DNA of 42,424 nt, from the NCBI GenBank assembly GCA_947632155.1, contig CANROF010000017.1, positions 1 to 42,424 of the forward strand, read 5' to 3'. The stretch is from an uncultured Oscillospiraceae bacterium. Its GTDB lineage: Bacteria; Bacillota; Clostridia; Oscillospirales; Oscillospiraceae. Each line of letters begins with the position of its first letter. The stretch's first letter is position 1. Shown piece after piece: positions 1-42,424 of this stretch. Under the pieces are notes generated by a model. That model was given only the letters and a program-made list of their open reading frames with translations, was not told where the DNA came from and did no database searches. A program made the position numbers and the translations under genes.

Positions 1-77
1 ATACCGTTGATAGGCCGAAGGTGTAAGCGTTGTAAGGCGCTCAGCTGATCGGTACTAATAACCCGAGGGCTTGACTT
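1..77 (+). rRNA. 23S ribosomal RNA, 3' end (partial)
   Basis: The window opens inside the last helix of a 23S rRNA. The stretch around 45-75 (GATCGGTACTAATAACCCGA followed by GGGCTTGACT) is the conserved bacterial 23S 3' end. The 5' part lies outside the window. The exact 3' nucleotide is approximate; 5S follows after about 73 nt. Confidence 0.9.
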
Positions 78-150
78 CAAAAGAATAGCAGGCTCTTAAG
101 CTTCGTTTCCCATCCATTTGTTCAGTTCTCAGGGCGCATGCCTTGAATAG

Positions 151-267
<117 letters not shown>

Positions 268-270
268 AAA

Positions 271-298
271 GCGAGGCCCGCTTAACAGCGGGTTTCGC
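271..298 (+). terminator. Hairpin after 5S rRNA (processing or attenuation)
   Basis: An 11-bp stem (271-281 with 288-298, two G-U pairs) has a 6-nt loop TTAACA. No real T-tract follows and tRNAs lie downstream, so it is more likely a processing or stabilising hairpin than a full terminator. Confidence 0.4.
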
Positions 299-303
299 CA
301 TTT

Positions 304-379
304 GCCTCCTTAGCTCAGTCGGTAGAGCACGCGGCTGTTAACCGCGGTGTCGTAGGTTCGAGTCCTACAGGAGGCGCCA
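304..379 (+). tRNA. tRNA-Asn (anticodon GTT)
   Basis: This is a 76-nt cloverleaf with a 7-bp acceptor stem (304-310 with 369-375), discriminator G376 and an encoded CCA at 377-379. The anticodon loop reads CTGTTAA, giving GUU (Asn). The G discriminator fits Asn. Confidence 0.96.
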
Positions 380-382
380 TCG

Positions 383-414
383 GTAAAGCCGCTGCCCAAA
401 GGCGGCGGCTTTAC
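383..414 (+). other. Perfect 14-bp hairpin between tRNA genes
   Basis: Bases 383-396 pair with 401-414 around a CAAA tetraloop (one T-G pair). No T-tract follows, so it is probably a processing spacer in the rRNA-tRNA transcript. Confidence 0.5.
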
Positions 415-424
415 TTCTTACCAT

Positions 425-536
425 GGGCCTTTAGCTCAGTTGGTTACGCCGCCCGCAGGCGGCGTGCCGAACGCAACCGCGAAGCGGCTCTTAGCGTTCG
501 GCAGAGCAACCGGCCCGTCAGTTTTCTGCCTAATTT
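425..536 (+). repeat. tRNA(CAT)-fragment repeat unit 1 with inserted two-hairpin element
   Basis: The unit begins with the first 22 nt of the downstream CAT tRNA (425-446, acceptor strand and D-arm to GGTTA). A 57-nt element then interrupts the D-loop (447-503), and the tRNA resumes for about 10 nt (AGAGCAACCGG, 503-513, the first A shared with the element). The anticodon and 3' half are missing and a 23-nt spacer replaces them. The element folds as a CGCCGCC/GGCGGCG hairpin with a CGCA loop, then a 10-bp stem (TGCCGAACGC with GCGTTCGGCA) enclosing a CCGC-GAA-GCGG hairpin. It cannot be a working tRNA. An open frame through it is not convincing as a gene. Confidence 0.85.
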
Positions 537-648
537 GGGCCTTTAGCTCAGTTGGTTACGCCGCCCGTAGGCGGCGTGCCGGACGCAACCGCGAAGCGGC
601 TCTTAGCGTTCGGCAGAGCAACCGGCCCGTCAGTTTTCCGCTTTATTT
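537..648 (+). repeat. tRNA(CAT)-fragment repeat unit 2 with inserted two-hairpin element
   Basis: This is a second copy of the 112-bp unit, exactly 112 bp after the first and 112 bp before the intact tRNA. The inserted element is at 559-615. It differs from copy 1 in the first loop (CGTA for CGCA) and at one stem base (A to G), which turns an A-U pair into a G-U wobble and so keeps the fold. The spacer also has a few changes. The exact periodicity points to tandem duplication ending in the functional tRNA. Confidence 0.85.
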
Positions 649-725
649 GGGCCTTTAGCTCAGTTGGTTAGAGCAACCGGCTCATAACCGGTCGGTCCGG
701 GGTTCGAGTCCCTGAAGGCCCACCA
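649..725 (+). tRNA. tRNA with anticodon CAT (elongator Met, or Ile2)
   Basis: This is an intact 77-nt cloverleaf: acceptor GGGCCTT (649-655) pairs with AAGGCCC, the discriminator is A and CCA is encoded at 723-725. The anticodon loop CTCATAA gives CAU. Sequence alone does not separate elongator tRNA-Met from a lysidine-modified tRNA-Ile2; the acceptor pairing excludes an initiator-type 1-72 mismatch. It is the intact parent of the two truncated copies upstream. Confidence 0.92.
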
Positions 726-756
726 GCGATTTTCTTCGAAAATCGCAAATAAATAT

Positions 757-832
757 AGGGGTTTAGCTCAGCTGGTAGAGCGGCGGTCTCCAAAACCGTA
801 GGCCGAGGGTTCGATCCCTTCAACCCCTGCCA
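757..832 (+). tRNA. tRNA-Trp (anticodon CCA)
   Basis: This is a 76-nt cloverleaf with acceptor AGGGGTT (757-763) pairing with 822-828, discriminator G829 and encoded CCA. The anticodon loop CTCCAAA gives CCA (Trp). A 9-bp hairpin at 726-746 separates it from the preceding tRNA. Confidence 0.95.
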
Positions 833-868
833 CAAGAAAAAGCCCGCATTGCGGGCTTTTTCTTGTGG
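830..868 (+). terminator. Intrinsic terminator of the rRNA-tRNA operon
   Basis: An 18-bp perfect stem (830-847 with 851-868, loop ATT) has a GC core (GCCCGC/GCGGGC) followed by a run of five T inside the descending arm. It starts in the CCA end of tRNA-Trp, so it closes the operon. Confidence 0.85.
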
Positions 869-876
869 CGTTATTT

Positions 877-976
877 AATTCGAGGTGGGACCCTGATGGT
901 CCCCTCGAGCTCCCCCGCCGCATGGCGGCGGATGATTTGAATTCGAGGCGGGACCCTGATGGTCCCCCTCGAGCTC
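877..976. repeat. Two direct copies of a 36-37 bp palindromic repeat flanking a third hairpin
   Basis: Copy 1 (877-912) and copy 2 (940-976) share AATTCGAGG, a GGGACC-CTGAT-GGTCCC hairpin and CTCGAGCTC, with one T/C change and one extra C. Between them is CCGCCGC-ATG-GCGGCGG. The block fills the gap between the tRNA terminator and the acetyltransferase. Its origin is unknown. Confidence 0.7.
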
Positions 977-1019
977 TCCTCCTTCCGAGAATCTCAAGTG
1001 TCCGTTTTTGAGGCAAAAT

Positions 1020-1475
1020 ATGGATAATGATATTCTTGAGCTGAAAATCGGGGATTTTGGTTGCTGCGGGGAGTTGTGGGACCTGGAAAAGCACCGGGAC
1101 ATCGCGGAGCAGTTCCAGCGGGAGCTGGCCACGGGGGTCCGGAGGACCTTTGTGATGGTTTCGGATGGCAAGCTGGCGGCGGAGGTGTCCCTGGTCACCG
1201 ACAACGGCGACCGAGAGTACACCATTCCCGGCGCGCGCGGGTATCTCTCGCATCTCATAGTGAGGCGTGAGCTTCGGCGGCGGGGCATTGGCCTGTCCAT
1301 GGTGGAGTACGCCTGCCAAAAGGGCCGGGAGCTGGGGCTTTCGGAGCTCACCGTGGGTGTGGACGCCGATAATTTCCCGGCGCTGAGCCTTTACGTCCGG
1401 GCCGGATTCGATAAGATCCTCTATACGGGCCGGGACGGGCAGGGGGCGTATCTGAAGCTTCTGAAGCGCCTTTGA
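1020..1475 (+). CDS. GNAT-family N-acetyltransferase
   Basis: A 151-residue protein, the usual length for a single-domain GNAT enzyme, which transfers acetyl from acetyl-CoA to an amine. The acetyl-CoA binding motif A is clear in the middle: LSHLIVRRELRRRGIGLSMV (beta-4 followed by R-R-G-I-G). It is followed by the typical C-terminal motif with A-L-S-L-Y-V-R-A-G-F. The substrate cannot be told. The ATG at 1020 is preferred because GAGG sits 6 nt upstream (1010-1013); an in-frame TTG at 1008 overlaps that site. No operon partner is visible: it lies alone between a repeat block and a convergent operon. Confidence 0.88.
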   Translation: MDNDILELKIGDFGCCGELWDLEKHRDIAEQFQRELATGVRRTFVMVSDGKLAAEVSLVTDNGDREYTIPGARGYLSHLIVRRELRRRGIGLSMVEYACQKGRELGLSELTVGVDADNFPALSLYVRAGFDKILYTGRDGQGAYLKLLKRL

Positions 1476-1677
1476 CAGGAATCATCAAAAAACTTAAATT
1501 CAATATTTTTTCCAAGGACATGTGCCTTGAAAAAATTCCTTTTGTCGCACAAGTGCCGCCTACGGCGGCGCGCAGGGCGACAGCAGGGAAGTTTTCGCTG
1601 AATTTCGCAAAATTCAGCGAAAATTTCCCGCACGTTCCCCTTGTCGAAAAAGCCCGTCAGGGCTTTTTCGACAGGCT
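1476..1677. repeat. Structured intergenic repeat, copy A (short form, about 202 bp)
   Basis: It begins right after the acetyltransferase stop codon. Modules in order are: an AT-rich stem with CCAAGG/CCTTG arms (about 1502-1536); a stem TGTCGC (1543-1548) with GCGACA (1577-1582) enclosing a GCCGCC-TAC-GGCGGC hairpin; a long palindrome (1586-1629) with core CTGAATTTCGCAAAATTCAG; and a hairpin TGTCGAAAAAGCC/GGCTTTTTCGACA (about 1642-1673). Copies B and C carry the same modules with paired base changes. Copy A lacks the 64-66 bp nested element present in B and C. It lies between convergent genes. Confidence 0.85.
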
Positions 1678-1679
1678 TA

Positions 1680-1714
1680 AAAAAACGAGAGCGCCGCGGC
1701 GCTCTCGTTTTTTT
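1680..1714. terminator. Bidirectional terminator
   Basis: A perfect palindrome of A-run, CGAGAGCGC, CGCG, GCGCTCTCG, T-run. It works as an intrinsic terminator in both directions, between the plus-strand acetyltransferase and the minus-strand GH43 gene, whose stop is 8 nt away. Confidence 0.88.
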
Positions 1715-1721
1715 CGTTGTC

Positions 1722-3266
1722 TCAGTCCTCGTACTTGAAGTAATCGAAGTCCGCCGGTTTGCGGCTGCCGCAGCCGCCGTTGTTGGCGTAGACGCCCACC
1801 ATGGTGCCGGTGTGGCGCTTGCGGTCGCCGGGGACGCCCTCGTCGCACAGGAATACGCAGCTTTCAAGCTTGCCGGCCTCCCGCCAGGTCTGGCCGTCCA
1901 GGCTGTAGAGGAAGGCGCGGGTCTGGCCCTTCACGTCCACCGCCAGCCAGACGGGGCCCGCGGGGATGTCGGGGACCTCGGCAATCAGCTCCTCGCCGGC
2001 GTTGCGGTTGATGACGAGCTGGAGTTTCCGGCCGCCCTCACAGCACAGTGAGAAGCGGATATACGTGACGGTGCTGTAGTAGCAGCACAGTCCCGCCTGC
2101 TCGCCGTCCCGGTCAGGGTTGAACTCAAGCTTCGTCTCCGCCCGGTAGCTCAGCTCCTGCTCACGGCGGACCAGGGTATTTTTGGCGCGGCGCTCCCAGA
2201 GCTGCCCGTCCCGGGTCCAGATTCGCAGCCAGCCGGGCCGCTCCGTGAGGGACAGGGAGCCGTAGTCCGGGTTGCGGACGAACTCCCACTCCAAATTGAG
2301 CTTCTCGCTGTCAAAGTCGTCAAAGAGATCTCGCGGGAAGACGCACTCCGGGAGGTCCGGGGCGTCCTGGGTGAGGCTGGGGCCGCGGCCGTGATTTACC
2401 GTGAACCAGCCGTCCGGCGTCCACTGTACCGGGTCCAGGGCCGTCTCCCGCCCCACGGTGGTGTAGCGGCCGCCGTTGGGCCGGCCGCAGAGGTAATAGC
2501 ACCACCACTGGCCGTTCCGGTCCTGCACCAGCTTCCCGTGGCCGGCGCGCTGGATGGGCGCCTCGGGGTCCATTTGGCGCATGACCGGGTTGTAGGGGGA
2601 GTTTTCGTATTCGCCGAAGAGCTCGCGGCTCCGGGCGACGCTGATGCCGTGGCCGTAGCCGGTGCCGCCCTCCGCCGCCATGGCGTAGTACCAGCCGTCC
2701 TTTTTGAAGATGTGGGGCCCCTCCGGGGCCCGCTCGCCGGTGCCGGGCCAGGCCACCCGCGTCTCGCCGGCGACGCGGAGGCTGTCGGGGGAGAGGGGCG
2801 TCACCGTGGCGGCCCTGGCGGTGACCAGGTAACGGCTGCCGTCGTCATCCACGAAGTGGGAGGGGTCGATGCTGTCAACCTCCAGACACACGGGCTTTGA
2901 CCAGGGGCCCCGGGGGTCGTCCGCCACCGTCACGAGCTGCCGGCGCAGCACGTTGCTGCCCCGGACGCCGTCGCCGTTCAGGCGCAGCGGCGCGAAAACG
3001 TAGAATTTCCCGTCAACGTAGGATATGTCCGGCGCCCAGATGCCGTGGGAGTCCCGGATGTCGCTGAGGTCCAGCCACTCGGGATCGGAGATGGCGTGGC
3101 CGATGATGTGCCAGTGGACCATGTCCCTGGAGTGGGAAATGGGGATGGCGGGGAAATACTGGAAACTGGAGTTGACCATGTAGAAGTCGTCCCCCACGCG
3201 TATGACCGACGGGTCCGGGAAAAATCCCCGCTGCACCGGATTGTGATACTGCCTTTTTTCGCTCAT
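1722..3266 (-). CDS. Glycoside hydrolase family 43 beta-xylosidase / alpha-L-arabinofuranosidase
   Basis: A 514-residue protein. The N-terminal five-bladed propeller of GH43 is clear (N-P-V-x-R-G-F-F-P-D-P-S at the start). The three catalytic acids are Asp18 (base), Asp134 (in V-D-S-I-D-P-S-H-F) and Glu182 (in A-P-E-G-P-H-I-F-K). From about residue 315 a beta-sandwich of the GH43 C2 type follows. There is no signal peptide, so it should cleave xylosyl or arabinosyl units from imported oligosaccharides in the cytoplasm. It is the last gene of the minus operon, 39 nt after the serine hydrolase, with AGGAG before the ATG. Exact specificity cannot be read from the sequence. Confidence 0.92.
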   Translation of the reverse strand: MSEKRQYHNPVQRGFFPDPSVIRVGDDFYMVNSSFQYFPAIPISHSRDMVHWHIIGHAISDPEWLDLSDIRDSHGIWAPDISYVDGKFYVFAPLRLNGDGVRGSNVLRRQLVTVADDPRGPWSKPVCLEVDSIDPSHFVDDDGSRYLVTARAATVTPLSPDSLRVAGETRVAWPGTGERAPEGPHIFKKDGWYYAMAAEGGTGYGHGISVARSRELFGEYENSPYNPVMRQMDPEAPIQRAGHGKLVQDRNGQWWCYYLCGRPNGGRYTTVGRETALDPVQWTPDGWFTVNHGRGPSLTQDAPDLPECVFPRDLFDDFDSEKLNLEWEFVRNPDYGSLSLTERPGWLRIWTRDGQLWERRAKNTLVRREQELSYRAETKLEFNPDRDGEQAGLCCYYSTVTYIRFSLCCEGGRKLQLVINRNAGEELIAEVPDIPAGPVWLAVDVKGQTRAFLYSLDGQTWREAGKLESCVFLCDEGVPGDRKRHTGTMVGVYANNGGCGSRKPADFDYFKYED

Positions 3267-3305
3267 AAAAAGCTCCTTTCTCCCGCGCTGGGCGGGAAAG
3301 CAAAA

Positions 3306-4661
3306 TTAATTCGACTCTGCCGAAAGAAATCCCTTGAAGTGTTGGAAAAAGGGCTCGCCGGTGGCGGTGAGGCGCACCCCCAGGCGCGTGTCCTTTCCGC
3401 ACAGGTCCATGCACATGTGGCCCTGTTCCTCGCCCGTGACGTAGCAGCGCAGGATGAGGTGCCCGGCCTTGGCCTCGCCCATGCACTCGCAGGGGCAGTC
3501 CGTGCCGGGAAAAGCGGGGTTTTGCACGTACACGCCCCGGCCGAAGCGGAGGCGGCCCGGGCCCTGGGACGTCTCAAAGGCCAGATCCCCGGCCCGGGGG
3601 TCGAGCTCCAGCCATTTCCAGCCCATGGGGTTGTCGTAAAACCGGTAGCGCCCGGAAGGCACCTCCGGCGCGGGGGAGGCGGCGTCGTCCTCCGCCGCGG
3701 CTTCGGCAAGGTATGGCCACACGGCGGAGTAAAAGCTTTCGTAGAGGGCATAGAGCCCCTCGGGACATCCGATGGTGTCCGCCATGGTCACAAGGCAGAA
3801 GTCCGCCTCCGGGAAGCAGAGGGCCAACTGTCCGCCCATGCCGTACATCACAAAGCCGGGCTTTCGCGGCATCCAGAAGAAGTATCCGTACCCCTGCCGC
3901 TCGTCCGGCGCGGTCTGGAGGTCCGTGGGGACGCGGTTCGCCGTGGCGCTGCGCATATACCACCGGGGGATGAGCTGCCGGCCGCCGTACCGGCCGCCGT
4001 GGAGGCAGAGATACGCCGCCCGCGCCGCGTCCCGGAGGGTACACATAAGGCCCGTGCCGCCCTGGGAGACGCCGTAGGGGTCCTTTAAGATATACGCCGT
4101 CTCGGAAAAGCCCAGCTCGCCCAGGGCCCCGCGGCGCAGGTAGTCCAGCATGTCCGTGCCCGTCAGCCGCTCCGTCAGCGCCGCCAGGACGTGGGACGAG
4201 GAGGTGTCGTAGGCAAAGACGGTCCCGGGGATGTGGTCCGGCGTTACCCGGAAGAAGGACTCCACCCAGTCGCCGCCGTAGGTCTTGTACGTGGTGGCGC
4301 CGTGGCAGGTCCGCATGGTCAGCATGTCCTCCACCGTCATTTCCGAAAGCCAGGGGTGGGCCCCGCCGGGCGGCAGCTTGTCGGGGAAATAGTCGCAGAT
4401 CCGGTCGGTGAGGGCGACCCGGCCCTCGCCGATAAGCAGTCCCACGGCCAGGGCGGTGAAGCTCTTGGTGACGGAGTACATCCGGTGGTTTGTGTCCCGG
4501 CCGTAGGGCGGCCGGTATTTTTCGGCGATGAGCCGCCCGCCGGACAGCATCAGATACCCGTGCATCCGGACGCGGCCGGCCTCCAGGCGGCGCTCAAAGT
4601 CCGCGATGGCCGCCCGGGGGATGCCCCGCTCCTCCGGGGCGGCGGGCGTGAAGTCAAGCAT
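3306..4661 (-). CDS. Serine hydrolase of the beta-lactamase (class C / EstB-like) family
   Basis: A 451-residue protein with the S-x-x-K signature of penicillin-binding-fold hydrolases: Ser63 and Lys66 in M-Y-S-V-T-K-S-F. The likely Tyr of the second motif is Tyr151 (Y-D-T-S-S-S), and a late G-Y-G-M-G-G-Q segment stands where the third motif is expected. There is no signal peptide, so an antibiotic role is unlikely. In a sugar operon it is more likely an esterase on acylated oligosaccharides (inference). The ATG at 4661 has GGAGG upstream and overlaps the stop of the SGNH gene by 8 nt, giving translational coupling. The same frame stays open upstream, but that part is the SGNH gene in another frame. 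Confidence 0.85.
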   Translation of the reverse strand: MLDFTPAAPEERGIPRAAIADFERRLEAGRVRMHGYLMLSGGRLIAEKYRPPYGRDTNHRMYSVTKSFTALAVGLLIGEGRVALTDRICDYFPDKLPPGGAHPWLSEMTVEDMLTMRTCHGATTYKTYGGDWVESFFRVTPDHIPGTVFAYDTSSSHVLAALTERLTGTDMLDYLRRGALGELGFSETAYILKDPYGVSQGGTGLMCTLRDAARAAYLCLHGGRYGGRQLIPRWYMRSATANRVPTDLQTAPDERQGYGYFFWMPRKPGFVMYGMGGQLALCFPEADFCLVTMADTIGCPEGLYALYESFYSAVWPYLAEAAAEDDAASPAPEVPSGRYRFYDNPMGWKWLELDPRAGDLAFETSQGPGRLRFGRGVYVQNPAFPGTDCPCECMGEAKAGHLILRCYVTGEEQGHMCMDLCGKDTRLGVRLTATGEPFFQHFKGFLSAESN

Positions 4662-5703
4662 CTCCCGCCTCCGGGCCGTACAGGATACCGGCCAGCACCG
4701 GATAGACGCGCTCCGCCATGCGCATGAAGCCCAGGGAGTTGGGGTGGGTGCCGTCCACCGTACACTCCCAGCGCCCCTCCGTCCCGAAGAGGGTGAAGCC
4801 GTCGATGAACCGGACATTTTTGTCCCCGGCGGCAAGGGCGCGCAGGTATGTCTCCCGGATGACGTCCCGGCGGAGGGCGGCTCCGGCGGGGTCCTTGTCC
4901 GTGTCCGGGCGGCTCATGATGACGATGGGGAGCTCCGGGTGGGCGGCGCGGACGATCTGGTAAAATCTCTCATGGGTGGCCCGGAGATGGTCCGCATCCG
5001 GGGAGTTGTGGTCGTAATCGTACACAAAAACGCTCATTTTCGGGATGGAGGCGATAAATTCGGCAAATTCCGTCTCGCCCCGGGCCTTGCCGGAGAAGCC
5101 GTAATTCCGGTGGTCGGCGTCCAGCCAGCGGCTGACGACGCTGGTGTAGGCGTTGCCCACCCGGCCGGCGCAGCCGCCCTCCGTGATGGAGGAGCCGTAA
5201 AAGACGATGGGGTCCGGCGTTTTGTACTCCGGCGGCGCTGTGAGGGCCGCGCCCTCCTCCACGCCAATTTCCATGGCCAGGAGCAGGTCGTTGCGGGGCA
5301 GGTTTACCGTCACCGTCTCGAGCCCCGGGCCCTTGGTGAGGACCTTTTCCACCGCGATCTCGCTCTGCGTGTGGGTCCCGGGGGCTATGTAGCCTAAAAA
5401 ACGGGATTCCGTGCCCGTCCCCAGGTAGACGTCCGCCCCAGCGGAGCAGGACAGGGGGATGTTGATGTCCTCCCGGCAGGCGTCCAGGGTCATGCGGAGG
5501 TAGATTTTCCGGGAGTCGGTGGCGAAGCGGACGCGGCCGCCCACGCTCCTGCGGCCCAGAAATTCGTACTGGGGCATCCGCACCATCATAGCTTCCGGCA
5601 GGCGGTAGAATTTCCGGGCCTCCCGGTCCGTCACCGCAAGGCCGTAAATTTTGAAGGGCGCCTCGGTGATGGGGGCTTTGACAAATCCGTTTTCCGTGTA
5701 CAT
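4654..5703 (-). CDS. SGNH/GDSL-type carbohydrate esterase
   Basis: A 349-residue protein. The first 160 residues form a beta-rich domain like the N-terminal domain of SGNH esterases. Then comes the GDSL-type block I F-Y-G-S-S-I-T-E-G-G with the nucleophilic Ser, a Gly in N-Y-G-F-S-G, an Asn in Y-D-Y-D-H-N-S, and the catalytic D-x-x-H in D-G-T-H-P-N-S-L-G-F. This fits the Lipase_GDSL_3 group, which includes acetyl esterases acting on plant polysaccharides. Its likely job is removing acetyl groups from imported pectic or hemicellulosic oligosaccharides. The ATG at 5703 is one base after the GH95 stop, so the two are coupled. There is no signal peptide. Confidence 0.88.
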   Translation of the reverse strand: MYTENGFVKAPITEAPFKIYGLAVTDREARKFYRLPEAMMVRMPQYEFLGRRSVGGRVRFATDSRKIYLRMTLDACREDINIPLSCSAGADVYLGTGTESRFLGYIAPGTHTQSEIAVEKVLTKGPGLETVTVNLPRNDLLLAMEIGVEEGAALTAPPEYKTPDPIVFYGSSITEGGCAGRVGNAYTSVVSRWLDADHRNYGFSGKARGETEFAEFIASIPKMSVFVYDYDHNSPDADHLRATHERFYQIVRAAHPELPIVIMSRPDTDKDPAGAALRRDVIRETYLRALAAGDKNVRFIDGFTLFGTEGRWECTVDGTHPNSLGFMRMAERVYPVLAGILYGPEAGDA

Positions 5704-5704
5704 T

Positions 5705-7975
5705 TCAGTTACCGGCTTTCCAATGTATGCTCTCGCCGGCGGCGAGGCGGACGGGGCGCTCCGCGTCCCCGTAGACGATGGTCCCCTCAAGGGGGCTGCG
5801 GGCCAGGAGCGTGAGGGACGTGAGCCGCCCGCCGCTCCAGGCCAGGGAGATCTCGCCGCCGCCCCGGACCCGGAGGCCCCGGACCTCTCCCTCCGGCCAG
5901 GCGGAGGGGAGGGCGGGCAGGAGGCGTATCCGGCCGTTGTGGCTCTGGACCAGCAGCTCCGCGATGCCGGCGGCGGCGCCCATGTTGCCGTCAATCTGGA
6001 ATACCCGCCCCCGGGGGCGGCCCTTGCTGGGGTGGGTGTCCATGAGATTTTCAAAGGTGGAGTCCGTCAGGAGCGCCCGCAGGTCGCCGTAGGCCCGGTC
6101 CCCCTCCCGGAGGCGCGCCCAGAAGAGGATGATCCAGGCCCGGCTCCAGCCGGTGTACCCGCCGCCGTGGGCGAGGCGGTACTCCAGGGACTTCTTGGCC
6201 GCCGCGGCCAGCTCCGGCGTGTCCTCCGGGCTTATCTGGGCGCTGGGGTAGAGGCCGAAGAGGTGGGAGACATGCCGGTGGCCGGGGTCGGCCTCCTCAT
6301 ATTCCTCCCCCCACTCCATGAGCCGCCCGTCGGAGGCGATCTGGAGCTTGGGGAGCTTAGAGAGCATCTCCCGGGCTTCCTCCGCAAGCGCGCCCGCGCC
6401 CAGCACCTCCGCCGCGCCCAGGTAGGCGCGGAAGAGGTCGTTCAATATCTCGATGTCCATGGCGGGCATCTGGCACATATTGACCTTGCGGCCGTTGAGG
6501 CGGTAGCTGTTCTCCGGGGAGACGGAGGGCAGCGTCACCAGCTCCCCTTTTTCGTTCTCCCGCAGGAAGTCCCGGAAAAAGAGGACGGACTGCTCCAAAA
6601 TATCGAAATTCTTCCGGAGAAAGTCCATATCCCGGGTGAAAAGCCAGTGTTCCCAGATATGTAAGGCCAACCACGCTCCGCCCATGACCCAGTAGGTGGC
6701 GGGGGTGTACTCGTCCTGGGGGGCGGTGTCGGCGTGGATGTCCGTGTTGTGGTGGGCCACGAAGCCCCGGCAGCCGTACATCCGCCGGGCGGTGTCCCGG
6801 CCGCTCTCCGCCACCCGCCGCAGGAGGTCGAAGTACGGCTCCGCGCACTCCGGCAGGGCGCAGACCTCCACGGGCCAGTAGTTCATCTCAAGATTGATGT
6901 TTATCGTGTATTTGGAGTCCCAGGAGGGCTTGAATTCCCCGTTCCATATCCCCTGGAGCGTCAGGGGCAGTCCCCCGGGGCGGCTGCCGGAGATCATGAG
7001 ATACCGGGCGTACTGGAAATAGAGGGCCGCGAGGCCCGGGTCGGCCTCCCCGGCGGCGAAGCGCCGCAGCCGCGCGTCGGTGGGGAGGGCGTCGAGGCCC
7101 GGCTGCGCCGCGGAGTCGGAAAGACGCAGGTCCACCCGGTCAAAGAGGGAGGCGAAGTCCGCCTCGTGCTCCCGGAGCAACGCCCCGGCGTCGGGGTAAC
7201 GGGCGCGGACGTCCGAGAGGGAGGCGCACACCTGCCCGGCAAGGCCCTCCGAGGGGCTTTTTCCGGGATCGGCGCCGATACCGGTCTTTGCCGTGAAGAT
7301 CAGCGTCACATCCGTGGCGTCCCGGACGGTGAGGCGCGCCCCCAGGGCGCTGACGGCCCCGTCCGAGGCCAGCACCCGAAGGCCCATGGCCCAGCCGATG
7401 CCGTGCTGGTCCCCGGAGCACACGAGGGTTTCCCCGCCCGCGCGGCCGGTAAAGCCGATGTGGCGGCTCCGGTCCAGGCGGCAGGTGAAGGACATCCGCC
7501 CGCCGCCACTGGCCCGAAAGCGCAGCGCCAGGCAGTCCGCGGGGCGGGAGATGAAGTATTGGCGCTCAAATTCCCGCTCCCCCGCGCGAAAGCGCGTCCA
7601 GGCCACGGCCCGGCGAAGGTCCAGGCCCCGGGAGTAGCCCTGGGGCTCCCCGGGCATGCCGTCAAAAAAGTCAATGTAAAGGTCCCCCAGCGTCTGGTAG
7701 GCCCTCTGGGTGAAGGGCGTGCCGGACATGGCGCTGACCGCCAGGCGCTGGGCCTCCTCCACGTCGCCGGAGCGGAAGAGGGTGCGAATTTTCTCCAAAT
7801 TCTCCCGGCAGTCCGGATTCACCCGGTCCTGGGGGCCGCCGCTCCAGAGGCCCTCCTCGTTAAGCTGGATGTGCTCCCGGGCCACGGCGCCGTAGACCAT
7901 GGCGCCCAGACGCCCGTTGCCCAGGGGCACGGCCTGGTCCCAGAATTCCGCGGGGCTCTCGTAGTGAAGCTCCAT
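5705..7975 (-). CDS. Glycoside hydrolase family 95 (alpha-L-fucosidase / alpha-L-galactosidase)
   Basis: A 756-residue protein, full family length. The N terminus (W-D-Q-A-V-P-L-G-N-G-R-L-G-A-M-V-Y-G) is the hallmark of GH95. The catalytic set known from the Bifidobacterium bifidum enzyme is visible: an N-x-N pair at Asn359/Asn361, the acid Glu488 in S-V-S-P-E-N-S-Y and Asp662 in I-D-G-N-M-G. There is no signal peptide. It would release terminal alpha-1,2-linked fucose or galactose, such as fucosylated side chains of xyloglucan or rhamnogalacturonan. It follows the ABC gene by 20 nt with a strong AGGAGG site, and is followed at once by the SGNH esterase. Confidence 0.93.
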   Translation of the reverse strand: MELHYESPAEFWDQAVPLGNGRLGAMVYGAVAREHIQLNEEGLWSGGPQDRVNPDCRENLEKIRTLFRSGDVEEAQRLAVSAMSGTPFTQRAYQTLGDLYIDFFDGMPGEPQGYSRGLDLRRAVAWTRFRAGEREFERQYFISRPADCLALRFRASGGGRMSFTCRLDRSRHIGFTGRAGGETLVCSGDQHGIGWAMGLRVLASDGAVSALGARLTVRDATDVTLIFTAKTGIGADPGKSPSEGLAGQVCASLSDVRARYPDAGALLREHEADFASLFDRVDLRLSDSAAQPGLDALPTDARLRRFAAGEADPGLAALYFQYARYLMISGSRPGGLPLTLQGIWNGEFKPSWDSKYTININLEMNYWPVEVCALPECAEPYFDLLRRVAESGRDTARRMYGCRGFVAHHNTDIHADTAPQDEYTPATYWVMGGAWLALHIWEHWLFTRDMDFLRKNFDILEQSVLFFRDFLRENEKGELVTLPSVSPENSYRLNGRKVNMCQMPAMDIEILNDLFRAYLGAAEVLGAGALAEEAREMLSKLPKLQIASDGRLMEWGEEYEEADPGHRHVSHLFGLYPSAQISPEDTPELAAAAKKSLEYRLAHGGGYTGWSRAWIILFWARLREGDRAYGDLRALLTDSTFENLMDTHPSKGRPRGRVFQIDGNMGAAAGIAELLVQSHNGRIRLLPALPSAWPEGEVRGLRVRGGGEISLAWSGGRLTSLTLLARSPLEGTIVYGDAERPVRLAAGESIHWKAGN

Positions 7976-7995
7976 TTCGCTTTTATCCTCCTGAC

Positions 7996-9918
7996 TTATT
8001 TTCCGGCGGCGCTCTTTTTGACGCCGTCCGTTGTCACGTAGTGCTGGGCCTGGGTGGTGAAAAGCTCATGGTAGAGGCCTTTTTTCTCCATGAGCTGCGC
8101 GTGGTTCCCCCGCTCCACGATCTGGCCGTTCTCCATGACTAAGATGGTGTCCGCAATGGTGGCGCTGGAGAGGCGGTGGGAGATGAAGATGCTGGTCTTG
8201 TTCTCCCGAAGCTCGTTGAACTGCTGGAAGACCCGCTGCTCGGCCATGGGGTCTAAGGACGCGGTGGGCTCGTCTAAAATGAGGATGTCCGAGTCCCCGT
8301 AAAAGGCCCGGGCGGTGGCCAGCTTCTGCCACTGACCGATGGAAAGCTCCGCGCCGTTTTCCTCAAAGTAGCGCATCAGGGGCGTGGCGTACCCACGGGG
8401 CAGGCCCTCGATAAAGACGTCGGCGCCGCTCTCGCTGGCGGCGGACTTTATTTCGGCGTCCACCGGGGGCTTTTCCACGTCGCCGAAGGCGATGTTCTCC
8501 CCGGCGGTGAAGGCGTACTTGCCGAAGTCCTGGAAGATGATGCCGAAGATGGAGTAGAGCTCGTCCACGTCGTATTCCCGGATGTCCCGGCCGTCCAAAA
8601 GAATCCGGCCCTCCGTGGGGTCGTAGAGCCGGGTCAGGAGCTTGATGAGCGTGGTCTTCCCCGCGCCGTTGAAGCCCACGATGACCACCGTCTCCCCGCC
8701 CCGGATGGTGAGGTCAATATGCTTTAGCGTGTCCTGGGCCGCGCCGGGGTAGCGGAAGGACACGTCCTCAAAGACGATGGTGTGGAGGCCGTGGCGGCGA
8801 ATGGGCGCCGGGGGCGTCACGGAGGGCACCAGCCGCGGCTTTTCGCCCAGAAAGGCGATGAGGTTGTTGATGAAGAGCGTCCCCTCGTAAATGGACGCGG
8901 TGGTGCTGATGAGGGTGTTGACGCCGCTGCCGATGGAGGTGATGGCGCCGGTGAAGAGGGAGAAGTCCCCCACGTCGAAGGCCCCGCCGTAGATGCCCCG
9001 GGCGAAGTAGATATAAAGGAGGCAGTAGATGACGTTGGTCGCCAGCGCCGTGCCCAGGGTGAGCAGGCACTCCTCCAACTGGAGCTTTTTGAGGCCCTTG
9101 AAGTAGTCGTCAAAGGTGGCCTGGTATTTCCCCTTGAAGGTGTCGGCCAGGCCGAACATGCGGATCTCCTTGGCCAGGTCCTTGTTCACCAGCGTCCCGG
9201 AGTAGTAGTCCATCTGCCGGCGGCTCTTGGAGCGCCGGGACATGTAGTCCACGTTCTTCCGGCGGTAGACGAAGCTCACTACCGCCGTGGGGACGGCCGT
9301 CAGGAGGATGCACAGCGGCACCCAGGCGCTGACGGTAAACAGCACCGCCGCGAAGCTGACGATGCCGATGGCCGCGCTGAGGACCTGGAAGGTGGAGGAC
9401 ATGATCTGCACCGGCCGCTTGCCGGCCTCCTGGTTTGCGTTCTCCATCCGGGCGTAGAAGTCCGGCAGGTCGTAGCACATGAGGTCGATGGTCTTGGCCT
9501 TCTCCATGATCTTCTGCTTGACGTGGCAGGTGACCAGCTCCCCGGAGATGCTGTTGAGCATGGCATAGACGCGCTGGACGGCGCTGTTCAGGAACATGAT
9601 GGCGAACTGATAAATGAGCAGCACCGCCACCACGCGGAAGGCCAGGTCCGCCCCGCCGTACACCAGCGCCAGGTCGTTGAGTATCCGCGCCCCCACCACG
9701 GAGCCCGCCACGGGCATGACGCCGTTAAAGACGCACATGAAGAGCATAATAAAAAGGAGGCTCTTTTTCGTCTCCCACACCAGCCGGAAGATGTACAGGA
9801 GCCTAGTGAAAAAGGTCCCGGTGACCGTTCTGAGGTAGCGGGGGACCTCCCGGAGGCTCTTTGGCCGGGGGACACGGTAACGGTCGTTGACGGTGGGCAT
9901 TCTGTTGACGCTGGGCAT
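7996..9918 (-). CDS. ABC transporter ATP-binding/permease protein (exporter fold)
   Basis: A 640-residue half-transporter. Residues about 45-345 hold six membrane helices with long cytoplasmic extensions (type IV/B exporter fold). The ATPase follows with Walker A G-F-N-G-A-G-K-T (415-422), signature E-L-S-I-G-Q (524-529, a variant of LSGGQ), Walker B I-L-I-L-D-E (545-550) and an H-loop in F-I-S-H-R-L. It is the first gene of the minus-strand CAZyme operon. It is an exporter type, so it does not power the sugar-importer permeases on the other arm; its cargo is unknown. Its start ATG has GAAGG 9 nt upstream. Confidence 0.9.
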   Translation of the reverse strand: MPSVNRMPTVNDRYRVPRPKSLREVPRYLRTVTGTFFTRLLYIFRLVWETKKSLLFIMLFMCVFNGVMPVAGSVVGARILNDLALVYGGADLAFRVVAVLLIYQFAIMFLNSAVQRVYAMLNSISGELVTCHVKQKIMEKAKTIDLMCYDLPDFYARMENANQEAGKRPVQIMSSTFQVLSAAIGIVSFAAVLFTVSAWVPLCILLTAVPTAVVSFVYRRKNVDYMSRRSKSRRQMDYYSGTLVNKDLAKEIRMFGLADTFKGKYQATFDDYFKGLKKLQLEECLLTLGTALATNVIYCLLYIYFARGIYGGAFDVGDFSLFTGAITSIGSGVNTLISTTASIYEGTLFINNLIAFLGEKPRLVPSVTPPAPIRRHGLHTIVFEDVSFRYPGAAQDTLKHIDLTIRGGETVVIVGFNGAGKTTLIKLLTRLYDPTEGRILLDGRDIREYDVDELYSIFGIIFQDFGKYAFTAGENIAFGDVEKPPVDAEIKSAASESGADVFIEGLPRGYATPLMRYFEENGAELSIGQWQKLATARAFYGDSDILILDEPTASLDPMAEQRVFQQFNELRENKTSIFISHRLSSATIADTILVMENGQIVERGNHAQLMEKKGLYHELFTTQAQHYVTTDGVKKSAAGK

Positions 9919-9974
9919 TGCGCCGGGCCTTCTTTCATTAAAAATCGCGTTCCGCGGGACGATAGATCACGTCA

Positions 9975-10003
9975 ATTTTAATAATTTCGCCGCGATTTGT
10001 CAA
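9975..10003 (-). promoter_or_regulatory. Sigma-A promoter of the ABC-GH95-esterase-GH43 operon
   Basis: On the minus strand: -35 TTGACA (9998-10003), 17-nt spacer, -10 TAAAAT (9975-9980). This leaves a leader of about 50 nt before the ATG at 9918. The fit to consensus is very good. Confidence 0.75.
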
Positions 10004-10085
10004 CTCCGCCGGGGTCGGGACGGCTTTTTGGACATATTGAACAAAATTTAGTCAAATCACTCAGCAAGACGGGCGGAAAAATGCG

Positions 10086-10097
10086 GTCATATATGAC
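10086..10097. promoter_or_regulatory. Possible operator in the divergent control region
   Basis: A 12-bp palindrome GTCATATATGAC lies about 85 bp upstream of the minus-strand promoter -35, between two copies of TGCGGTC (10082-10088 and 10104-10110). The 9919-10432 gap holds no convincing gene. Its position suits a regulator site, for example for the AraC protein encoded next door, but this is only inference. Confidence 0.3.
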
Positions 10098-10321
10098 GGT
10101 TATTGCGGTCGGGGACCTTGAAATTGCCATTAAAACGGAAAAATCGTGACGAAAAAATGGATTTGCGCAAAATGATGCAGTTTTTGGACCTCCCGGGGCA
10201 ATAATTGATATGTCGGATACAAAAAAGCAATTTAAGATAGATAAAAGGCAACATCGGATATTTCAACGCACCTGTTTTCACGTTAGAATAAACAAAACGG
10301 CGGCGAATAGCCGCGAAACAT

Positions 10322-10351
10322 TTGTGAATTCTATCGCTAACAAACTAAAAT
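10322..10351 (+). promoter_or_regulatory. Candidate promoter of the AraC gene and pectin operon
   Basis: -35-like TTGTGA (10322-10327), 18-nt spacer, -10 TAAAAT (10346-10351). It lies about 80 nt before the AraC start codon. The fit is moderate. Confidence 0.4.
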
Positions 10352-10432
10352 CTTACAAAAGAACAAGCAAAAAGAGGCGTCGGAAATTGCCCCTTCCGGC
10401 ATTCCGGTTAGGGGAAAGGCAATGATAACAGG

Positions 10433-11314
10433 ATGAAAGACATCATAGTTCGCAAAAAATATACAGTCAGCAGCAAGTACGAATCGAAGCTGTACATCAA
10501 TGACAACTGCGAGGTGATGCTGTTCCTGCGGGGGGACGTCAGGTTCAGCGTAAACGGCAGGAACTACGCCCCCGAGCCGGGAGACATGCTGCTTTTCGGC
10601 AGCGGCGAGATCCACTCCATGGCCGTGAATCCCGGCAAGCCCTTTGAGCGCATCTACGTCTATTTTGACAAAAAATTCTTCCAGCTCTTTTCCGACAGCA
10701 GCTACGATCTGCTCTCCCCATTCAATTTAGAGGAGGGCAGCTCCAAGAGCAACGACCTGGCGGCAAGATTCGTCAGCGCCCACGGGCTGGACGGCAAGAT
10801 GGCGGACATGTTCGAGCTCTACCAGTCCGACTCCCCGGACGCCGCGGTGCGGATGGTGGCGCGGATGCTGGACATCCTGGTGAACGTGAATCTGGCCCAC
10901 CGGGAGCAGAGGCTGGACAACGGCGAGGAGGACGAGGAATTCACCGACAGCGACAAGATACATGAGATCCTCCGCTACATTGTGAACAATCTGGACGAAA
11001 AATTCACCCTGGACAGTCTTTCGTCCCGATTTTTTATCAGCAAATACTATCTCTGCCACGAATTCAAGCGGGTCGTCGGGGTTTCGTGCCTTGAGTATAT
11101 CCGCCAGAAGCGCGTGCAGGAGGCCGGGAAGAGGCTTATGGGAGGGGAGGCGGTGAACGACGCCTGGCTCAACCTGGGCTTCACCGACTATCTCAGCTTT
11201 TACCGTTCGTTCAAAAAAGTGACCGGGGTGTCGCCCAACGAGTACGCGGACAGCGAGCGGGCGCGTTCGGCCATTCCAGGCGGCGGCGAGCCGCAGCAAT
11301 CTGAAGGGAGTTGA
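10433..11314 (+). CDS. AraC-family transcriptional regulator
   Basis: A 293-residue protein. Residues 1-150 look like the cupin sensor domain of AraC regulators (beta-rich, with Y-A-P-E-P-G-D-M-L-L-F-G-S-G-E-I-H). Residues about 185-280 carry two helix-turn-helix motifs, with the family signature near the end (L-N-L-G-F-T-D-Y-L-S-F-Y-R-S-F-K-K-V-T-G-V-S-P broken over 255-278). It is divergent from the ABC-GH95 operon and directly upstream of the transport genes, so it most likely senses a pectic sugar and activates one or both arms. AGGGG and AAAGG lie 13-20 nt before the ATG. A tiny ATG frame at 10422 stops over the start codon. Confidence 0.93.
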   Translation: MKDIIVRKKYTVSSKYESKLYINDNCEVMLFLRGDVRFSVNGRNYAPEPGDMLLFGSGEIHSMAVNPGKPFERIYVYFDKKFFQLFSDSSYDLLSPFNLEEGSSKSNDLAARFVSAHGLDGKMADMFELYQSDSPDAAVRMVARMLDILVNVNLAHREQRLDNGEEDEEFTDSDKIHEILRYIVNNLDEKFTLDSLSSRFFISKYYLCHEFKRVVGVSCLEYIRQKRVQEAGKRLMGGEAVNDAWLNLGFTDYLSFYRSFKKVTGVSPNEYADSERARSAIPGGGEPQQSEGS

Positions 11315-11341
11315 GGCTTTCTGAAAAAGGTACTTTACAAG

Positions 11342-14323
11342 ATGTCCCAGAAAAGCGTGGAATACTGGATCGTCACGGTGGTCATCATCGCGCTGATCGT
11401 CGCTTTCTTCGTGAACGGCGCTTCCGGCCGCAGCGGGGCCGCCAACGTGACGGAGGACCTGGAGACGCTGGAGCTGGCCGATTATATCGGCCACGCCACC
11501 TACGGCGAGGAGGTCCAGACCTACGGGGCGCTCCGCAGGAGCTACGCCAAGGCGGGATATAAAAGCGCCGGCCGGGTCATCGAGATTCCGGTCCTGGAGG
11601 CCGACACCGCCGGGACGGGGGAGATCCGCACGGGGATCGACGGCTACGACGGCGAAGCCCTCTACCTGGGCGAGGACGCCAACGCCACCTGGCAGTTCGA
11701 CGTGCCGGAGGACGGACTTTACCAGCTCGTCCTGGAGTACTGCGGGCCCGAGGGCGACGGCGCCAAGATGCAGCGGCAGCTCCTTATCGACGGGGCGCTG
11801 CCCTGTGAGGAGGCCACCAACGTGTGCTTCTACCGCCGGTTCATCGAGGCCGGCGAGGTCACCCTCAACGAGATCGGCGACGAGGTGTGGCCCCGGCAGG
11901 AGGAGGTCCAGATGTGGCTGACCCAGGCGGCCTTCGACTCCAACGGCTACGACCCGGAGCCCATGGCCTTCTACCTGACGCAGGGGAGGCACACGCTGTC
12001 CCTTGAATTCGTGGACCAGCCCATGGCCATCCGCGCGCTGCGCTTAGAGCCGGCGGAGGTGCTTCCCACCTACGCCGAGGTCCTGGCCCAGTACCAGCAA
12101 AACGGTTATAAGCGGGCCGCCTCGGGCCTCAAGGATTACGTGGAGGGCGAGGAGTCCTACTGGAGAAGCGACTCCATCATCCGCCGCGAGGCCAACAACG
12201 ACCCCCAGACCAGCCCGTTCTCCCTGAAGAGCCGCGTGCTCAACGCCGTGGGCGGCAGCCGCTGGAACCGGGGCGAGCAGAGCGTGAGCTGGCAGGTGGA
12301 GGCCCCCGAGGACGGACTTTACGAGATCGCCTTCCGCGTGCTGCAGAGCAAGAACGAGGGGATGCCCTCCTACCGCAAGGTGCTCATTGACGGCCAGGTC
12401 CCCTTCCAGGAGTTTTTGGAGTACCAATTCCCCTATGAGAAGAACTGGTACGGCCAGGTCCTCTCCGACGAGAACGGCGAGCCGTATCTCGTCTACCTTG
12501 AGAAGGGCGTCCACGAGCTGACGCTGACGGCCCAGCTCGGACCCATCGCCTCCGTGGTGGAGCGGACCACCAACGACATCGCGGTGCTCTCCGACATAAC
12601 CCGCGACATCACGAAGATAACGGGCACGGACCCGGACCCCAACTACGAATACGACCTCTACCGCCTGATGCCGGAGCTCTCCGGGGAGCTCTCCGAGCTT
12701 GCGGACAGCATCGAGATCAGCGCCGACATCCTGACGCTCATCACCAACAGGCGCGCCTCCACCGAGAACAGCTACCGGGCCATCATCGACACCCTGCGGG
12801 ACTTCGCCGCGGACGTGGACACCATCCCCAAGGCCCTGAGCGAGCTGGAGAACGCCCAGACGAACCTGGGCTCCTACATCACCAGCCTCAAAGTCTCGCC
12901 GCTCCAGGTGGACTTCCTGCAGATCCAGTCCCCGGACGACAAATTTGAGGTCCGGGCCTCCACCTTCTTTGAGAAGGCCTACGTCTCCACCGTCAACTTC
13001 CTCATGTCCTTTGTCAAGGACTACGACGCCGTGGGCGCCACCCAGGAAACCGAGGACAACGTGGTCCTGGACGTCTGGATCGGCCGCGGCACCGAATGGG
13101 GCGAGATTTTGAAGGAGCTCATCGACGAGCGCTTCACCCCGGAGACAGGCATCTACGTCAATCTGAACGTGATGCCCAGCAGCCAGCTCACCACCGGAGG
13201 CGTCAACGTGCTGATGCTCTCCATAAACTCCAACACCGCCCCGGACGTGGCGCTGTCGGTGGACTACAACCTGCCCTCCGAATTCGCTTTCCGCAACGCC
13301 GCGGTGGACCTGACGCAGTTTGACGACTACGACGAGGTGGCCTCCTGGTTCTACCCGGACAGCATGGTCCCCTATGTGTTCCGGGACGGCGTCTACGCCC
13401 TGCCGGAGACGATGGACTTCACGGTGATGTTCTACCGCAAGGACCTGGTCCAGGAGCTGGGCCTGGAGCTCCCGCAGACCTGGGACGACCTCTATATGGA
13501 CACCCTGCCGAAGCTCTATGAGAACAGCATGTCCTTCAACCTCTCCGTGGACACGTCCGTATCCTCCAGCTCCCCGGCGGCGCTCAGGGGCTTTACCATG
13601 ATGCTGCTGCAAAACGGCGGCTCCTATTATAAGGACGGCGGCCGCGCCAGCGCCCTGGATTCCGCCGAGGCCTATCAGGCGTTCAAATCCTGGACGGACC
13701 TCTACAGCCAGTACGAGGTGGACGAGGAGTCCAACATCTTCACCAGGATGAGGACCGGCGCCACGCCCATCGGCATCGCCGGCTACACCGAGTACATACA
13801 GTTTTTGACCTCCGCGCCGGAGCTCTACGGCCGGTGGGGCATCACCAAGGTGCCCGGCATCGCCGCGGAGGACGGCACGATACAGCGCTCCACCGGCTCC
13901 ATCTCCAAGACGGCCAACATCATCCTGGCCCAGTCCGACAAGCAGGAGGCCGCGTGGAAGTTCCTGAAGTGGTGGATGTCCGCGGACACCCAGACCGAGT
14001 ACGGCCGCCAGCTCGAGGCCGTCATCGGCGAGTCCGCCCGGTGGAACACCGCCAACGTGGACGCCTTCTTCCGGCTCCCCTGGAAGAGCGCCGACAAGGT
14101 CGTCATCCAGGAGACTCTGGAGGAGGCCCAGGAGCAGTACATCATACCCGGCGGCTACTTCACCAGCCGGCACCTTATCAACGCGTGGAACAGAGTCGTG
14201 GTCAACGACGAAAAGGCCAGGGACGCTCTTGAAGAAGCGGTAAAGGACATCAACAAGGAGCTGACCTCCAAACGTGAGGAATTCGGCTTACAGGATGTGG
14301 ATGTCATTCCGCGGGAGGAATGA
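11342..14323 (+). CDS. Giant membrane-anchored extracellular solute-binding protein with two N-terminal beta-sandwich domains
   Basis: A 993-residue protein. A hydrophobic helix at about 9-26 with no lipobox suggests an uncleaved N-terminal anchor. Residues about 75-250 and 269-420 look like two related beta-sandwich (carbohydrate-binding-like) domains, each with an E-D-G-L-Y-x-[LI] strand. A helical stretch follows (433-520), then from about 573 to the end a family 1 sugar-binding protein domain (D-V-W-I-G-R-G-T-E-W, and M-F-Y-R-K-D-L-V-Q-E-L-G). It should bind oligosaccharide outside the cell for the permeases just downstream. Start: the ATG at 11342 has a weak site. An in-frame CTG at 11321 has AGGGAG and GAGG upstream and would add K-K-V-L-Y-K, a typical N terminus, so the true start may be there. 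Confidence 0.85.
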   Translation: MSQKSVEYWIVTVVIIALIVAFFVNGASGRSGAANVTEDLETLELADYIGHATYGEEVQTYGALRRSYAKAGYKSAGRVIEIPVLEADTAGTGEIRTGIDGYDGEALYLGEDANATWQFDVPEDGLYQLVLEYCGPEGDGAKMQRQLLIDGALPCEEATNVCFYRRFIEAGEVTLNEIGDEVWPRQEEVQMWLTQAAFDSNGYDPEPMAFYLTQGRHTLSLEFVDQPMAIRALRLEPAEVLPTYAEVLAQYQQNGYKRAASGLKDYVEGEESYWRSDSIIRREANNDPQTSPFSLKSRVLNAVGGSRWNRGEQSVSWQVEAPEDGLYEIAFRVLQSKNEGMPSYRKVLIDGQVPFQEFLEYQFPYEKNWYGQVLSDENGEPYLVYLEKGVHELTLTAQLGPIASVVERTTNDIAVLSDITRDITKITGTDPDPNYEYDLYRLMPELSGELSELADSIEISADILTLITNRRASTENSYRAIIDTLRDFAADVDTIPKALSELENAQTNLGSYITSLKVSPLQVDFLQIQSPDDKFEVRASTFFEKAYVSTVNFLMSFVKDYDAVGATQETEDNVVLDVWIGRGTEWGEILKELIDERFTPETGIYVNLNVMPSSQLTTGGVNVLMLSINSNTAPDVALSVDYNLPSEFAFRNAAVDLTQFDDYDEVASWFYPDSMVPYVFRDGVYALPETMDFTVMFYRKDLVQELGLELPQTWDDLYMDTLPKLYENSMSFNLSVDTSVSSSSPAALRGFTMMLLQNGGSYYKDGGRASALDSAEAYQAFKSWTDLYSQYEVDEESNIFTRMRTGATPIGIAGYTEYIQFLTSAPELYGRWGITKVPGIAAEDGTIQRSTGSISKTANIILAQSDKQEAAWKFLKWWMSADTQTEYGRQLEAVIGESARWNTANVDAFFRLPWKSADKVVIQETLEEAQEQYIIPGGYFTSRHLINAWNRVVVNDEKARDALEEAVKDINKELTSKREEFGLQDVDVIPREE

Positions 14324-14325
14324 GA

Positions 14326-15249
14326 ATGAAACAGGTAGAGAAACGCAAAAACAGGCTGCCCTCCAGCAAAATGGCCAAGCGCAACAACGTGACCGGGTAT
14401 CTCTTCATGACCCCTTTCCTTATCCTCTTCACCACGTTCACGATGATACCCATCGCGGTGGCCATGGGGCTGAGCCTCACCAACTACAACCTGGTGGAAA
14501 GACCGGAGTTTATAGGGCTTTCCAACTACGTGAACCTGATACTTGAGGACGACGTGTTCCTCAAATCCCTGGGCAACACCATCGTGTTCGCCCTGCTGAC
14601 GGGGCCCACGGGGTATATCGCCTCGTTCTTGATGGCCTGGCTCATCACCCTCATGAAGAAGGGTCGCGGCGCCTTCGCGCTGGCGTTCTACGCCCCCAGC
14701 CTTACCAGCGGCGTGGCTATGGCCACCATCTGGCTCATCATCTTCTCCGGCGACCGGAACGGCTACCTCAACAACTTCCTTTTGAACATCGGCCTCATAA
14801 CGGAGCCTATTTTGTGGACCAAGGACGCCACGTACCTTAAATGGGTCATCGTGCTCATATCCGTCTGGATGAGCATGGGCACGGGCTTCCTTGTGTTCCT
14901 GGCCGGACTTCAGAACATCGACCCGTCCATTTACGAGGCCGCCCGCATGGACGGCATGAAGAACCGCTTCCAGGAGCTCCGCTACATCACCCTCCCGCTG
15001 ATGAAGCCCCAGCTCCTGTTCGGAGCCGTCAACTCCGTGGTGGGGGCCTTCGCGATCTTCGACGTGGCCACGTCCGTGGCGGGCATGCCAAGTCCGAACT
15101 ACGCGGCGCACACCATTGTGGCGCACCTGTACGACTACGCCTTCATCCGCATGAACATGGGCTATGCCTCGGCGGTGGCCATGATTCTGTTCCTGATGAC
15201 ATTCATCGTAGGGCGGATCTGCTTCTACGTATTCAGATCGGAGGATTGA
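14326..15249 (+). CDS. Sugar ABC transporter permease (MalF type), first pair
   Basis: A 307-residue inner-membrane permease with about six helices and the EAA loop Y-E-A-A-R-M-D-G-M-K-N-R-F-Q-E-L, the contact site for the ATPase. It starts 2 nt after the large solute-binding protein. The ATG at 14326 is chosen over 14320 because GGGAGG (14313-14318) is correctly spaced only for the former. It pairs with the next gene to form the import channel. Confidence 0.92.
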   Translation: MKQVEKRKNRLPSSKMAKRNNVTGYLFMTPFLILFTTFTMIPIAVAMGLSLTNYNLVERPEFIGLSNYVNLILEDDVFLKSLGNTIVFALLTGPTGYIASFLMAWLITLMKKGRGAFALAFYAPSLTSGVAMATIWLIIFSGDRNGYLNNFLLNIGLITEPILWTKDATYLKWVIVLISVWMSMGTGFLVFLAGLQNIDPSIYEAARMDGMKNRFQELRYITLPLMKPQLLFGAVNSVVGAFAIFDVATSVAGMPSPNYAAHTIVAHLYDYAFIRMNMGYASAVAMILFLMTFIVGRICFYVFRSED

Positions 15250-15252
15250 GCG

Positions 15253-16140
15253 ATGCGTTCTGTGATCCTTGATACTTTGACCGGCAAGAGGGTGCCCCGC
15301 AGGGTGGATTTCGCCCACATCCTGCTGGTCCTGTGTATGCTGGCGCTGGTGTGCTTCACCGCGCTGCCCATGCTGGCGATGGTCTGCCGCGCCTTCATGC
15401 CCCTGGATGAGTTGTATGTCTACCCGCCCAGGATCATCGTGAGGCGCCCCACCTTCTCCAACTTCTCGGACCTCTTAAACTCCCTGAACGCCTCGGAGGT
15501 CCCCTTTACCCGGTACATATTCAACAGCCTCCTTACCACCGGTGCCACGGTGTTCCTGACCATCTTCGTCTCCTGCGCCGGCGCCTATGGCCTGGCGAAA
15601 TTCAAGCCCCGGGGCTCCAAGACCATCTTCGCGGTGATCACCTCCGCCCTCATGTTCTCGTCCTATGTGACCCAGATCCCCAACTACCTCATCGTCACGG
15701 AGCTGGGCCTGGTGAACAGCTACTGGGCGCTGATACTCCCGAAGATCGCCGTGGCCTACAACTTCTTCCTGGTGAAGCAGTTCGCCGACCAGCTTCCCGA
15801 CTCCATCTTAGAGGCCGCCCGCATCGACGGCGCCGGGGAGCTGAAGGTATTCTGGACCGTGGCCATGCCCATGCTCAAGCCCGCGTGGAGCACCCTGGCG
15901 GTGTTCTCTTTCGTCAGCAACTGGAACGACTATTTCTCGGCGCTGGTCTACATCAACAAGGACGCCATGAAAACGCTCCCCCTGGCGCTCCAGACGCTGG
16001 CCGGAGGCGCGGGCGTGGTGGCCCGTTCCGGCTCCGTTGGCGCGGCGACGCTGCTCACCACTGTCCCGACCATCGTTATTTTCTGCATCTTGAGAGGCAG
16101 AGTCATGCAGACGATGACCTACTCCGGAATCAAGAGCTGA
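15253..16140 (+). CDS. Sugar ABC transporter permease (MalG type), first pair
   Basis: A 295-residue permease with about six membrane helices and the EAA motif L-E-A-A-R-I-D-G-A-G-E-L-K-V-F-W. GGAGG lies just before the ATG, which is 3 nt after the previous stop. It forms the second channel subunit. No ATPase gene follows, so the importer probably shares an MsmX-like ATPase encoded elsewhere (known practice in Firmicutes, here inferred). Confidence 0.92.
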   Translation: MRSVILDTLTGKRVPRRVDFAHILLVLCMLALVCFTALPMLAMVCRAFMPLDELYVYPPRIIVRRPTFSNFSDLLNSLNASEVPFTRYIFNSLLTTGATVFLTIFVSCAGAYGLAKFKPRGSKTIFAVITSALMFSSYVTQIPNYLIVTELGLVNSYWALILPKIAVAYNFFLVKQFADQLPDSILEAARIDGAGELKVFWTVAMPMLKPAWSTLAVFSFVSNWNDYFSALVYINKDAMKTLPLALQTLAGGAGVVARSGSVGAATLLTTVPTIVIFCILRGRVMQTMTYSGIKS

Positions 16141-16153
16141 TAGGAGAACGGAT

Positions 16154-17599
16154 ATGAAGTGGGGAAAGAAAACGATAATCTCTCTTCTGGCTGTATCCCT
16201 CCTGCTGCCGCTGGCGGCCGGAACGGAGGCCATGGCCTCCTCCGACGATCTGGCGCTGGTCGCCAATGAGGACGGGATGTTCGACTCCATACCGACGGTC
16301 TACGAGGTGGAGTCAACCTACAAGAACCTGGGTGATTTCGGCACGCTGAATCACGCCGAGGACCTTTTCGTGGACAGCCAGGACCAGCTTTACATCGCCG
16401 ATACCGGCAACAACCGTATCCTCAAGCTTTCGCCGGACGGCACGGTCCTCGCGGAGTACACCGAGGGCTACGGAGTCAAATTCAAGGGGCCCAAGGGCGT
16501 TTACGTCCACCCGGACGGGACCATCTGGGTGGCGGACACCGGCAACTACCGCATCGTCCGCTTAAATCAGGACGGCACGGACAACGAGGTGTACTACAAG
16601 CCCGAGAGCAATCTTTTGGAGGAGAGCTTCACCTTCGCGCCCGAGAAGATCTACGTCTCCCAGACGGGCTACATCTACGTGCTGAAGGGCTCGAACCTGA
16701 TGCTGATGGACGCGAAGAACGAGTTCCGCGGGTATCTGGGCGCCGCCACGGTGCCCTTCAGCCTGAAGCGCTTCTTCATCCGCACTTTCGGGACCAGGTC
16801 CCAGAAGGAGCGCACCGTCAAGCAGGAGCCCTCGGCCTACACAAACTTCATGATAGCCTCCGACGGCATGGCCTACGGCATCCTGGCCAATGAGACGACC
16901 GGCCAGATAAGGAAGCTCAACTCCGTGGGCACCAACACCTACCCCGAGCTGCCCTACGGCTTTTCCATCACGCTGGACGACACCAACTTCTCCGTCGTCA
17001 AGTTCTCGGACATCAACGTCATGGACAACGGCATCATAACCCTGGCCGACCAGAACACCGGGCTCATATACCAGTATGACCAGGACGGCGACCTTCTGGC
17101 TATGTTCGGCGGCAGCGGCAGCGTCAAGGGGACCTACAGCTCGCCCAACAGCATCGTGTCCGACAGCGCCGGGAGGCTCTACATCCTGGACTACTCCACC
17201 AATACGGTGACGGTGCTGAGCCCGACCAGATTCATCCAGCTCATCCACCAGGCCGTGGCCCTCTACGACGTGGGCCGGTACGAGGAATCCAAGGACTACT
17301 GGCAGCAGGTGCTGGCCATCGACTCCAACTACGCGCTGGCCCACTCCGGTTACGCCAAGGTGCTCTATAAGGAGGGGCGCTACCAGGAGTCCGTGGCGGA
17401 GTATATGCTGGGCAACGACAAGGAGGGCTATTCCCAGAGCTTCGCGGAGTACCGGCACGAGCTCTTCAGGCAGTACTTCGGCTGGATCGTTCTGGCCATC
17501 GTGGTGGTCTGCGGGGCGCTTTGGATAGTCTTCGTCAAGGTCAAGGCATGGAGCGACAAAACGGCCCACAAGCTTGAGATGGGGGGGTGGCTTAAGTGA
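16154..17599 (+). CDS. Secreted NHL-repeat / TPR protein with C-terminal membrane anchor
   Basis: A 481-residue protein. It has a Sec signal peptide (residues 1-29, ending near A-M-A-S-S), then a beta-propeller with NHL signatures such as L-Y-I-A-D-T-G-N-N-R-I and I-W-V-A-D-T-G-N-Y-R-I. A TPR-like helical segment (about 356-430) follows, then a single membrane helix (442-463) and a short basic tail. It would sit outside the membrane with its C terminus inside. It lies in the transporter operon, overlapping the next gene by 4 nt (GTGA). It may act as a scaffold or oligosaccharide-handling partner of the importer; its function is not established. Confidence 0.85.
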   Translation: MKWGKKTIISLLAVSLLLPLAAGTEAMASSDDLALVANEDGMFDSIPTVYEVESTYKNLGDFGTLNHAEDLFVDSQDQLYIADTGNNRILKLSPDGTVLAEYTEGYGVKFKGPKGVYVHPDGTIWVADTGNYRIVRLNQDGTDNEVYYKPESNLLEESFTFAPEKIYVSQTGYIYVLKGSNLMLMDAKNEFRGYLGAATVPFSLKRFFIRTFGTRSQKERTVKQEPSAYTNFMIASDGMAYGILANETTGQIRKLNSVGTNTYPELPYGFSITLDDTNFSVVKFSDINVMDNGIITLADQNTGLIYQYDQDGDLLAMFGGSGSVKGTYSSPNSIVSDSAGRLYILDYSTNTVTVLSPTRFIQLIHQAVALYDVGRYEESKDYWQQVLAIDSNYALAHSGYAKVLYKEGRYQESVAEYMLGNDKEGYSQSFAEYRHELFRQYFGWIVLAIVVVCGALWIVFVKVKAWSDKTAHKLEMGGWLK

Positions 17600-18210
17600 A
17601 GATATTGAAAATGTCGGTGCTGGTCCTGTTCCACCCGGCTGTGGCTTTCACCTATATCCAGCGGGAGCGGAAGAATTTCAGCTGGTTCCCGGTGATACTC
17701 CTGCTGGCGCTGGGCGTGGCGATACGCCTCTTCTCTCTGGAGTTCACCCACTTCCCGCTGTCGTCCATCACCGCCAGGTCCAACCTCATCCTCGAGGTGG
17801 CGAAGCTCTTCATACCCCTTATCTCCTGGGGTATCTGCTCCTACCTCATGACCACCATCCTGGACGGCGAGACGCTCTTCCGGGAGTCGATGCTGGCGGT
17901 GTCCTACGCCCTCGTCCCGTACATACTCTTCATGATACCGCTGACGCTGCTCTCCCGCATCCTGGACGTCAGCCAGATGGGGCTCTATTCCACGCTTGAG
18001 ACGCTCATCCTGGGCTGGGTGATACTCCTTATCATCATAAGCCTCCGGGAGATGAATCACTTCACCATTGGCAAGACCGTCGAGGTGGTGCTTCTGTCGC
18101 TTTTCACCGTGGCGATCCTCTGGGCCGCGGTAGCGCTTCTGTATTCCATAGTTACCCAGTTCATTGATTTCGTTGAGGAAGTGCTGACAGAACTCAGGTA
18201 CAAGTTTTAG
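17596..18210 (+). CDS. YIP1-family integral membrane protein
   Basis: A 204-residue protein with about five membrane helices and the conserved Yip1-like opening (basic start, F-H-P-x-x-x-F, then charged residues before the first helix). It starts with GTG overlapping the stop of the NHL gene. Such proteins are found beside large solute-binding proteins and DUF5696 proteins in Firmicutes sugar loci (from memory), but their molecular role is unknown. Together with the NHL protein it may form an accessory membrane module of the importer. Confidence 0.8.
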   Translation: MKILKMSVLVLFHPAVAFTYIQRERKNFSWFPVILLLALGVAIRLFSLEFTHFPLSSITARSNLILEVAKLFIPLISWGICSYLMTTILDGETLFRESMLAVSYALVPYILFMIPLTLLSRILDVSQMGLYSTLETLILGWVILLIIISLREMNHFTIGKTVEVVLLSLFTVAILWAAVALLYSIVTQFIDFVEEVLTELRYKF

Positions 18211-18224
18211 TTGAGGAGCGGACT

Positions 18225-20429
18225 ATGAAGAAAAAAATCATATTGCCGCGTCTTACGGCGCTGTTCCTGTGCGCGTGCCTTTGCCTGGGGCTGGGCGCCT
18301 GCGGCTCGGGACAGAAGCCGGAAGGAGCGCTGAAAGAGTACATGGCCAGGCCCGAGGCCCCCGCCTCCCAGTCCGAGGTGAGGACCCAGGGCGACACGCT
18401 GGAGAACGACTACTTCAAGCTGGAGCTGCTTAACAATTATTCCGAGGTCCGCGTGACGGACAAGACCACCGGGGACGTGTGGTCCTCCTCCATGAACGAC
18501 CCGCTGTACGACGTCTCCAAGGTCAGCGGCCGGTGGAGGAACAGGATGCTCTCGCTGTTCACCGTGAACGTGACGAACCTCAAGACCGGCGTGGGCGTGG
18601 TGATCAACTACGACATGGCGGGCGTGGAATACGAGGCAACGCCCTACTCCACCGCCTACGGCCTGGGCGTCACCTACGACATGAAGCTGGCGGGCATCCG
18701 CTTCAACCTGGAATTTGCCCTGACGGACAACGGCTTTTCCGTGCGCCTGCCCAACGGCTCCATCGACGAGTACGGCGGGACCTACAGCATCGTCTCCCTG
18801 GACCTGATGCAGTTCTTCTCCGGGGCGGCGGACGGCCAGGAGGGGTACCTCTTCTACCCCGACGGCAGCGGCGCGCTGCTGCGCTATGACGACATGTCCC
18901 ACCTGGGCGAGGCCGCGGTCATCTACAACGTCTACGGCGACATACGGTACAACCAAAATCTGAAGGGCACCTTTGAACAGACACAGCCGGAAGTGCTGCT
19001 GCCGGTGTTCGGGGCCAATTACGGTGAGCGCGGCTTCGTGGCCTACGTGACCTGCGGCGAGGAGAGCACCAACATCACCGTCTCCCCCGCCACCAAGGTG
19101 GTGGCCGTCAACAACGTCTACCCCTCCTTCGTGCTGCGCCGGGGCTTCAACGACCCCCGCGTCACCACCAGCCAGGTCCTGAAGTACGACGACGACAGGA
19201 TCACCACCGACTATGAGATCCACTACCAGATACTCCCCCACGGGCACGCGGAGTATTCCGACATGGCCGTGGCGTACAGGGACTACCTGCTGACCACGGG
19301 GCAGCTCTCCCACAAGACGGAGACTTCCAAGCCCACGCTGTCCGTTGACCTCTTCATGGGCATCGAGGAGGACGGGCTCCTCTTCGACACCTTCCGGAGC
19401 GTCACGGACTTCGACCAGGCGCGGGAGATCCTCTCCGACCTCAGACAGAGCGTGGACGTGGAGATCGACGCCTCGCTCCTGGGCTGGACGAAGAACGGCT
19501 ACATGACGGAGCCGAAGTTCTTCCCGCCCAGCGGAAAGTTAGGCGGCAAGAGCGGGCTCCGGGAGCTTTCGGACTTCGCGGCCGGCAACGACATACGCCT
19601 CTCCCTGGCCGCCAACTTCATGACGGCCGACGCGGACGCCGGAGGCTACTCACAGACCACGGACATCGTGTTCCTGGGCAACTTCCAGGTCCTCACGGAC
19701 CTGAGAAACAGCATCCGGGTCATAAGCCCCAACGCCGCCTACGAGAATTTCACGGAATTCATGGACAAGGCCAAGGACTACAAGTTAGCGGGGCTGAAGC
19801 TTGAGAACATCGGCGACATGCTCTACTACAGCTACGGCACCCGGAATCTCACGTCCTCGTCCGAATGCCGGGCCTACTGGCAGCTCATGCTCAATGAGAC
19901 GAGCAAGGCCTTCGGCCACGTGAGCAGCGGCGGCGGGAACCTTTACGCGCTGGCCTACGCCGACAAGGTGACGGACATCCCGGACGGCGACTCCGGCTAC
20001 CAGATGACTACGGAGAGCGTCCCCTTCTACCAGATCGTGACCCACGGGCTGGTGGACTACACCGGCGAGGCGTACAACCTCTCCAGCGACTCGGGGCGGC
20101 TGCTCCTGAAGTGGATCGAATACGGCTACGAGCCGTACTTCGAGCTCACCAGCGAATCGGCGGAGAAGCTCATCAACACGGACTACAACGAGCTCTACAC
20201 CTCGATGTACTCCGAGTGGAAGCAGGACATCCTGAGCTCCTGCGACGAGCTGGAGCGGGCCCTGGGGGGCGTGCAGAACGCGCTCATCGTATCCCACGGG
20301 GAGGCCGCCCGCAACGTCTTCCGCACGACCTATGACAACGGCATTTCCATTTACGTGAACTACAACAGCGAACCCGTCACCGTTGACGGCGTGACGGTGG
20401 GGGCGCTTGGCTGGGAGGTGGTCCAATGA
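18225..20429 (+). CDS. DUF5696-like lipoprotein (possible extracellular glycoside-hydrolase-fold protein)
   Basis: A 734-residue lipoprotein: basic start, hydrophobic core and lipobox L-G-A-C with Cys26, followed by a short linker. Residues about 50-270 are beta-rich (with D-K-T-T-G-D-V-W-S-S). From about 370 to 640 the alternation of strands and helices resembles a (beta/alpha)8 barrel, with segments such as V-D-V-E-I-D-A-S-L-L-G-W. No catalytic residues can be assigned with confidence. It is well linked: GAGGAG before the ATG, and the stop overlaps the next permease by 4 nt. It may process or present oligosaccharides at the cell surface. Confidence 0.8.
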   Translation: MKKKIILPRLTALFLCACLCLGLGACGSGQKPEGALKEYMARPEAPASQSEVRTQGDTLENDYFKLELLNNYSEVRVTDKTTGDVWSSSMNDPLYDVSKVSGRWRNRMLSLFTVNVTNLKTGVGVVINYDMAGVEYEATPYSTAYGLGVTYDMKLAGIRFNLEFALTDNGFSVRLPNGSIDEYGGTYSIVSLDLMQFFSGAADGQEGYLFYPDGSGALLRYDDMSHLGEAAVIYNVYGDIRYNQNLKGTFEQTQPEVLLPVFGANYGERGFVAYVTCGEESTNITVSPATKVVAVNNVYPSFVLRRGFNDPRVTTSQVLKYDDDRITTDYEIHYQILPHGHAEYSDMAVAYRDYLLTTGQLSHKTETSKPTLSVDLFMGIEEDGLLFDTFRSVTDFDQAREILSDLRQSVDVEIDASLLGWTKNGYMTEPKFFPPSGKLGGKSGLRELSDFAAGNDIRLSLAANFMTADADAGGYSQTTDIVFLGNFQVLTDLRNSIRVISPNAAYENFTEFMDKAKDYKLAGLKLENIGDMLYYSYGTRNLTSSSECRAYWQLMLNETSKAFGHVSSGGGNLYALAYADKVTDIPDGDSGYQMTTESVPFYQIVTHGLVDYTGEAYNLSSDSGRLLLKWIEYGYEPYFELTSESAEKLINTDYNELYTSMYSEWKQDILSSCDELERALGGVQNALIVSHGEAARNVFRTTYDNGISIYVNYNSEPVTVDGVTVGALGWEVVQ

Positions 20430-21397
20430 AAAAGAAGACGAGCGCGGACGCGGCGCCCGAGGCCGTGACGGCGGTGACGCCGGAAAAGCCGGCAAAGGAG
20501 AAAAAGCCGCGCACAAAGCGAATCCTCACCCTGGAGCGCAAGCACACCCTGGAGGTCATCATCTTCCTGGCCCCCTGGATCATCGGCACCGCCGCTTTCT
20601 TCCTCAACCCCATAATTTCCTCCATGCGCCTGAGCTTCAGCGAGATCACGCAGCTCAAGGGCTTCAAGATGGGCTGGGTGGGCCTTAAAAATTTCGAATA
20701 CATCCTGGCCTACGACATAAACTTCATGCCCATCTTCGTGACGGTGGTGAAGGACACCCTCATCAACACGCCCCTGACGCTGGTGTTCTCCCTGATCATC
20801 GCGCTTCTCATCAACAAGCCCTTTGTGGGGCGGGGCTTCTTCCGGACGTGCTTCTTCATCCCGGTGCTTCTGGGCAGCGGCTACGTCATGCAGCAGCTCC
20901 TCCAGATCGACGCCATGGGCACCGTGGGCGTGGGCATCGTCCTGCCGCCCATGCTGAAGGGGCTCCTGGGCAACACCATCTCGGTGGTGGTCCAGTCGTT
21001 CCTGGACCGCATCACCCTGATCCTCTGGCACTCCGGCGTACAGATCATCCTGTTCCTGGCGGGCCTTCAGAGCATCAACGGGACCCTCTATGAGGCCGCC
21101 AAGGTGGACGGCGCCACCCAGTGGGAGATGTTCTGGAAGATCACCCTCCCGATGATCTCCCCCATCATCCTCCTCAACTTCGTCTACACCATGGTCATGT
21201 ACTTCACCTCCTCCGACAACGAGCTGGTGGCCTACATCATCGACGAGGTCTTCGTCAGCCAGCAGTTCGGCCAGGGCGCCGCCATGGGCTGGGTGTACTT
21301 CCTGTTCGTCTTCGCCCTGTGCGGACTGGTCTTCGGCATCATCAAGCTCAACTCACGGGAAAAGAAAGGAGTGACGGCAAATGGCAAGAGACGGTAA
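20426..21397 (+). CDS. Sugar ABC transporter permease (MalF/LplB type), second pair
   Basis: A 323-residue permease. It has a charged 40-residue cytoplasmic N terminus rich in Lys, Ala and Pro, then about six membrane helices and the EAA loop Y-E-A-A-K-V-D-G-A-T-Q-W-E-M-F-W. It overlaps the DUF5696 gene by 4 nt (ATGA), with GGGAGGTGG as ribosome site. It is a second importer subunit in the same operon as the pair at 14326-16140. Confidence 0.92.
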   Translation: MKKKTSADAAPEAVTAVTPEKPAKEKKPRTKRILTLERKHTLEVIIFLAPWIIGTAAFFLNPIISSMRLSFSEITQLKGFKMGWVGLKNFEYILAYDINFMPIFVTVVKDTLINTPLTLVFSLIIALLINKPFVGRGFFRTCFFIPVLLGSGYVMQQLLQIDAMGTVGVGIVLPPMLKGLLGNTISVVVQSFLDRITLILWHSGVQIILFLAGLQSINGTLYEAAKVDGATQWEMFWKITLPMISPIILLNFVYTMVMYFTSSDNELVAYIIDEVFVSQQFGQGAAMGWVYFLFVFALCGLVFGIIKLNSREKKGVTANGKRR

Positions 21398-22346
21398 GAC
21401 CGGGCGTTTTTCAAAGCAGGAGCTGGGCAAGCACTTCAACTCCCTGGCGGCCACGGCCATCACCAAGCGCATCGTCGTCAAGTGCTTCTACTATCTCGTG
21501 ATATGCAGTATGGCCTTCGTATTCCTCTATCCGTTCCTGACCATGGTCATCACGTCCGTGATGACGGACTCCGACCTTATCAACATCACGGTGAAGTGGA
21601 TACCCAGCGAGCTGAAGTGGTCCAACTACAAGATCGCCTTCAATCAGCTCAGCTACAGGCGGTACTTCTTCAACTCCCTCATCATCGCGGGGCTCTCCAC
21701 CGTGGGGCACGTCCTGTCCTGCGCGCTCATCGGCTACGGCTTCGCGCGCTACACCTTCAAGCTCAGCGGACCGCTGTTCGCGCTGGTCATCCTGTCCATG
21801 CTGGTCCCTGTGCAGACCATCATCTTCCCCATGTACATCCAGTACAGCAAGATGGGGTGGCTGGACAGCTACAAGCCCCTGATCGTCCCCACCTTCTTCG
21901 GCTACGGGCTCAACGGCGCGTTCTTCATCTTCCTCTTCCGGCAGTTCTTCAAGAGCCTGCCCAAGGAGATGGAGGAGGCCGCGAGACTCGACGGCTGCGG
22001 ACCTCTGCGGACCTTCTTCCGCATCATGCTCCCCATGTCCAAGTCCTCGGTGCTGGTGGCCACGGTGCTGTCCTTCGTGTGGCACTGGAACGACTACTTC
22101 GAGCCCAACATCTACATCCGCACCCCGGCCAAGCGGGTGCTGCCCAGCCTGCTGCCCAGCCTCTACGCCCTTTTGAACAGCGAGGACGCCATGGAGTTGG
22201 TCATGGAGGACGGCGGCTTCACCTTCAACAACGCCATGCTGATGGCCGGCACGTTCCTGGTCATTCTCCCGGTGCTCATCGTCTACTCCGTGCTGCAAAA
22301 GCAGTTCATGGAGGGCGTGGAGCGCTCCGGCCTTGCCGGAATGTGA
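21381..22346 (+). CDS. Sugar ABC transporter permease (MalG/YtcP type), second pair
   Basis: A 321-residue permease with about six membrane helices and the EAA loop E-E-A-A-R-L-D-G-C-G-P-L-R-T-F-F. It overlaps the preceding permease by 17 nt, so the two are made together. With the solute-binding lipoprotein downstream it forms a second import system, again without its own ATPase. Confidence 0.92.
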   Translation: MARDGKTGRFSKQELGKHFNSLAATAITKRIVVKCFYYLVICSMAFVFLYPFLTMVITSVMTDSDLINITVKWIPSELKWSNYKIAFNQLSYRRYFFNSLIIAGLSTVGHVLSCALIGYGFARYTFKLSGPLFALVILSMLVPVQTIIFPMYIQYSKMGWLDSYKPLIVPTFFGYGLNGAFFIFLFRQFFKSLPKEMEEAARLDGCGPLRTFFRIMLPMSKSSVLVATVLSFVWHWNDYFEPNIYIRTPAKRVLPSLLPSLYALLNSEDAMELVMEDGGFTFNNAMLMAGTFLVILPVLIVYSVLQKQFMEGVERSGLAGM

Positions 22347-22423
22347 TATGCGGCGCCGTCAGGGCGGGAGGAGCCCTGGCGCGGCCCGAAAAAGCCCCTT
22401 TATACGGGGGCGGCACGTGTTTG

Positions 22424-22470
22424 TAAAACGCGCCGCCATGAAAAAGCGGCGCGTTTTATAATAAAATTTT
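22424..22470 (+). terminator. Intercistronic hairpin with T-rich tail before the second solute-binding protein
   Basis: A 13-bp perfect stem (22424-22436 with 22446-22458) with a 9-nt loop is followed by TAATAAAATTTTT. It lies 27 nt before the start codon of the binding protein, right before its AGGAGG. It may be a partial terminator or a 3'/5' stabiliser that sets a higher level of the binding protein than of the permeases. Confidence 0.7.
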
Positions 22471-22485
22471 TAGGAGGAACAAACA

Positions 22486-24237
22486 GTGAAAAAGACAAAG
22501 CTTATTGCCCTGCTTCTGGTCCTGGCCCTCTGCCTGGGGCTGGCGGCCTGCGGCGGCAGCGGTGACACCAACACCGGCGACACCGGCAACACCCCCAACC
22601 CCGGGGGCGACACCGGAAACACCCCCAGCACCGGAAACACCCCCAGCACCGGCGACACCCCCAGCACCGGCGACACCGGCGACACCCCGGAGGTTGACCC
22701 CAACGCCTTCGAGCAGACCTGGCCCGACGGACAGGTCATCACCTGGCTGGTGCTGGACCAGGGCGCTTCCGCCGAGTACTCCCGCTATGACAACCTGAAG
22801 GCCATCCAGATGATCGAGGACAAGTTCCACGTGGACATCCAGTTCGAGAAGATCATCACCAAGCAGAACAACAAGGAAAACTACCTGCTGCGCCTCACCG
22901 AGGACCCCCTGCCCGACGTCATCGGCTACAACAACGAGGAAAACTATAACGGCGGCATCGTGGGCCTCTACAACGACGGCCTCATCATCGAGCTCAACGA
23001 CATGATCGAGAAGATGCCCAACCTCCAGAAGATCTTCGAGGAGTATCCCAACGTCGCCAAGGACATGAGCAACAACGACGGCAAGTACTATTACTTCCAG
23101 AGGATCAACGCCTTCGCCCAGGAGTCCGACTACTGGCCCTCCACCAACACCGGCCTTATCATCTGCCAGCACTGGCTGGACGCCGTCAATATGGACGTCC
23201 CCACCAACATGGAGGAGTGGTACCAGGTCCTGAAGGCCTTCAAGGAGCAGGACCCCAACGGCAACGGCGAGTTTGACGAGATTCCGTTCCACACCGCCGG
23301 CAGCGGCATCATGCTCTTCGAGGCCGCCTACGGCTTCCTCAGCGGCAAGTTCATCAATCCCGAAACCGGCAAGGTGGACTACGGCGAGAGGACCCAGCAG
23401 TACAAGGCGTATCTCGAGGAGATGCACAAGTGGTACGAGGAGGGCCTGCTCTATAACGATCTGGCCGCCGGCTCCTCCGCCGCCGAGGAATTCCTCTCCG
23501 CCGACCAGGTGGGCGCCTGGAAGGGTCTTGCCAACGCCAACGGCAAGGGCTGGGTCACCACGCTCCATGAGTCCAACCCCGACTACGCCGTGACTCCCTG
23601 CCCCTGGCCCGCCACCACCGACGGCCACGTCTACTCTGAGCGCGGCGTCTCCAGCAAGCAGAGGGGCACCGTGGTCATCTCCACCGACGCCGCCAAGGAC
23701 CAGGCCAAGATGGACGCCATCACCGCCATCATCAACTACATGTACTCCGAAGAGGGCTCCCTGCTCCTGACCTGGGGCGAGGAGGGCGTCTCCTTTGTCA
23801 CCAACCCCGACGGCACCCACTCCCTCACCGAGGAAGGCGCCGCTCAGGTGGAGATCCCCAGCGGCGAGAAGCCCCAGATGTACAAGCTCTACGGCAATGT
23901 CTCCGGCTATCTGCCCTCCTTCGGCAACTGGGACGTTGACATGGCCACCAGAGACGACTGGTACAACGAGTCCTCCAAGCTGTGGGCCGACGCCGACTTC
24001 AGCCTCACCTATCCCGGCGCCATCGCGCTGACCGCCGAGCAGACCGCGGAGCTGGCCAAGTGGACCGGCAACAACACCGAGCTCGACCAGTACATCGCCG
24101 ACATGAAGGTGAAGTTCATCACCGGCGAGGAGCCCCTGTCCAACTTCGACACCTACGTGGCCAACCTTGAGCGGCTGGGCATCCAGAACATCGTGGACAT
24201 CTGGCAGGCCGCCTATGACGCCTATATGGCGAAATAA
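22486..24237 (+). CDS. Extracellular solute-binding lipoprotein of the second sugar importer
   Basis: A 583-residue lipoprotein that starts with GTG, 8 nt after AGGAGG. The lipobox is L-A-A-C with Cys22. It is followed by a low-complexity linker (about 25-65) of T-P-S-T-G-D-T repeats that spaces the domain from the membrane. The binding domain (70-583) is of the AlgQ/LplA type. It carries a calcium-loop-like segment D-P-N-G-N-G-E-F-D-E near residue 256, a feature of alginate- and pectin-oligomer-binding proteins. It is the partner of the permeases at 20426-22346, and the ligand is probably a charged or unsaturated oligogalacturonide (inference from the neighbours). Confidence 0.9.
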   Translation: MKKTKLIALLLVLALCLGLAACGGSGDTNTGDTGNTPNPGGDTGNTPSTGNTPSTGDTPSTGDTGDTPEVDPNAFEQTWPDGQVITWLVLDQGASAEYSRYDNLKAIQMIEDKFHVDIQFEKIITKQNNKENYLLRLTEDPLPDVIGYNNEENYNGGIVGLYNDGLIIELNDMIEKMPNLQKIFEEYPNVAKDMSNNDGKYYYFQRINAFAQESDYWPSTNTGLIICQHWLDAVNMDVPTNMEEWYQVLKAFKEQDPNGNGEFDEIPFHTAGSGIMLFEAAYGFLSGKFINPETGKVDYGERTQQYKAYLEEMHKWYEEGLLYNDLAAGSSAAEEFLSADQVGAWKGLANANGKGWVTTLHESNPDYAVTPCPWPATTDGHVYSERGVSSKQRGTVVISTDAAKDQAKMDAITAIINYMYSEEGSLLLTWGEEGVSFVTNPDGTHSLTEEGAAQVEIPSGEKPQMYKLYGNVSGYLPSFGNWDVDMATRDDWYNESSKLWADADFSLTYPGAIALTAEQTAELAKWTGNNTELDQYIADMKVKFITGEEPLSNFDTYVANLERLGIQNIVDIWQAAYDAYMAK

Positions 24238-24281
24238 ATCCGAATAGACCGCGATAATCACAAATTCCGCAATTGACTGGA

Positions 24282-24322
24282 GGGGCGCCGGGGCGTATTA
24301 TGTCCCCGGTGCCCCGTTTGTT
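24282..24322 (+). terminator. Terminator or attenuator after the solute-binding gene
   Basis: A 12-bp GC stem (24282-24293 with 24304-24315, one G-T) is followed by GTTTGTTT. A further GC hairpin (GCCCCGC/GCGGGGC, about 24336-24357) ends in AAAAA just before the GH105 ribosome site. Read-through probably feeds the enzyme genes at a lower level. Confidence 0.65.
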
Positions 24323-24372
24323 TGGGGTACGGACGCCCCGCCGCAATACGCGGGGCAAAAAGGAGCCGCGAT

Positions 24373-25509
24373 ATGGAGCTTGAAAAACTGGAACAGTATA
24401 TCGACGGGTTTTACTTTGACGAGTACAGACTCAAGCAGGACAAGTGGAGCTATGACGACGCCTGTGTGCTCCTGGGGGCGATACAGATGTATAGGGCCAC
24501 CCAGAGGGAGGAATTCCGGGACTATGTCCTGCGCTACACGGACCGCTACGTCTCCGCCGCGGGGGAGATATACACCTACAGGCCGGAGGACCGGAAGCTG
24601 GACGACATATTGGGCGGCCGGGCGCTGCTTTTCGCCCTGGAGCAGACGCGGGAGCCCCGGTACAGGAAGGCCCTCTCGCGGCTCTGGGAGCAGCTTGAGA
24701 GCCAGCCCAGGACGGCGTCCGGCAATTATTGGCATAAGAACATCTATCCCGACCAGGTTTGGCTGGACGGGCTTTACATGGCGCAGCCCTTCCGGGCGGC
24801 GTTCGATACGAAATTCGGAAAAAAGAACAGCTACATCGACATCGTGACGCAGTTTTACAACGTCCGGAAGGCCATGCGGGACCCGAAAACGGGCCTTTAC
24901 TACCACGGCTACGACGAGTCGCGGCGGGCCTTCTGGGCGGACAAAAAAACGGGCCTCTCCAAAAACGTCTGGCTGCGGGCCATGGGGTGGCTTTTGATGG
25001 CGCTGGTGGACACCGCGGAGGAGATGGACAGCAAGGTCTACGACTGCATAAGGCCGCTGCAGGACTTCTACCGGGAGGCCGTCAAGGCCCTTTTGGCGTA
25101 TGAGGACCCGGAGACGGGCCTGTGGTATCAGGTGGTGGACCGCGCCGACCTCAGGGATAGCGGGAATTACCTGGAGACGTCGGGCTCGGCCATGGCCGCG
25201 GCGTCCATATTCAAGGCCTGCCGCTTGAGGCTCATCCTCATGGAAAAATACCGGCCCTCCGCCGAAAAGGTGATGGATACGCTGATAAGCCGGCGCATCG
25301 TTTCGCGGGACGGGAGGCTGGCGCTCACCGGCAACTGCGCCGTGGCGGGGCTGGGCCCCAAGCCGGGGCCCCGGGACGGGAGCGTGGAGTACTATTTCTC
25401 CGAGCCCGTGGTGGATGACGACAACAAGGGCGCGGGGGCGCTGACCATGGCCTACGCGCAGTATCTTCTCTTGAAAAAGTGGGAGGACGGAGCGAGGTGG
25501 AGAGCATGA
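24373..25509 (+). CDS. GH105 unsaturated rhamnogalacturonyl / galacturonyl hydrolase
   Basis: A 378-residue cytoplasmic (alpha/alpha)6-barrel enzyme like YteR. The conserved segment Y-P-D-Q-V-W-L-D-G-L-Y-M-A-Q-P-F contains the general acid Asp132. W-A-D-K-K-T-G-L-S-K-N-V-W-L-R-A-M-G-W also matches the family. It hydrates the 4,5-unsaturated uronic acid left by pectate or rhamnogalacturonan lyases and so frees the reducing sugar. The ATG at 24373 has AGGAG 7 nt upstream; the frame is open further up without a site. Its stop overlaps the start of the next gene (ATGA). Confidence 0.93.
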   Translation: MELEKLEQYIDGFYFDEYRLKQDKWSYDDACVLLGAIQMYRATQREEFRDYVLRYTDRYVSAAGEIYTYRPEDRKLDDILGGRALLFALEQTREPRYRKALSRLWEQLESQPRTASGNYWHKNIYPDQVWLDGLYMAQPFRAAFDTKFGKKNSYIDIVTQFYNVRKAMRDPKTGLYYHGYDESRRAFWADKKTGLSKNVWLRAMGWLLMALVDTAEEMDSKVYDCIRPLQDFYREAVKALLAYEDPETGLWYQVVDRADLRDSGNYLETSGSAMAAASIFKACRLRLILMEKYRPSAEKVMDTLISRRIVSRDGRLALTGNCAVAGLGPKPGPRDGSVEYYFSEPVVDDDNKGAGALTMAYAQYLLLKKWEDGARWRA

Positions 25510-27077
25510 ACGAGAACGGCATGCCGGAGCTCCGGGCGCTCTTTTCCACGGCCAGGCTCGTCGTGCTCCAGCTCATGGAGGACGACGCGGACTATGAGAC
25601 GGCGCAGTACGACATTTACGTGGACGGCGTAAGGCGCCTCACCACCGCGAAGACCGTGGAGACGGTCTTTGACCTGAAGCCCGACACCTCCTACGTCCTC
25701 CAGGCCGTCCGGGCGGGGCGGCGCTCGGCGGAGCTGACGGTGAGGACCCAAAAGGAGTTCGTGACGCTGGACGTCCGGGACTTCGGGGCCAGGGGCGACG
25801 GCATCACGGACGACACCGGGAGCATCCAGGCCGCGGTGATGACCTGCCCGCCGGGGGGCCGCGTGTACCTGCCGGAGGGGACGTACACGGTGACCGGCAT
25901 TTTTTTGAAAAGCGACCTCATACTGGAGCTGGGCCGGGGCGCGGTGCTGAAGGCCATCCCGGACAGGAAGCGCATACCGGTGCTGCCGGGGCGCATCGAG
26001 AGCTACGACGAGGAGAGCGAGTATCTCCCCGCGGCGTGGGAGGGCGCGCCCAGGGATTCCTACGCCAGCGTCCTCACGGGGCTGTACGTCCGGAACGTGG
26101 TGATCTGCGGCCAGGGCGCCATCGACGGCTCCGCCGGCTTTGACAACTGGTGGAACGACGACCGCGGCGACGGTCCCGCCCGGCCCAGGATGATCTTCAT
26201 GAACCACTGTGAGGACGTGACCATCCAGGGCCTGTCGCTGAAAAACGCGCCGGCCTGGAACATACATCTCTTTTTCTGCCGCCGGGTCCGGTGCCTGGAC
26301 ATGCGGGTGGAGGCCCCGGCGCGCTCCCGCAACACCGACGGCCTTGTGCCGGAGTTCTCCTCCGGCGTGGAGGCGGCGGGGGTGCGCTTCAGCTCCGGCA
26401 ACGACTGCGTGGCCATAAAATCCGGGACGTTCTATCTGGGGAAGACCTACCCCACGCCCACCTCGGACATCTCCATCCACCACTGCCGGATGGAGCGCGG
26501 CCACGGCGGCATAACCCTGGGCAGCGAGACTGCCGCCAGCATCGACGACATTCGGATAACCAACTGCCGCTTCGTGGGCACCGACAGGGGCCTGCGGGTC
26601 AAGACCCGCCGCGGCCGCGGCAGCCGGGCCCACATCGGGGGAATCGTCTTTGACCACGTGAAGATGTTCGGTGTCCGCTCGCCGTTCATCATCAACTGCT
26701 TCTACTTCTGCGGCGTGGATGCGAGGACGGAGTATGTCTCGTCAAAAAAGGCCCTGCCCGTGGACGAATCCACCCCCCAGATCGGGGCGGTGACCATCAG
26801 GAACGTCAACTGCGCGGGCTGTCACGTGGCGGGGATATTCTTCTACGGCCTGCCCGAGGCGAAGATCGAGAGCGTCCTCATGGAGAACGTGAGGATAAGC
26901 TTCGACCGCGGCGCCGTGGGCGGACGGCCCGCCATGATGGAGGACTGCGAGGTCACGAAAAAGCAGGGCATCTTCATCCGCAACGCCCGCAGGGCGATAT
27001 TCCGGGATGTGGAGGTGTCCGGCTACATCGGCGTCCCCATCGACGTGGAGGACGTGGACGAGTGGGAGTGGAGCTGA
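25506..27077 (+). CDS. GH28 polygalacturonase-like protein with altered active site
   Basis: A 523-residue protein with an N-terminal fibronectin III-like domain (about 10-82) and a right-handed beta-helix. Family signatures are present: N-T-D-G with Asp278, R-G-H-G-G-I with His333, and R-V-K with Arg364/Lys366. However, the paired aspartates usually written G-D-D-C read S-G-N-D-C here, so the first, thought to be the general acid, is Asn299; only Asp300 remains. The N-T-D-G-x-D-P-E segment is also changed to N-T-D-G-L-V-P-E-F. It may have altered specificity or be a binding protein. There is no signal peptide. It overlaps GH105 by 4 nt. Confidence 0.88.
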   Translation: MNENGMPELRALFSTARLVVLQLMEDDADYETAQYDIYVDGVRRLTTAKTVETVFDLKPDTSYVLQAVRAGRRSAELTVRTQKEFVTLDVRDFGARGDGITDDTGSIQAAVMTCPPGGRVYLPEGTYTVTGIFLKSDLILELGRGAVLKAIPDRKRIPVLPGRIESYDEESEYLPAAWEGAPRDSYASVLTGLYVRNVVICGQGAIDGSAGFDNWWNDDRGDGPARPRMIFMNHCEDVTIQGLSLKNAPAWNIHLFFCRRVRCLDMRVEAPARSRNTDGLVPEFSSGVEAAGVRFSSGNDCVAIKSGTFYLGKTYPTPTSDISIHHCRMERGHGGITLGSETAASIDDIRITNCRFVGTDRGLRVKTRRGRGSRAHIGGIVFDHVKMFGVRSPFIINCFYFCGVDARTEYVSSKKALPVDESTPQIGAVTIRNVNCAGCHVAGIFFYGLPEAKIESVLMENVRISFDRGAVGGRPAMMEDCEVTKKQGIFIRNARRAIFRDVEVSGYIGVPIDVEDVDEWEWS

Positions 27078-27103
27078 GCTCCCGAAAATACGGAGGATAT
27101 ATA

Positions 27104-28093
27104 ATGGAGGAAACAAATGTAAATATCCGGCCGCTGCGTGTGGACGTGGGCCCCGGAGAGAGATTTTTGAAGGTCCAGGACGCCGTGCGCTACTGTGAGG
27201 GCCTGCCGGAGCGGCCGGCGGTGATACACATCCGCCCCGGGACGTATTACGAGAAGGTGGAGCTCCGCCGCGGCAATATCGTCATCGAGGGGGAGGGCGC
27301 GGAGCGCACCGTCATCACCTATGACGACTGCGCCAACGCCGTCATGCCCAACGGGGAGAAGCGCGGGACCTTCCGCAGCTACACCGTGCTGGCGGCGGCC
27401 TCCGACGTGTGCTTCCGGGACCTGACGGTGGAGAACTCCGCCGGCCCCCGGGAGGGCAGCGGCCAGTGCGTGGCCCTCTACGCCGAGGGCGACGGGATCC
27501 TGGTGGAGCGGTGCAGGTTAGTGAGCTGCCAGGACACCCTCTTCACCGGCCCCCTCCCGGCCAAAGAGCTCCTGAAAAACGGCTTCGTGGGCCCCACCCA
27601 GGGCGCGCCCCGGGTGAACGGGCGGCAGTATTACTTCGACTGCTACATCTGCGGGACGGTGGATTTCATTTTTGGCAGCGCCACGGCGTATTTTGAGGGC
27701 TGTGTGGTGGAATCCATCCTCCGCCCGGGCTACGTCACCGCCGCCTCCACGCCGGAGGGGCAGAAATACGGCTATGTATTCAATAACTGCCGCTTCATCG
27801 GGGACAAAAACGCCGCCCCGGCGTATCTGGGGCGGCCCTGGCGGGAGCACGCCAGGACCGTGATACTCCGCTCCTACCTCGGGGAGCACATACGGGATGA
27901 TAAGTGGCACGATTGGGGCAAGGAGCAGGCCCACACCACGGCCTACTACGCGGAATATGAAAATACCGGCCCCGGCGCGGCCGGGCCCGGCGTCCCCTGG
28001 GCCCACGTCCTGACGCCGGAGGAGGCCCGGGAGTATACCCTTGAGAGGATAGGCTGTCCGGAGTGGGTAAAAAATATGAGGACCGGAGGCTGA
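27104..28093 (+). CDS. CE8 pectin methylesterase without signal peptide
   Basis: A 329-residue beta-helix esterase that removes methyl groups from galacturonate. The active-site set is complete: Gln121 (G-Q-C-V-A-L), Asp144 (C-Q-D-T-L-F), the nucleophile Asp187 (G-T-V-D-F-I-F-G), and Arg244 and Trp246 (L-G-R-P-W-R). The ATG at 27104 has GGAGG 7 nt upstream. No signal peptide is seen, so it would act in the cytoplasm on imported methylated oligomers. Most known CE8 enzymes are secreted. It lies between two GH28 genes, with 2 nt to the next one. Confidence 0.93.
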   Translation: MEETNVNIRPLRVDVGPGERFLKVQDAVRYCEGLPERPAVIHIRPGTYYEKVELRRGNIVIEGEGAERTVITYDDCANAVMPNGEKRGTFRSYTVLAAASDVCFRDLTVENSAGPREGSGQCVALYAEGDGILVERCRLVSCQDTLFTGPLPAKELLKNGFVGPTQGAPRVNGRQYYFDCYICGTVDFIFGSATAYFEGCVVESILRPGYVTAASTPEGQKYGYVFNNCRFIGDKNAAPAYLGRPWREHARTVILRSYLGEHIRDDKWHDWGKEQAHTTAYYAEYENTGPGAAGPGVPWAHVLTPEEAREYTLERIGCPEWVKNMRTGG

Positions 28094-28095
28094 GG

Positions 28096-29376
28096 ATGGA
28101 AAACATGGAGGGAATACGGAACATACGGGACTACGCGGCGCTCTCCCGCGGCGGAGAGGACTGGACCGGGGCTTTCCGGGCGGCGGTGGACGCCGCCGAG
28201 GCCGGCGGCGGGGGGATCCTGTTCGTCCCCGCCGGGAAATACCCGACCTATTCCATCGTCCTCAAAAGCGATATGACGCTGTACCTGAGCGCCGGGGCGG
28301 AGATCGTCTTCCGGGACGACCCCGAGGGCTACGCTTCTGTTTCGGACGTCACCGGGGAGCCCGGAGACGCCGGGCGCCTCCACTGTGTCTACGCCTACCG
28401 GGCGCGGAACGTGGCCATCCGGGGCGACGGGACGATCAGCGGCAGCGGCGGGGCCTGGTGGGCCGCCGTCCGGGAAAAGCGGCAGCTCAAAGGCGGCCGC
28501 CCCAACCTCATCTGCTTTCAGGAGTGCCGGCATGTGCGTTTGGAGGGCGTGACGCTGATAGATTCCCCCTCCTGGACGGTACACCCCCTGCTGTGCGACG
28601 ACGTGTTCATTGACGGGATAACCGTCCGCAACCCGGCGGACTCCCCCAACACCGACGGGATCAACCCGGAGGGGTGCTCCAACGTGCGAATCTCCAACTG
28701 CCTGGTGGACGTGGGGGACGACTGTATCACGCTGAAATCCGGCACCGAGAAAAGCCGGGAAAAACGCCCCTGCGAGAATATCTCCGTTGCCAACTGCACG
28801 CTCCTCCACGGCCACGGCGGCGTGGTCATCGGCAGCGAGATGAGCGGCGGCGTCCGGAACGTCACCGTCTCGGGCTGTGTGTTCCGGGACACCGACCGGG
28901 GGATACGGATAAAGACGCGCCGGGGCCGGGGCGGCGCGGTGGAGAACATCCACATAAATAACCTGGTGATGGAGCGGGTCATGTGCCCCTTTGTGTTCAA
29001 CATGTTCTATAGCTGCGGCGACGACGGCAAGGCCCCCCGGGTGGGGGACAAAAACGCCCACCCGGCGGACGCCTCCACGCCGCGCTTTGGGAACATCCGC
29101 ATAAGCGGCGTCACCGTCACCGGCGCCTCCGCCGCCGCGGGCTTCATCTACGGGCTCCCGGAAATGCCGGTGAGCGGCGTAACGCTCTCCCACGTGCGTA
29201 TCTCCATGGACCCGGAGGGGGAGCCGGGGAAGCCCGCCATGATGGAAAATCTTTCAAAAATGAAGGGCGCCGGCTTCTTCATAAGGAACGCCCGGGACGT
29301 CCTTTTTGAGCATGTCAGCTTTGAGAACGTCGCCGGTGAGATCATCGACAGCGACGAATCGGTGGAGCTTTTGTGA
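28096..29376 (+). CDS. GH28 exo-polygalacturonase-like enzyme
   Basis: A 426-residue beta-helix enzyme without the extra N-terminal domain of its two paralogues. The catalytic set is complete: Asp187 (N-T-D-G-I-N-P-E), Asp208/Asp209 (V-G-D-D-C), the His of G-H-G-G, and R-I-K. There is no signal peptide. It probably removes galacturonic acid from oligogalacturonides, or acts on rhamnogalacturonan fragments. The start ATG at 28096 follows GGAGG and is 2 nt after the methylesterase stop; a second ATG at 28105 is possible. Confidence 0.92.
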   Translation: MENMEGIRNIRDYAALSRGGEDWTGAFRAAVDAAEAGGGGILFVPAGKYPTYSIVLKSDMTLYLSAGAEIVFRDDPEGYASVSDVTGEPGDAGRLHCVYAYRARNVAIRGDGTISGSGGAWWAAVREKRQLKGGRPNLICFQECRHVRLEGVTLIDSPSWTVHPLLCDDVFIDGITVRNPADSPNTDGINPEGCSNVRISNCLVDVGDDCITLKSGTEKSREKRPCENISVANCTLLHGHGGVVIGSEMSGGVRNVTVSGCVFRDTDRGIRIKTRRGRGGAVENIHINNLVMERVMCPFVFNMFYSCGDDGKAPRVGDKNAHPADASTPRFGNIRISGVTVTGASAAAGFIYGLPEMPVSGVTLSHVRISMDPEGEPGKPAMMENLSKMKGAGFFIRNARDVLFEHVSFENVAGEIIDSDESVELL

Positions 29377-29409
29377 TACTGTGTTTGCCGGGAAAGGCGG
29401 CATAATAGA

Positions 29410-30966
29410 ATGGAAACTGAAAACGTCAAAAAAATGTGGATCGCGGACATGGGCGACGGGACCTACCGCAACCCCATCCTCTATACCGACTACTCCGACC
29501 CCGACGCCATCCGGGTGGGGGAGGACTTCTTCATGGTGGCCTCCAGCTTTCAAAACGCCCCCTCGGTGCCCCTTTTGTGGTCAAAGGACCTGGTGAATTG
29601 GAAGGTCATCAACTACGTCATCGAAAAGCTGCCCTTCCCGGGCTACGAAAAGCCCCGGTACGGCTGCGGGGCCTGGGCCCCGGCCATCCGGTACCACCAG
29701 GGGCTTTACTATGTCTTTGTGCCCTTCCCGGACGAGGGGATCGTGATGTACTCAGCCCATGACCCCTGGGGGAAGTGGGAGGGACCCACGGTGATCAAGC
29801 GCTGCGCCGGGTGGATAGACCCCTGCCCCTTCTGGGACGACGACGGGACCATGTATATGGTCAACGGCTTTGCCAAGAGCCGCATCGGGTTCAAGAGCGC
29901 CCTCTATCTCTGCCCCATCCGGGACGACGGGGAGGGCCTCACCGCCATGGTTGACGAGGGGCAGTTTGTCTTCGACGGACACAGGACCCAGCCCACCATC
30001 GAGGGGCCCAAGCTCTACAAGCGAAACGGCTGGTATTACATCTTCGCCCCCGCCGGGGGCGTCAAGACCGGGTGGCAGACGGTACTGCGGTCAAAAAACA
30101 TCTACGGGCCCTATGAGGAAAAAATCGTCCTCCGCCAGGGCTCCACCCCGGTGAACGCCCCCCACCAGGGCGCCTGGGTGGACACGCCGCGAGGCGAGGA
30201 CTGGTTCCTCCATTTCCAGGATGTGGGAAGCGCCGGGCGCATCGTCCACCTCCAGCCCATGCGCTGGGAGGACGACTGGCCGGTCATGGGCGAAAAGCAG
30301 GACGAAAACGGCTGCGGCCAGCCGGTGATGCGGCACAAAAAGCCCGACGTGGACGCCGTCTGCCCCGCCGACGCGCCGGAGGACAGCGACCTCTTCCGGG
30401 GCAATACCCTGGGCCTCCAGTGGCAGTGGAACGCCAATTTTGACGAGAGCTGGTACTCCCTGGGGGAGGGCTTTTTGAGGCTGAAGGCCGTACAGTGTCC
30501 CGAGGGGAGCCGCCTTTTCGACCTCGGCAATCTCCTTTTGCAGAAATGGCCGGCGCCGGAGTTCGCCGTCACCGCCCGCCTGGAGCTCCGGGACCTGGAG
30601 GAGGGCGACGAGTGCGGCATGGTGTCCCTGGGGGGCATCTCGGACGGCATCCTGGTCAAAAAGCACGCCGGCGCCCTGACGCTCCGGCAGAGGACGGGCG
30701 AGGTCAAAAAAGGCCGGGAGACATGGCGGGGCCTGGGCGTGACGCTCACGGGGACCGGGCTCTATATCCGCATGACCGTGCGGGCCGACACGGTGAGCTG
30801 GGAGTACAGTGAGGACGGCCGGAGCTATCACGCGATCGGCCAGGCCACCCGCGCCGTTGCCGGCACCTGGGTGGGCGTGAAGGTGGGCCTTGCGGCCCTC
30901 CACCAGGGCCAGGGCCGGACGGGAGAGGCGAAAATCGACTTTTTCGTGTTCAGCCCCCTGGAGTGA
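29410..30966 (+). CDS. GH43 beta-xylosidase / alpha-L-arabinofuranosidase with C-terminal beta-sandwich
   Basis: A 518-residue protein with the GH43 propeller in residues 15-310 and a C2-type beta-sandwich from about 345. The catalytic acids are Asp30 (Y-S-D-P-D-A), Asp137 (G-W-I-D-P-C-P-F) and Glu198 (T-I-E-G-P). There is no signal peptide. It likely trims arabinose or xylose from pectic side chains in the cytoplasm. It differs clearly from the GH43 at 1722-3266 (other N terminus and spacing), so the two arms hold different specificities. The ribosome site is only AAAGG about 12 nt upstream. Confidence 0.92.
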   Translation: METENVKKMWIADMGDGTYRNPILYTDYSDPDAIRVGEDFFMVASSFQNAPSVPLLWSKDLVNWKVINYVIEKLPFPGYEKPRYGCGAWAPAIRYHQGLYYVFVPFPDEGIVMYSAHDPWGKWEGPTVIKRCAGWIDPCPFWDDDGTMYMVNGFAKSRIGFKSALYLCPIRDDGEGLTAMVDEGQFVFDGHRTQPTIEGPKLYKRNGWYYIFAPAGGVKTGWQTVLRSKNIYGPYEEKIVLRQGSTPVNAPHQGAWVDTPRGEDWFLHFQDVGSAGRIVHLQPMRWEDDWPVMGEKQDENGCGQPVMRHKKPDVDAVCPADAPEDSDLFRGNTLGLQWQWNANFDESWYSLGEGFLRLKAVQCPEGSRLFDLGNLLLQKWPAPEFAVTARLELRDLEEGDECGMVSLGGISDGILVKKHAGALTLRQRTGEVKKGRETWRGLGVTLTGTGLYIRMTVRADTVSWEYSEDGRSYHAIGQATRAVAGTWVGVKVGLAALHQGQGRTGEAKIDFFVFSPLE

Positions 30967-31024
30967 GAACGATACGTCAGGCATTTTCAGCCGCGAAGCG
31001 GCATTTTTGGAGGTAAAAAATAAA

Positions 31025-32614
31025 ATGGACATCAACGCAAAGCCCGCCTTTACCCTGAAGGACGTCACCGCCAGGAGCCTTGTGCTCCAGGTGTCGGACC
31101 CGGAGGCGGACTACGGGACGCGGGAATACGAGATCTGGCTGAACGGGGAAAAGCGGCTCGCCACGACAAAAACCGTGGAGAGCGTCTACGGCTTGACGCC
31201 GGACACGCCCTACGAGTTGGAGGTCCGCCGGGACGGCGTCAGCTCCGGCGTCACGCCGGTGCGCACAAAGAGGGAATTCGTGACGCTGGACGTCCGGCGC
31301 TTCGGCGCAAAGGGCGACGGCGAGACGGACGACACCCTGGCCCTGGAGGCGGCCATCCTCTGCTGTCCGGCGGACAGCCGGGTGCTGGTGAGCGGCGGCG
31401 TTTTCCGATTCAGGACCCTCTTTTTGAAAAGCGGCCTGACGCTGGAGATCGCCCAGGACGCGGTCCTGAAGGCCATCCCCGACAAGACGCGCCTGCCTGT
31501 CCTCCCCGGACGGGTGGAGAGCACCGACGGCGCCTCCGAGTACCTCCCCGGCACCTGGGAGGGGGAGCCTGTGGACGCTTTCGCCAGCGTTTTGACCGGC
31601 ATGGACGTCCACAACGTGACGATATGCGGCCGGGGCGTGCTGGACGGCAGCGCGGATTTTGACAACTGGTGGGACGCGGAGAAGCGGAAAAACGACCCCG
31701 CCCGGCCCAGGATGCTCTTCCTCAACCACTGCTCCGACGTGACGGTGGAGGGCATCACGGTGAGAAATTCCCCGGCCTGGAACCTGCACCCCTATTTTTC
31801 GCAAAATATCAAATTCCTGGACCTGAAGATCGTCTCCCCCAAGGGCTCCCACAACACCGACGGCGTGGACCCGGAGTCCTGTGAAAACGTGGAGATCGCC
31901 GGGGTGTATTTCTCCGTGGGCGACGACTGCATCGCCGTCAAATCCGGGAAGATCTACATGGGGAAGACCTACAAGACCCCCTCCAGGGACATCCTCATCC
32001 ATCACTGCCTCATGGAGGACGGCCACGGCGGCGTCACCGTGGGCAGCGAGAACGCCGGAGGCGTCTGGAACATCCGGGTGCAGAACTGCCGCTTTAAGAA
32101 TACCGACAGGGGCCTGCGGGTGAAGACCCGGCGGGGGAGAGGCAAGGATTCCGTTCTCCGGGACATCGTTTTTGACCACGTGCTCATGGAGGGCGTCGTC
32201 TCGCCCTTTGTCATCAACAGCTTCTACTTCTGCGGGCCCGACGGGAAGAGCGAATACGTCAGCTCCAAAAAGCCCCTGCCCGTGGACGACAGGACGCCCC
32301 GGGTGGGCAATATCGTCATCCGCGACGTCACCTGCCGGGACTGCCACACCGCCGGCATCTACTTCTACGGCCTGCCCGAGTCGAAGATCGGCGAGGTCCT
32401 GATGGAGAACGTCCACATCTCCTTTGCCGAGAACGCCCGGCCCGGCCGGCCCGCCATGATGCAGGGCTGCGACCCCGTCTGCCGCCAGGGCGTCTTCATC
32501 CGCAACGCCCGGCGCGTCGTCATGCGCAGCCTCACCATAACCGGCAGCGAGGGCACGGCCATGGACCTTGAAAACGTAGACGAGATCGTAGGCCAGCCCG
32601 ATTTCGCCGACTGA
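31025..32614 (+). CDS. GH28 polygalacturonase with N-terminal FN3-like domain
   Basis: A 529-residue protein, a close paralogue of 25506-27077 over its full length (N-terminal FN3-like domain, then beta-helix), but with a complete active site: Asp279 (N-T-D-G-V-D-P-E-S-C), Asp300/Asp301 (V-G-D-D-C), D-G-H-G-G and R-V-K. There is no signal peptide. It starts at the ATG at 31025 with GGAGG 10 nt upstream. It is the last gene of the pectin arm. The pair lets one compare an intact enzyme with the altered one in the same operon. Confidence 0.93.
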   Translation: MDINAKPAFTLKDVTARSLVLQVSDPEADYGTREYEIWLNGEKRLATTKTVESVYGLTPDTPYELEVRRDGVSSGVTPVRTKREFVTLDVRRFGAKGDGETDDTLALEAAILCCPADSRVLVSGGVFRFRTLFLKSGLTLEIAQDAVLKAIPDKTRLPVLPGRVESTDGASEYLPGTWEGEPVDAFASVLTGMDVHNVTICGRGVLDGSADFDNWWDAEKRKNDPARPRMLFLNHCSDVTVEGITVRNSPAWNLHPYFSQNIKFLDLKIVSPKGSHNTDGVDPESCENVEIAGVYFSVGDDCIAVKSGKIYMGKTYKTPSRDILIHHCLMEDGHGGVTVGSENAGGVWNIRVQNCRFKNTDRGLRVKTRRGRGKDSVLRDIVFDHVLMEGVVSPFVINSFYFCGPDGKSEYVSSKKPLPVDDRTPRVGNIVIRDVTCRDCHTAGIYFYGLPESKIGEVLMENVHISFAENARPGRPAMMQGCDPVCRQGVFIRNARRVVMRSLTITGSEGTAMDLENVDEIVGQPDFAD

Positions 32615-32638
32615 GCCTTGGCTTCCCGCGGCGCTTTA

Positions 32639-32907
32639 CAGGTTGTCCAAAAAATCAATTTCAATATTTTTTCCAAGGACATGTGCCTTGGAAATAATTC
32701 CTTTTGTCGCACAAGTTGGCGCCCGCAGGCGCCATGCAAGCGAGCAACCGCCGCTATGCGGCGGCTCTTAGCGAGTCGTAGTGCCCCAACGGGGCGCGCG
32801 CAGGGCGACAGCAGGGAAGTTTTCGCTGAATTTCGCAAAATTCAGCGAAAATTTCCCGCACGTTCCCCTTGTCGGAAAAGCCCGTCAGGGGCTTTTCCGA
32901 CAGGCTG
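32639..32907. repeat. Structured intergenic repeat, copy B (long form, 269 bp)
   Basis: It has the same module order as copy A with the nested element added. Ends are imperfect inverted repeats: CAGGTTGTCCAAAAAA at the left against the complement of CTTTTCCGACAGGCTG at the right. The last hairpin reads GTCGGAAAAGCCC/GGGCTTTTCCGAC where A and C have GTCGAAAAAGCC/GGCTTTTTCGAC, a paired change. It lies between the end of GH28 and the end of a convergent small gene. Confidence 0.87.
32716..32781. repeat. Nested 66-bp hairpin element in copy B
   Basis: Absent from copy A at the same point, so the empty site can be read directly. It has hairpin TGGCGCC-CGCA-GGCGCCA, then AGCGAGCAACCGCCGC...GCGGCGGCTCTTAGCGAG. 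The loop CGCA and the C-A-A-C-C-G / C-G-G-C-T-C-T-T-A-G-C blocks match the elements inside the tRNA fragments near 447 and 559. Confidence 0.8.
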
Positions 32908-32936
32908 AAAAGCGCCGCGGTTTCCCGCGGCGCTTT
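32908..32936. terminator. Hairpin terminator after copy B
   Basis: AAAGCGCCGCGG pairs with CCGCGGCGCTTT around TTT, an intrinsic terminator usable from both sides, mainly for the minus-strand gene ending at 32957. Its right arm (32922-32936) is also found as a 15-bp direct repeat at 32623-32637, before the repeat element. Confidence 0.7.
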
Positions 32937-32956
32937 GATTATATGGTGCTGGACTT

Positions 32957-33418
32957 TTACTGATTTTTGCTTATGAGGTCGTCGTACATTTTTTCGTAGA
33001 GGCGCAAAAGCTGCTGGTTGGTGGTTTCGCGGCAGGTGACGATGGCCCCCAGGGCTTCGGCCTTGGCCTGCCCCTGGATGTTCCCGGGGCTGCCCGGATC
33101 GCCGCTGTCGCCGTCGGCCATAGCGGCCAGCTTTCCGGTGACCTCCGTGAGATACGCCGTGTCCGCCTGGATGAGGGAGATCTGATAAAGAATGTAGGGG
33201 ATGGTGTACTCCACCTCGCCGGTGAAAGTCTTATTTTGTTCTGGCATGATGCTTTCCTCCAAATTTTCATTTGGCGGGGCGCGGAGGACGATGGTATCAT
33301 CCGATATGAACCGCGCCCTGCCGCTTTTGACAAGACCCCTGGCACGTTTTGGCCAGGTCGGTTCATAGCTTTTGCCGGTTTCATCCACGACCCTGATGTT
33401 TTTTTCGATGGGTGTCAC
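32957..33418 (-). CDS. Small protein with PLMP/RRXRR-like N-terminal segment, function unknown
   Basis: A 153-residue product from a GTG at 33418. Residues 7-46 (I-R-V-V-D-E-T-G-K-S-Y-E-P-T-W-P-K-R-A-R, then G-L-V-K-S-G-R-A-R-F) resemble the PLMP/RRXRR domain found at the N terminus of IscB-type proteins, without any nuclease domain after it. The C-terminal 95 residues are mainly helical and acidic, unrecognised. An in-frame ATG at 33247 has a strong GGAGG 8 nt upstream, so a shorter 96-residue product without the PLMP-like part may also, or only, be made. The GTG start has only a weak G-rich site. Its promoter is at 33488-33517. Confidence 0.65.
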   Translation of the reverse strand: MTPIEKNIRVVDETGKSYEPTWPKRARGLVKSGRARFISDDTIVLRAPPNENLEESIMPEQNKTFTGEVEYTIPYILYQISLIQADTAYLTEVTGKLAAMADGDSGDPGSPGNIQGQAKAEALGAIVTCRETTNQQLLRLYEKMYDDLISKNQ

Positions 33419-33487
33419 CCCCGTGTCGTGATGCTCGTAAAGCCGCCGTTTTTTTCGATGGGTGCCGTCCCCGGGCTTCGCGTAAAA

Positions 33488-33517
33488 ATTTTATCATATG
33501 TCCGCCCCGGGCGTCAA
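33488..33517 (-). promoter_or_regulatory. Promoter of the small minus-strand gene
   Basis: Minus strand: -35 TTGACG (33512-33517), 18-nt spacer, -10 TAAAAT (33488-33493). The start site would be about 60 nt before the GTG at 33418. This supports the longer reading frame. Confidence 0.55.
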
Positions 33518-33523
33518 GAGGTG

Positions 33524-33552
33524 TGGACATTTTATATGAATCGTGGTATATT
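33524..33552 (+). promoter_or_regulatory. Promoter of the YcxB-like gene
   Basis: -35 TGGACA (33524-33529), 17-nt spacer, -10 TATATT (33547-33552). It lies 32 nt before the ATG at 33585 and is divergent from the minus-strand promoter a few bases away. Confidence 0.6.
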
Positions 33553-33584
33553 TTAACTAAATCATAAGCGTGGAGGCGTGGAGA

Positions 33585-34055
33585 ATGAACGGATTTACAT
33601 TTGACATGACGCCCTATGACGCGCAGCTTCTGCCCCAGATCGCCCGGGCGCTGGAGGAGCGCACGGAGCTGGAGTCCCGCAGGAAAATGCCGGGGCTCTG
33701 GAAATTGACCGACCGGCTTCGGGCGAAAAAGGAGGACGGCGGTGAGCGTGAGACAGGCAAGGCCTTTCTGCGCTCGGCCAAAAAGCTCCTGGAGAGCCAC
33801 GCCGGCCTGCGCTCCGGGGACGACCGGGTCCTTTTCGCCACCCTGGCCATGACCATCCGGGAGCGGGGGCGTGAGACGCCGGAGGAGATCTCCTACGGCG
33901 AATTTGAGCGCGCCGTGGAGACGCGGGACCTCTACCTCCTCTTTTTCGGCGGCCGCGTGCTGGCCCTCCAGAAAAAGGACCTGACCGAGGGCGCCCCGGA
34001 GGACTTCCGCGCCTTCATAGCCTCAAAAACCAGCCTCCAAACTCTGAAAGACTGA
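33585..34055 (+). CDS. Hypothetical protein with YcxB-like C-terminal segment
   Basis: A 156-residue soluble protein. The first 60 residues include F-T-F-D-M-T-P-Y-D-A and an R-K-K-rich helix. The C-terminal part, with I-S-Y-G-E-F-E-R-A-V-E-T-R-D-L-Y-L-L-F-F and then R-V-L-A-L-Q-K-K-D-L, resembles the C-terminal beta-sheet of YcxB-like domains, but the usual membrane helices are missing. Function is unknown. The ATG at 33585 has GGAGG 8 nt upstream; a GTG at 33570 overlaps that site. Confidence 0.75.
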   Translation: MNGFTFDMTPYDAQLLPQIARALEERTELESRRKMPGLWKLTDRLRAKKEDGGERETGKAFLRSAKKLLESHAGLRSGDDRVLFATLAMTIRERGRETPEEISYGEFERAVETRDLYLLFFGGRVLALQKKDLTEGAPEDFRAFIASKTSLQTLKD

Positions 34056-34072
34056 CCGCCGACAAGCCCGCA

Positions 34073-34104
34073 AAAACCCACCGCCCCGTGGGGCGGCGGG
34101 TTTT
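34073..34104. terminator. Terminator after the YcxB-like gene
   Basis: AAAACCC-A-CCGCCCC pairs with GGGGCGG-C-GGGTTTT around GT, with one A-C mismatch. It is directly followed by repeat copy C at 34105. Confidence 0.75.
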
Positions 34105-34372
34105 CAGCTTGTCAAAAAATCAATTTCAATATTATTTCCAAGGACATGTGCCTTGGAAAAAATTCCTTTTGTTTTGCGGAGTTGACGCCCGCAGGCGTCA
34201 TGCAAGCGAGCAACCGCCCGTAGGGCGGCTCTTAGCGAGTCGCTGTGCGGCCCTGCGGGCCGTGCGCGGAGCAAAACAGCAGGGAAAATATTCTGAATTT
34301 CGCAAAATTCAGAATATTTTCCCGCACGTTCCCCTTGTCGAAAAAGCCCGTCAGGGCTTTTTCGACAGGCTG
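34105..34372. repeat. Structured intergenic repeat, copy C (long form, 268 bp)
   Basis: The inverted ends are the clearest here: CAGCTTGTCAAAAA at the left and the complement CAGCCTGTCGAAAAA at the right. The outer stem of the second module reads TGTTTTGC/GCAAAACA where copies A and B have TGTCGC/GCGACA. The third module palindrome (34282-34323) reads AAAATATTCTG/CAGAATATTTT where A and B have TTTTCGCTG/CAGCGAAAA. Both are paired changes, so the fold is conserved. It ends one base before the YbaK stop codon. Confidence 0.87.
34182..34245. repeat. Nested 64-bp hairpin element in copy C
   Basis: It sits at the homologous position to the one in copy B, with a compensated first hairpin (TGACGCC-CGCA-GGCGTCA against TGGCGCC-CGCA-GGCGCCA) and a shorter second hairpin (CCGCC-CGTA-GGGCGG). 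The invariant blocks are GCAAGCGAGCAACCG and CGGCTCTTAGCGAGTCG. Confidence 0.8.
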
Positions 34373-34373
34373 T

Positions 34374-34853
34374 TTATTCGCATATGTCCGCGTACTGGAA
34401 ATCCACGACCTGGCGGAGGTCCTCGGGGGAGAGCTCCACCTGGTAGCCTATTTTTCCGGCGGAGAAAGTGATGGCGTCATAGAGCTGAGCCGTCTCGTCC
34501 ACCACGGTGCGAAAGGGCTTTTTCATGCCGATGGGGGAGCAGCCGCCGTGGATGTAGCCGGTGAGGGGCAGGAGCTCCTTTTGCTTTATCATGGCCACGC
34601 TCTTTTCCCCCACGGCCCGGGCGGCCTTTCTGAGGTCCAGTTCCCGCTCCACGGGGACCAGAAAGACGTAGTGCTCCCCGGAGGCGGCGGCGGTGACCAG
34701 GGTCTTGAATACGGCGTCCGGGTCCAGGCCCAGGACCCGCGCCACGTCGGACCCGCTGACGGCGCCGGTCTGGGAGTAGTCCCGGGGGGTGTAGCGGAGG
34801 CCGTGCTGGTCGAGTATGCGCATGACGTTGGTTTTCGGTATCTTTTCAGCCAT
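34374..34853 (-). CDS. ybaK: YbaK/EbsC-type Cys-tRNA(Pro) deacylase
   Basis: A 159-residue single-domain protein of the INS/YbaK superfamily, which hydrolyses mischarged aminoacyl-tRNA (Cys-tRNA-Pro) in trans. Family marks are V-F-K-T-L-V, a conserved Lys after K-S-V-A-M-I, and the G-Y-I-H-G-G-C-S-P-I-G-M-K-K loop. Length is standard. Its ATG is one base downstream of the stop of the acyltransferase-like gene, so both share the promoter at 35786. Confidence 0.93.
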   Translation of the reverse strand: MAEKIPKTNVMRILDQHGLRYTPRDYSQTGAVSGSDVARVLGLDPDAVFKTLVTAAASGEHYVFLVPVERELDLRKAARAVGEKSVAMIKQKELLPLTGYIHGGCSPIGMKKPFRTVVDETAQLYDAITFSAGKIGYQVELSPEDLRQVVDFQYADICE

Positions 34854-34854
34854 T

Positions 34855-35736
34855 TTAATAGATGTCCTGGACGACCTTCTCCGGCGGGACCTCCAGGCGC
34901 TCCGGGTGCATCAGGTTGTGCTTGAGCATTTTGAGGCCCTGGGCGTAGTTGTAGCCGTCGCAGATGCGCTCGTCGGTGACGATGGTGTAGTCCACATAGC
35001 GCTTTTCCTCCACCGCGCCGTCCTTGTTCAGCTCATAGACCCGGCGCTTGGCGCCGAAGGCGATGAAAATGGGCAGATTCCCGAAGTTATAGAGGTGATG
35101 GTAGATGGGCGGGATGCCCAGAGAGCCGATGTCCGTGATGATCATGGAGCCGTGGAAGGGGCTGGCCTCCAGCACAAGCTTCGGCAGGATGTGGAAATAG
35201 TCCAGGATGCACAGCACCCAGACGATGAATTTCAGGAGGAGCCTGGGAATCTTCACGAGAATCCCCGCCAGGTCCCCGGTGGCCGTTTCGGAGCCGTTTT
35301 TCACGTGGTCGATGGCGGCGTTTAATTTGTTGTAGACGTCGTAGACCGTGTCCGTGGGCTCAAAGATCACCTTGATGGAAGTCTCGCCGCCGTTTTCCTC
35401 CATGGTCTTTTTGACGGTCATGACCACCTCGATGTTTTTCCGGGCGTAGGCGCGCTGGCCGGATATGTAGCGGTTGAGCTGGGGCTTCTGGCTGACGGTG
35501 CGGACATACGCGGCGATGAACATGTGGAGCATCCCGAGCCCCGGGTAGCCGGTGCGCCGCTTTTCGCGCATGAACCGCTCCAGCTCCGTGACCTCCACGG
35601 AGTCCCGGAAGTAGTTGGAGGCGTCGCCCCGCTGGCGCATGACGAAGGCCGTGATACGCATATAGGGCGTCATGTTGTGGATCCTACGCCCCACCTTGTT
35701 TTTCTTAAAAACAGGGACCTGTTCCTTTTTAGCCAT
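34855..35736 (-). CDS. Stand-alone 2-oxoacid dehydrogenase acyltransferase (E2)-like protein
   Basis: A 293-residue protein with the CAT/E2 catalytic-domain fold: a start with R-R-I-H-N-M-T-P-Y-M-R-I-T-A-F-V-M, a middle part that fits family strands, and an end with Y-T-I-V-T-D-E-R-I-C-D-G-Y. The family motif H-x-x-x-D-G at this point reads E-R-I-C-D-G, so the catalytic His is absent. It has no lipoyl or E1/E3-binding domain and no dehydrogenase neighbours. It may be a non-catalytic or divergent acyltransferase. A hydrophobic stretch (about 165-185) could be a core helix. Confidence 0.8.
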   Translation of the reverse strand: MAKKEQVPVFKKNKVGRRIHNMTPYMRITAFVMRQRGDASNYFRDSVEVTELERFMREKRRTGYPGLGMLHMFIAAYVRTVSQKPQLNRYISGQRAYARKNIEVVMTVKKTMEENGGETSIKVIFEPTDTVYDVYNKLNAAIDHVKNGSETATGDLAGILVKIPRLLLKFIVWVLCILDYFHILPKLVLEASPFHGSMIITDIGSLGIPPIYHHLYNFGNLPIFIAFGAKRRVYELNKDGAVEEKRYVDYTIVTDERICDGYNYAQGLKMLKHNLMHPERLEVPPEKVVQDIY

Positions 35737-35758
35737 ATGGTTACCCCCACTTAAGGTT

Positions 35759-35788
35759 AATTTGCGTGTTCACATTAATACGCAAATT
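35759..35788. promoter_or_regulatory. Inverted repeat operator overlapping the -10 box
   Basis: AATTTGCGT (35759-35767) and ACGCAAATT (35780-35788) are perfect 9-bp arms 12 nt apart. The second arm overlaps the -10 of the minus promoter (35786-35791), so a bound protein would block transcription. Confidence 0.6.
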
Positions 35789-35814
35789 ATAGCTTAAGAT
35801 AAGAAAAGTTTCAA
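35786..35814 (-). promoter_or_regulatory. Strong sigma-A promoter of the E2-like / ybaK operon
   Basis: Minus strand: -35 TTGAAA (35809-35814), 17-nt spacer, -10 TATAAT (35786-35791). It lies 50 nt upstream of the ATG at 35736. Confidence 0.85.
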
Positions 35815-35824
35815 TACCTTTTAG

Positions 35825-35936
35825 AAAAAACTCATATTTAAATATTTTTTCCAAGGACATGCGCCTTGAAAAAATATTGAATTTGAGTTTTTTGACAAAC
35901 TGACCGGGACTGAATTTCGCAAAATTCAGTCCCGGT
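35825..35936. repeat. Structured repeat, copy D (reduced form)
   Basis: It keeps only two modules: an extended AT-rich hairpin (from AAAAAACTCA at 35825 to TGAGTTTTTT near 35893) with the CCAAGGACATG core, then after TTGACAAACTG the long palindrome (35903-35936) with core CTGAATTTCGCAAAATTCAG. Its outer stem is ACCGGGA/TCCCGGT, again different from A-C but paired. The GC middle module and the last hairpin are missing. Confidence 0.75.
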
Positions 35937-35944
35937 TTTCCGGT

Positions 35945-38095
35945 TCAGTTTTCCATCTGCTTTCCAAGAAAGCCCGCCACGGTCTGGGCCAGCTTGTACT
36001 CCACCTCGCCGGCGGAGGCGTCGCCCTCGGCGAAGAAGAGGACGCAGCCCATGACGTCGCCCTCGGTGAGGATGGGCGCGGCCACGGTGACGGTGTATTT
36101 ATCAACGCCGTCGGCGGGATTTATCGGCTTTTCGCCGTGGCCCCGGTGGTAGACCTGGCGGCCCTCCATGATGGCCTCCAGCTCGGGGCTTACGGACTTG
36201 CCGTAGAGCTCGCGCTTCTGGATGCCGCACACGGCGATGACGCTGTCCCGGTCCGTGATGGCGGCGGGGAGGCTCGTGCTCTTGCTCAGAGTCTCGCACA
36301 TCTGTCCGGCGAAATCCGAGAGCTCCCCCATGGGGGAGTACTTCTTAAAAATGACCTCCCCGTCCTTCTCCGTATATATCTCCAGCGGGTCGCCGTCGCT
36401 GACAACATGGACATGGTAGACCTTGTCCCCGTGGTGGACGGAGGACTGGATGACGGCCGTTTGTGAGCTGTCCGCCATGTCCGGCTCAAAATTTGAGGCA
36501 TCCGGGAGCGTCCCGCATTTGAGAAGGCTGTCCACGTCGGCCCGGAGCTGCACCTCGATGTGGTCCTCGAAGACCCGAATCTTTTTCACGATGAGCTGGA
36601 TGTCGTTCCGGTCCAGCTTTTCCTTTTTTAAGATGTCGTCAAAGACGTCCATGGCCGTTTTGGCCGCCCGGTTGACACGGATGATTGTGTTGCGCCGGTC
36701 GGCGGCCAGGCGCATCTGATTCTCAATGCCCTCCATGCGGCGCAGAAGGTCCCCCTCCAGCTCGTCGTATGTCTCCTCCAGCGCCTCCTCCCGGTCCGGG
36801 TGCTTCATGATGTCCCGAATGCGCTGGCGCTTGGTGGCCCGCAGCTCCTCCCGCAGGTCCTCTAAGACCTCCTCTAAGTTGGCCTCCGCCCGCTCCGTCT
36901 CGGCCACGTCCTCCCGCTCGCTTTGAAGCTCCGCATTGAGCCGGTCCAGCATGGTTGAGGAGTTGTCCTTCACCTTCTGGACGTAGAGCTTCAAAAGCTC
37001 GTCCAGCTTGTCCACCCGGATGTGGTGGCTGGTGCAGCCCTTGCGCCCCCGGCGGTGGTAGAGGCCGCAGCGGTAGGCGTCCTTGAGGTCGGCGCGGCTC
37101 ATGGCGAACATGGGGCTGCCGCAGTCGCCGCACTCCAGGAAGCCGGAGTAGGCGTTGTCGTACTTCTTCTGCCCCCGGTAGTGGGCGCGGGTGCGCTCGG
37201 CCAACTGCGCCCGGGCCGTGGCGAAGGTGCGGTAGTCGATGACGGCCTGGTGGTGGCGCTCGATGACGATGTGGTCCTCCGCGTCCCGCCGCACGTCCCG
37301 GCCGTTGATTTTTCCCCGGGTGGTCTTGCCCTGGCGGAGAGTGCCGATGTAGAAGTCGTTTTTCAGGATGCCCTCCACGGTCATGATGGCCCACTCCCGG
37401 TGTGCCTCCCGGTGGGCCTCCAGACCCTCCGCCTCCCGGCGCTGCTTTTCCGACATCCGCGGAGTGGGGATGCCCTCGTCGGTGAGGTAATTGGCAATAC
37501 GCTTGTAGCCCCAGCCGGAAATGTAGAGCTCGAAGATTTTCCGCACGATCTCCGCCTCCGTGGGGACAATCTCAAACTCCTGGCGCTGGTTCACGATGTA
37601 CCCGTAGGGCGCGGCGCAGATCCACTTTCCGTCCTCCTGCCGCCGGCGAATGACGGACCGGACCTTTTTGCTGGCGTCGGTGACGGGCATCTCGTTGATG
37701 AGGAACTGAAATTGAATTTTCAGCCAGTCGTCGTCGTTGGGAAAGTCGATGTTGTCCCCGATGGAGATAATGCGCACCCCGGCGTCCCTGAGGTCCTCCA
37801 GCTCCACCAGTCCCCGGGAGTTCCGGCGGGAGAAGCGGGAGAAGTCCTTCACCACCAGGATGTCCAGCCGGTGCTCCACCAGCTCCCGGCGCATCCTCTG
37901 GTAGCCCTCCCGCTGTTCAAAGGTGTACCCGGAGCGGTCCCGGTCCTCGAAGAAGGTCAGCGCGCTCCCCGGAAACCGACGGCGCACGAAGTCCTCAATG
38001 ATGTCCCTCTGGTTTTCAATGGACGTATTGTCCCGGTCCAGCTCCTCATCCACTGATATCCGGCAGTACCCGGCGATGTTATATTTTTCTATCAA
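35945..38095 (-). CDS. Large serine recombinase fused to a SpoVT-type C-terminal domain
   Basis: A 716-residue protein. Residues 1-150 form the resolvase domain (nucleophile Ser14 in A-G-Y-C-R-I-S; K-D-F-S-R-F-S-R at 83-90). Then come a recombinase domain (160-300), a zinc ribbon (Cys322, Cys325, Cys343, Cys354), a coiled coil (about 380-480) and the usual end near 525. From about 566 to 716 it matches the sporulation regulator SpoVT: G-D-P-L-E-I-Y-T-E-K-D-G-E-V-I, K-K-Y-S-P, the GAF part and a final A-G-F-L-G-K-Q-M-E-N. Most of the AbrB DNA-binding half of SpoVT is absent. The start is TTG at 38095. The frame is unbroken. Recombination under control of a sporulation signal is an inference. 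Confidence 0.9.
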   Translation of the reverse strand: MIEKYNIAGYCRISVDEELDRDNTSIENQRDIIEDFVRRRFPGSALTFFEDRDRSGYTFEQREGYQRMRRELVEHRLDILVVKDFSRFSRRNSRGLVELEDLRDAGVRIISIGDNIDFPNDDDWLKIQFQFLINEMPVTDASKKVRSVIRRRQEDGKWICAAPYGYIVNQRQEFEIVPTEAEIVRKIFELYISGWGYKRIANYLTDEGIPTPRMSEKQRREAEGLEAHREAHREWAIMTVEGILKNDFYIGTLRQGKTTRGKINGRDVRRDAEDHIVIERHHQAVIDYRTFATARAQLAERTRAHYRGQKKYDNAYSGFLECGDCGSPMFAMSRADLKDAYRCGLYHRRGRKGCTSHHIRVDKLDELLKLYVQKVKDNSSTMLDRLNAELQSEREDVAETERAEANLEEVLEDLREELRATKRQRIRDIMKHPDREEALEETYDELEGDLLRRMEGIENQMRLAADRRNTIIRVNRAAKTAMDVFDDILKKEKLDRNDIQLIVKKIRVFEDHIEVQLRADVDSLLKCGTLPDASNFEPDMADSSQTAVIQSSVHHGDKVYHVHVVSDGDPLEIYTEKDGEVIFKKYSPMGELSDFAGQMCETLSKSTSLPAAITDRDSVIAVCGIQKRELYGKSVSPELEAIMEGRQVYHRGHGEKPINPADGVDKYTVTVAAPILTEGDVMGCVLFFAEGDASAGEVEYKLAQTVAGFLGKQMEN

Positions 38096-38114
38096 TTCTA
38101 ATCACCACACTTAC

Positions 38115-38160
38115 GCTAATTAGCAGATAATATTGTATCACAATCTCATGAAAACAGCAA
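38115..38160 (-). promoter_or_regulatory. Promoter and palindrome of the recombinase gene
   Basis: Minus strand: -35 TTGCTG (38155-38160), 17-nt spacer, extended -10 TGATACAAT (-10 at 38132-38137). The palindrome GCTAATTAGC (38115-38124) follows directly downstream and may be an operator. Confidence 0.55.
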
Positions 38161-38182
38161 GAGCGATTTGCGCCTCGCGCTA

Positions 38183-38305
38183 AGAGCTTCCTATGATAGA
38201 AAAACGCAATAAGTTGCAAAAATCTATCATAGGCTCTTGACCTTTGACATACTATTTGCTATTCTATGATTGAAAACTGTGTAAAGTTGCAATAATCTAT
38301 TATAG
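38183..38305. repeat. Tandem imperfect hairpins upstream of the AAA ATPase gene
   Basis: Hairpin 1: arms CTATGATAGA (38191-38200) and TCTATCATAG (38223-38232), extended by AAGAGC/GCTCTT, with an inner GCAA-TAAG-TTGC. Hairpin 2: arms CTATGATTGA (38264-38273) and TCTATTATAG (38296-38305), with one wobble and one mismatch. The right halves, 38211-38232 and 38284-38305, are direct repeats with two differences in 22. They lie in the promoter region and may be regulator sites or ends of a mobile unit. Confidence 0.7.
38237..38265 (+). promoter_or_regulatory. Candidate promoter of the AAA ATPase gene
   Basis: -35 TTGACC (38237-38242), 17-nt spacer, -10 TATTCT (38260-38265), placed between the two hairpins. 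An alternative TTGACA/TATGAT pair has a short 15-nt spacer. Either would be covered by a protein bound to the hairpin repeats. Confidence 0.4.
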
Positions 38306-38318
38306 ACGGGGTGATGTT

Positions 38319-39617
38319 ATGGAAATCAGGCGTGACTACTATCTGAACAAACTGATCAGGCGGAAGGGCAACGGGCTTATTAAGATCATAACCGGCGTCC
38401 GCCGGTGCGGGAAGTCCTATTTGCTGAACACCATCTTTTACCGGCACCTTCTGGAGCGCGGTGTGCCGGAGGATCACATCATCCGGTTTGCCTTTGACTC
38501 CGCCGACGACCTGTATCTGATCGGCGAGAGCCTCATCGATATGCGCAAGGCGGGCCGGGGCGCCGACCCGGAGAGGTTCATGGCCTACATCCGGAACAGG
38601 ACGGCGGAGCAGGGGACATATTATCTCCTGCTGGACGAGGTGCAGATGATGGACTCCTTTGAGGCCGTCCTGAACGGCTATCTGCGGCACGACAACATGG
38701 ACGTGTTCGTGACCGGGAGTAACGCCAAATTCCTGTCCAGCGACATCATCACGGAGTTCGCCGGCCGGGGGGACGAGATTCATATGTACCCCCTGAGCTT
38801 TGCGGAGTTCATGACCGCCTACCCCGGTGACCGGTACGAGGGCCTGTCCCAGTATATGCTCTACGGCGGTATCCCGCTGGTGGTCCTGCGGGAGAGCCCA
38901 CAGGACAAGGCCGCGCTCTTAGAGAATCTGTTCAGCGAGATATACATCCGGGACATCGTGGACCGCCACGGAGTCCGAAACAGGGGAGAGCTGGAGGACC
39001 TTCTGAACATCGTGTCCTCCGCCGTGGGGTCCCTGACCAATCCGGAGAAGCTGAAAAACACCTTCCACAGCGTCAAACGTTCGAAAATCACCTCCGCCAC
39101 CATCAAGAGGTATCTTGACTATTTTCAGGACTCCTTCCTGCTGGAGGCGGCACAGCGGTACGACATCAAAGGGAAGGCGTATATCGAGACTCCGCGGAAG
39201 TATTACTTCTCCGATTTGGGGCTCCGCAACGCGAGGCTTAACTTCCGGCAGTTCGAGCCAAATCGCGCCATGGAGAACGTGCTGTACAACGAGCTTCGGA
39301 TGCGGGGGTACCGGGTGGACGTGGGCGTGGTCCCCGTGGCGGAGAGGGACCGGCTGGGCCGGGTGACCCGGCGGCAGCTGGAGGTGGACTTCGTCTGCAA
39401 CCTGGGCTCCACCCGTTCCTACATCCAGTCTGCCTGGTCACTGCCCGACGAGGACAAGCGCGCTCAGGAGACGAGGCCCTTCGCCAAAATCGACGACTCC
39501 TTCAAGAAGATCATCGTCACCCGCGACATTGTCCCCACCCAGTACGACGACCGGGGGATTCTGACGGTCAACGTCTACGACTTCCTGCTGGACCCCGACC
39601 TGCTGGCCGGAAGCTGA
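38319..39617 (+). CDS. AAA-family ATPase with DUF4143 domain
   Basis: A 432-residue protein. The N-terminal ATPase (AAA_14) shows Walker A G-V-R-R-C-G-K-S (residues 26-33) and Walker B Y-L-L-L-D-E-V-Q, then sensor T-G-S-N-A. From about 200 comes DUF4143 with a nuclease-like end (Q-L-E-V-D-F-V-C-N, then Y-I-Q-S-A). These proteins are common in gut Firmicutes and Bacteroidetes and often near mobile elements; their role is not known. GGGGTGAT precedes the ATG. The gene is divergent from the recombinase. Confidence 0.88.
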   Translation: MEIRRDYYLNKLIRRKGNGLIKIITGVRRCGKSYLLNTIFYRHLLERGVPEDHIIRFAFDSADDLYLIGESLIDMRKAGRGADPERFMAYIRNRTAEQGTYYLLLDEVQMMDSFEAVLNGYLRHDNMDVFVTGSNAKFLSSDIITEFAGRGDEIHMYPLSFAEFMTAYPGDRYEGLSQYMLYGGIPLVVLRESPQDKAALLENLFSEIYIRDIVDRHGVRNRGELEDLLNIVSSAVGSLTNPEKLKNTFHSVKRSKITSATIKRYLDYFQDSFLLEAAQRYDIKGKAYIETPRKYYFSDLGLRNARLNFRQFEPNRAMENVLYNELRMRGYRVDVGVVPVAERDRLGRVTRRQLEVDFVCNLGSTRSYIQSAWSLPDEDKRAQETRPFAKIDDSFKKIIVTRDIVPTQYDDRGILTVNVYDFLLDPDLLAGS

Positions 39618-39624
39618 GGTGCCC

Positions 39625-39834
39625 CTACGGCTCCCGCGCCGCCAGTGCCCGGCGGTTGTGGAGCAGGAGGGCGGCGGTGAGGTCTGTAAGGTCCCCGGTT
39701 CCGGAGCGGTACACCGCTGCCAGATACCCCCGCTCCCGGCACCGGGCGTACAGCTCCCGGAGCCCGGCGCCCTCCTCGCCGCCCCGCAGCCAAATCTCCA
39801 CGATTTTTCGCTCCTCACAAACCGTAATCTCCAA
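39625..39834 (-). CDS. Small mobile-element protein, function unknown
   Basis: A 69-residue protein with the pattern seen in many small proteins of Clostridia conjugative elements (T-V-C-E-E-R-K-I-V-E-I-W-L, then Y-L-A-A-V-Y-R-S-G-T-G-D-L-T-D-L-T-A and L-L-H-N-R-R). The start is TTG at 39834 with GGGGGTG upstream. An 8-bp hairpin (39841-39848 with 39869-39876) separates it from the fragment upstream. It converges with the AAA ATPase gene. Recognition of the family is from memory. Confidence 0.7.
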   Translation of the reverse strand: MEITVCEERKIVEIWLRGGEEGAGLRELYARCRERGYLAAVYRSGTGDLTDLTAALLLHNRRALAAREP

Positions 39835-39882
39835 GCATCACACCCCCGCCGGTTATTTTTCCCGCCGACGGGGGTGCTTTAT

Positions 39883-40155
39883 TCACATGGATAAGGTCCA
39901 AGTCTGCGTCTGCGTTTCCTCGTCCTCATGGTCGTCGGGCTTGTGGCCCATGGCGATGCGCTTGCGCTGACGCTCACGGTACGCCTTGGTGTCAATGTGC
40001 TGGCGCATAGTCGTGGCGTCACGGACAGGGTCGGTGTCGGAGAGAGCGGCCACGGTCACAGCAGTCGAGATAAAAGCGTCAGCAACAGGGTCGAGGCCGA
40101 GGACACTATCGCCGTCAAGACGATTGAGATTTTCGCGGTATGCGTTAAGCTGCGC
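39883..40155 (-). pseudogene. C-terminal fragment of an unidentified mobile-element protein
   Basis: An open frame of 90 codons without a start codon at its beginning, from A-Q-L-N-A-Y-R-E-N-L to a TGA at 39883-39885. It includes V-A-A-L-S-D-T-D-P-V-R-D-A-T-T-M and K-A-Y-R-E-R-Q-R-K-R, a highly charged, protein-like composition. It is out of frame with the relaxase fragment that runs into it. It seems to be the end of another gene joined to the relaxase by a deletion. Confidence 0.65.
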
Positions 40156-40562
40156 ACATGGAGCTTGCGGCCCGTCTCGAAGTTGACGCTGTTGATGATG
40201 AGGTGGGAGTGGACGTGGTCCCGGTCAGTGTGAGTGCAGACCAGCACCTCGTGGTCCTTGAACTGCTCCGCCAGCCTGAGCGCGGCGGCGTGAGCAGTCG
40301 CGGGGTCCACCTCCGCGCCGCTGGGGAAGCTCTGGACCAGGTGGTAGAACATCCTGCCCCCGTCCTTATGGTAGAGGAGCTTGGTGTTGAGAAAGTCGTC
40401 GTAGGCCGAGGCGGCCTGACAGTTGACGCCGGTGGCGAGCTGGCGGCCCTGCCACTGTGTCTTGGCCTCCTGGGCCACGTACTTCATCACCGAGCGCATA
40501 CACCCACGAGTCTGACTGCTCTTTGAGCGGCTGGAGTAGTTGACGAAGTTGATAATCGCCAT
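40056..40562 (-). pseudogene. Truncated relaxase / mobilisation nuclease (MobA type)
   Basis: From the ATG at 40562 (4 nt after mobC) the first about 135 residues match relaxases. They include M-A-I-I-N-F-V-N-Y-S-S-R-S-K-S-S, a Tyr in the usual N-terminal segment, and the metal-binding H-x-D-R-D-H-V-H-S-H block followed by L-I-I-N-S-V-N-F-E-T-G-R-K. After K-L-H the sequence is no longer relaxase-like and stops at 40056. Full-length relaxases are several hundred residues longer, so this copy cannot support transfer by itself. Confidence 0.85.
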
Positions 40563-40566
40563 CCGC

Positions 40567-40872
40567 TTACCTGCCCTCCTGCATCTCACGGAGTGTGCGG
40601 CCAATCTCAGAGAGCGACTGTTGTACGCCGTCGAGGTTCACCGCGTTGAGCTTACCCATGTTGCAGAGCACCGCGAGCTGGTTGACGTTGTTGCCTATCC
40701 TGCGCAGCTCCGTCAGCACATCCTTGAGCCCGTCCATAACCACCACCTGCTGACCGAGACAGCGCTGAGTGACGTAGTCGCTCTGAGAGAGGTGAGCCTT
40801 CTTCGCGTTGGCTCGAATGATGTCCAGCTCAAGCTTGGAGATACGGATGCTGAGCGTTTTGTCCTTTTTCAT
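40567..40872 (-). CDS. mobC: MobC-type relaxosome accessory protein
   Basis: A 101-residue protein. The N-terminal ribbon-helix-helix (K-T-L-S-I-R-I-S-K-L-E-L-D-I-I-R) binds DNA, and the C-terminal part has the MobC signature L-T-E-L-R-R-I-G-N-N-V-N-Q-L. It normally loads the relaxase at oriT. GGAGGTG lies before the ATG. It is complete although the relaxase behind it is broken. Confidence 0.88.
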   Translation of the reverse strand: MKKDKTLSIRISKLELDIIRANAKKAHLSQSDYVTQRCLGQQVVVMDGLKDVLTELRRIGNNVNQLAVLCNMGKLNAVNLDGVQQSLSEIGRTLREMQEGR

Positions 40873-41122
40873 TTTTCACCTCCGTCATAGTGGGTGCGGG
40901 CTACTGCCCGCAAATGCGTTTGGCGGGACGCCGGGCAGGGCCCGGTGTACAGACAAACGCGATGCTTGCCTTCGTCGTCGCGGAAGTCGCTTAACCTCGG
41001 GGCCGCGCAAGCGTGGCCCCTCAGGCGCTGACTTCGCTCCTTCTCCCCCCACACGTCCACGGACGTGCGGGGCCCCGTTTGGGCGACACTGGCGCTGTGT
41101 TGGCTCTCATTACAGAGTAGTG
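40873..41122. other. Candidate origin of transfer region (no convincing gene)
   Basis: The 250-bp gap upstream of mobC holds two hairpins: TGCGGGC-TACT-GCCCGCA (40895-40912), followed by AATGCGTT, and CACGTCC-ACG-GGACGTG around 41048-41064 extended by CCCC/GGGG after one mismatch. Position directly before mobC and the presence of small GC hairpins fit an oriT. The nick site cannot be given. An 85-codon frame on the minus strand here has no protein-like features. Confidence 0.4.
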
Positions 41123-42196
41123 TCACGATGCCACCTCCAGGAGTCCATGGGCACCTGCGGCGGCGTGCGCGGTGACAGGGTCGATAGTGCCGATGCTTCC
41201 GGGGGCGGCGGTATCGTCACTATCGGCACTGGTGAGCTCGATGATCCGCTTGCCGTTGCTCCGGCGGAAGACAGCTTCGATGCCCGCTTTCCTTAGAGCC
41301 GCGGCACTTTGCAGGAGCTTCCGAGATAGCGTACGGGCGCTGATGTTCTCCATGCTGGCAGGGTCGATGTTGTTCACGAGCTGCGTGGGAGTGCCGATAA
41401 AATTTCCGTGGGCCTTCACGAACGCAGAGAGCAGGGAGATGAGGTTGTCAGATTTGTTGACCGGGAGGAGCGTTTCCTCCACGTCCCAGACATTGCACTC
41501 GCTACGAACAAGAGACATCTCCCGGTACTCGATGTCCCGTCCGATGCAGTAGAGTGTAGCCCGCCCGCTACCTCGCCCGTCCTCCACCAGCGTGAAGCTG
41601 GAGTCCACCGCGCCGCTGATGGCGGTGGTCCCGGAAATCCGCTTGAACACATTGTCGTCGGCGTTCTCCTTTCGCAGATGATGAATGAGCAGGATGGCGA
41701 AACTGTGGGCGTCGGCGATCTTCTTCAGCGCCGACAGGTCGGAGTAGTCGTTGGCGTAGGTGTTGTCCCGCTTGGCGCTGCGGACCATCTGGAGCGTGTC
41801 GATGATGATTAGCGACGTGTCCGGGTGTTCGGTGAGGAACGTCTCCAACTGTCCCTCCAGTCCCGCGCCCACGACACGGCTCTCTGTGCAGAAGTGGACG
41901 TTGGCGGGGGCGTCCTCCGTGATCTCGAAGAGCCGGTTCTGGATTCGCAGAGTGGAATCCTCAAGACAGAGGTACAGCGTCGTGCCTTGGCGAACAGACA
42001 TCCCCCACACCGGCTCCGCTTTCGCCACCGTTACGGCAAGCCACAGGGCCAACCAGGACTTCCCCACCTTCGGCGCGCCCGCCAGGATTTGCAGGCCCTG
42101 GGACAGCAGCGAGTCCAGGATGAAGTTGGGCGGACGTATGGGTTCGTTCATCAGTTCCTCACCGGTGACGGTCTTCAATCTTTCAGTGTTCTTCAT
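41123..42196 (-). CDS. RepA/DnaB-like AAA ATPase of a mobile element
   Basis: A 357-residue protein with a RecA-type fold: Walker A A-G-A-P-K-V-G-K-S (residues 39-47), Walker B S-L-I-I-I-D-T-L-Q and L-L-I-H-H-L-R-K, as in RepA-like plasmid helicases and AAA_25 proteins. The C-terminal 130 residues look like a winged-helix region. It is the likely replication or helicase factor of the element carrying mobC. CGAGGAGGG lies before the ATG. Confidence 0.85.
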   Translation of the reverse strand: MKNTERLKTVTGEELMNEPIRPPNFILDSLLSQGLQILAGAPKVGKSWLALWLAVTVAKAEPVWGMSVRQGTTLYLCLEDSTLRIQNRLFEITEDAPANVHFCTESRVVGAGLEGQLETFLTEHPDTSLIIIDTLQMVRSAKRDNTYANDYSDLSALKKIADAHSFAILLIHHLRKENADDNVFKRISGTTAISGAVDSSFTLVEDGRGSGRATLYCIGRDIEYREMSLVRSECNVWDVEETLLPVNKSDNLISLLSAFVKAHGNFIGTPTQLVNNIDPASMENISARTLSRKLLQSAAALRKAGIEAVFRRSNGKRIIELTSADSDDTAAPGSIGTIDPVTAHAAAGAHGLLEVAS

Positions 42197-42250
42197 TTTT
42201 TACCCTCCTCGTTAATTTATTTTATAAACTCATTCACTACCATATAGCAA

Positions 42251-42424
42251 CTACATGCCCATGGTCATCGACGGCCCCGCCATGCGCTTACTCTCCGTCT
42301 CTCGCTCCGCCAGCTTGCGCCGGTGGGTGAGCAGGAGATCGGAGGTCAGCTCAAAAAGGTCGTCCTCGCCGGACTTGAACACGGCGACGGTGTATTTGCG
42401 CGGCCCGTACTCCGCGCAGATCTT
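42251..42424 (-). CDS. C-terminal end of an unknown mobile-element protein (partial)
   Basis: The minus-strand frame enters from the window edge and ends at TAG (42251-42253). It encodes 57 residues, starting K-I-C-A-E-Y-G-P-R-K-Y-T-V-A-V-F and ending M-T-M-G-M. The charged middle (L-T-H-R-R-K-L-A-E-R-E) and the 54-nt gap to the RepA-like gene suggest an upstream gene of the same operon. Not recognised further. Confidence 0.6.
   Translation of the reverse strand, partial: KICAEYGPRKYTVAVFKSGEDDLFELTSDLLLTHRRKLAERETESKRMAGPSMTMGM

Follow-up and report, generated by a model that had tools for sequence, protein, structure and literature searches.

The open frame at positions 35945..38095 (minus strand) of the window, by which we mean the whole stretch of DNA analysed here, an entire contig of 42,424 bases from an uncultured Oscillospiraceae bacterium, joins a serine recombinase to most of the sporulation protein SpoVT, and is almost certainly the scar of a mobile element inserted in spoVT. 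The best explanation of the data, to which we give a probability of about 0.7, is that this element interrupts spoVT and is excised in the forespore by means of a small protein whose gene is driven by a sigma-F-type promoter.

The chimeric gene starts with TTG and encodes 716 aa with no internal stop codon (ORF list, minus strand), frame 1 of the plus strand being interrupted by stops across the same interval. Positions 38095 to 36400 correspond to the recombinase, and positions 36399 to 35945 to spoVT from codons ~28-33 to its end, the junction falling at residue 566 of the product. Pfam searches identified the Resolvase (residues 7-158, 5.3e-20), Recombinase (178-301, 2.2e-25) and Zn_ribbon_recom (316-369, 1.2e-12) domains, and the predicted structure adds long helices at residues 361-490, a putative coiled coil that completes the anatomy of a large serine recombinase. 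Ser14 is unchanged across 15 aligned relatives, and the sequence is 29.8% identical to TndX over residues 4-400. The C-terminal part matches SpoVT_C (residues 591-715, 2e-38) and the NCBIfam SpoVT profile TIGR02851 (residues 565-715 on profile positions 27-180 of 180), its 145.7 bits falling below the cut-off of 235.9 bits, as expected because the N-terminus of SpoVT is absent. The combination of AbrB domain and SpoVT_C that marks a full-length SpoVT is thus not found in the chimera, and the N-terminal piece is located on another contig, C33. In the predicted structure the SpoVT domain is folded (block pLDDT 78-90 over residues 591-710) and the junction (566-587) has pLDDT below 50. An identical in-frame junction, open to a SpoVT-like C-terminal end, was detected at 50 loci, 48 of them distinct once the duplicates L046 (of L010) and L049 (of L018) are removed; six of the 50, at contig ends, have no recombinase start. 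A sequencing error or a chance frame was ruled out, since 48 distinct loci share the junction. The unbroken 716-codon frame, the canonical recombinase and the SpoVT portion running from within the AbrB domain to the last residues, all claimed by an earlier note on this DNA, are therefore real, and the SpoVT_C match lies beyond residue 560, where that note had placed it; its description of frame and domains stands, and what it missed is the minus strand, the junction at residue 566 and the 5' half of spoVT on C33.

By profile search, the genome of the window has no SpoVT_C match besides the chimera, whose last 152 residues are 87-88% identical to a free-standing 179-codon gene, the intact spoVT, in two members of the genus. 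When the same genome was searched with the intact SpoVT, residues 28-179 were found in the chimera and residues 1-34, 94% identical, at C33:9665-9766, where the 5' piece has its own promoter, ribosome site and ATG and continues past codon 33 as element DNA. The recombinase gene stands at one end of the element, its frame crossing attR into the 3' part of spoVT, with the 5' part at the opposite end. The two ends of this element thus lie on two contigs, C17 and C33, and, as the window is an entire contig, the element runs past its right end. At the chimera, the attR core GCGACGGCGACCCG (36386..36399, minus strand) is common to the attL on C33 and is flanked by the left attP arm TGTCAGCGACGG, with spoVT on the opposite (right) side. 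Flanks were joined by script for the 13 elements with both ends known, and in 13/13 the resulting attP is a dyad about one centre, with arms matching at 15-18 of 22 positions around a shared GGCG|ACCC. A palindromic attP with a non-palindromic central dinucleotide, GA in these in silico joints, and a simple attB are the features of sites used by large serine recombinases. The joined attB reads, across the junction, RIR(D/E)GDPLEI(Y/F)T in the spoVT frame in all 13 cases, H replacing one R in two of the hosts. An exogenous element therefore splits a sporulation gene precisely, and its excision in silico restores the spoVT frame at 13/13 junctions, both properties being those of sporulation gene-intervening elements. 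This does not support the evolved ligand-sensing recombinase proposed in the earlier note, as the SpoVT portion is a host gene cut by insertion, with its 5' half elsewhere and a palindromic attP at the break.

The same architecture is widespread. Of 150 family genomes sampled evenly, at least 21 carry the fusion among the matches listed (fragment L034 included), and a scan of species genomes revealed further fusions, for example in the complete genome of Chakrabartyella piscis BP5G, where 34 kb separate the two halves, and in a Defluviitaleaceae bin. Of 22 family genomes with a relative of the recombinase, 19 are fused and none of these 19 has an intact close spoVT; in the remaining three the recombinase is unfused, spoVT being intact in G029 and G014 and split in G143, where the recombinase is diverged and has a stop of its own. 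Similarly, 28 of 29 further genomes are fused, none of the 28 with an intact close spoVT, and G163 has an intact spoVT and an unfused recombinase. One genome is present in both sets (as G051 and G175), and a distant SpoVT-like frame in G177 (27% identity over 5-166) was excluded from the intact count. A separate 5' piece of spoVT was found in 11/19 and 25/28 of the fused genomes (partial in G166), and was not found in 8/19 and 3/28. Both halves share a contig in 13 genomes, in the expected order and strand in 12 of them, the exception being G031, where the order is wrong. Coordinates of the halves in those 12 genomes give element sizes of 6.9-40 kb: 6.9 kb (G161), 7.9 kb (G169), 12 kb (G152), 15-16 kb (G162, G128, G154 and G039), 22 kb (G145), 24 kb (G157), 33 kb (G165), 34 kb (G150) and 40 kb (G078). 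In a phage collection, an unannotated faecal contig (H22) carries the fusion (47% over residues 4-715), and in a plasmid collection no match ran through the junction to the end of SpoVT among the best 20 of 303 records.

Comparison of occupied and unoccupied sites revealed common flanks. Three fused loci (L040, L062 and L075) have 1.8-2.4 kb of downstream flank in common with the intact L074. Between the occupied G169 and the unoccupied L069, the 3' part plus downstream DNA (660 nt, 87%), the 5' piece plus promoter (195 nt, 97%) and 1.5 kb of upstream DNA (92%) are all common, the last being separated from the promoter in L069 by 2.5 kb of cargo. Apart from this pair, split copies and intact congeners agree in their upstream flanks over about 165-205 nt only; as the upstream flank is common to just 1 of 21 pairs among seven intact congeners, this side is variable even without the element. 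Counterparts of the flanks and neighbours of the window on C17 and C33 were not found among the congener loci compared. The acyltransferase adjoining the chimera occurs in the genus, in G117 on a different contig from spoVT.

Beyond the recombinase, the part of the element within the window encodes, by Pfam, an ATPase of the AAA_14/DUF4143 type (38319..39617, plus strand), a MobA/VirD2-type relaxase domain in a 182-aa frame (40056..40604, minus strand), a MobC/NikA-like mobilisation protein (40567..40872, minus strand) and an AAA_25 ATPase (41123..42196, minus strand). The relaxase may be truncated, its frame measuring 182 aa vs 436 aa in G128. Integrative mobilisable elements combine an integrase with a relaxase and an accessory mobilisation protein and lack conjugation machinery. 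With relaxase domain, MobC and AAA_25 present, in an assembly that does not contain the element whole and in which the relaxase frame is short, this integrative element is probably mobilisable.

The gene that we regard as the candidate switch is small and conserved (39625..39834, minus strand; 69 aa, TTG start), with a second copy cut by the contig end (42284..42424, minus strand). Its family comprises proteins of 63-105 residues encoded upstream of the recombinase, either next to it or separated from it by cargo, in the window by the AAA_14/DUF4143-type ATPase gene. Of the distinct fused loci, 38 either include 1.5 kb or more of upstream DNA or show the gene in any case, and in 35 of these it was found within 7 kb of the recombinase; ten further loci had too little upstream DNA. 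Of the three others, G031 and G165 carry a copy close to the opposite element end, and no copy was found in L066. The protein matched nothing of note in Pfam, PHROG or NCBIfam, and its predicted beta-beta-alpha-beta-alpha fold (pLDDT 88) had no convincing structural relative in structure comparison, so its role is guessed from position and promoter. On these grounds it is likely to be a recombination directionality factor.

Sigma-F promoters follow the consensus GHWTA N14-17 GGNRANAHTR, and sites matching at least 14 of its 15 positions were counted. The small gene of the window is preceded by GAATA-N16-GGGAAAAATA (39854..39884, minus strand), which matches at 15/15. Across 42 distinct small-gene upstreams (identical ones collapsed; matches beginning after residue 3 or with <80 nt upstream excluded) 36 reached the threshold and 6 fell below it, vs 1.3 expected from dinucleotide shuffles, of which no round in 100 gave more than 4 hits. 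The box begins 45-60 nt before the start codon in 35 of the 36 and 83 nt before it in one, and the 30 nt upstream of it have a mean identity of 27%. At the same threshold, upstreams of recombinases with a recognisable start gave 1/36 (0.7 expected), and the host sigma-F genes gpr and spoIIR gave only 8/26 (0.8 expected) and 8/27 (0.6 expected), or 5/26 and 3/27 with a stricter pattern; the scoring covered 26 of 28 gpr loci, without two weak ones, and 27 of 28 spoIIR loci. In a hand-chosen set of 24 split and 26 intact spoVT upstreams, 18/24 and 19/26 scored as sigma-F type and 23/24 and 19/26 as sigma-G type, the spoVT promoter being kept before split copies. No upstream scored reached 14/15 for sigma-E; spoVT, whose promoters are by score of the sigma-F/sigma-G type, differs in this respect from the targets of described intervening elements, which are mother-cell genes. 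The recombinase of the window and its group shows, by eye, a sigma-A-like promoter, TTGCTG-N17-TACAAT (38132..38160, minus strand), a signal that is slight over all recombinases (5/36 at 10 of 12 positions vs 1.1 expected, none at 11). In L059, a second copy of the small gene stands behind a sigma-A-type promoter. A sensor built into the recombinase had been suggested as the control point; the data suggest instead the small gene, which stands apart from the recombinase and has a promoter of the forespore type.

Splitting spoVT is not expected to be neutral for the host. In C. difficile, SpoVT is described as a forespore regulator controlled by sigma-F/sigma-G, and the spoVT mutant formed no heat-resistant spores (PMC3789822), so that a lasting split of the gene should come at a cost. 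SpoIVA is present in 32/32 genomes tested, 27 of them fused, and among 30 fused genomes gpr was found in 28 and spoIIR in 27; gpr was not found in G052 and G154, nor spoIIR in G169, G154 and G161, although draft assemblies may hide these genes. A precedent for the switch is the skin element of C. difficile, where, in the accessible part of its description, the constitutive recombinase alone integrates and excision needs a compartment-specific directionality factor (PMC5025042).

By analogy, in growing cells the sigma-A-type promoter would supply recombinase, which alone would favour integration, and spoVT would stay split. During sporulation, sigma-F would switch on, in the forespore, the small gene upstream of the recombinase; the small protein would act as directionality factor, the recombinase would join attL to attR, and the element would leave as a circle, so that spoVT would be whole when its own sigma-F/sigma-G-type promoter fires. 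The evidence leans towards such forespore excision, if a little less clearly than towards the role of the small protein. As the forespore is the germ line, which excision would alter, we infer that the circle, trapped in the spore, would have to re-enter at outgrowth for the element to persist: with the small protein gone, a recombinase with its native tail would re-integrate the circle, or the relaxase would mobilise it. This complete programme, a reversible germ-line excision in gut Clostridia with a circle carried in the spore, re-integration and two state-dependent forms of the recombinase, is tentative, and we put it at rather less than even odds.

The alternative that fares best is that of an ordinary integrative mobilisable element for which spoVT is simply a conserved landing site, chimera and sigma-F-like box having no developmental role; hosts would then lose or lower sporulation until the element departs by chance. 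The att anatomy, as in other serine-integrase elements, the mobilisation genes and varied cargo, and the few hosts in which gpr or spoIIR was not found would all fit it. An excised form was also not found: an attP pattern modelled on the most frequent att types and tolerating up to 3 mismatches had a single hit in 400 family assemblies, by its letters an attL site; two exact attP patterns had no match in viral contigs, and the att core marks one end of the viral contig L203, whose other end shows no attP partner. Moreover, the SpoVT parts of L019 and L057 are fast-evolving, on very long branches, and such divergence, as far as sequence tells, may reflect loss of function. We nevertheless consider this alternative unlikely, as it leaves unexplained a sigma-F-type promoter kept so often beside DNA as divergent as the adjoining 30 nt, a SpoVT part open to its end in every distinct locus, and a spoVT promoter retained before split copies. 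The median dN/dS of the SpoVT part also speaks against it, being 0.147 in 8 close fusions vs 0.140 in intact congeners, a weak test because much of the signal, mostly recording time before insertion, predates it.

Excision by means of the small protein is also to be weighed against control by the exchange of C-termini. In the circular form, the recombinase frame would cross attP into a tail of ~25 residues, that of the window being SLTALTPWERFCLGMLNFAERAGVRDT, and tails of like length and kind, some much diverged, were read in 31 of 32 attL pieces (29 aligned plus two more), the attL piece of G143 being without one. Past the att arm, ten close copies of the tail differ by 0.63 at silent and 0.23 at replacement sites, the other two frames giving 0.23/0.31 and 0.31/0.31 with no silent excess; an excess confined to one frame indicates that the native tail is a selected part of the protein. 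As read from these pieces, integration swaps the native tail for the domain of SpoVT, and this exchange, or the domain so acquired, could affect the recombinase. The loss of a conserved, selected tail upon integration would suit a model in which the swap itself sets direction, one form integrating and the other being silent or excising. This model is improbable, as unfused relatives exist and, in the accessible parts of the descriptions of skin and gin, a separate factor decides (PMC5025042, PMC5595907).

Recombinase and SpoVT part also have largely separate histories. Fused and intact copies are intermingled in a tree built from the SpoVT C-terminal parts of 48 fusions and 33 intact genes, with 16 changes on the best tree, 5 of them forced by well-supported branches, in an alignment of few columns that leaves many open forks (L195 gave no intact frame). 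The SpoVT parts of some fusions are close to intact genes, as in L042 vs the intact L030 (98.6% identical) and L040 vs the intact L074 (97.3%), and pairs of fusions may agree in one part and differ in the other: L011 and L014 have recombinases 94% and SpoVT parts 50% identical, L052 and L054 recombinases 72% and SpoVT parts 99%. Over 903 pairs the two identities have a correlation of 0.54, which implies some shared ancestry too. The SpoVT portion thus tracks the host more than the recombinase, contrary to evolution by domain fusion, against which the unfused relatives G143, G029, G014 and L063 and the selected native tail also argue; on tree, identity comparisons and tail results an evolved sensor fusion was rejected. 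It is accordingly very improbable that the GAF-like domain of SpoVT gates recombination by sensing a ligand or the state of the spore. Although all 48 distinct fused frames stay open up to the end of SpoVT and the domain is predicted to fold in the chimera, it belongs to a host gene already in place and did not descend together with the recombinase, the circular form keeps a different tail, and G143 has a split spoVT and yet an unfused recombinase.

If forespore excision by the small protein is correct, it would be, to our knowledge, the first case of programmed excision within the spore lineage itself; the developmental rearrangements of spore formers that we found described affect genes of the mother cell, whose death also ends the altered genome. 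A mobile element would then be bound up with sporulation in many uncultured gut bacteria, and the candidate switch, a protein without known relatives, is testable. As a caution for annotation, SpoVT may be recorded as missing or fused in element-bearing genomes. Among the titles and abstract openings listed in literature searches, none reports an element in spoVT or forespore excision.

The nearest relatives in kind are the sporulation gene-intervening elements, the definition of which, in the part of PMC5595907 available, has no mother-cell requirement, the cases described being mother-cell ones. The comparison with developmental excision by SpoIVCA drawn in the earlier note was apt, skin being the relevant case. 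As in spoVT, the skin of Clostridioides difficile (in sigK; recombinase CD1231, directionality factor CD1234) is a serine recombinase element inside the gene of a sporulation regulator, with a sigma-A-type recombinase promoter active in both compartments and a separate small factor under a compartment-specific promoter (PMC5025042, in its accessible part). Skin excises in the mother cell under sigma-E/SpoIIID; the element described here targets a gene of the forespore, and its candidate factor is preceded by a sigma-F-type promoter. The gin element of Bacillus cereus (in gerE; GirC, GirX) is likewise a non-phage element that splits a small transcription-factor gene, with GirX as a small directionality factor of 6.5 kDa (PMC5595907); unlike spoVT, gerE acts late in the mother cell (PMC10747680), and gin has three recombinases, with no recombinase-host gene fusion in the accessible text of its description. 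SP-beta in spsM, vfbin in spoVFB, vrin in spoVR and yin in yabG are also elements in sporulation genes that are rebuilt by excision (PMC4191935, PMC10747680), but, in the parts of those papers available, they are described as residing in mother-cell genes (PMC4191935) or as prophage-like (PMC10747680). The name spoVT is absent from both PMC4191935 and PMC10747680.

Among mobile elements at large, TndX of the Tn5397 type is, as here, a large serine recombinase, and Tn4451-type elements are comparable to the element of the window with its relaxase and MobC domains. From both types the present family differs in its single target, spoVT codons 33-36, its common core and its in-frame fusion. As far as the accessible literature goes, the spoVT element is distinct from known intervening elements in its target, in the compartment concerned and in the frame common to recombinase and host gene.

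On the element side of C33, another contig of the window's genome, the cargo includes frames that match the thiol-activated cytolysin, VanZ, O-antigen ligase, M78 peptidase and nucleotidyl transferase families (G000:C33:355-7540, locus L109). Comparison of the elements in several genomes revealed that cargo varies strongly from element to element: that of G039 encodes an SLH surface protein and a histidine kinase pair, that of G145 a TIR/TPR protein, and that of locus L065 DUF6020 and Wzy_C proteins, with the G078 element carrying, according to its frame listing, a long series of glycan-type genes. A 2.5-kb cargo stretch (L069:3146-5657; L163:6282-8804), 81% identical in a sequence match and containing a sigma-factor-like frame with adjoining frames, lies within the element in G169, where the site is occupied, and directly upstream of the intact spoVT promoter at the unoccupied locus L069.

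On the chromosomal side of the window, a minus-strand frame (32957-33418) weakly matched the Pfam profile RRXRR at E 0.0043 and 17.4 bits, under the 25-bit cut-off.

Related recombinases not fused to spoVT were found at L063 (6001-7740), L122 and L123, in genomes whose spoVT is intact, and probably represent other insertion sites or remnants. In G031, the two spoVT halves share one contig (C23:5412-5519 and C23:24089-26239), 18.5 kb apart and in the wrong order, reflecting either rearrangement or misassembly. Finally, the IMG/VR contig L203 has the att core as one end. An attP partner was sought at its opposite end and not found; the stop at the core resembles what would arise where an assembly forks between integrated and excised forms.
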